Shown: one piece after another, positions 1 through 30,467 of the stretch
How the letters are laid out: each line of letters begins with the position of its first letter
How positions within the stretch are numbered: position 1 is the first letter of the stretch
From: a virus
Strand: one strand, 5' to 3'
Length of the DNA: 30,467 bases
Virus record (IMG/VR): IMGVR_UViG_3300021197_000969
Coordinates: 1-30,467 of that record
Made by a program: the position numbers and the translations under genes
Notes under the pieces: generated by a model
Database searches by the model: none
The model's input: the letters and a program-made list of their open reading frames with translations, nothing else
Told to the model about the DNA's origin: nothing

Positions 1-47
1 CCTATTGCCATTTGACCACCGCCTACTGCTGCTGCTGGACTACACAT
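1..47 (-). CDS. Internal virion protein (gp14-like), N-terminal fragment
   Basis: Only the first 15 codons are inside the window (MCSPAAAVGGGQMAI); the rest lies beyond base 1. The ATG overlaps the stop of the gp13-like gene by eight bases, as is common in this tightly packed module. Position after gp12 and gp13 homologues, and the MCSP plus Gly/Ala start, fit the T7 gp14-type internal core protein that is ejected into the host envelope. The call rests on synteny and a short start only. Confidence 0.5.
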   Translation of the reverse strand, partial: MCSPAAAVGGGQMAI

Positions 48-519
48 TTCGTACTCTCATAAATAAATAAAAGGGAATCTTCTGAAAACCGTAATCTTCA
101 ATTAGTTTAGGAAATTCAAACTTTAAATGCTTGAGCCACTGGATCGTGACCTCGTTACGTGCATCAACGTAGTTAAACAGCATTTGATATCGTTCATTCA
201 TCTCGTTAACCCACTGAACAGTACCTTTATAAAAAGTCTTTCTGTGGATCTTCTTAAAATCTTCTATAGCATTGCTACACAGCATCCAAGGGACTGCTGA
301 ATTTTCATTTACTTCTCGTATTCCTGCAATGGCTTGTACCTTACCTTCAAAAAGAAACGTGAAGGTATCTGTAGACATTTCTACTGAACTGAGAATGCTT
401 TGTAATGGATTATGCCCTGATGATGCGTAGACCTCATCTATGTCTACTTGTCTCATATTTTCTGCTAACTCAGTACCATGCCATTCTTTATAGGGACGAG
501 AATACTCCCGATAACTCAT
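40..519 (-). CDS. gp13-like internal virion protein with acyltransferase-like fold
   Basis: A 159-residue protein directly after the tail tubular protein B gene, where T7 carries gene 13. The sequence looks like a degenerate GNAT-type fold: FEGKVQAIAGI resembles the beta-strand pair that opens such domains, and NEVTIQWLKHLKFEF followed by DYGFQKIPFYLFMRV resembles the final helix and strands. Related phage proteins are usually annotated as internal virion protein or acetyltransferase-like. Its ATG overlaps the stop of gp12 (ATGA), indicating coupled translation. Enzymatic activity is not shown; a structural or assembly role is more likely from position. Confidence 0.6.
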   Translation of the reverse strand: MSYREYSRPYKEWHGTELAENMRQVDIDEVYASSGHNPLQSILSSVEMSTDTFTFLFEGKVQAIAGIREVNENSAVPWMLCSNAIEDFKKIHRKTFYKGTVQWVNEMNERYQMLFNYVDARNEVTIQWLKHLKFEFPKLIEDYGFQKIPFYLFMRVRNV

Positions 520-3269
520 ACTCGTTGTGATCTAAGGTGAAGGAATCCTTCCCATTCAGCACTTTGGAATGCACAAGGCAAGTACTCTGCGTTAGTGAGA
601 GATATCTTACAGTTAGATGCATTGGAAAAGATGGACCCTTTAAAAGTTCCTGACAGTAGGTTGTATTGGTCAAAGGAAGAGGTGTTTGTAATAAAACCAT
701 TGAATATTTTATTATAGGTTTTTCTAGGAGTAATTGATTGAACACCACCACTACCATCATTGATAGATTGTGTGTATGGAGCTAACTCTACATTAAAACT
801 AAAATACCCACTATCACTATACAGTAGATTAAGGTTTCGTAGTTGTAGTTTAGCAGTTTGTACAGGTGTATCATTTTGTCTGTATGTAAACTTAGAAAAC
901 TCATATTTAAACTCAAAAGGAATACCTACATAAACTACGTTACTACTGTGAGCAGCTACATAAGCATCTACATCTGTTTGTGCTATCTTTCTAGCATTGT
1001 CAGTAACATAAATTGTACTGCTAGGTAAACTACTATAATAAGGTATTTCTGCTACTGTATCTAAGCTAGAAGTACCTTGAGATAACTTAACTCTTCTATC
1101 AATTAAAACAGGTGTCTTATCCTCCATTACTGCTTCAGAAGTATCTGTACTTAGGTTAAGTGTTTCTAAGTACACACCATCCGTTCTTTGAAAAAGTATA
1201 TGGAGCTTAGAACCTAAGAACTCACAGTCCAATATATCTGCATCAAAGTTCCATATAGACCAAGAGGATTGTAACTTTTCATTACCTTGCCAGTAGTACC
1301 TGTAGATGTACATTTTCTTAGCTTCAGTACTAGACAAACATACAAGCATATCTTCATTACTAGATGATGCTAATTTAGTAACTTCTCCAGGGATGAATTG
1401 AGGAACGTGTGCTGTTACTTCTGTTGCATCATTAACCTCGTTGGTGAAGTCAATGAAGTACTCACGTATGCCTGAAAATTCACCTCTTTTAAATGGAAAG
1501 AATACATACTTTCCAGCAGGTTTTGGTTTTGCTCTGGCTGACGATTCAAACTGTGTAGAAACATCAATAGAAACAGTAGTAGGAGTAAGAGCATCACCAG
1601 CAGTAACCTTAAATTGTTGTAGTTCAGAAAAGAGAAGAAGTGCTTCGTTAAATGGTACAGCATGTCTCAAGATTGAAACTTGATTATTAGACACAGCAAC
1701 ATCAATAGGATTACTATCTACTGAAGTTAATGCTGTAGTTGCAAAGAAATTAAAATAGTTTCCTGCTTCACTAAATATCACATTCTCATCACTAAGGAAT
1801 CCTAAACGATTTCTGTGAAAGAAAATGTCATTGATTGTGTTATCTAGAAAAGTAGGAAAAGGGTTAGTAGCTTCATCACCAACCTTACGAGATCTCCACC
1901 CTTCTCTTACAAAAGTAGTAGAAACTGAAGAAACATTTTTAGTTATAGTTGCTTCTTGTACAGGTTCATAAATAAAAGTAATACCTAATGGGTTTGCAGT
2001 TGTTATATTAACATCGTCAAATATCCTCACTAATCTATGAGGCATTGTAGTAATGTCAAAGTGTACTTTTAACCCTGGAGCTACGTGTTCTTTCCAATTA
2101 CTTCCTGTAAATTTAACGTAGTAGTCATCTTGTTGACGAGTATTATCCCCAATGACACGCATAATAAAATTGTCAGGAGAATTACTAGCAGGAAGGTCCG
2201 TAAATTTAGTAGCTTCTGGTACACCATCTTTATCAAAGTCTGGTACAAATGCGAATATGTCTCTATTACCATGTGAATCAGATACAGCTAGTTCAAATTT
2301 AACTTTAGATTGAACATGAATAACACTTCCAGTTCTAGTAAACTTAAACGGTGAGTCTGACAAACCTTGTATTACAGATAAACTAGCTTCATAAGCAGCA
2401 TCAGTATTATTATCTTCGTCCTTACCATCCAGAGGTAATCTACCACCAAAACCTAGTTTAGTGTTATTAAGATTAGTAGTGTCATACGCAAATTCTCCCC
2501 ATGCATTAGTACCTGAAGCAACCTCACCACTAGCAAGTATATCTGCTATCTTACTTGTACCTATATATTCTTGGTTTTGTGCAGGGGTATTAGAAGGAGT
2601 TTGGTATGCTACAAGTCGTTTTTGAATACCATAAGAACTATTTGCCACTATGTTTTTAATCTCAACTACATACTTACTAGAATAGTCACCTTGTTTAACG
2701 TATATTAATGCTTCGTAAAGGTATCCCCCAGAAGTGTCAAGTAAGTCTGATCCTGAAGTTGAAGTGTGAAGTGTATTATCGCTACTATCTTTATCACCTT
2801 CACCAGAAGTATTAGCAGAAGATGTTGCCTGTGTTACTGTTTTTTGTTTATTAATAATGAAAGTATTATCAGCAACAGTGGTTGCAACTATGTTCTCTGC
2901 ATGATTAGTAAGTCCATCAAAGTAAGTTAAGTGAGATGTAACTACATTAGCATAAGCACTTGTCTTAATAGGCATAGCATTTCCCTGCCTATCGTAGATT
3001 TTCATAAACTCTGCATTACTACTATCTGATCCTACTATTAATGTGTAGGACTCATCCTCATCCCTCTGTATAGTATGTATAAAAGCACCACTAACAGAAG
3101 CAATATCTAACTTCTTAACATGCTCAGTTCCAGGTCTTTTTTCTAATCCATTAACTACAGAAGATAAAGCATTCTCCTGCACCTCACACTGAGATGGTAA
3201 TCTAATCTCAGCAGGTTGTTGTGAAACACCATTAATAAGATTAGGTATAGTACTGGAAACTAATGCCAT
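516..3269 (-). CDS. Tail tubular protein B (gp12-like), tail nozzle
   Basis: A 917-residue protein, somewhat longer than T7 gp12 (about 794). It begins MALVSSTIPNLINGVSQQPA, the hallmark N-terminus of podovirus tail tubular protein B, followed by a QCEVQENALSSVVNGLEKRPGT segment typical of this family. The central part includes HRNRLGFLSDENVIFSEAGNYFNFF (broken here as HRNRLGFLSDE then NVIFSEAGNYFNFF), another conserved block. It forms the distal tail tube below the gatekeeper. It starts two bases after the gp11-like stop and ends in an ATGA overlap with the gp13-like gene, so the three are one translational unit. Confidence 0.95.
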   Translation of the reverse strand: MALVSSTIPNLINGVSQQPAEIRLPSQCEVQENALSSVVNGLEKRPGTEHVKKLDIASVSGAFIHTIQRDEDESYTLIVGSDSSNAEFMKIYDRQGNAMPIKTSAYANVVTSHLTYFDGLTNHAENIVATTVADNTFIINKQKTVTQATSSANTSGEGDKDSSDNTLHTSTSGSDLLDTSGGYLYEALIYVKQGDYSSKYVVEIKNIVANSSYGIQKRLVAYQTPSNTPAQNQEYIGTSKIADILASGEVASGTNAWGEFAYDTTNLNNTKLGFGGRLPLDGKDEDNNTDAAYEASLSVIQGLSDSPFKFTRTGSVIHVQSKVKFELAVSDSHGNRDIFAFVPDFDKDGVPEATKFTDLPASNSPDNFIMRVIGDNTRQQDDYYVKFTGSNWKEHVAPGLKVHFDITTMPHRLVRIFDDVNITTANPLGITFIYEPVQEATITKNVSSVSTTFVREGWRSRKVGDEATNPFPTFLDNTINDIFFHRNRLGFLSDENVIFSEAGNYFNFFATTALTSVDSNPIDVAVSNNQVSILRHAVPFNEALLLFSELQQFKVTAGDALTPTTVSIDVSTQFESSARAKPKPAGKYVFFPFKRGEFSGIREYFIDFTNEVNDATEVTAHVPQFIPGEVTKLASSSNEDMLVCLSSTEAKKMYIYRYYWQGNEKLQSSWSIWNFDADILDCEFLGSKLHILFQRTDGVYLETLNLSTDTSEAVMEDKTPVLIDRRVKLSQGTSSLDTVAEIPYYSSLPSSTIYVTDNARKIAQTDVDAYVAAHSSNVVYVGIPFEFKYEFSKFTYRQNDTPVQTAKLQLRNLNLLYSDSGYFSFNVELAPYTQSINDGSGGVQSITPRKTYNKIFNGFITNTSSFDQYNLLSGTFKGSIFSNASNCKISLTNAEYLPCAFQSAEWEGFLHLRSQRV

Positions 3270-3271
3270 AG

Positions 3272-3913
3272 TTAAGCACCTGGAAAGTATTGAACTGCAA
3301 TTGTATCGTTGGTATGAGTTGCTGACTTAATGTTCCTATCTAATGCCCTATAAGTGTCATAGTTATCAAAGATATTATAGTCGGATGCTTCAGCTTCAGC
3401 TTCACGCAATGCTAAGAACGCTTGCTGTTCATCCATCATTAGTTGTTTAGATAAAGTCTCACTACCAATCATACGTTGTTGGTAAACTCTTGCTCCTTTA
3501 AGAGTTATATATCTTCTAGCTGTTTCTGGAAGTTCATCAAATGATAAAAGTAAAACCATATCTACTTCTATATCACTATCAAAAGTGTATTTATTTCCAA
3601 TACGGTCATACAGTTTTCTACCACGTTCTACTACATCCATTTCATACTCTCTAAGGATGTTAGTTTTATCTATTTTTATTGCGTTGGTAGGTAGTGTAAT
3701 TTCGTTGGAAGAATTTCTAGCTAAGTTGTAACGTATCTCTGTATTGAAGTGCCATCCTGTTGATTGAACATCCCTGCTTACATTATCAAGGACCACTTCA
3801 GCAATTTCAGCTTCTTGAAGACCAGACCCTAAAGTATTAACAGGACTCTCTCCAATGCTGGTCAGCATGACATTGACAGCATCTAGTTCAGATGTAGGTG
3901 TTGTTGCACTCAT
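3272..3913 (-). CDS. Tail tubular protein A (gp11-like), adaptor/gatekeeper
   Basis: A 213-residue protein, close to the usual 190-210 of T7 gp11 homologues. The start MSATTPTSELDAVNVMLTSI and the following GESPVNTL are the recognisable N-terminal motif of this family, where the protein docks under the portal. The middle has the conserved IRYNLARNSSNEITLPTNAI stretch, and ARRYITLKGARVYQQRMIGS lies in the conserved C-terminal helices. It sits between the capsid and tail nozzle genes exactly as gene 11 does in T7. A 152-base gap with strong inverted repeats separates it from the capsid gene, so its expression may depend on read-through. Confidence 0.93.
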   Translation of the reverse strand: MSATTPTSELDAVNVMLTSIGESPVNTLGSGLQEAEIAEVVLDNVSRDVQSTGWHFNTEIRYNLARNSSNEITLPTNAIKIDKTNILREYEMDVVERGRKLYDRIGNKYTFDSDIEVDMVLLLSFDELPETARRYITLKGARVYQQRMIGSETLSKQLMMDEQQAFLALREAEAEASDYNIFDNYDTYRALDRNIKSATHTNDTIAVQYFPGA

Positions 3914-3944
3914 ATTATATGTAAAGGGAATAGAAGGGAGAAGA

Positions 3945-3997
3945 GGGTAACTCCACAGCGAGAGGTGTGTGGGAGGGTGGAGCTATAGAGATTACCC
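3945..3997 (-). terminator. Inverted repeat after capsid gene, candidate attenuating terminator
   Basis: On the plus strand GGGTAACTCCAC (3945-3956) faces GTGGAG (3977-3982) and TTACCC (3992-3997), so the minus-strand transcript can fold into a two-part stem with a nine-base bulge and a 20-base loop. A pyrimidine-rich run follows in the transcript. It lies between capsid and gp11 genes, where T7 has its T-phi terminator after gene 10. There is no clean U-tract, so termination is uncertain; mRNA stabilisation or processing is possible. Confidence 0.45.
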
Positions 3998-4004
3998 TCG
4001 AAAC

Positions 4005-4053
4005 AGCAAGGCAGAGCAGGCCCGAACACGCAATAAACTTCTGATACCTTGCT
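4005..4053 (-). repeat. Second inverted repeat downstream of the capsid gene
   Basis: AGCAAGG at 4005-4011 and its complement CCTTGCT at 4047-4053 enclose 35 bases, including a GC-rich segment around 4015-4030. It begins just after the capsid stop codon and abuts the larger inverted repeat at 3945-3997. Together they make the whole capsid-gp11 gap a structured RNA in the minus-strand transcript. Confidence 0.4.
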
Positions 4054-4065
4054 TCTAAAAAACTA

Positions 4066-5274
4066 CTAGGACACGGCAGCCCAAAGAGCTACTGCCATAG
4101 CAGGTCTGAGTACGTTATGACCCATCGCATATTTACTCACGATCAACGTACCTTGTCGTTGGATTTGATACTCAGATTCAACACTGAGATCCAATAGTTT
4201 TGCAGTTGCGACTGCATCTTTATGCATTACCAATGCTCTGATTTTAGTTGCTTCTGTTCTTAATGCTACAGTAGCACCGTTGGCATCAGTAGCAGCACCA
4301 ATGAGGTTATCCCCATCAGAAGCAGCAGTATAGTTTGCAGGGATGTTGTAGACTTCAGCACGATTAGATTCTACTGAACCTAAAGGCTGTGGTCCAGTAG
4401 TTACACCAGTACCCCATAGGGAGTCTGCGTAAGTTGCTCCGTATGTTCCCATGTGTGGAGTACGGACTACAGGAATACCTGCAATGGAAGGTAGTTGCAC
4501 ACTTGTAAAATTACCAGTTCCACCAATGTCACGGTTGAACACAGTTAAATCAGCAAGTGATTCACTGTTAGTCGCAGCCATAAACAATTTGTAGTATTGG
4601 TCTGTACTTGTGACACAAACTAAATCTTCAAGAGGTGCTCCTGCCATTTCCAAAATACGCTTTGCTTCAATGATAGCTTCAGTAAAATACTTTAGCTTCT
4701 TTGAATTAGCAAAAGAACCTATCTCCACGTTTGCTGTGAAGTCTTCATCATCAAAGTTTTTGTAATCTTGAACAAGTTTAGATGCACGTTCTTTATTAGT
4801 AGCAAGTGCAGCTTTTACAGCAGTTCTGATGATGTTTTGATCTGCTACTTTAGACAGACCATAACCAGCTTCCTGAGTATAGACGGATCTGATGTCATAG
4901 TGTTGCATCGCCTCGTCAATATTAGGAATAAACTGAGCATTAATTAAGAGATCGTCTACTGTTACAATTCGCTCAGAATTCTTAGCGGTTGCAGCAGGTG
5001 CAATCTCTTGCCCTGGAGTATGATAGGCAGCATCACGATACTTACCTGTCATGATAAATTGAGCCGACTTCCCTTTAGAAATCGTTCTAGTACGGCAGTA
5101 AGGCATCATGATGTTTTTCGTCTGGAAGGCAGTCATGACCTCGCCTGCGTACAATTTTAAAAATAAACTACGTGCATCGTTGGCAGCATTAGTTTGACCA
5201 CTACGATGTCCTACGTAATCTAAATTATGTCCTGAAGAACCTGGAAAAGGTGACGTTCCTGTAAAAGTAGCCAT
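4066..5274 (-). CDS. Major capsid protein (gp10-like)
   Basis: A 402-residue HK97-fold shell protein of the T7 gp10 lineage. Diagnostic segments include DARSLFLKLYAGEVMTAF near the N-terminus and SKGKSAQFIMTGKYRDAAYH after it, then VDDLLINAQFIPNIDEAM, all strongly conserved in podovirus capsids. The C-terminal third (IQRQGTLIVSKYAMGHNVLR) matches the end of that family. The gene follows the scaffold gene after a 118-base gap that may hold a weak phage promoter, and is followed by inverted repeats. The ribosome site is only A-rich (CTAAGAAAAAA), weak for such an abundant protein. Confidence 0.96.
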   Translation of the reverse strand: MATFTGTSPFPGSSGHNLDYVGHRSGQTNAANDARSLFLKLYAGEVMTAFQTKNIMMPYCRTRTISKGKSAQFIMTGKYRDAAYHTPGQEIAPAATAKNSERIVTVDDLLINAQFIPNIDEAMQHYDIRSVYTQEAGYGLSKVADQNIIRTAVKAALATNKERASKLVQDYKNFDDEDFTANVEIGSFANSKKLKYFTEAIIEAKRILEMAGAPLEDLVCVTSTDQYYKLFMAATNSESLADLTVFNRDIGGTGNFTSVQLPSIAGIPVVRTPHMGTYGATYADSLWGTGVTTGPQPLGSVESNRAEVYNIPANYTAASDGDNLIGAATDANGATVALRTEATKIRALVMHKDAVATAKLLDLSVESEYQIQRQGTLIVSKYAMGHNVLRPAMAVALWAAVS

Positions 5275-5299
5275 TTTTTTCTTAGTTTAGCTATAGGGT

Positions 5300-5313
5300 T
5301 TAATTGTGCCTTT
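5300..5313 (-). promoter_or_regulatory. Degenerate copy of the putative phage promoter ahead of the capsid gene
   Basis: Plus-strand TTAATTGTGCCTTT matches the three-copy motif TTAATAATGGCCCTTT if two As are dropped, with one mismatch in the remaining 14 bases. It sits 26 bases upstream of the capsid start, the place of phi10 in T7. Because the deletion changes spacing between recognition and melting parts, it may be inactive or weak. Confidence 0.25.
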
Positions 5314-5392
5314 ATAACTATCCTAAGTTTCAATTAGAGTTGTCCTCCTCGAAGGGCTAAAATTTACTCCGTTAGTGTTTGTTTTTTATAGG

Positions 5393-6181
5393 TCACATAA
5401 GTTTTGAACGCTGTAACTTCATAGCTACAGCATCACGGTATGCAGGGTCTGTTTCGTACTTAGGATTTGACATTGCTTCTCTCATTTCTGCTAGAGAATT
5501 AAATTGTCCAGTACTAGGTGTACCTGTATCACCTTGTAATAAATTAGGTTGTGAGTTCTCTGCCATGTATCGTGCATTTAATGATTTAACTGCGAACATA
5601 GAATCAGAGGGGTTTGAACTGTCGATAGCACGATTGAAAGCATCAAGTTCTGCTGAAGGAAGACTTTCTTTAGCCCACTCCAACATGTTATTGAAATTTT
5701 CTTGTCCACCAACTTCACCATAAGCACTTTGAACAAACTTCTCTTGCAGTGCTTCTTGTCCTTGTATCCAAGACTCTACCATGTGTTTAGGTATGCCTTG
5801 TTTTTGTAGTTCTTGGAATGAGTCATCCGATAACTCACCCTTGTTACTGTATTCAGAATAATACTTATCAAAGCTAAGACCTTTATCTTCAATAAGTGAT
5901 CTTGCTTGGTCTTGAGTAGCTTGCTGGTCATCAATTTCAGTAGCTTGCTGTCCTTGATCTGCTTGCTGTGGAGTGTCTTGTCTAGAATGAAACTCCTTTT
6001 CAAGTTGAGTATATGCCTGTGCTAGATCTTGTGGGTCATTAAACTTCTCTGGAAGCCAAGATGGACGTTCTGGATCTTGAGCAGAAACACTTTGAGCATC
6101 TTCTGCTTTCTGGATCATCTCCTGTACATATTCCTGACTCTCAGGTGGAGGTGCTTCATGAGTTTGTATAGTATCAACCAT
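5393..6181 (-). CDS. Capsid assembly scaffolding protein (gp9-like)
   Basis: A 262-residue acidic protein rich in Gln and Glu between portal and capsid genes, the position and composition of T7 gp9. Residues 40-75 contain the conserved RPSWLPEKFNDPQDLAQAYT block, typical of marine T7-like scaffolds, followed by a Gln-rich linker. The basic C-terminus (DAVAMKLQRSKLM) fits the capsid-binding helix-turn-helix end of scaffolds. It acts as an internal core around which gp10 assembles and is then released. A good ribosome site (AAGGATAATA) precedes the ATG, which is two bases after the portal stop. Confidence 0.92.
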   Translation of the reverse strand: MVDTIQTHEAPPPESQEYVQEMIQKAEDAQSVSAQDPERPSWLPEKFNDPQDLAQAYTQLEKEFHSRQDTPQQADQGQQATEIDDQQATQDQARSLIEDKGLSFDKYYSEYSNKGELSDDSFQELQKQGIPKHMVESWIQGQEALQEKFVQSAYGEVGGQENFNNMLEWAKESLPSAELDAFNRAIDSSNPSDSMFAVKSLNARYMAENSQPNLLQGDTGTPSTGQFNSLAEMREAMSNPKYETDPAYRDAVAMKLQRSKLM

Positions 6182-6183
6182 TA

Positions 6184-7770
6184 TTATCCTTCAGCTTGTT
6201 GTTGCATTTGACCTTCTTTCATAGCTTTAACAACTTCTGGTGCTGCTCGTTCTCCAGCTTTAGCCATAGTTTGTTGCATCATCATCTCTTGTTGTTGTTG
6301 CTGTTGTGCTTGCATCTCCTGCTGTTTTTGTTCCTCCGTTTTGAGAAGTCCTTCTGTGTCTATTCCTAATGAAGCTCCAAGCCTGTCAATGTATTCAGGA
6401 ATATTGATCTCCTGTTGTACAACTTCAGGTCCAAGAGGTTGAAGATACTGTAGGAATCCTGCTAATTCATTGAGATCCTGTCCTCTTCCCAATGCCTCAA
6501 CACCAGTAACGATCATAGGTTTCAATGATTCGTCAGGAAACTTAGGTAACTTCTTTTCCTTTTGCATTCTGTTCATCAGAACTGACACTAAAGGTAGTTG
6601 AAACTCTTGACTTAGGACGGAGTAAACTCCTCCTAGTGCAGTTTCTAGTTCTTGATATGCCATGCGGATCTCTTCTGCTGTGACACGTTCTGCATCTCTT
6701 CTTACAGCAGAATTGTTCAGGAACGCATACGACAATCTTTCTGTGAGTGAACGTATTGTTTCCTGTGCCACACGGAAATCATTGAACTTGTTTAATTGTA
6801 GTGTGCTTACATCGTTAGCATCTCCCATGACGATTGCACCGTTGGGACTATCTGCTAAAGACTTCAACCTTGTAGTGCCATTGGGCCGAACAAGGAACAA
6901 CACCTTGGCAGCAGCAGCACTGCCCTCTACGATGGACTGAGTAAGTGATTCAAGACTTTTTAAGTCTCCGATATACTCTTCCACGTATCCTCTTCCATAG
7001 TCCTCAGAGTCAACAGAAGTAAATCTGAGTGGTAAAAATGGACACTTACCTTTCTTGTAAGTTCCACGACTTCCAGGGACTTCCTCTCCACCTATTTCTT
7101 GATACACAGTCCACTTTGATCCTTCCCATTTAACACAGGTAAAAAGATCTACAGACTGCATAGGATTATTTTCATTAACAACAAGTTCCTTTGCAGGCGG
7201 AGGGAGTGATAGAGGTGATAGTGTCTCTTTAGTAATGATCTCTAACACGTTACCCATTGCATCTCTCTTACACACGTAACGGTCTAATCGAAATACTCTG
7301 GCTTGTCCCTTGTCAGGGAGATAAAGGAGAACATTACCAGCCACTATTAATTGTTTGAGTGCTTCAAACACTGGTACACGGACAGCCTTAACTTCAATTT
7401 CTTGCATGACCATCCGTTCAATCTTAGATAGTGCTTCTTCTACTGCACCTTTCTGAGATTCGACCATCTGTTCCAATTCCGCATCGTCTATAACAAGACG
7501 AAAGAATGGAGCATTAGGTGGTAATAAGGAGAGAAGCAGTTTGCTGGCAAGATTGTTGACACCTCTTGCACCTACCGACTGAAAAGGAGTGGGTAATATA
7601 CTTGATCCAGTATGTCCTTCTTTAGGTAGTAAAGACGGTATGGTTAAAGCTGCTGCTTCTCTAGCTCTTGCTAAAAAAGAATACCTATCACTAGCACACA
7701 GTTCGTACTTACCTTGGATAGAACCAGTTTTATATTCCTGCTCTGTATTTAACGTAATTGTTTCTACCAT
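6184..7770 (-). CDS. Portal / head-tail connector protein (gp8-like)
   Basis: A 528-residue portal, near the 536 of T7 gp8. Conserved features include the N-terminal RAREAAALTIPSLLP region, the GARGVNNLASKLLLSLLPPN motif near residue 70, and a long helical crown region late in the protein (NNSAVRRDAERVTAEEIRMA). It ends in a Gln/Met-rich low-complexity tail with a run of six Gln. It forms the dodecameric DNA-entry vertex and docks the terminase during packaging. The ribosome site AAGGAAAT lies just upstream. It follows the 288-residue protein by six bases. Confidence 0.95.
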   Translation of the reverse strand: MVETITLNTEQEYKTGSIQGKYELCASDRYSFLARAREAAALTIPSLLPKEGHTGSSILPTPFQSVGARGVNNLASKLLLSLLPPNAPFFRLVIDDAELEQMVESQKGAVEEALSKIERMVMQEIEVKAVRVPVFEALKQLIVAGNVLLYLPDKGQARVFRLDRYVCKRDAMGNVLEIITKETLSPLSLPPPAKELVVNENNPMQSVDLFTCVKWEGSKWTVYQEIGGEEVPGSRGTYKKGKCPFLPLRFTSVDSEDYGRGYVEEYIGDLKSLESLTQSIVEGSAAAAKVLFLVRPNGTTRLKSLADSPNGAIVMGDANDVSTLQLNKFNDFRVAQETIRSLTERLSYAFLNNSAVRRDAERVTAEEIRMAYQELETALGGVYSVLSQEFQLPLVSVLMNRMQKEKKLPKFPDESLKPMIVTGVEALGRGQDLNELAGFLQYLQPLGPEVVQQEINIPEYIDRLGASLGIDTEGLLKTEEQKQQEMQAQQQQQQEMMMQQTMAKAGERAAPEVVKAMKEGQMQQQAEG

Positions 7771-7776
7771 ATTTCC

Positions 7777-8643
7777 TTATGCTGCGATTCCTGATTTACC
7801 CCCACCAGGAACACTTAAAGCGTAGTCAACTCTTAAACCTTTTTTACCTGCTTTTTTCTTGGCTTTTAATGTACTTTTCTTTTTATCTAAAGTAAGTAGA
7901 TCACCTTCTCTATCTACATCACCTCCACGTGTTACATCATCACGTAATGAACCACCTCCAGTTGCTTCTTGAGTGTTCATTACTACTTGATGTCCAATAG
8001 TATCAATTGTTTCATTCATTGTATCGATAGTACCAGTAGTAGCATCTAAGATATTATCAATACCTACTTGTACATCATCACCATATTTTTCTTCAATAGT
8101 TGCAGCAGTCTCTTCAGCAATAGTTTGAGTCTCAGTTGTTTCACCTCTTGAAGCACGAACTACATCATTCCAAACGAACTGTCCTAGCTCAAGAACTTGA
8201 TCTAGTTCTCCACCTTGATACTGATTTTCAATAGCTTCCTGCATGGTAGTTTCACCTGACAACATCCTATCAAGCATGGAACCTTGGTAGTGTTCTTCAC
8301 CAAGCAGTTCACCCATGAACTTTCTACCTTCTAATGAGTAATGCTCACCGTACTTCTCAACAATTCCTTGGATCTCATCACCAGTAGGGATGCTGTGCGT
8401 ATTTTTATCACTAAAAGTGTTTAACTCTTGTTTCTTTTTTTCAAGTTCTGCTGCTGCGTTAGTAGCTTCTTGTTTAGCTTTATCTGCTGCTGCCTGTGCT
8501 TCTGCTTTAAGTTTTTTTTCCGCTGCTGCTGCTGCCTCTTTTGCTTTGTCTATCCAATCATTACCGTCAAAAGTAAGAGTCACACCGTTTAATATTTTTG
8601 TATCTCCTAGTGATGGTCCTCCTCCACCTCCTCCACTACACAT
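7777..8643 (-). CDS. Unknown coiled-coil virion-module protein
   Basis: A 288-residue protein I cannot name. It opens with MCS and six Gly, then residues 30-75 form an alanine/lysine/glutamate-rich helix with heptad character (KAKEAAAAAEKKLKAEAQAA), probably a coiled coil. The middle is acidic and helical; the end is basic and closes with KKGLRVDYALSVPGGGKSGI, a motif I associate with proteins before the portal in marine T7-like phages. The Cys-Gly start resembles the internal virion protein start at base 47. It is coupled by a TAATG overlap to the gene before and sits beside the portal, so a head or ejected-protein role is inferred. Confidence 0.6.
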   Translation of the reverse strand: MCSGGGGGGPSLGDTKILNGVTLTFDGNDWIDKAKEAAAAAEKKLKAEAQAAADKAKQEATNAAAELEKKKQELNTFSDKNTHSIPTGDEIQGIVEKYGEHYSLEGRKFMGELLGEEHYQGSMLDRMLSGETTMQEAIENQYQGGELDQVLELGQFVWNDVVRASRGETTETQTIAEETAATIEEKYGDDVQVGIDNILDATTGTIDTMNETIDTIGHQVVMNTQEATGGGSLRDDVTRGGDVDREGDLLTLDKKKSTLKAKKKAGKKGLRVDYALSVPGGGKSGIAA

Positions 8644-8954
8644 TAGCTATACCCTTTAGCTGTAGGTTTCTTAACAACTAAAGACTTCTTAGTAACACCT
8701 TTTCTATCAGCAGTTTTAAACTTAGCAGATTTATTTTCTGAACCACCTGCACCTGTGGTGACATTTTTAAGAGCACTTACTCCTTCATCATCTGCTTCTT
8801 CACTATCAGACCCAGGCATAATATCGCCCATGTAATCTCTCATTAATCCAAGACGAGTGCCTATTCTTTCCGTACTTCCCCAGTTTTCAAAAAATCCAGG
8901 TGTTCCTCTTTTAAACCCTGCCTTTGGGTCCATGTGATCTTTTAGTTCACACAT
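8643..8954 (-). CDS. Small unknown protein before the portal cluster
   Basis: A 103-residue protein with no family I recognise. It starts MCELKDHMDPKAGFKRGTPG, has an acidic serine-rich centre (GSDSEEADDEG) and a lysine-rich tail (KKSLVVKKPTAKGY). The tail is like that of the next protein downstream, with which it shares a TAATG stop/start overlap. Its own ATG overlaps the preceding 66-residue gene by eight bases. The module context suggests a minor head or assembly factor; charged, probably partly disordered ends fit a small adaptor. Confidence 0.6.
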   Translation of the reverse strand: MCELKDHMDPKAGFKRGTPGFFENWGSTERIGTRLGLMRDYMGDIMPGSDSEEADDEGVSALKNVTTGAGGSENKSAKFKTADRKGVTKKSLVVKKPTAKGYS

Positions 8955-9147
8955 TTATTATATCCTTTCTTTCAGCATCCTCTTCAAAGGATTCCTCAAA
9001 TAGTTTTTCTATCATATCTACTACTTGTTGTTGTCCCTGTAACAACCGTAACTGATCCAAAGGAATATCATGTCGAGGTAATTTGTCAGGGAATAGTTCT
9101 TTAAGTTTATTAATAAGTTCTTCTGTTATATTAAATTGACCAACCAT
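8947..9147 (-). CDS. Small conserved first gene of the virion module
   Basis: A 66-residue, mostly helical acidic protein (MVGQFNITEELINKLKELFP, then DKLPRHDIPLDQLRLLQGQQ). The FPDKLP and LRLLQGQQ pieces resemble small proteins ahead of the portal in marine cyanopodoviruses as I recall them; function is not known. Its ATG lies only three bases after the putative phage promoter motif, with no ribosome site between them, so late transcripts starting there would be almost leaderless. Read-through transcripts from the reductase would supply a normal leader. No other Met is available before residue 45. Confidence 0.65.
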   Translation of the reverse strand: MVGQFNITEELINKLKELFPDKLPRHDIPLDQLRLLQGQQQVVDMIEKLFEESFEEDAERKDIINV

Positions 9148-9150
9148 TGG

Positions 9151-9166
9151 TTAATAATGGCCCTTT
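9151..9166 (-). promoter_or_regulatory. Putative phage RNA polymerase promoter, virion module
   Basis: One of three exact copies of a 16-bp sequence, AAAGGGCCATTATTAA on the minus strand. The transcribed direction is downstream into the virion genes. Read this way, AGGGC plus CATTATTA resembles the AGGGCACACTATA core of the phage K11 promoter, a T7-family promoter. Its first base is shared with the reductase stop codon. Placement at the start of the late genes matches a class III promoter. Confidence 0.65.
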
Positions 9167-11076
9167 CATACCACTTCGCATGAGTTTCCACTACAAGCAA
9201 GCTCTTGCGATGCTACTGTGTAGTCTTCTTTCTCATAGTTTTTAAGATTGTCCCAGTTTAATTCAGGCATAGTTTTCTTCATCTTTTCGTACTCTTCTTT
9301 ACTACATTCTTGATAAGGTGCTTGCTTATAAACATGGTCTGAATGTGGTAGAAAAGAGATACCACTTATACTATCGAAGTTAGTGTAGACCCATGACCCT
9401 ACTTCAAGCCATTCATCTTCTTTTACTGTGATAGTTACACTAGGTTTATGATGACACCAATGATCTTGATATACTTTCCAAGTTTCCAATTGCTCTATTG
9501 CTGTTAATGAATCACGTGTGAGTGAATTAGTTGGAGCTTTAGTAGGAAATGAAAATACCATTGTAGTGTCAGGTTTCATAACATCTGGCTCATGTGGTAC
9601 TCCAGAGTCCATCATGAATTTAGATAATGGGTCTTTAATGTCCTGTCTTACAGTACGAATGTAGTAATTACTATGCCTAGTGTGAATACCAGAAGCACTG
9701 TCAACCAATTGACTCACTGTTCCGCTTGGTTTCACACAACTAATAGCTACTGACTTATTGATACCTAACTTTTCGGCCCATACTTTATTAGTATGAACTG
9801 CTTCACTTTTTAAGTCAGATAAAAGAACTGGAAGTGTAGGATTTTTATAGTTACTGGTGAGTTTGTTGTCCATAATACCAGTAAGGCTTACACCTAGTAA
9901 CCTCTCTTCTTCACAGTTCTCTTTCCATTTCTTAGGAAGATAACGAAAAGTAGTGAGACTACTCTGCCATGTACCAAGAATAGTAGCTAATCTTACCTTA
10001 CGTTTAAGATCTTTATTATCATCTGAACAACGTATTACTACCTCTGAGAGATTACAGAACTCTCTGGGCCGAAGAATTATTTCAGAACATGGATTCGTTC
10101 CGAAGTCATCTCTAGCCTCTCTAGCATCATAGCGTTCCACTTGTCTTCTTGCGTTGTGTGAACTGTAGATTCCACGCTCTCCTGATTTGGATTCGTAGAG
10201 GGATGCCCACTCTCTAAGATAGGTTCCAGTGTCAGGTTTGGCATGGTAGTTTGCGGAATTGTTTGCCAAGGCTCGATGTCCAAAATCTTCCCACCATGCT
10301 CCTGCTTTGGCTTGTCGCATTTGCTCATCACCAAGATCACTAAGGCTAATAAGAGCACTCCTGCGTACACCACCAACCACCACAACTTCTGCCGTTTTAC
10401 AAACGATGTCGTGACATTCAATTGGTCTGAGTTTTCGTCCATTTGCATTTTGAAATGTTTTACAGGTGAATAGAAATAGTTTGTTCAATGGATCTGGACC
10501 ACTTGCTCTACCACCAAAGGTTTTAAGTATTGATCCTGCTTTACGAACCTTGTCCATGTTCCATGTAGGAATCAGTCCTGCGTACAGTAGACTGATAAGT
10601 TCACGTAATGCTTTAGCCCAACCTAGTTTACTGTCTCGTACATCAATACAAGTGTCGGTTGGATGTAGCTCCATTGGTACTACTGGTAATTGTGATGTGT
10701 ACTTTTCTTCTACAGAAAAACCTACACCAGTACCATTCATTAATGTGTACAGAACTTCATCAAATGATCTAGCAGAATCAATAGGAAGATAAGAACAATT
10801 GTATCCTGCAATGTTCTCCTTTCTTAATGCTGGTCCTGCTGTCATTAAACATCGCATACTAGGCATAACTTCTAAATTAAGTACTGCATTTTTTAACTCA
10901 GAGTACTCATCTAGTTTTACACTATAATCATGGTTTCTATTTAAATGATCTAAGAAGAAAGTAAAGTATCTACCTACGGTTTGTTCCCAAGTTTCTCTTT
11001 GTTCGTTTTCATAGTTCCACCTTGAGTATCTAGACAGATGTATAAATTGTTGATAAGTAGTAGGTAGTTCAACCAT
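9166..11076 (-). CDS. nrdJ: Ribonucleoside-triphosphate reductase, class II, adenosylcobalamin-dependent
   Basis: A 636-residue monomeric class II reductase, shorter than the roughly 739 of the Lactobacillus enzyme. It converts ribonucleotides to deoxyribonucleotides with a radical generated from vitamin B12 coenzyme, needing no oxygen or small subunit. Visible landmarks: YNCSY near residue 93 (first active-site Cys), GTNPCSEIILRPREFCNLSE with the radical Cys in NPCSE, CVKPSGTVSQLVDSASG, and a C-terminal redox pair in ACSGNSCEVV. It lies at the end of the DNA metabolism module right before the late promoter. Class II enzymes are common in marine podoviruses. The host must supply or import cobalamin for it to work. 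Confidence 0.93.
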   Translation of the reverse strand: MVELPTTYQQFIHLSRYSRWNYENEQRETWEQTVGRYFTFFLDHLNRNHDYSVKLDEYSELKNAVLNLEVMPSMRCLMTAGPALRKENIAGYNCSYLPIDSARSFDEVLYTLMNGTGVGFSVEEKYTSQLPVVPMELHPTDTCIDVRDSKLGWAKALRELISLLYAGLIPTWNMDKVRKAGSILKTFGGRASGPDPLNKLFLFTCKTFQNANGRKLRPIECHDIVCKTAEVVVVGGVRRSALISLSDLGDEQMRQAKAGAWWEDFGHRALANNSANYHAKPDTGTYLREWASLYESKSGERGIYSSHNARRQVERYDAREARDDFGTNPCSEIILRPREFCNLSEVVIRCSDDNKDLKRKVRLATILGTWQSSLTTFRYLPKKWKENCEEERLLGVSLTGIMDNKLTSNYKNPTLPVLLSDLKSEAVHTNKVWAEKLGINKSVAISCVKPSGTVSQLVDSASGIHTRHSNYYIRTVRQDIKDPLSKFMMDSGVPHEPDVMKPDTTMVFSFPTKAPTNSLTRDSLTAIEQLETWKVYQDHWCHHKPSVTITVKEDEWLEVGSWVYTNFDSISGISFLPHSDHVYKQAPYQECSKEEYEKMKKTMPELNWDNLKNYEKEDYTVASQELACSGNSCEVV

Positions 11077-11284
11077 TTAATCTCTCCTCTCTTTCGATTA
11101 ACCAATTTAAATATACCTGTGCTTTTTTAAGGTCACGTAAACCACCTTTCTGTGGGTATCTAGATACGTATTTAATGATGTTCCCTTCTAAAAAATCTAA
11201 TTCGTTTTTAATTATATAATCTATAGGTTCTATTTCAAAACCATGTGTATAATGTTTTGGACTATTAAACTCATCAGTTTCCAT
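11069..11284 (-). CDS. DUF3310 family protein (possible nucleotide-metabolism accessory)
   Basis: The conserved core is SPKHYTHGFEIEPIDYIIKN, then LDFLEGNIIKYVSRYPQKGG and LRDLKKAQVYLNWLIERE, the signature of DUF3310, small phage proteins sometimes annotated as nucleotide kinase-like without proof. I chose the Met at 11284 (71 residues): it begins just before the core, has GGAAT a few bases upstream and overlaps the exonuclease by only 11 bases; an in-frame ATG at 11326 would give 85 residues and a 53-base overlap. Its stop overlaps the reductase start by eight bases, and the pairing with a reductase is suggestive. Confidence 0.8.
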   Translation of the reverse strand: METDEFNSPKHYTHGFEIEPIDYIIKNELDFLEGNIIKYVSRYPQKGGLRDLKKAQVYLNWLIEREERLNG

Positions 11285-12047
11285 AGGGATTCCACAGAAT
11301 AGGTTTACGATTTTCGTACTCTCCATGTCTTAGAATACGTGCCATACGTGCATTTAATATCGCATCGTGTTCAGTTAATCCTGCCTTAATAAATGTCTGC
11401 TTGACCGCTTCCCAAAGGATGGACATGTCATTTGTATTAAGGTCTAGGATCTTCTCTGCTGTCTTAGGTCCAACCTTTGGACAGCCTTTATAATTATCTG
11501 TTGTGTCACCTGTTAATGTTTGCTTCAGAAAGTACCAGTTAGCAATTTCTTCAGTATGATAAAAGACCATGCTTAAATCATCATCCCAATGCCACCCTGG
11601 AACTGTAAGTAAATCTTTATCATCACTCACAATCACACGTTGAACTGTATTGTTATGTGTACCTTCTTGTGATGTATGTATCCCTATAACATCATCAGCT
11701 TCTAACGTCTTTTCAGTAAGACAGGTGTAGTTTTCTTTGCAGTATTTAATTGCAGGAACATAACACATAGGTTTCCGTGTAGTAGCACGATGCCTTTTGT
11801 ATTCTGGGTTTATTTTTTTCCTAAAATTATTTGGACCACTGAAGCACATTACTACACTCGTTGCTTCCATACGTTCAGTAAGGTCAACTACTGCATCATC
11901 TATTAATGTTTTAACCTCTGCCATATCACAATGCATTGTCCATAGATCACCTTTCCAGTTAATAGGTTTCTCACATGAAGAGGTCATCCTATAAATCCAG
12001 ATGTCTGCATCTATGTATGCAACACACTGATCTTCTACTTTCTTCAT
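11274..12047 (-). CDS. 5'-3' exonuclease (gp6-like, FEN superfamily)
   Basis: A 257-residue flap-endonuclease-type nuclease equivalent to T7 gp6, which degrades host DNA and removes RNA primers. Metal-binding motifs are visible in order: VAYIDADIWIYR near the N-terminus, YKRHRATTRKP (arch arginines), LEADDVIGIH, VSDDKDLLTVPG, and the helix-hairpin-helix region GDTTDNYKGCPKVGPKTAEK. All expected aspartates are present. The ATG at 12047 shares its A with the stop of the upstream nuclease gene (TGATG); a GTG one codon earlier is also possible. The end overlaps the DUF3310 gene. Confidence 0.93.
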   Translation of the reverse strand: MKKVEDQCVAYIDADIWIYRMTSSCEKPINWKGDLWTMHCDMAEVKTLIDDAVVDLTERMEATSVVMCFSGPNNFRKKINPEYKRHRATTRKPMCYVPAIKYCKENYTCLTEKTLEADDVIGIHTSQEGTHNNTVQRVIVSDDKDLLTVPGWHWDDDLSMVFYHTEEIANWYFLKQTLTGDTTDNYKGCPKVGPKTAEKILDLNTNDMSILWEAVKQTFIKAGLTEHDAILNARMARILRHGEYENRKPILWNPYGN

Positions 12048-12439
12048 CACATTATGTTTGGGCGAATGTTGTAAGTTTCTGAATCATTTAAATCCCATTT
12101 GTATTCAGGGTACTTAGTAAAAGCAAAAGAGGTCATACTCTTTAACTTTTTAAATGGAACGATATAGACATAAGGAAAAGTACATGCACAAAGATAATCA
12201 AAATCACCATCTTCATAGTGCTTCGCATCATCATGTTTTTTTATCCTAGCCCACTTAGTTGTAGTGTGTTTAACCTGTAGTGTTTTCCACACTCCACCTC
12301 TCTCAACAGCAAAATCATATACACAAGTAGGGTCCAATGTCTGATGTATATTATAATTCCACATGTGGAACAAATAGCACACAAGATGCTCCCCTGCTTG
12401 TCCGATCCTGCTAGTGGGTAATCGCCCAATTTTCTCCAT
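12047..12439 (-). CDS. Predicted PD-(D/E)XK nuclease
   Basis: A 130-residue protein from the chosen start. The order of GQAGEHLVCYLF (catalytic Glu helix), VYDFAVERGG (Asp) and TLQVKHTT (Q-x-K) is that of PD-(D/E)XK endonuclease domains. The ATG at 12439 is preceded by AGGTGAG eight bases upstream and leaves a 29-base overlap with the polymerase end; a longer reading frame from 12532 would overlap it by over 120 bases and lacks a better site. It lies between polymerase and exonuclease, suggesting recombination or host DNA breakdown. T7 has no equivalent here. Substrate unknown. Confidence 0.7.
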   Translation of the reverse strand: MEKIGRLPTSRIGQAGEHLVCYLFHMWNYNIHQTLDPTCVYDFAVERGGVWKTLQVKHTTTKWARIKKHDDAKHYEDGDFDYLCACTFPYVYIVPFKKLKSMTSFAFTKYPEYKWDLNDSETYNIRPNIM

Positions 12440-14144
12440 ACCCGAACTCACCTGTAAGGGGGATTCTAAATTTGTAAGTATCCCCTGCAATTCCAATTGC
12501 TCGTACTGCAATCCTTCCGATTTCATCTTCAATCCCTTCTCGAACTAACATTTGAATTTCGTCATGGACAAATGCAACTTGTGCGTAGTCTTTTCCGTAC
12601 CCATACTTAGACTCCTGAAGCATCCTATCCAGTTCAACAACCCATCGTTTACAAATGATTGCACCTGCTGATTGCAGTAGAGTGTTCAATGCAGCGTGTT
12701 CCGATCTGATCGGTACTTTTCGACCATCCAGACCTAAGACCCATCCCTGTTTTGCACGTTTTTGAACTGCTTTTTTGAGGTTCTTTAATGCAGGTAACTG
12801 TGTAAGAAATTTATCCTTTAACTTCTTACCTTCTTTTGCCCCTTTACCAACGATCTGACCGATCTTGTTGTCTCCTGCACCATACAGGAAACCGTATATG
12901 AAAGTCTTCGCTTGATCCCTTGTAGGGAGTCCAGCAGCTTCTTGATTGGCAGTATGAATATCACCCTCAAGAAGGATCTTACCGTATGAACCACCGTCAA
13001 ACCTCCCCATATAATGAGCCAAACACCGCAATTCAAGCCCAGAAATGTCAGTTCCCAAAAGGGAAAAGCCCTCATCTGATTTAAAAAGCGTTCTGCACTG
13101 CTTCCCATAGGGTGCTTTAACGCTCGGAACTTGAGCGAGGTTCGGATGCGAATGAGAGCAACGACTTGTGATTGACCCCATCGTGTTAACCCTGCCATGT
13201 AGTCTTCCCTGTTGTTCAAGTTTAAGCCATGCCTGATCTCCTTCTGCAAGTTGACCAATGCGTTTATTTAACATGAAATACTCTGCCATCAACTGAGCTT
13301 CAGGAAAGTCCAAGGCAAGTAAAACCTTTTCGTCTACTTTTGCTTCACCTGACGGTGTAAACTCTTCAGGTTCCCAATTTCTTAACTCCCTTAAACGCTT
13401 TGCAATGTGTTGTCTTGAATTAGGATTGAAGTCCACGATCTTAATCTTGTGATACAATCCTTTCTTACGTTCTCCTTCATCTAAGATCCAAGAACCAAAT
13501 GCACCTCTTAAATCTTTGTAAAGAATAGAACGTCTTTCTGACAACTCAGCGTAAAGTGAAGCTGCTTTAGCAACATCAAAAGGAAATCCATAATGTTCTT
13601 GTTGGTAACAAATGTCTGCTACCTTGTGTTCAAGATCAGATGCCTGTTCAGAAGTCTTGTCTAACACTACATTGTACAATTCTTCTGTAACCTCAACATC
13701 TTGGATACAGTAATCAACCATCTCATCTGATAGTTCTGTAAATGCATTTGCATTCTTACCGTAATCACCTTTGAACTTCTGTAATCTATATCCCCATGCT
13801 TCCAGGGAATGACTACCCCAATACTTAGTTATCATCACCTTTGACTTCGCATCACGTGCTCTCATGTCTGGATAAATTAAACGTGAAAGTACTAATGTGT
13901 CAGTCACCTGTGAGATGTCTATCTTGAATCCGTAAAGACGTTTTAATACCTCAAGATCATATCCAATAAGGTTGTGTCCAATGAGATGTTGATCCTGTAC
14001 ATGGGCAAGACCCTCACGAATCTCACCATCAGTTTTCATGACCCACCGTTCACCTGTCTCTACATTCTTCATAACGATAACGAACACCTTTGTAACTGTG
14101 TCCAACAAACCGTCTGCTTCTAAATCAAGGATGTACTTGCTCAT
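12411..14144 (-). CDS. DNA polymerase, family A (gp5-like) with 3'-5' exonuclease
   Basis: A 577-residue replicative polymerase, shorter than T7 gp5 (704). The N-terminal proofreading domain starts with YILDLEADGL (Exo I) and continues with GHNLIGYDLEVL (Exo II) and DYCIQDVEVTEELY (Exo III). Polymerase motifs follow: GTDISGLELRCLAHYM (A), RDQAKTFIYGFLYGAG (B, O-helix) and FVHDEIQ (C). The residue equivalent to E. coli Phe762 is Tyr, as in T7. GAGGTAG precedes the ATG at good spacing. It follows the primase-helicase with one small gene between. Confidence 0.96.
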   Translation of the reverse strand: MSKYILDLEADGLLDTVTKVFVIVMKNVETGERWVMKTDGEIREGLAHVQDQHLIGHNLIGYDLEVLKRLYGFKIDISQVTDTLVLSRLIYPDMRARDAKSKVMITKYWGSHSLEAWGYRLQKFKGDYGKNANAFTELSDEMVDYCIQDVEVTEELYNVVLDKTSEQASDLEHKVADICYQQEHYGFPFDVAKAASLYAELSERRSILYKDLRGAFGSWILDEGERKKGLYHKIKIVDFNPNSRQHIAKRLRELRNWEPEEFTPSGEAKVDEKVLLALDFPEAQLMAEYFMLNKRIGQLAEGDQAWLKLEQQGRLHGRVNTMGSITSRCSHSHPNLAQVPSVKAPYGKQCRTLFKSDEGFSLLGTDISGLELRCLAHYMGRFDGGSYGKILLEGDIHTANQEAAGLPTRDQAKTFIYGFLYGAGDNKIGQIVGKGAKEGKKLKDKFLTQLPALKNLKKAVQKRAKQGWVLGLDGRKVPIRSEHAALNTLLQSAGAIICKRWVVELDRMLQESKYGYGKDYAQVAFVHDEIQMLVREGIEDEIGRIAVRAIGIAGDTYKFRIPLTGEFGYGENWAITH

Positions 14145-14247
14145 AATAGCTACCTCGCTTTAGTAGGTTCCTATATGCAGGTTGAAAGCATGTGCTAATA
14201 AATAATATGCAAAACCCAACTGTCAAAACGGATCTAATTTTTTCCAT
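14125..14247 (-). CDS. Small membrane or lipoprotein-like peptide between primase and polymerase
   Basis: A 40-residue frame that fills the gap between the two replication genes. It starts in a TAATG overlap with the primase-helicase stop and ends 20 bases inside the polymerase gene in another frame. The sequence MEKIRSVLTVGFCILFISTC has a positive N-end, a hydrophobic stretch and a Cys at position 20, like a short signal or anchor; ISTC is only a loose lipobox. The rest is FQPAYRNLLKRGSYYEQVHP. Coupling and filling support it; no homologue is recognised. Confidence 0.45.
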   Translation of the reverse strand: MEKIRSVLTVGFCILFISTCFQPAYRNLLKRGSYYEQVHP

Positions 14248-15866
14248 TAAAAATCCGAGGCTTCATCTTTCTTGTTAAACCCATAAGGATCGTCATCAGA
14301 CTCATGATCAAAGTCTACTTCAGTCATTCGACCTGTCTCTTTTGAGTACTCAAGTTTAGATGCTATACCAGTTTCACCTGTCCATCTGTTCTTTAGCACT
14401 CTAATAGTAGTCAGATTAGGATTCTCACCTTGTTGGTCACGTTCACACCCGATACAAAGGTCTGATAGTTGGGCTATACCGTGACTCCCTCTAAGTTGAC
14501 TGAGAGAGGTACGTGCTCCATCTTCATGACCCTTATCACCGTTTGGTCTGCGTAAATGAGAGACTAATATGAGTCCACACTGCACTTCTTCTACAAGTGA
14601 GCGTAATTTAGTCATAATATAGTCAAGCATCCTTCTTTCATCACCTCCTTGCATCCCTGAGATGACAATACTAATGTGGTCAAGGATCAGATACTCACAG
14701 CCTAGACTCTTAACCATGTAACGGAGTTTGTTGAGTAGATGTTCAGGGTCCATACTTCCCCAATGGTCATAGAGAAATAAGTTTCCTGTTCCTAGTGTCT
14801 CATCAAAAGCCTTTTTGAGTTCCTCTTCCTCTACTTCAACATTTTGAAGGTGTATAGGTTTGTTCAGGTATAACCCAACAAAACCTAATGCAGTCCTTCT
14901 GTTGTTCTCCTCTAACGCTAAGTACCCAACTTTATGACCCATGAGCATAAGATGGTTAGCTATCTCTCTACATACCTGAGACTTACCTACACCACTTCCT
15001 GCTGTAATAGTGACAATCTCACCCTTACGAATACCTTGAGTCATGGAGTTAAGGGAATTAAAAGGATATGGAGAAGACTCCATCTGCTCCTGTGAAGCAA
15101 TTAAGTTCCATAAATCCTTGGCATCAATAATACCATCTGGTCTATGGACTTTTGCTCCCCATATAGCATCAACCATCTCTCTTTCTCGTCCCTCCATTAC
15201 CATATCGGAAGGGTCTTTTAAAGGGAGTGATGCTACCTTAACTTTCCCTGGAGAGAATAATGGAACACAGTCTTCAACAGCTTTTACTCCTGCATCATCT
15301 TGATCGAACATCAAGACTACTGTTTCAAACTGCTCAAGCCATTCCAGTTCACGTGCTAAAGCCTTCCTAGCTCCAGCAGCACCGTTAGGGATACTGACCA
15401 CGGGCCATTTGTTTCCCAAGGCTTGCGACAGTGAAAGTGCATCTACCTCACCTTCAACTACCGTTACCATCTTTCCACCATCCCTCCAGAGATGCTGTCC
15501 GTAAAGACCAGCTTCTTTTAAATCTCCTATAAACAGGAAATCTTTATTAAGGAATCTAAGTTTCTGTGCAACTACATGCCCTTGTTTTTTATAGTTTGCA
15601 ATCTGGACTTTTTTACCTTTAAAAGTACCAGTAGTGTAGTTCCACTTTTCTACTGTCTCAGGACGAATCTTACGTTTCCTAAGTTCTTCATGAGTACCTT
15701 CTACAAAATCCACTTGTTCCACCCTCTCGTCATTATGTTTATAATCACGATAACCACATCCTGGTGTGAAGCACCAAGAATGACCATCATCGTATAACGC
15801 AAGATTATCTTGAGATCCGCATTTAGGACACGGAACATGATCCACACACCTAGATTCCTCTTCCAT
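14247..15866 (-). CDS. DNA primase-helicase (gp4-like)
   Basis: A 539-residue bifunctional enzyme, near T7 gp4A (566). The zinc ribbon is CPKCGSQDNLALYDDGHSWC followed by FTPGCGY. The TOPRIM primase core shows VVEGEVDALSLSQALG and VVLMFDQDDAG. The RecA-like helicase has Walker A TAGSGVGKSQVCREIA and Walker B CEYLILDHISIV, then HLRRPNGDKGHEDG and QLRGSHGIAQLSD. The acidic C-terminus (FDHESDDDPYG, then EASDF) fits the polymerase-binding tail. It is coupled to the gene before by TAATG. It unwinds the fork and makes primers for the family A polymerase downstream. Confidence 0.96.
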   Translation of the reverse strand: MEEESRCVDHVPCPKCGSQDNLALYDDGHSWCFTPGCGYRDYKHNDERVEQVDFVEGTHEELRKRKIRPETVEKWNYTTGTFKGKKVQIANYKKQGHVVAQKLRFLNKDFLFIGDLKEAGLYGQHLWRDGGKMVTVVEGEVDALSLSQALGNKWPVVSIPNGAAGARKALARELEWLEQFETVVLMFDQDDAGVKAVEDCVPLFSPGKVKVASLPLKDPSDMVMEGREREMVDAIWGAKVHRPDGIIDAKDLWNLIASQEQMESSPYPFNSLNSMTQGIRKGEIVTITAGSGVGKSQVCREIANHLMLMGHKVGYLALEENNRRTALGFVGLYLNKPIHLQNVEVEEEELKKAFDETLGTGNLFLYDHWGSMDPEHLLNKLRYMVKSLGCEYLILDHISIVISGMQGGDERRMLDYIMTKLRSLVEEVQCGLILVSHLRRPNGDKGHEDGARTSLSQLRGSHGIAQLSDLCIGCERDQQGENPNLTTIRVLKNRWTGETGIASKLEYSKETGRMTEVDFDHESDDDPYGFNKKDEASDF

Positions 15867-16198
15867 TATATGTCTTCTTCAGACTCCCATTCCTCACCAC
15901 TAGCTGAACATGCCTTTAACTGTGTGATGTATGTGAATCCACTTGCTTTAAGAAAAGTTTTAAACTGGTCTAACACTTCTCCTAAATACTCTGCTTCAAA
16001 CTTCATGGTTACAGAACGATCCCAATCCTGTTCAGATCTCCATATAGACTCCTTCCCTGGATTCCATCCTGCTTCCATCTTTAATGTGAATCTCTCTGTG
16101 TAATCCACATCATCCTCGTACTCTTCTTTAACAGTTGTAGTGTGAACTTCTTCTTCACTACTTCCATTATCTTCCGCTTCGATTTCTTCTTGTAACAT
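15866..16198 (-). CDS. Unknown acidic protein between endonuclease I and primase
   Basis: About 110 residues from the chosen Met at 16198; an upstream in-frame Met at 16216 and a longer frame to 16303 overlap endonuclease I more heavily, and none has a clear ribosome site. The start is acidic (MLQEEIEAEDNGSSEEEVHT). The centre reads RFTLKMEAGWNPGKESIWR, then SVTMKFEAEYLGEVLDQFKT and FLKASGFTYITQLKA, a plausible small alpha/beta fold. It ends in TAATG overlap with the primase-helicase. Function unknown; context implies replication or recombination. Confidence 0.6.
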   Translation of the reverse strand: MLQEEIEAEDNGSSEEEVHTTTVKEEYEDDVDYTERFTLKMEAGWNPGKESIWRSEQDWDRSVTMKFEAEYLGEVLDQFKTFLKASGFTYITQLKACSASGEEWESEEDI

Positions 16199-16652
16199 TT
16201 TTCTGATGCTGAGCATGTTTACGTTTTTTACGTTCTTTAATCCACTGTTTAGGTACTGTTCCTTCTGAGTACAGGAAGTTATATTTGTTGCACCATTCGG
16301 CACATGTCATCTTTGATCCCTGTACTCTAGAATTGACATTCTGGAAAACAAATCTGAGATCTATCTCAGGATGTTGTTTCTGAATTGCTCTGTGCTTTCG
16401 TTGATCTGCACTTCTAAAGTATCCTTTAACTTCAACGTGGATTTGATTTGGCAACAGAAAGTCAGGTTTGTACTTACGTGTGACTGAATAATCTATCCAA
16501 GCCCATTCATACTCATACTTAACTTTCTGATCTTCTAAATTCTCTGCAACGGATGCTTCAAGTTTAGAACGATACTTATTTTCAGAAGTCTTCTTCGTCT
16601 TCTGTTTCTGTTTCGTATCCTTCTTCTGCTTTAAATCCACTACCGAGGTCAT
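16167..16652 (-). CDS. Endonuclease I, Holliday-junction resolvase (gp3-like)
   Basis: A 161-residue nuclease matching T7 endonuclease I. The catalytic set is visible: KYRSKLEASVAENLED (Glu), RKYKPDFLLPNQIHVEVKGY (Asp, Glu, Lys). The domain is followed by the usual RKHRAIQKQHPEIDLRFVFQ and a basic tail. It resolves branched DNA and helps degrade host DNA. I chose Met 16652, which gives a short lysine-rich N-terminus and a 71-base overlap with the SSB gene; the open frame extends to 16784 but that part is the shadow of SSB. Confidence 0.92.
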   Translation of the reverse strand: MTSVVDLKQKKDTKQKQKTKKTSENKYRSKLEASVAENLEDQKVKYEYEWAWIDYSVTRKYKPDFLLPNQIHVEVKGYFRSADQRKHRAIQKQHPEIDLRFVFQNVNSRVQGSKMTCAEWCNKYNFLYSEGTVPKQWIKERKKRKHAQHQKNVTRRNRSGR

Positions 16653-17169
16653 CTTCTGAGGCTTCAAAACCTTCCTCTTCGCTGAATCCCAATTCAGATT
16701 GTGGTACATATTCCACCAAGTTAAGGACTTGTACTGCATCCATGTAAAGTTTGACTCCATCACCACTTGGAGACTTGTAAGCACTTGGACGAAAGGAAAC
16801 TTTTAGTTCACTTCCAGATCCAACATTCACCTTGATTGGATTCAACTTAGAATCGACTACTGAGATAGTTACACTTCTAGATGAATTATCTTTTTTTGAT
16901 TTAAACACTCCGTTTTGTTTAAAGATAAAGAGAATCTCATCTCCATCTTCTTGATAAGGAGGGTTTTGTTTACGTTTGGATTCGTACTTCTCCCAACAAT
17001 CATCAAGCCATCCATCAATCTTCTTCATGAATGATTTAGCTGATTTAGAAGAACTAGGAAGTGCTAGTTTGACAATGTACTCACCATCTTCCTTATACTT
17101 GGTAGATGGTTTGTCAATCATCACAAACCTTCCAACTCCTTTAGGACTCACCTCTCTTGTTACTGCCAT
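16582..17169 (-). CDS. Single-stranded DNA-binding protein (gp2.5-like)
   Basis: A 195-residue protein in the position of T7 gp2.5 (232). The OB-fold body includes VGRFVMIDKPSTKYKEDGEY and IVKLALPSSSKSAKSFMKKI. The C-terminal 40 residues are strongly acidic and end in Phe (ETETEDEEDF), the tail that binds polymerase and helicase in this family. A strong ribosome site (AAGGAGAT) precedes the ATG. It is the second gene after the sigma70-like and phage promoters at 17311-17362. It coats ssDNA at the fork and promotes annealing. Confidence 0.92.
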   Translation of the reverse strand: MAVTREVSPKGVGRFVMIDKPSTKYKEDGEYIVKLALPSSSKSAKSFMKKIDGWLDDCWEKYESKRKQNPPYQEDGDEILFIFKQNGVFKSKKDNSSRSVTISVVDSKLNPIKVNVGSGSELKVSFRPSAYKSPSGDGVKLYMDAVQVLNLVEYVPQSELGFSEEEGFEASEDDLGSGFKAEEGYETETEDEEDF

Positions 17170-17300
17170 AATCTCCTTGAGAAATGGTTTATAAGATAGT
17201 TGACATCTACACCGTGCTCTAAGAGCTTAGCTTCAACATCAACTGGAATAGGTTGATCTTCACGTATCAACCGTTTAACTGTTTTTATTAAGTTAGACAT
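17160..17300 (-). CDS. Small unknown protein ahead of SSB
   Basis: A 46-residue frame, MSNLIKTVKRLIREDQPIPV then DVEAKLLEHGVDVNYLINHF and SRRLWQ. It begins 11 bases downstream of the putative phage promoter and ends 10 bases inside SSB, whose ribosome site it contains, so it looks like a genuine leader gene of the DNA module. Two amphipathic helices are likely. No ribosome site is clear before its own ATG. Similar short proteins occur at this place in marine T7-like phages as I recall; function unknown. Confidence 0.6.
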   Translation of the reverse strand: MSNLIKTVKRLIREDQPIPVDVEAKLLEHGVDVNYLINHFSRRLWQ

Positions 17301-17310
17301 AGTTTGATAG

Positions 17311-17326
17311 TTAATAATGGCCCTTT
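17311..17326 (-). promoter_or_regulatory. Putative phage RNA polymerase promoter, DNA metabolism module
   Basis: Second exact copy of AAAGGGCCATTATTAA (minus strand). It lies between the RNA polymerase gene and the SSB module, the place of class II promoters in T7, and points into that module. It is six bases downstream of a sigma70-like -10 box, so early and middle promoters are stacked. Confidence 0.65.
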
Positions 17327-17332
17327 GATGTT

Positions 17333-17362
17333 ATTATCTCACAAGTAACTGAATTTATGCAA
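17333..17362 (-). promoter_or_regulatory. Sigma70-like promoter P5 ahead of the DNA module
   Basis: On the minus strand TTGCAT, an 18-base spacer and GATAAT preceded by TGA, an extended -10 form. The segment TTGTGAGATAAT is nearly the one in the early promoter at 25898 (ATGTGAGATAAT). The -35 overlaps the last codons of the RNA polymerase gene. Confidence 0.45.
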
Positions 17363-19793
17363 AAAAATACTTAGACCCAATGATAGCATCTAGGTCTAAG
17401 TTCCCTTTCTTTGGAGGTCTTGGAACCTCATCCAATACTTCAAGGGCAGATTGACGAAAATCCTCCAAAACGTCATATTGCTTGTATAGATTTATAAATG
17501 CTTCTCTCAAGCGTTTTGCCATAATTGGAGTGTTTGCTGCATGAGTTCCATACGAATCATGGATCATACAATATGAATCAATACCGTCATTATCGCACAT
17601 GTGGACGGTATTTGTCAAGGCACAGGCATCTAAAGCGTGAACAAAATTAGGTGCTGACCCATTAACTGCACGATTTCTATCTATATTTCCGTTGTCTTCA
17701 CTCGCTAATGTTGGACGGATTAATGTCCCATCAATTGTAGTCTTTATCCTATGTTTTTTAATATTAGGATACTGCTGATACACTACAAAGTCAGTTGGAG
17801 TTTTCCATACTAAAGGAAGATTCTTGGTGGATATTTGTTTAGCGACTTCACGGACCCACTTCATAGCTTCTCTTGCTGAGACTACAATTTCACTGATTGC
17901 TTCCCAAACAAATTTAGAGATCCAATTTATAGGTACATAAAGTTGCTGTCCTTCCCACGGATTTCTTGATCCTTTGTAAAACATATCCCTAACATAATCT
18001 TCTATGTAATTTCTACATGAAAACATTGTTCCACCATACGGAACCACCATCACAGGACGTTTAGTCATCTTTCTGTTGATGAATCCAGTATTTAACCACT
18101 TTTTAGCCATATCATCTCCTTCATAAGCAAGTTTGGTAACTTGTTCTAAAGTATGATCTGCGACATCTTGATATATGTCTTGTGGTGTTCTCTCTGGAGT
18201 AAGGTTAGTAGCCTTACCTCCTACTGGACAACGTAACATAGCACTATAGTGCTGTAGTCCGTTGTTAGATCCGTCTAAGGCAATAGGAAGACATGATTTG
18301 TACCCCTTACCATATCTTTTGTATTCCATCCATTCATGACAGAAAGCGTAGAACAACCAGGGGTCATCCATCTTCTGCCAAAACTCACATTTTAATCCGT
18401 TCTGGGCCGACTGTATAATTGCATCATTATTATCTCGTACAAATTTAACCCTGTCGTAGTAGGAAACTTTATCTATTCCTGCACAATTAGCTCCGTGTAT
18501 AGCAAGCCAATCCTCTTGTTCCTCAGTTTCTATAGGTTTACCTTCAGCAAATGTTAGCAACGCTTTACTGTATTCTGGACCTTGTGGGGTCAAGAAGGCA
18601 GGTATAGTGTACTTTCTCCCTCTAAAATCTGCATTATGAGGAAAATAGAATTCTTTATATTGAGTATATTCATCTGCTATTTTTATAGTCCTTAAAAATT
18701 GAATTACTTTGCTTGTTCTTCTAACATTCTCCGCATAGATCTCTGATGCTGTAATCTTCCACGTTACAAACTGTTCAAATGTTTCCTTGTCCATGTCCTT
18801 TTTCTTTAAGCCAGAAGGAACAGGTGAAGGTGGTATGTCAATAGATTCTCTACTAGGAAGAGATCCTATTTCTTTGTAGTCATTCCAGGCAATTTTCTGT
18901 GCTTCGTATACAGGTTTATTTATAGCCCACTTCGTTTTTTGTAATGAATTTACACACTCATATTCAATACCGTAATCTAACTTCTCTAAGTCTTCCATTA
19001 CTCCACGGTTCCTAACTTTCACAAAAGGAAGTCTACTGGATAAATAACCTCCATTGTGAAAGTTAGTCCAATCTTTAGGTGGTACTATCATAGGCTTAAA
19101 TGATGGACTAAGTACCTCACCTTTGGAATTTACTTTATTAATCCAATCAATACATTTTTCTGTAGCAATTAAAGCTAGTTCACGCTTGTTACGTGCATGG
19201 GTCATTACTTGTATTCTTACTAATCCAGTAGAGAGTACAAGAAGGTCTAACATCTTTGACCCAACATGTATTCGTTCTTTCACAGACCAGAAATCTAATT
19301 TTTCAACATCTATAAGTGTTTTACACTGTCTAATAAGACCATATCTTCTAAAATGCCTAGATGATGTTCTTTTAGATAATTTTTCTTTTAAATATTGAAA
19401 GGTTTTTCTATCAGTGTCCTCCCATAATTTAAATTTAATTTGATCCTCAATAGCCTGTCCAATTTTACCTGCTACAGCAGTAAAAGATTTACGATACGAT
19501 ATACCATCAACAGTAAGTTTTAATGCAATGTAAGAAGCTACAGTAGGATCAACTTGTATTAATAAAGATGCAGTGTGATGCTTTTTACCTGCTTCACCAT
19601 TGAAGGCATCTTTAAGATACTTTTGTAGCTTTTTTTCTAAAGCATCTACACTGTGTTTCATCAACATAATTCCGTGTAATGATACACTCTCAGTGCTTTT
19701 ACTTTTATGCTCTCTTACCTGCTTTCTGTACTTCTCAATTCCATGATTAACCATACCTTCTTCAAGGCTTAGTTGCTTTTCTTCCAAGTTCAT
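17355..19793 (-). CDS. Single-subunit DNA-dependent RNA polymerase (gp1-like)
   Basis: An 812-residue T7-type RNA polymerase (T7: 883), the defining enzyme of this phage group. Catalytic landmarks: ALDGSNNGLQHYSAMLR (motif A Asp), NRKMTKRPVMVVPYGGTMF (motif B with Lys and Tyr), and CMIHDSYGTHAAN (motif C His-Asp). The specificity-loop region precedes RNRAVNGSAPNFVHALDA, and the C-terminus ends in FFA like the FAFA foot of T7. It would transcribe middle and late genes from the 16-bp motif found three times here. Its ATG overlaps the stop of the 83-residue gene (ATGA), so it is made by coupling. Confidence 0.97.
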   Translation of the reverse strand: MNLEEKQLSLEEGMVNHGIEKYRKQVREHKSKSTESVSLHGIMLMKHSVDALEKKLQKYLKDAFNGEAGKKHHTASLLIQVDPTVASYIALKLTVDGISYRKSFTAVAGKIGQAIEDQIKFKLWEDTDRKTFQYLKEKLSKRTSSRHFRRYGLIRQCKTLIDVEKLDFWSVKERIHVGSKMLDLLVLSTGLVRIQVMTHARNKRELALIATEKCIDWINKVNSKGEVLSPSFKPMIVPPKDWTNFHNGGYLSSRLPFVKVRNRGVMEDLEKLDYGIEYECVNSLQKTKWAINKPVYEAQKIAWNDYKEIGSLPSRESIDIPPSPVPSGLKKKDMDKETFEQFVTWKITASEIYAENVRRTSKVIQFLRTIKIADEYTQYKEFYFPHNADFRGRKYTIPAFLTPQGPEYSKALLTFAEGKPIETEEQEDWLAIHGANCAGIDKVSYYDRVKFVRDNNDAIIQSAQNGLKCEFWQKMDDPWLFYAFCHEWMEYKRYGKGYKSCLPIALDGSNNGLQHYSAMLRCPVGGKATNLTPERTPQDIYQDVADHTLEQVTKLAYEGDDMAKKWLNTGFINRKMTKRPVMVVPYGGTMFSCRNYIEDYVRDMFYKGSRNPWEGQQLYVPINWISKFVWEAISEIVVSAREAMKWVREVAKQISTKNLPLVWKTPTDFVVYQQYPNIKKHRIKTTIDGTLIRPTLASEDNGNIDRNRAVNGSAPNFVHALDACALTNTVHMCDNDGIDSYCMIHDSYGTHAANTPIMAKRLREAFINLYKQYDVLEDFRQSALEVLDEVPRPPKKGNLDLDAIIGSKYFFA

Positions 19794-20041
19794 ACGAATG
19801 GTCTGTTTTTGTCTGCTTGGTTAGAACCTTTAGTTTTGTTTTCACCGTACCCATCTTCCTGCCACGTTTTAATCATGTTCCGTATGCCTCTGACACTGCT
19901 TTCAAGTTGCTCAAGGGCAAGCAGAATAACATCCAACTGTGGAGTTGGAGCTAAATAGTCTTTATGTGTTTTCTGTCCCAAATCTGTCCCAAGGCTAAAA
20001 GTTGTCTCATTAGTGAGAATAGATAAATATCTACAACACAT
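19790..20041 (-). CDS. Small unknown protein coupled to RNA polymerase
   Basis: An 83-residue frame ending in an ATGA overlap with the polymerase start, which supports it. The second half is a plausible helix (LDVILLALEQLESSVRGIRN) with a polar, lysine-rich tail. The first half contains SLGTDLGQ, translated from two of the TGTCCCA repeats that flank attP; the integrase C-terminus contains GTDLGQ for the same reason. The ATG at 20041 has no ribosome site and a candidate promoter lies across the start, so the true start may be further in. Confidence 0.5.
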   Translation of the reverse strand: MCCRYLSILTNETTFSLGTDLGQKTHKDYLAPTPQLDVILLALEQLESSVRGIRNMIKTWQEDGYGENKTKGSNQADKNRPFV

Positions 20042-20054
20042 TCAATAGTATCAA
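20026..20054 (-). promoter_or_regulatory. Candidate sigma70 promoter for RNA polymerase operon
   Basis: Minus-strand TTGATA, 17 bases, GATATT, across the presumed start of the 83-residue gene. Fifteen bases further upstream is CTCACATGTAG (20071-20081), identical to the operator-like element in early promoter P1. Matches are moderate and the site overlaps a coding frame. Confidence 0.3.
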
Positions 20055-20092
20055 TCACTTGGCTACTATTCTACATGTGAGTTTAATACAGC

Positions 20093-20135
20093 TAGATTTC
20101 GAGTCTACCGCCTTCGACCACTCGGCCATCTCTCC
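20093..20135 (-). other. attP core: 5' half of tRNA-Ser(CGA)
   Basis: The 43 bases read on the minus strand fit the 5' part of a serine tRNA: acceptor GGAGAGA, TG, D-arm GCC...GGC, G, anticodon stem GTAGA, loop CTCGAAA with anticodon CGA, and TCTA of the other stem strand. The next base is G where C is needed, and no variable or T arm follows, so it is not a tRNA gene. Lying ten bases after the integrase stop, it is the expected attachment site, identical to the host gene over this stretch. The anticodon loop flanked by TAGA/TCTA is the likely crossover. Confidence 0.8.
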
Positions 20136-20144
20136 GCAGTAATA

Positions 20145-21197
20145 TCAATGGGTTAGGGAGTTAGAGTTTTTTAAAATCTGTCCCATCTGTCCCATTTTGT
20201 CCCTCATCTGTCCCAAATCTGTCCCAGGACGTATCAGTACAGATATGTCTTCTGCACCGAAATCAGGAGCTAGATGGGAGTATCTCTGAGTCATGGTTTG
20301 ATCCTTATGACCCATTAATTTTTGTACATTATATATTGGCCTTCCTGCTTGCACTAAACGTGAAGCAAAAGTGTGTCTTAATGTATGAATACTAACATCT
20401 GGATAACCTAAGTCATTAGATGCTTGTTTCATTAATCTTCTCATCCAAGAATAGGACAAACTAAATGGAGTTTCATTATATGGGTCCATCATTTGTCTTC
20501 TTCCAATCATCTCCAATACTCTAGGAGTTAATGGGACTGATCTTGGCTTGTCAGCTTTGTTTACCCATATCCTAACAAAACCGTCCATATAATCATCTAT
20601 AGGTACTGAAAGCATTTCACTTACTCTCATACCTGTATCTAAACCTAGAACAAACAAATCACACATCTGTTCATGGTTAACTGAAAAGTAAGTTAAATAG
20701 TTGTCCTCTTCATCATAAGTCAACCATCTAATCTTACCTTCAGGTTCATCCTGCCATGAAATACTAGGCACTTGATTACACTTATTATAAGTTCTTGCTG
20801 TTGTCATGATTTTACTTAAACATGAGAACTTACGATTAATTGTTCCACTCTTATTACCTTTGAGCTTACAATGAAGCATAAACTCACCCACTCTTTCAGA
20901 AGTAATCTCATCTAACAGTGTATCTTCACCAAAATACTCCATAAGTTGTTTACCATTAATACGTTGAGTTTTTTCTCCACGTGTTCCTGCCCATTCAAGC
21001 TCATAGGTTTTGTGAAATCCTTCACTAAGAGTCCATACATCCTTTTTCAAAGTTGTAGTGATACCGTTACGTAATTTAAACATCATATCCTTCTCCCATA
21101 AAACAGCATCATGCTCTGTAGGAAAAGTTTCACGGTATCTAGTACCTTTGAAAGTAAAGTCTGCTCTGAAGGAATCTTTTCGTTTTCTAACGCTCAT
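20145..21197 (-). CDS. int: Tyrosine integrase
   Basis: A 350-residue phage integrase. The N-terminus MSVRKRKDSFRADFTFKGTR is an arm-binding AP2-like domain; a SAM-like core-binding domain spans about residues 60-150; the catalytic domain shows LGLDTGMRVSEML (first Arg), a Lys in VNKADKPRSVPLTP, HTLRHTFASRLVQAG (H-x-x-R), GHKDQTMTQRYSHLAP with the nucleophile Tyr. It recombines attP with a host tRNA-Ser. The last 25 residues (MRDKMGQMGQILKN and before) are encoded by TGTCCCA repeats, so the tail may be shaped by DNA-site needs. It overlaps the winged-helix gene by 11 bases. Confidence 0.95.
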   Translation of the reverse strand: MSVRKRKDSFRADFTFKGTRYRETFPTEHDAVLWEKDMMFKLRNGITTTLKKDVWTLSEGFHKTYELEWAGTRGEKTQRINGKQLMEYFGEDTLLDEITSERVGEFMLHCKLKGNKSGTINRKFSCLSKIMTTARTYNKCNQVPSISWQDEPEGKIRWLTYDEEDNYLTYFSVNHEQMCDLFVLGLDTGMRVSEMLSVPIDDYMDGFVRIWVNKADKPRSVPLTPRVLEMIGRRQMMDPYNETPFSLSYSWMRRLMKQASNDLGYPDVSIHTLRHTFASRLVQAGRPIYNVQKLMGHKDQTMTQRYSHLAPDFGAEDISVLIRPGTDLGQMRDKMGQMGQILKNSNSLTH

Positions 21198-21534
21198 TTA
21201 ATATATCCACAATAGATTTGATAAAGAGATCTCCTTTTTGAGTCATCGAAACTAATTTCTCTACTCTGAACTCTGGATTCTCCTCAGTCTTGAGAAGCCC
21301 ATGACCTGTACTTTTATTTCGGTTACGTTCACAGTATGCCATAATATTACGAGAAGCTGAACCAGAAGCCTGACCTGCTAATGATCCTAATGCTTTTACT
21401 GATTTTGGTTTTTTAGGGTCTTGCATTGCAGCTTCTAACAGAATTAATACTGTAGGAATTTGCATCTCAACGTCAAGCTCTTGAAATCTATTCATGATTC
21501 TAGTAAGCTTACGTAATTCTTCATTTTGTGCCAT
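21187..21534 (-). CDS. Winged-helix (MarR-like) DNA-binding protein, candidate lysogeny regulator
   Basis: A 115-residue protein directly upstream of and overlapping integrase. From about residue 25 it follows a MarR-type plan: helix MQIPTVLILLEAAMQ, second helix VKALGSLAGQASGSASRNIM (turn and recognition helix), and a wing in LLKTEENPEFRVEKLVSMTQ followed by KGDLFIKSIVDIL. The N-terminal helix could dimerise. Position next to int suggests a repressor, or a directionality factor; it is the only clear small DNA-binding regulator in the window. Assignment is by pattern, not search. Confidence 0.65.
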   Translation of the reverse strand: MAQNEELRKLTRIMNRFQELDVEMQIPTVLILLEAAMQDPKKPKSVKALGSLAGQASGSASRNIMAYCERNRNKSTGHGLLKTEENPEFRVEKLVSMTQKGDLFIKSIVDILNER

Positions 21535-21579
21535 AGTGTTTTTTTAGTTGGATACACACTCAACAACTCTTGGATTTTA

Positions 21580-21747
21580 TTAAGTAGTTGGTGGTGGATG
21601 TTTATATGTTGTCGCCTGCTTTCTCCTTCTACCCCAAACAGAGTGTGAATAACGGTATTTTTTAATCCCTCTAGAGGGTGGAGGAACATTAAAATCAAAA
21701 TCATGTTCCCCTTTACCTTTTGTTTTTATTTTCCATGTTTTACTCAT
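21580..21747 (-). CDS. Small basic unknown protein
   Basis: A 55-residue, strongly basic protein: MSKTWKIKTKGKGEHDFDFN, then VPPPSRGIKKYRYSHSVWGR and RRKQATTYKHPPPTT. I chose the ATG at 21747 because GGGAGG lies three to eight bases before it; it also overlaps the previous stop as ATGA. High Arg/Lys with Pro-rich ends suggests nucleic-acid or host-protein binding, but no family is recognised. Confidence 0.55.
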   Translation of the reverse strand: MSKTWKIKTKGKGEHDFDFNVPPPSRGIKKYRYSHSVWGRRRKQATTYKHPPPTT

Positions 21748-21914
21748 TTGCCTCCCCCGTCCAAAATTCCTAACCAACTGAGTTGGCTATTTCGCTTCCA
21801 TATTCCTTTTAATTCAGGGACTTTCCAAAAACTACCTTCAATACTAGCACTTCGACAATTTTTAAATTTTTGATTCGCATGTTCTCTTTCGAGTCTTACT
21901 TTTTTCTGTTTCAT
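21744..21914 (-). CDS. Small basic unknown protein
   Basis: A 56-residue frame from the ATG at 21914 (MKQKKVRLEREHANQKFKNC, then RSASIEGSFWKVPELKGIWK). AAAGG is five bases upstream; an in-frame ATG at 21935 would overlap the previous gene. It ends in ATGA overlap with the next basic protein. The N-terminus is a charged helix; the C-terminal part is Trp-rich (GIWKRNSQLSWLG). Unknown function in the early region. Confidence 0.5.
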   Translation of the reverse strand: MKQKKVRLEREHANQKFKNCRSASIEGSFWKVPELKGIWKRNSQLSWLGILDGGGK

Positions 21915-21924
21915 ATCAACCTTT

Positions 21925-22071
21925 CTATGTTTCAATTGTTAATCTTAAACCTAAAATACCTACATACATTATATTATCACACTTCTGATAATAAAGTAAA
22001 GGTAATTTATCATCACATATAACCTTATTACGAGTTAAAAAGATCTCGTATCCGAACATTTTGAACAACAT
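21925..22071 (-). CDS. Small unknown protein
   Basis: A 48-residue frame, MLFKMFGYEIFLTRNKVICD then DKLPLLYYQKCDNIMYVGIL and GLRLTIET. AGGAG eight bases upstream of the ATG is a good ribosome site, and it ends ten bases before the next gene. It overlaps the end of the small membrane peptide by 44 bases in another frame. Looks like a compact beta-rich protein; unknown. Confidence 0.5.
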   Translation of the reverse strand: MLFKMFGYEIFLTRNKVICDDKLPLLYYQKCDNIMYVGILGLRLTIET

Positions 22072-22174
22072 ACTCACTTCTCCTTTCCAATTCTACAATT
22101 ACACGTGTCCATTGAAACGAAAGAAAGTATCCTAAAATTGCCATTGCTATTATATAAAAGAATAAATCCTTCAT
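22028..22174 (-). CDS. Small single-span membrane peptide
   Basis: A 48-residue frame starting two bases after the 85-residue gene: MKDLFFYIIAMAILGYFLSF forms one membrane span, then WTRVIVELERRSEYVVQNVR and IRDLFNS form a charged helix. No clear ribosome site, so translation would rely on coupling. The overlap with the next gene is long. Could be an early membrane effector; unknown. Confidence 0.45.
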   Translation of the reverse strand: MKDLFFYIIAMAILGYFLSFQWTRVIVELERRSEYVVQNVRIRDLFNS

Positions 22175-22176
22175 TG

Positions 22177-22434
22177 CTAATTTATCACATGTGGTTGTAT
22201 TTCATCAAGCTCAGACTCCAACACTTCTTGTGTTGCTTTAAGAAAATCTTCCATCTCTTTTCGCATAAATACGACTGTTTGAGCAGGTAACAAATCTTCG
22301 TCAGCTAAAATAGCCTGTGACTGACCTACAAAGATCTGCATTAGATTGAAGAAGTGACCTGCTAAGCGAGTTTTACTCTCGCCATTCAATTTAGCAAATT
22401 GACTACTGAACGTGTCCTGAGACTGCATATTCAT
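22177..22434 (-). CDS. Unknown helical early protein
   Basis: An 85-residue, mostly helical and acidic protein: GHFFNLMQIFVGQSQAILAD, then QTVVFMRKEMEDFLKATQEV. No family recognised. The start overlaps the preceding gene by 32 bases and has no strong ribosome site; Met3 is an alternative. The last codons contain CACATGTG and a weak promoter-like pair (TTGATG, 16 bases, GATAAA) that may be chance. Confidence 0.6.
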   Translation of the reverse strand: MNMQSQDTFSSQFAKLNGESKTRLAGHFFNLMQIFVGQSQAILADEDLLPAQTVVFMRKEMEDFLKATQEVLESELDEIQPHVIN

Positions 22435-22663
22435 CTACATTGCGAGTAGTTTCAGAAGTAACTACACGAAACCGTCCGTTATAGTCTTTCGCTAATACTT
22501 TTATAAGTAGATTCTTGATATGCTCTATGTTCATATCTTCTAAACTAATCCACTCTTTTCTAGACTCACTAAAATACATGATTTCACGTTTGATACCTTT
22601 ATGGGATATCGGCATGGCATCATTTCGAGTCTGATTTTTCCACTTCATTAGGCTTACTGGCAT
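22403..22663 (-). CDS. Unknown early protein
   Basis: An 86-residue protein. The centre GIKREIMYFSESRKEWISLE followed by DMNIEHIKNLLIKVLAKDYN and GRFRVVTSETTRNVDEYAV looks like a small alpha/beta domain. AAGGAA sits six bases before the ATG at 22663, which favours this start over Met17, although it overlaps the previous gene by 44 bases. Function unknown. Confidence 0.6.
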   Translation of the reverse strand: MPVSLMKWKNQTRNDAMPISHKGIKREIMYFSESRKEWISLEDMNIEHIKNLLIKVLAKDYNGRFRVVTSETTRNVDEYAVSGHVQ

Positions 22664-22796
22664 CTTTTCCTTTCTTAATGTTGGTTTTTAAGAATTGCTT
22701 CATCTTTTTAGGATCATCTACGAGATCAACTGCTTCTATCATGGATAATGAAACAGGCTTATCCATACCTTCAAAGATAAATTCCACATTAGGCAT
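22620..22796 (-). CDS. Unknown small lysine-rich early protein
   Basis: A 58-residue protein from Met at 22796: MPNVEFIFEGMDKPVSLSMI, then a charged tail DDPKKMKQFLKTNIKKGKDA and SKPNEVEKSDSK. The open frame continues upstream to 22949 but that part is the shadow of the next gene. The start overlaps the preceding stop by eight bases. Unknown function; the tail is probably disordered. Confidence 0.55.
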   Translation of the reverse strand: MPNVEFIFEGMDKPVSLSMIEAVDLVDDPKKMKQFLKTNIKKGKDASKPNEVEKSDSK

Positions 22797-23028
22797 TTTT
22801 ATCCTTTTTAAAGAGAAGATCACCGTAATGATCCTTTTCAAAATCATCAGGTGAGTATATTTGAAAATAGTGGTACTCCTCGTGAAATTGATTACATGTT
22901 TCTGCAAATATTTCAGCAGGGTCATCACCGTTACTATCATAGTCTTCAAATGGACCTACAAAAGAGAAACCATCTTGAATAGTTCCAAATGCTATACCCC
23001 ATTTTGGTTCAGGTTTACATTCGCTCAT
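22789..23028 (-). CDS. Unknown acidic early protein
   Basis: A 79-residue protein, MSECKPEPKWGIAFGTIQDG then FSFVGPFEDYDSNGDDPAEI. The pattern (fixed Trp-Gly-Ile start, FSFVGPF, acidic loop, then EEYHYFQIYSP) looks like a compact beta-rich domain; IQDGFSFVGPFEDYDSN recalls short conserved proteins of marine phages, without known role. Strong upstream AAGGAGG and a 14-base overlap with the 37-residue gene show tight packing. Confidence 0.65.
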   Translation of the reverse strand: MSECKPEPKWGIAFGTIQDGFSFVGPFEDYDSNGDDPAEIFAETCNQFHEEYHYFQIYSPDDFEKDHYGDLLFKKDKNA

Positions 23029-23128
23029 TCCCTTGTTCCTCCTTTCTCACACGTTCACAGTCATCAGCAATACGTTCCAATGCATGTGCTATTCGTTTAA
23101 GAGTAGTTACTACATCTGGATGAATCAT
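23015..23128 (-). CDS. Very small unknown helical protein
   Basis: A 37-residue frame that fills the gap between two better-supported genes: MIHPDVVTTLKRIAHALERI then ADDCERVRKEEQGNERM, one long amphipathic helix. Its ATG overlaps the previous stop as ATGA and its end carries the ribosome site of the next gene. Context and packing are the main support. Confidence 0.55.
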   Translation of the reverse strand: MIHPDVVTTLKRIAHALERIADDCERVRKEEQGNERM

Positions 23129-23358
23129 TTAACCCTCCTAGCATGAGAAGTTACATCCTTTACATACCCATCGCCTAACTCAAAGGAGCCATAGGTATAT
23201 GGTGATTTAGTAGCAAGGAACCATCTTGCAAAAGGATTTACTTTTTCCTTTTCTTCTGATTGGTACTTTTTAAGTACCCTATATTCAAAACCACTTCCTT
23301 TCCAGATCTCATAAGGATCTTCTACCTTACGAGTCTTACCGCAGAGGTTTTTAGCCAT
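23125..23358 (-). CDS. Conserved hypothetical marine-phage protein
   Basis: A 77-residue protein with the block FEYRVLKKYQSEEKEKVNPF followed by ARWFLATKSPYTYGSFELGD and GYVKDVTSHARRVK. I recognise this as a widely shared hypothetical of marine cyanophages and T7-like phages (W/FEYRVLKKYQ, NP.ARWF.A.KSPYTYGS). Function unknown. It overlaps the upstream gene by eight bases and the next by ATGA. Confidence 0.75.
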   Translation of the reverse strand: MAKNLCGKTRKVEDPYEIWKGSGFEYRVLKKYQSEEKEKVNPFARWFLATKSPYTYGSFELGDGYVKDVTSHARRVK

Positions 23359-23599
23359 TGTTATTCTCCAGCATTTTCACTAATGCTACAGAAGCACGTT
23401 GAACCTCTTTAGCCATATCAACCGCATCCCAACATCTATCCTTCCAGACAATGTGATGCCATCCTGTATGGTCTTTACCTATGTACCGTCCTTGTCGGCC
23501 CTTGTACTTGAGCCATTGTCCACGTTGAGCTATTTGAAGAATAGCTAACATTCCTCTCGCATTAGAGGTATTTGCACTTACTTGATTAATATATTGCAT
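23351..23599 (-). CDS. Unknown early protein
   Basis: An 82-residue protein: GMLAILQIAQRGQWLKYKGR, QGRYIGKDHTGWHHIVWKDR, then a helix CWDAVDMAKEVQRASVALVK. A small Trp-rich beta core is likely. Two starts are possible: Met1 at 23599, or Met17 at 23551, which has GAGAGG just before it. A TTGACA/TATATT promoter lies across the first codons, and transcripts from it would only contain the Met17 start. Confidence 0.6.
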   Translation of the reverse strand: MQYINQVSANTSNARGMLAILQIAQRGQWLKYKGRQGRYIGKDHTGWHHIVWKDRCWDAVDMAKEVQRASVALVKMLENNNG

Positions 23600-23616
23600 A
23601 GTTATTTCTATGTCAA
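23588..23616 (-). promoter_or_regulatory. Sigma70-like promoter inside the early operon
   Basis: Minus-strand TTGACA, 17-base spacer and TATATT: a perfect -35 and a five-of-six -10 match. It lies in the only non-coding gap of this stretch, just after a hairpin. Transcription would begin inside the 82-residue gene. Confidence 0.4.
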
Positions 23617-23630
23617 GGTTAAAATTACAT

Positions 23631-23646
23631 GTAGATGAATATCTAC
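23631..23646 (-). terminator. Short hairpin after the HhH gene
   Basis: GTAGAT-GAAT-ATCTAC is a perfect six-base-pair hairpin overlapping the stop of the HhH gene; the minus-strand transcript continues ATGTAATTTT. The stem is AT-rich, so this would be a weak terminator or a processing signal. Confidence 0.3.
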
Positions 23647-24227
23647 GCAGTTAGCCATTGAGGATGAAGACTAGACAAATGTTCACCATCAATGAGTTTA
23701 GGCATTTCCAAGGGTCTTGCACTGCACCATTGATCCCACAATACCCTTGGACCACCTACCTTCTCGCAGAACTCAATATAATCAACGCATTTTCTACGTT
23801 GAGTTTCTATTGAATTACCTGCACATTGCCATCTTGAAGGAGTACCCTTCTTAGGGTCTTCATCAGGCATATATTTACGGATATTGTGGACATCTATACA
23901 TCCAACCCATCCTGCCATTAGTTGAGCCACAAACGAGGCTTTAACTGGTCCCAAACCTGGAACCTGTACCCATCTCAATACGAAGTCTGCTTTAGCATTC
24001 TTCTTTTTACTTTTAATGAGTTTCATAGATTCATTATACAACTCATAGCGGTTTTCATAGACATAGGAAGCACCTTTACTTTTTCCTTCCCATTTCTGTA
24101 TTGACCGCATTTGAAAACCGTTTTTACGGTAATCATCCATGATCCCACACAGTTTATCGGTTCTTTCACGTATGCTTGCAGAAACTAAAGCATATCCCTG
24201 CATCATACCATCAACCGATCCCTGCAT
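23643..24227 (-). CDS. Helix-hairpin-helix DNA-binding protein, possibly DNA glycosylase-like
   Basis: About 194 residues from the chosen ATG at 24227, which forms a TAATG overlap with the previous gene; an in-frame ATG at 24263 overlaps more. The centre has VQVPGLGPVKASFVAQLMAG, a helix-hairpin-helix (PGLGPVKA), followed by CIDVHNIRKYM. In HhH-GPD glycosylases a hairpin GxG..KA is followed by a short loop and a catalytic Asp in V-D-x-H-x-x-R; here IDVHNIR fits. The rest has no family I recognise. It may act on damaged or modified bases, or only bind DNA; catalysis is unproved. Confidence 0.6.
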   Translation of the reverse strand: MQGSVDGMMQGYALVSASIRERTDKLCGIMDDYRKNGFQMRSIQKWEGKSKGASYVYENRYELYNESMKLIKSKKKNAKADFVLRWVQVPGLGPVKASFVAQLMAGWVGCIDVHNIRKYMPDEDPKKGTPSRWQCAGNSIETQRRKCVDYIEFCEKVGGPRVLWDQWCSARPLEMPKLIDGEHLSSLHPQWLTA

Positions 24228-24418
24228 TATCTCACGGCACTGGGGATTGTGTTTTCTATACATTCCTCAACGTCAATGTTAGGGTTATCAATTTTACCAC
24301 ACCACATACAATCTTTCTGTGTTAGTTCTACCTTTACATGGTAGTTCAAAAAGATGTATGCCATCCCAAGAGTAATGCTAAACAGCATCGCTAGGAATAC
24401 CATTACGAGGATCATCAT
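24227..24418 (-). CDS. Small membrane protein with a CxxC motif
   Basis: A 63-residue protein: MMILVMVFLAMLFSITLGMA is one membrane span, continuing YIFLNYHVKVELTQKDCMWC, then GKIDNPNIDVEECIENTIPS. The CMWC motif and a further Cys suggest metal binding or a redox site outside the membrane. AGGAGG stands well placed before the ATG. Unknown early membrane protein, possibly acting on the host envelope. Confidence 0.6.
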   Translation of the reverse strand: MMILVMVFLAMLFSITLGMAYIFLNYHVKVELTQKDCMWCGKIDNPNIDVEECIENTIPSAVR

Positions 24419-24500
24419 GTTCCTCCTTTATTTTATATTGTTCTAAGTAATCGTAAGACCAATCTAGTTCTACTTTCTTTTTCTTATCTTCATGAACCAT
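24378..24500 (-). CDS. Very small unknown protein
   Basis: A 40-residue frame (MVHEDKKKKVELDWSYDYLE, then QYKIKEEHDDPRNGIPSDAV) filling a gap. AGAGG five bases upstream of the ATG supports it, and it carries the ribosome site of the membrane protein it overlaps by 41 bases. Charged and likely helical. Unknown. Confidence 0.5.
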   Translation of the reverse strand: MVHEDKKKKVELDWSYDYLEQYKIKEEHDDPRNGIPSDAV

Positions 24501-24514
24501 TGAACCTCTGTTTT

Positions 24515-24724
24515 TTATGCCTTTTGTTCTATTCGATTTTCCCATAGTTTTATTAAACTTTGAGTGTGCTTCATTTGATCTAAGAGCTTCATTATAGAAT
24601 CACACTTGTCCTTATTATCTGGTTCAGTTACATACTCATTTAAGAGTCCTAATTGTGTCACATAGGCATCTTGAGTATTACAATATCTAAGTGCCATTCC
24701 AGGTGTTAGTTTATGCTGTTTCAT
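24515..24724 (-). CDS. Unknown helical early protein
   Basis: A 69-residue, helical protein (MKQHKLTPGMALRYCNTQDA, then CDSIMKLLDQMKHTQSLIKL). It overlaps the 75-residue gene by 14 bases. No motif identified; a small two-helix or coiled-coil dimer is plausible. Confidence 0.6.
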   Translation of the reverse strand: MKQHKLTPGMALRYCNTQDAYVTQLGLLNEYVTEPDNKDKCDSIMKLLDQMKHTQSLIKLWENRIEQKA

Positions 24725-24938
24725 ACCATTTCTCCTCAGTTTTAAATTGTAATGGGAACAAATGCTTATGAATAAACTGTGCTTTCTCTTCAGAAAGTGA
24801 TTCTACTTTTAGTAATGAACAAAGTGCTTGAGCACGATCATTAATAGGATAATGTAGCGTTCTTTTCCAACCTTTTTCTCTTGGTTCAAAAAGAAAAGTC
24901 AGGTCACCTTTATATTCAGTTGAAACTATTTGCATCAT
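24711..24938 (-). CDS. Unknown early protein
   Basis: A 75-residue protein: MMQIVSTEYKGDLTFLFEPR, EKGWKRTLHYPINDRAQALC, then SLLKVESLSEEKAQFIHKHL. The first half looks like a beta hairpin, the second helical. Its ATG overlaps the previous stop (ATGA), and Met2 is equally possible. Unknown function. Confidence 0.6.
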   Translation of the reverse strand: MMQIVSTEYKGDLTFLFEPREKGWKRTLHYPINDRAQALCSLLKVESLSEEKAQFIHKHLFPLQFKTEEKWYETA

Positions 24939-25153
24939 CTTAATATAGTTACAGGTTGTTCAGTTTCTATCCATAATGTAGCACCACAAGATAGAGGTTT
25001 ATCGGGTTGATAAATAACCCTTCCACATGTGAAAGCTACTTCAGAACACTTTATGTTCTTTTTATAACTTTTCACTGTGATTGGTGGTAAATCAGTGCCA
25101 TGCTTTTTATTATGCTTTACATGATGCTGATTAACGTGTATCCGAGTCTTCAT
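24935..25153 (-). CDS. Conserved hypothetical marine-phage protein (MKTRIHVNQH type)
   Basis: A 72-residue protein starting MKTRIHVNQHHVKHNKKHGT and continuing DLPPITVKSYKKNIKCSEVA, then RVIYQPDKPLSCGATLWIET. I recognise this as a common short protein of marine cyanophages (RIHVNQ, LTVKTYK, YRPDxPLSCGA.VWIET). Function unknown; it is a good marker of marine phage origin. It overlaps neighbours on both sides. Confidence 0.75.
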   Translation of the reverse strand: MKTRIHVNQHHVKHNKKHGTDLPPITVKSYKKNIKCSEVAFTCGRVIYQPDKPLSCGATLWIETEQPVTILR

Positions 25154-25328
25154 AAAACCTCACAAATCTATTTCCGTTTCTTGGTTTTCGTTGATAATGA
25201 CCACTACCCATTCCTCTATTTCTTTTTATCTCTTTTAATAGCTTTTCATGGTTTCTTCTAATATCACCTTGAATCAATTTAACTTCAATTGAACTAAGGT
25301 CATAATAGTTATCTGTGTAATCATCCAT
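25131..25328 (-). CDS. Unknown early protein
   Basis: A 65-residue protein with an acidic tyrosine-rich start (MDDYTDNYYDLSSIEVKLIQ), a basic helix (GDIRRNHEKLLKEIKRNRGM) and a basic tail. It overlaps the previous gene by eight bases and the next by 23. It could bind nucleic acid; no family recognised. Confidence 0.6.
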   Translation of the reverse strand: MDDYTDNYYDLSSIEVKLIQGDIRRNHEKLLKEIKRNRGMGSGHYQRKPRNGNRFVRFYEDSDTR

Positions 25329-25476
25329 TTAACCATTCCTCATAGGTTTTTAACGGTTTACCAGTTGTGAAATCATTACCTTTACCATCATCTGCACAGG
25401 CCCGATAAATATCATATTCATCCTCATTAGAACCACGTGCTTTAGTTTGCCAATCTTCATTATATTCTAGTTTCAT
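25321..25476 (-). CDS. Small acidic unknown protein
   Basis: A 51-residue frame filling the gap between two early genes: MKLEYNEDWQTKARGSNEDE, YDIYRACADDGKGNDFTTGK, then PLKTYEEWLNG. The closing KTYEEWLN resembles the end of several short phage proteins. It overlaps the next gene by eight bases and carries its ribosome site (GAGGAA). Unknown. Confidence 0.55.
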   Translation of the reverse strand: MKLEYNEDWQTKARGSNEDEYDIYRACADDGKGNDFTTGKPLKTYEEWLNG

Positions 25477-25498
25477 GTCAGTCCTGTATCCATTTTCA

Positions 25499-25690
25499 TT
25501 AGAATTCGATTTTGTGTCTATTTTTTACAAACTCTTTACCTATAACTTCATTAAGTTTGTCTAATCCATCTTCTAGTCTTCTAGTGACATATCTTAATTC
25601 ATCACTACCATAAGCTGCTGAATCAGATCTAATTTCCATTCTAAGTTTGCTTAGAGTTACTTCAAAGCCTACTAGCTTTTCTAGGTTCAT
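25499..25690 (-). CDS. Unknown helical early protein
   Basis: A 63-residue helical protein: MNLEKLVGFEVTLSKLRMEI, RSDSAAYGSDELRYVTRRLE, then DGLDKLNEVIGKEFVKNRHK. AAAGG stands seven bases before the ATG. It is the first gene after early promoter P4 and its 200-base structured leader, so it would be made at once after infection. Possibly a coiled-coil dimer; function unknown. Confidence 0.6.
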   Translation of the reverse strand: MNLEKLVGFEVTLSKLRMEIRSDSAAYGSDELRYVTRRLEDGLDKLNEVIGKEFVKNRHKIEF

Positions 25691-25897
25691 AGTTACCTTT
25701 CGATTTGAATGTTAGTAAAGCACTATGATGACTAGCAGGATTCACATCCTATCCAAACGGAATTTAATCAGTCACTACTCCTATTGATAACCCTAGTAGT
25801 GCTTTGGTACTCACTATCAACGGAACATAATTAACGGATGTTCTCGTAGCTAAGCACCCACTGTCATCACAGTGCTTATCTTTATCACTATGAGAAG
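25691..25897 (-). promoter_or_regulatory. Structured untranslated early leader
   Basis: No usable frame. It lies between promoter P4 and the 63-residue gene. Inverted repeats in it: AAGC(ACCC)ACTGT-CATC-ACAGTGCTT (25852-25877), CACTACT/AGTAGTG (25773-25779 with 25795-25801), and a nine-base outer pair AAAGCACTA/TAGTGCTTT (25717-25725 with 25797-25805). The last two share a strand, so alternative folds are possible. Confidence 0.4.
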
Positions 25898-25926
25898 ATT
25901 ATCTCACATGTGATGTAATATGTCAA
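25898..25926 (-). promoter_or_regulatory. Sigma70 promoter P4 with operator-like palindrome
   Basis: Minus-strand TTGACA, 17 bases, TGA-GATAAT: a perfect -35 and an extended -10. The ten-base palindrome TCACATGTGA (25904-25913) fills the spacer next to the -10. The TGA within TTGACA is also the stop codon of the upstream 116-residue gene. Confidence 0.7.
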
Positions 25927-26273
25927 GACTTATATGATCCACGATGTACTCGACACCTAATATAATCATTATATGAATCATATCCTTCACGTTCCCACTT
26001 TGGAACGGATACATCTTTTTCTACTGTCATTGTAGATATGATTATCTTTTCACCATTCCTTTTGCGAATGGATCTTATCTTCTTTTCCTGTACCTTTGAA
26101 GAACGCTTGGAACCATTACGATCAATGGCTTTTTTCCATTCTTCAGTTCGCTTATGGTTCAAGAATGCTTTCACATTTTGAACTGGCTCAACATTCGTAT
26201 TACGGAATGATTGAGTCTTTACAGCGACTTTTGAGCTTGGTACAGGAAGCACTACATATTGAGTAGCTTCCAT
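25923..26273 (-). CDS. Unknown basic first early gene
   Basis: A 116-residue, strongly basic protein with no recognised family. Residues 50-75 are Lys/Arg-rich (GSKRSSKVQEKKIRSIRKRN), the end is DSYNDYIRCRVHRGSYKS. It is the first sizeable gene after promoters P1-P3, the place where T7-like phages keep host-takeover proteins such as gp0.3. GGAG five bases before the ATG supports the start. Nucleic-acid binding is likely from charge; a role in host takeover or defence evasion is inference only. Confidence 0.65.
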   Translation of the reverse strand: MEATQYVVLPVPSSKVAVKTQSFRNTNVEPVQNVKAFLNHKRTEEWKKAIDRNGSKRSSKVQEKKIRSIRKRNGEKIIISTMTVEKDVSVPKWEREGYDSYNDYIRCRVHRGSYKS

Positions 26274-26312
26274 AACGCTCCGTTTTAGTTGTTTTAACTC
26301 ATCATGTATAAC

Positions 26313-26342
26313 ATTATCTCATGTATGAGTTTATATTGTCAA
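26313..26342 (-). promoter_or_regulatory. Sigma70 promoter P3 with operator-like palindrome
   Basis: Minus-strand TTGACA, 18 bases, TGA-GATAAT. The spacer carries CTCATGTATGAG (26319-26330 region), a near-perfect palindrome beside the -10. It reads into the 116-residue gene, whose ATG is about 40 bases downstream. Confidence 0.7.
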
Positions 26343-26425
26343 GACTTTTTTTGCTTTATCTTAAAAATAACGTCCATTAATAGGACTTTATTCCATAATA
26401 ATGCTTGCATGTCTTCTGAATACAT
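26339..26425 (-). CDS. Possible 28-residue peptide
   Basis: MYSEDMQALLWNKVLLMDVI then FKIKQKKS, with AAAAGG six bases before the ATG. Its stop codon TGA is again part of a promoter -35 (TTGACA of P3), as for the 116-residue gene at P4. Amphipathic helix with a basic end. Size makes it uncertain. Confidence 0.3.
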   Translation of the reverse strand: MYSEDMQALLWNKVLLMDVIFKIKQKKS

Positions 26426-26558
26426 TTTTACCTTTTACTGTGTTTTACTGTTATCAAGACTTATAAATCATCTTGAGTTGATACTATATTAATATGAGAC
26501 TTTCTCACTCAGTCCTGAATCGACAGGTAGCGTGGTGTGCTTTCGTCTCATGTTTAAT

Positions 26559-26587
26559 ATCGTCTCATATCTGATTTAATTTGTCAA
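26559..26587 (-). promoter_or_regulatory. Promoter-like element P2
   Basis: Minus-strand TTGACA, 17 bases, TGA-GACGAT. The -35 is perfect, the -10 hexamer poor (three of six) but with the same TGA extension and the same spacing as P3/P4; the spacer has TCATATCTGA. It may be a weak promoter or an operator repeat. Confidence 0.4.
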
Positions 26588-26636
26588 GAGTTATTTTTGA
26601 ATGAATCAAAATGAATCAATCAATTGAACTGTGAAG

Positions 26637-26665
26637 ATCGTCTCACATGTAGAAATATCGGTCAA
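26637..26665 (-). promoter_or_regulatory. Promoter-like element P1
   Basis: Minus-strand TTGACC, 17 bases, TGA-GACGAT; the spacer contains CTCACATGTAGAA, a 13-base match (inverted) to a site beside attP at 20069-20081. Same architecture as P2. Confidence 0.4.
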
Positions 26666-26813
26666 GAAAAAAGATTATCAATGAAATCAGTGGTTTAGAG
26701 CTAAGTCATTGAAATAAAAGAACAAATCCAAAGAAAAAAAATGCATAGATGAAGCACAAAAAAACGCTATAAGGATCCACGCAGGTTAATACTTTGCAAA
26801 CACACTGAAAACA

Positions 26814-26893
26814 GCGAAAATAGATCCCAAATCTACTGAATCATCAACAATATCAGTGACATACAGCGAAAAAGGGCCGAAAATGGGCGAAAA
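26814..26893. repeat. CGAAAA short repeats
   Basis: GCGAAAA at 26814, 26866 and 26887 and CCGAAAA at 26877 on the plus strand; the last three are 10-11 bases apart. In an A-rich non-coding stretch this could be an iteron-like protein-binding or replication element, or simple low-complexity sequence. Confidence 0.3.
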
Positions 26894-26895
26894 TT

Positions 26896-26924
26896 AAAAA
26901 AAATGAAGACGGGGAAACCCTCCG
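26896..26924 (-). terminator. Candidate terminator after the post-terminase promoter
   Basis: In the minus-strand transcript CGGAGGGTTTCCCCG folds as a short GC stem with a TTT loop and a two-base bulge; TCTTCA and then eight Ts follow. The distance between stem and T-run and the bulge make it a weak rho-independent candidate, but it would stop late transcripts before the early promoters. Confidence 0.35.
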
Positions 26925-27137
26925 ACACCAACATCGTTATACCACCTCTTATTTTTTCTTTAAATATTCTAGGTCAAGTGTGTACTTCCATATGGGTTAT
27001 ACATCTAGACCATTGGAAACACTGCATCTAGCACCTAACCAGGGAGTCACTACTTTTAATATAGTTATACTACCCTTTACTTCACTTCTCTTCTATCCCT
27101 TATCTTATAGCTATAAGTAAGTTTAACCTAGCCCTAC

Positions 27138-27153
27138 TTAATAATGGCCCTTT
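27138..27153 (-). promoter_or_regulatory. Putative phage RNA polymerase promoter after large terminase
   Basis: Third exact copy of AAAGGGCCATTATTAA, six bases past the terminase stop and pointing into the gene-free region. T7 carries its phi-OR promoter in the corresponding place, next to the concatemer junction, where it serves replication and packaging rather than gene expression. Confidence 0.6.
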
Positions 27154-27159
27154 CCTACA

Positions 27160-28821
27160 CTAAAACCACGTAGGCTGTTTATTTTCAACGTATTCTGTAC
27201 CCATTATACCATTCACAAACTTCTCTAACTCCAGATCGAACAATTCATCCCTTCTATCCCTTATCTCTATGTCTGCATCAGCAGCCATCTGGTCAACCCA
27301 GTATTTGACAGCCATTGCAAGTGCATCAAGCCTATCATCTTGAGTCAGAGCACCTTTGTCACGTGTGATCCTGGTCATCTGATGCATCAGCATGTACTTG
27401 GACTGTGATTCACTTGGATAATGTTGCACAGTCTTATAGTCATTTTCAATAACTTTAGGATCAATCACCAACCTATGAGAATTCATCACAGGTTCAATTG
27501 TGTCACATATACGTCTTTCTTTCTGTACATTAGAACGTATCTCCTCCATTGTCACTTGATAGATTTTCAATAACACTGGTTTCCACAGTTCCATGAACAT
27601 CCCATCTCCAAAGTTACTTTCAATCACTATCATATTGACAGCATTACGTTTGGCTATAACCGACAATGCTCTCAGGTTTTCTTCATTATATCCGCCTTGT
27701 ATCCCACCGCATTCTGTGACATAGAGGTATCCATTCAGCATTTTGACTACAGCATAACCGCATTCATCCCTTCCTCTTCCACTTGGGTCAACAGCCATCA
27801 CACTTCCAGTGTATTTTAACCAATCCCCTAACTTAGTCTCAGGCTTGTAATATCCATCCCCAGGAAGTCCTACATTCGGAAGGTCTGTAATTTTATTATT
27901 GCTGTCTCTACTCCACACTGGCTTTTCTGGAGCAGTTGAATCATCACAAGACATTATAATAAGGTCACTCAGTTTCAATGGGTATCTATCTGCATCAGAA
28001 AGGCTTGTGTCTAACTGAAACTGTAAATTGAACCCTGACCTACCATAAGACAATTCTCTTTCAAGGAGATCCTCGTCATCAAACCTCAGAGGGTCTGTAG
28101 GATCACCTTCCTTTTTATACTTATCTAAGTTTTCCTGAATAAAGGGTGATAGACGATTATTGTATCTGAGTAGTTGCTGATGTGTAGGGTATCTACTAGG
28201 CCAGATCCGTGTCTCGTACCCTCTATCTGGAAGTGTTTCGTACAGTGACATTTCAGTTTGAGGTGTTCCCAGGTACACTATAGTTCCATCTGGTTTGAGT
28301 ACAGCATCAAACTCCTTAACAGCCTCACTCAGCTTGTCTCTCATGGTCTGAGTCATACTGTTATTAGGTACTTCCACATCGTCTGCTACAATAAGGTCTG
28401 CTCTGGACCCTGAAAGTTGACCTGTGATTCCTACACTTTTTACAGATGGGCTGTGAGAAGCCTTAGAAGGGCCAACATCAAACGAAACTTTTGACTGCCT
28501 CTGTCCCTCACGTGATCGTAAATGATGCAGCACAGGCAGTTCTGAGATCAATCTCTGGGTAAATGTAGAGAAGTCATCTGCTCGAATCTTACTTGCTGAT
28601 ACCACCAGCACTTTTGCTTCAGGATCTTTTAACAATCTCCATGTGACATAAGCACTGGTAATATAGGATTTACCCACTCCTCTGAATGCTTCAACGACTG
28701 CACGTTTTGGTGAGTTTTGAAGATATTCAGCTATGTCGTACTGTACTGGTGTAGGATCTGGAAGATTCAGGTGTTTCCAGCATAGATAAAGGTAGTTCCT
28801 GAAGTCTCCCAGTTGGTTCAT
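27160..28821 (-). CDS. Terminase large subunit (gp19-like DNA maturase B)
   Basis: A 553-residue packaging motor, near T7 gp19 (586). The ATPase has VVEAFRGVGKSYITSAYV (Walker A) and ADLIVADDVEVPNNS (Walker B), then VYLGTPQTEMSLYETLP (motif III). The nuclease domain begins AVDPSGRGRDECGYAVVKML, with further acidic residues in IVIESNFGDGMF and DDRLDALAMAV. It translocates DNA into the prohead through the portal and cuts concatemers. The ATG shares a base with the zinc-ribbon gene stop (TAATG). It ends just before the third phage-promoter copy. Confidence 0.96.
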   Translation of the reverse strand: MNQLGDFRNYLYLCWKHLNLPDPTPVQYDIAEYLQNSPKRAVVEAFRGVGKSYITSAYVTWRLLKDPEAKVLVVSASKIRADDFSTFTQRLISELPVLHHLRSREGQRQSKVSFDVGPSKASHSPSVKSVGITGQLSGSRADLIVADDVEVPNNSMTQTMRDKLSEAVKEFDAVLKPDGTIVYLGTPQTEMSLYETLPDRGYETRIWPSRYPTHQQLLRYNNRLSPFIQENLDKYKKEGDPTDPLRFDDEDLLERELSYGRSGFNLQFQLDTSLSDADRYPLKLSDLIIMSCDDSTAPEKPVWSRDSNNKITDLPNVGLPGDGYYKPETKLGDWLKYTGSVMAVDPSGRGRDECGYAVVKMLNGYLYVTECGGIQGGYNEENLRALSVIAKRNAVNMIVIESNFGDGMFMELWKPVLLKIYQVTMEEIRSNVQKERRICDTIEPVMNSHRLVIDPKVIENDYKTVQHYPSESQSKYMLMHQMTRITRDKGALTQDDRLDALAMAVKYWVDQMAADADIEIRDRRDELFDLELEKFVNGIMGTEYVENKQPTWF

Positions 28822-28976
28822 TACTGTTCTCCTTCATTTTTAGGATAGTAGACTTCTACATAACTTTTACATTTAGGACATGATAAATTACTAACAATGG
28901 AGTAGTTTTCATTCTCTTCCTCAAGATCATGATCTCCACCCCAGATAAGTTCTGTACCACAATGCCAGCAATTCAT
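28821..28976 (-). CDS. Small zinc-ribbon protein
   Basis: A 51-residue protein with two Cys pairs: MNCWHCGTELIWGGDHDLEE and, after a 25-residue acidic loop, LSCPKCKSYVEVYYPK. CxxC...CxxC is a zinc ribbon. It lies between small and large terminase genes and is coupled to the latter by TAATG, so a packaging or regulation role is plausible. Similar zinc ribbons sit at this place in marine podoviruses as I recall. Function unknown. Confidence 0.7.
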   Translation of the reverse strand: MNCWHCGTELIWGGDHDLEEENENYSIVSNLSCPKCKSYVEVYYPKNEGEQ

Positions 28977-28978
28977 TT

Positions 28979-29107
28979 TCACATTCCACCTCGTTGTTTC
29001 TCTTCTTCTTCACTAACTTTAAACCTGTCGTATTCCATACCACGTATTCCCATTGAGTTCTGATAACCTACACGTTGTTCACGTTGCTTCTGTGATTCTT
29101 GTTTCAT
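28979..29107 (-). CDS. Very small charged protein between the terminase genes
   Basis: A 42-residue frame: MKQESQKQREQRVGYQNSMG, IRGMEYDRFKVSEEEEKQRG and GM. GAGGAAAC precedes the ATG, which lies five bases after the small-terminase stop; two bases separate its stop from the zinc-ribbon start. The GYQNSMGIRG core is flanked by charged helices. Unknown; supported by packing and ribosome site. Confidence 0.6.
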   Translation of the reverse strand: MKQESQKQREQRVGYQNSMGIRGMEYDRFKVSEEEEKQRGGM

Positions 29108-29111
29108 CTGC

Positions 29112-29345
29112 TCAGTTTCCTCTGGTTTCGTGCTTTGCATTTTCAAGTTCAAGTTGAGTTGGAAAAGGCATATTAGTCATTAGTTGTTCTAAAGGATTAT
29201 TACTTACAGGTATTGCTGTGATTTCATTGTCTTTAAGGAACTTCACTGCAACAGCTAGGTCTGCTGGTTTTGCATCACCACTCCTAATGCGAGTTAAAAG
29301 TTCTTGTGCTACTTCATCATGTAGCTGTTTTAAGGGATCACTCAT
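29112..29345 (-). CDS. Terminase small subunit (gp18-like DNA maturase A)
   Basis: A 77-residue helical protein (T7 gp18: 89). DPLKQLHDEVAQELLTRIRS, then GDAKPADLAVAVKFLKDNEI form the two-helix DNA-recognition core seen in T7-like small terminases. The tail PLEQLMTNMPFPTQLELENA is conserved-looking and may contact the large subunit. It recognises phage DNA and loads the large subunit. The start overlaps the endolysin stop by eight bases. Confidence 0.8.
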   Translation of the reverse strand: MSDPLKQLHDEVAQELLTRIRSGDAKPADLAVAVKFLKDNEITAIPVSNNPLEQLMTNMPFPTQLELENAKHETRGN

Positions 29346-29802
29346 GTATTCCTTCAGTGTATTGTGTTTTACCGTCTACCCGTGAAGCAGTAAGTACTCT
29401 GCCACGGTTCTCTCCTTCATTGTTATAGCTAACGTGAATCCATCCACTTGTCGGTTCTCCCTGCTCGTAGAACTCCAAAATAACTTGGTCAAAATTAAGA
29501 TTCTGCTCAATCCATTTAGCTAGTTGAAGGTTGTCAATTGAGGGACATTCTAGGTCTGCTGCTTTTCCCAAAATATGCTGGCTGGAATCTCCGCTACCGA
29601 TCTTACGATTCAACTCCAGTACTCTCAGAGCAGAATTAATGTTAACTCTCCCATGTACTTCTCGAATGGGTTGTAGTACAGCAGTTGTAAGTGCTGTTAA
29701 ACATACAAGTTGTGATGTATTGGGAGAGTTATCTATACCGTTGCGAATAGCTGTCTGTGACCTAGTTAGTTCCTTCAATGAGAAGTTACTACTTAGTTTC
29801 AT
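29338..29802 (-). CDS. Endolysin, peptidase M15A family
   Basis: A 154-residue murein endopeptidase. It opens MKLSSNFSLKELTRSQTAIR, the classical start of M15A phage enzymes, and has the zinc site SSQHILGKAADLECP (His and Asp) and GWIHVSY (second His). It cleaves peptide cross-links in peptidoglycan at lysis; T7 uses an unrelated amidase. No secretion signal is visible, so release would need a holin, but no clear holin is in the window; the neighbouring membrane protein is the only candidate. Confidence 0.88.
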   Translation of the reverse strand: MKLSSNFSLKELTRSQTAIRNGIDNSPNTSQLVCLTALTTAVLQPIREVHGRVNINSALRVLELNRKIGSGDSSQHILGKAADLECPSIDNLQLAKWIEQNLNFDQVILEFYEQGEPTSGWIHVSYNNEGENRGRVLTASRVDGKTQYTEGIHE

Positions 29803-29803
29803 T

Positions 29804-30235
29804 TTAAAATTTAGATATAAATCTTGATATGTGGTGAATAAATGGAAGAAGAGTTAATGCCATAAACATATTAACTCCTGTGTGAACCATTGCTATGTGT
29901 CGAGTAGTTCCTTGTGGAATACCATCATGAAATGCAGCTAACCATATAGTCCCAGTAGTCCCTATATTTGCACCAAGAACGCAAGCTATTGCAGAGGGAA
30001 GTGGAAGAGCACCACTTGCAACTAAACCTACAATTGCAGCGGTACTTAGTGAACTACTTTGCCATAAAAGTGTCATAATTATTCCACCTAAAAACATATA
30101 ATATGGATTACTCATGAAGTACTGAAGGTGCTCAATATTACCCATTGATTTTATACCACCAGCAAACATTTTTAAACCAATATAGAAGATTATTAAACCT
30201 CCTAATGTAGTTATAATTGGATTAGATGTTATCAT
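29804..30235 (-). CDS. Half-size Na+/phosphate cotransporter-like membrane protein
   Basis: About 143 residues with four or so membrane spans. It matches one repeat of the Na/Pi cotransporter family (NptA/YjbB, SLC34): LGGLIIFYIGLKMFAGGIKS, LLWQSSSLSTAAIVGLVASG with the QSSS signature, VLGANIGTTGTIWLAAF, and RHIAMVHTGVNMFMALTLLP. Whole transporters have two inverted QSSS repeats in over 300 residues; here only one. It may pair as a dimer, associate with a host transporter, or serve another membrane role such as lysis. The first codon could be the ATG at 30235 or a GTG at 30238. Confidence 0.75.
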   Translation of the reverse strand: MITSNPIITTLGGLIIFYIGLKMFAGGIKSMGNIEHLQYFMSNPYYMFLGGIIMTLLWQSSSLSTAAIVGLVASGALPLPSAIACVLGANIGTTGTIWLAAFHDGIPQGTTRHIAMVHTGVNMFMALTLLPFIHHISRFISKF

Positions 30236-30293
30236 CACATGAACAGGGGTAACTATGACATTCAGGACAAAAGGGAATTTTCTTTTCGTCCAT
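30222..30293 (-). CDS. Cys-rich microprotein B (CPxCx4CxC)
   Basis: A 23-residue frame, MDEKKIPFCPECHSYPCSCD then DNI, overlapping the transporter start by 14 bases. CPECHSYPCSC has the same Cys spacing as the 18-residue peptide immediately upstream, which argues against chance. Four Cys could hold one zinc ion. Very small, so translation is unproved. Confidence 0.4.
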   Translation of the reverse strand: MDEKKIPFCPECHSYPCSCDDNI

Positions 30294-30294
30294 A

Positions 30295-30351
30295 TTAGTA
30301 TTTACAATTACATTTAGTTTTACCGCATTTAGGACACTTTTTTTTCTTCAT
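30295..30351 (-). CDS. Cys-rich microprotein A (CPxCx4CxC)
   Basis: An 18-residue frame, MKKKKCPKCGKTKCNCKY. Its ATG overlaps the stop of the gene before (ATGA), and its stop is one base before microprotein B. CPKCGKTKCNC is a zinc-knuckle-like pattern with a very basic start. Translation is unproved, but coupling and the paired pattern support it. Confidence 0.4.
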   Translation of the reverse strand: MKKKKCPKCGKTKCNCKY

Positions 30352-30467
30352 GAAAATAATTCTATAGGTGGAGGTGTTAACATTAATATACTTTTACATT
30401 GATTAGCCATTTCATTGTAATTTTTCTGCATAGTAGCACCTTTATACTTTTGCATTTCATTTGCAGT
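30348..30467 (-). CDS. Unknown gene, C-terminal fragment at window edge
   Basis: Forty codons run open from the window end to a stop: TANEMQKYKGATMQKNYNEM, then ANQCKSILMLTPPPIELFS. Helical then proline-rich. The start lies outside or at one of the internal Met codons. No family recognised. Its stop overlaps microprotein A. Confidence 0.5.
   Translation of the reverse strand, partial: TANEMQKYKGATMQKNYNEMANQCKSILMLTPPPIELFS

Follow-up and report, generated by a model that had tools for sequence, protein, structure and literature searches.

In the current analysis we have identified palindromic elements in the spacers of tandem early promoters of a T7-like phage, and these elements are likely, with a probability of about 0.75, to be the operators of the phage's own MarR-like lysogeny repressor of the family PHROG_9665, which would silence the early promoters read by the host as well as the gene of the phage RNA polymerase (RNAP). 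The window, which refers here to the whole stretch of DNA analysed, is an IMG/VR virus record of 30,467 bases with all its main genes on the minus strand. The first-pass annotation had suggested such a role for the palindromes, with the gene product of 21187-21534 as the candidate repressor, and this is well supported by comparison, because copies of the element devoid of a -35 box occur at RNAP, the layout recurs in phage LUZ100, and the dyads are associated with the regulator family and co-vary with it. Its description of the control as undescribed is too strong, since a MarR-like control of the phage RNAP with sites flanking the RNAP promoter has already been proposed for integrase-carrying T7-like phages (PMC10134795, citing its reference 14).

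The regions and genes of relevance in the window are the following.
28821-27160, minus strand: terminase large subunit
about 26700-21900, minus strand: early region
21187-21534, minus strand: MarR-like winged-helix regulator of 115 residues, assigned to PHROG_9665 by profile match, candidate repressor
20145-21197, minus strand: tyrosine integrase, overlapping the end of the regulator gene
20089-20129 (approximate), minus strand: 5' half of a tRNA-Ser gene, about 41 bp, read from the sequence, probable attP core
17355-19793, minus strand: T7-type single-subunit RNAP

The regulator gene (21534-21187) is thus followed by the integrase (21197-20145) and by RNAP (from 19793), downstream of which helicase/primase and DNA polymerase are encoded. 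The tRNA-Ser half behind the integrase probably marks attP, because it occupies this place and is retained in three relatives (L083, L084 and L224); ARAGORN reported no whole tRNA in the window and the tRNA-Ser identity was read from the sequence. An integrase search in viral contigs gave no matches. As known from the genes of this metagenomic contig, the combination of a T7-type RNAP, a T7-type terminase, a tyrosine integrase and an attP in a tRNA gene is that of a temperate T7-like phage, i.e. of Autographiviridae with a lysogeny module. The closest named phages, in terms of the window terminase, are the Roseobacter phage CRP-125 and pelagiphages. The window also encodes, adjoining the endolysin gene, a protein of 144 residues (29804-30238) with a Na+/Pi-cotransporter domain (PF02690, E-value 4.8e-18), which is possibly an auxiliary gene for phosphate uptake.

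Four early promoters of sigma70 type, TTGAC-N17/18-TGA-GAYRAT, are located downstream of the terminase, each with TGA directly 5' of the -10 box.
26637-26665, minus strand: P1, TTGACC-N17-GACGAT, spacer ending in TCTACATGTGA, an imperfect operator
26559-26587, minus strand: P2, TTGACA-N17-GACGAT, spacer ending in TCAGATATGA, an imperfect operator
26313-26342, minus strand: P3, TTGACA-N18-GATAAT, spacer palindrome CTCATACATGAG
25898-25926, minus strand: P4, TTGACA-N17-GATAAT, perfect spacer palindrome TCACATGTGA

All four elements described in the first-pass annotation, with TTGAC(A/C), spacers of 17-18 bases and a TGA-extended -10, have been found in place on the minus strand. The pattern TTGAC-N13..15-TGAGAYRAT has 3 matches in the window against 0.01 expected from shuffles, a count that omits P3 on account of its longer spacer of 18 bases. 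The further claim of a palindrome in each spacer holds strongly for P4, which is perfect, and for P3, which is nearly so; the palindromes of P1 (TCTACATGTGAGA) and P2 are imperfect, 3 of the 6 pairs being complementary in either. The TGAGA/TCTCA unit said to recur nearby is indeed present at 26495-26507 (TGAGACTTTCTCA) and near 26547, where 26544-26558 holds a second copy of ATGAGACGA at 17 bp from the P2 -10. Neither is kept in relatives, and because the element downstream of P2 is not retained there these copies may be incidental.

Tandem promoters made up of CTTGACA, 17-18 bases and TRTGAGATAAT occur downstream of the terminase in the related contigs L002, L003/L004, L005, L006 and L007 and in the early region of L083. 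Close relatives retain the -35 box, TRTGAGATAAT and the palindrome of P4, the arms of which are perfect in the window, L002, L003/L004 and L083 (TCACATGTGA or TCACTTGTGA). Elsewhere the left half drifts, and this includes the P3 place, where relatives have CCTGGATGTGA or CCTGTATGTGA; a check on whether relatives keep the spacer palindromes therefore comes out positive at P4, while at P3 only the right half has survived. More distant terminase relatives (65-70% identity) have arrays of TTGACA and TGnTATAAT with other spacers and without the palindrome.

TRTG preceding the -10 box is a recognised form of the extended -10, because of which conservation of the right half could reflect the promoter and by itself proves nothing. 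The possibility that these are ordinary tandem early promoters, with TRTGAGATAAT as an extended -10 and with palindromes that arose by chance and by descent of duplicated promoters, deserves consideration on these grounds. It draws support from the palindrome-free arrays of the distant relatives, from the loss of the left half at P3 and from the frequency of this type of -10, TTGACA..TRTGAGATAAT being matched in at least 120 stretches of viral contigs. The spacers of the clade are nevertheless more palindromic than those of unrelated sites with the same boxes: 25 distinct promoters from seven related contigs, window included, average 2.80 of 6 pairs, whereas 121 unrelated viral sites average 1.74 of 6 (p=5e-5), orthologous sites among the 25 not being independent. 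The control comprises the 121 distinct spacers among the matches listed for TTGACA-N12/13-TRTGAGATAAT in the viral collection, with the left half left free. Also speaking against ordinary promoters is one promoter of L223 that retains TCTCACATGTAG with a different -10, CATAAT.

Copies of the element that the first-pass annotation does not mention have also been identified around RNAP and close to the lysogeny genes, and are given here together with a fifth host-type promoter.
20001-20018, minus strand: candidate operator upstream of the RNAP gene, between integrase and RNAP, TCTCACTAATGAGACAAC, no -35 box
17335-17352, minus strand: candidate operator centred 11 bp after the RNAP stop codon, TCAGTTACTTGTGAGATA, no -35 box
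20070-20081, minus strand: CTCACATGTAGA, identical to TCTACATGTGAG of P1, adjoining attP between integrase and RNAP
23588-23616, minus strand: P5, TTGACA-N17-TATATT promoter, kept in L083, L084 and L223, spacer without operator

TGTGAGATAAT without a -35 box thus occupies two fixed places, before the RNAP start and directly after the RNAP stop. The first copy lies 26 to about 200 bp from the RNAP start in the window, L083, L084 and L224, and reads TCTCACACGTGAGATAAT in L084 and CTACATGTGAGATAAT in L083 and L224; the second reads ATCACTTGTGAGATAAT in L083, L084, L222 and L223. Both places are occupied in the window, L083 and L084, and one or both in L222-L224. Among 300 loci, YCACNNGTGAGATAAT is confined to the clade of the window. 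The sites, their conservation and their recurrence at RNAP are direct observations, and copies devoid of a -35 box at RNAP are not predicted by a reading of the elements as promoters only. About 15 bp upstream of the -35 of P5 lies a variant, ATCTACATGTAAT (~23624-23636), which is an element of ATCTACRTGTRAT type. P5 is a candidate promoter of the lysogeny module and may supply regulator and integrase in the lysogen.

Two further matches were rejected as sites. One, TGTGCGATAAT at 17589-17599, has a TTGACA upstream of it and belongs to a conserved part of the RNAP coding sequence (17583-17618), which in L083 and L084 as well as in the window resembles TTGACA-N18-TGTGCGATAAT and has CCACATGTG within the spacer; the other, CGTGAGATAAT at 24226, also falls within conserved coding sequence. 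Coding constraint is the probable reason in both cases. The repeat AAAGGGCCATTATTAA is found at 27140-27160, 17300-17320 and 9150-9165 of the window and is probably a promoter of the phage's own RNA polymerase. Sequences of the phage RNAP promoter type, AAAGGGCCATTATTAAC, are repeated around RNAP, the first one just behind the post-RNAP operator.

The regulator matches the PHROG_9665 profile with an E-value of 1e-15 in the window, 4e-15 in L083, 6e-15 in L084, 8e-38 in the pelagiphage HTVC019P, 2e-30 in LUZ100 and 2e-13 in Rhizobium phage Pasto. No significant Pfam match has been obtained for the window regulator, those of LUZ100 and Pasto matching MarR_2 below the cut-off. The tblastn search with the window regulator matched no named phage; searches with the HTVC019P and LUZ100 regulators do reach named phages, and P-SSP7 gp0.7 is related. 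An AF2 model based on 20 aligned relatives is a MarR-type winged helix with a pLDDT of 92.4 (52 when only three sequences were used). The best matches of the model among solved structures are MarR-family repressors, DNA complexes among them: Foldseek gives MexR (2.5e-5) and MarR (1.8e-4), and VIA-align superposes the model on MepR-DNA with a Z score of 12.8 and an rmsd of 2.2 over 104 aligned residues.

For a wider comparison we have considered 80 RNAP-coding viral contigs together with named phages, with regulators and integrases identified by profiles, and have counted complementary pairs across each axis in a region that begins 45 bp ahead of the RNAP stop and extends to 105 bp beyond it. 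In the regulator-coding phages a single axis, at +11 relative to the stop, stands out. If a dyad is defined by 5 or more of 8 pairs at axis +10/+11, it is present in 22 of 35 regulator-coding and in 0 of 14 regulator-less phages (Fisher p=3e-5), counted among phages with RNAP identity below 90%, with HTVC011P placed in the regulator group by the position of a gene that has no PHROG_9665 match and with L223, a clade member that has lost the regulator, omitted from the regulator-less group. Against a background of 8% from the other axes the 22/35 corresponds to a binomial p of 7e-16. The proportions are 12/19 versus 0/7 below 50% RNAP identity. Since the axis had been picked from the data themselves, 2000 randomly shifted sets served as a control, and no axis in any of them exceeded 12 (22 observed). 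A search for the best dyad within 30 bp after RNAP with the axis left free did not separate the groups (p=0.13).

Upstream of RNAP, the 18-mer found behind RNAP recurs more than control 18-mers of the same phages do (Wilcoxon p=2.5e-6), and this holds for the early region too (p=0.002). This position-fixed test supersedes an earlier 16-mer reuse test, which was not significant for the window and was confounded by the phage RNAP promoters repeated around RNAP. Similarity of the operators follows similarity of the regulators beyond that of RNAP (partial rho 0.25, p=0.003, partial Mantel, 31 phages), and the association of the dyads with the regulator family and this co-variation are likewise observed directly. 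When recognition helices and half-sites are grouped by eye, QSSVSRN goes with TATCCGC or TATGCAC, QTTINR with CTAACC or CTAGCC, and SGSASRN of the window clade with TCAC. Three integrase-carrying T7-like contigs (L280, L298 and L300) have neither a detectable PHROG_9665 regulator nor a post-RNAP dyad, and they may use another switch.

LUZ100 resembles the window in being T7-like, in the PHROG_9665 MarR-like regulator directly upstream of the integrase, and in an element repeated in host promoters and around RNAP. Its host promoters P1 and P2 have been mapped by cappable sequencing and P3 experimentally as the regulator promoter, the MarR sites were left undefined and no lysogens were obtained (PMC10134795). 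We have identified TATCCAC-N3-CGCA in the spacers of LUZ100 P1 and P2; of its further copies two precede RNAP, one closely follows it, and others precede SSB and DNA polymerase. The main text of the LUZ100 paper (PMC10134795) has no report of the element in the P1/P2 spacers or after RNAP. The operator sequence, CTATCCAC-N3-GCGCATA, is unrelated to that of the window, and the LUZ100 regulator promoter was mapped whereas its counterpart P5 is predicted. HTVC019P/HTVC011P and the Rhizobium phages Pasto and RHEph01 also carry integrase and MarR-like regulator genes side by side upstream of RNAP, and have a dyad after the RNAP stop that is repeated upstream of RNAP; GTCACTCAAGGGTGAC of Pasto and CATCCACGAGTGAAT of RHEph01 flank RNAP on either side and also occupy several intergenic places of the early region. 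Their half-sites differ from those of the window, and a clear fit to a -35/-10 spacer is apparent in a minority of them at most. The dyad of Pasto is further from the RNAP stop, and the HTVC011P regulator has no PHROG_9665 match.

The recurrence of the layout with unrelated sequence in LUZ100 and the other phages, and dyads that track both the presence and the sequence of the regulator, make ordinary promoters an unlikely account of the palindromes. A little less likely still is that they are operators of a host transcription factor or of another phage protein: many short early genes could code for DNA-binding proteins, and yet the post-RNAP dyad goes with the PHROG_9665 regulator and its sequence co-varies with it. 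It is very improbable that the dyads act in RNA, as RNase III sites or terminators after RNAP, with coincidental copies in the promoters. T7 has an RNase III site after its RNAP gene, the dyad lies directly after the RNAP stop, and some dyads, such as CTATGCACACCTGCATAG of HTVC019P, could form a hairpin. Against this, the window clade and LUZ100 have the element between the -35 and -10 boxes, upstream of the would-be transcript, its core CAC-N2-GTG would give a hairpin loop of two bases, which is too tight for RNA, and it is inverted near RNAP in several relatives. Most remote of all is the idea that the attP-side copies are arm-type sites of the integrase and that the promoter copies reflect integrase-based control; CTCACATGTAGA does adjoin the tRNA-Ser half site, but the distance from attP to the post-RNAP and promoter copies is 3-6 kb, and there is no copy of ACATGT type next to the attP of L084.

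The repressor-operator reading has its own difficulties. At P1, P2 and several promoters of relatives the dyad has a weak left half, and promoter selection explains part of the conservation, because the right half coincides with the TRTG-extended -10. A position of the operator between -35 and -10 of early promoters is apparent in a minority of the other phages at most. L223, a near relative (RNAP 78%), keeps the post-RNAP operator without a regulator, and a recent loss has to be assumed. This natural deletion has removed most of the regulator gene, the remnant reading FVQSLIDILNEH before the stop, along with the tRNA-Ser attP half and the pre-RNAP operator (L223:3600-3680 and 4600-4853), and has left the integrase frame intact. 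The joint loss of regulator, attP half and pre-RNAP operator speaks for the repressor-operator reading. L223 looks like a phage that recently left temperate life.

From these comparisons we infer that the regulator binds the elements, represses and gives immunity. A dimer of the repressor bound at TCAC-N2-GTGAGA would occupy both the spacer and the -10 box of P1-P4 and thereby exclude the host sigma70 RNA polymerase from the early region. Bound before and after RNAP, the repressor would also block the expression of RNAP and of the first genes driven by the phage promoter AAAGGGCCATTATTAAC. In a lysogen the whole lytic cascade would be held off, with immunity to phages sharing the operator, while P5, with no operator in its spacer, may feed the regulator-integrase operon as P3 does in LUZ100. 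Repressor CI of lambda acts at OR on palindromic operators overlapping early promoters, by which lysis is held off and immunity is given. The proposed repressor would resemble it in acting on such operators in the window and would differ in its MarR fold in place of the lambda-type HTH, in operators that also flank the phage RNAP gene and in having no known Cro-like partner.

A text search of PubMed Central found no paper describing these operators, part of which may already be contained in Boeckman et al. (reference 14 of the LUZ100 study). What appears to be new is that operators lie within tandem early promoters, that one follows RNAP at a constant distance, and that operator and regulator co-vary. 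We slightly favour a general arrangement in which the operators of temperate T7-like phages follow a common layout governed by one MarR-like repressor family, with sites in early-promoter spacers, before RNAP and ~11 bp behind RNAP, and in which operator and recognition helix co-evolve into immunity groups. These results address the open question of how integrase-carrying T7-like phages, which are abundant at sea (pelagiphages, roseophages, cyanophages), hold lysis off. With candidate operators for some 35 phages and the likely reading residues, repression, immunity groups and the loss of lysogeny, as in L223, become directly testable, and repressor-operator pairs of differing sequence are useful regulatory parts.
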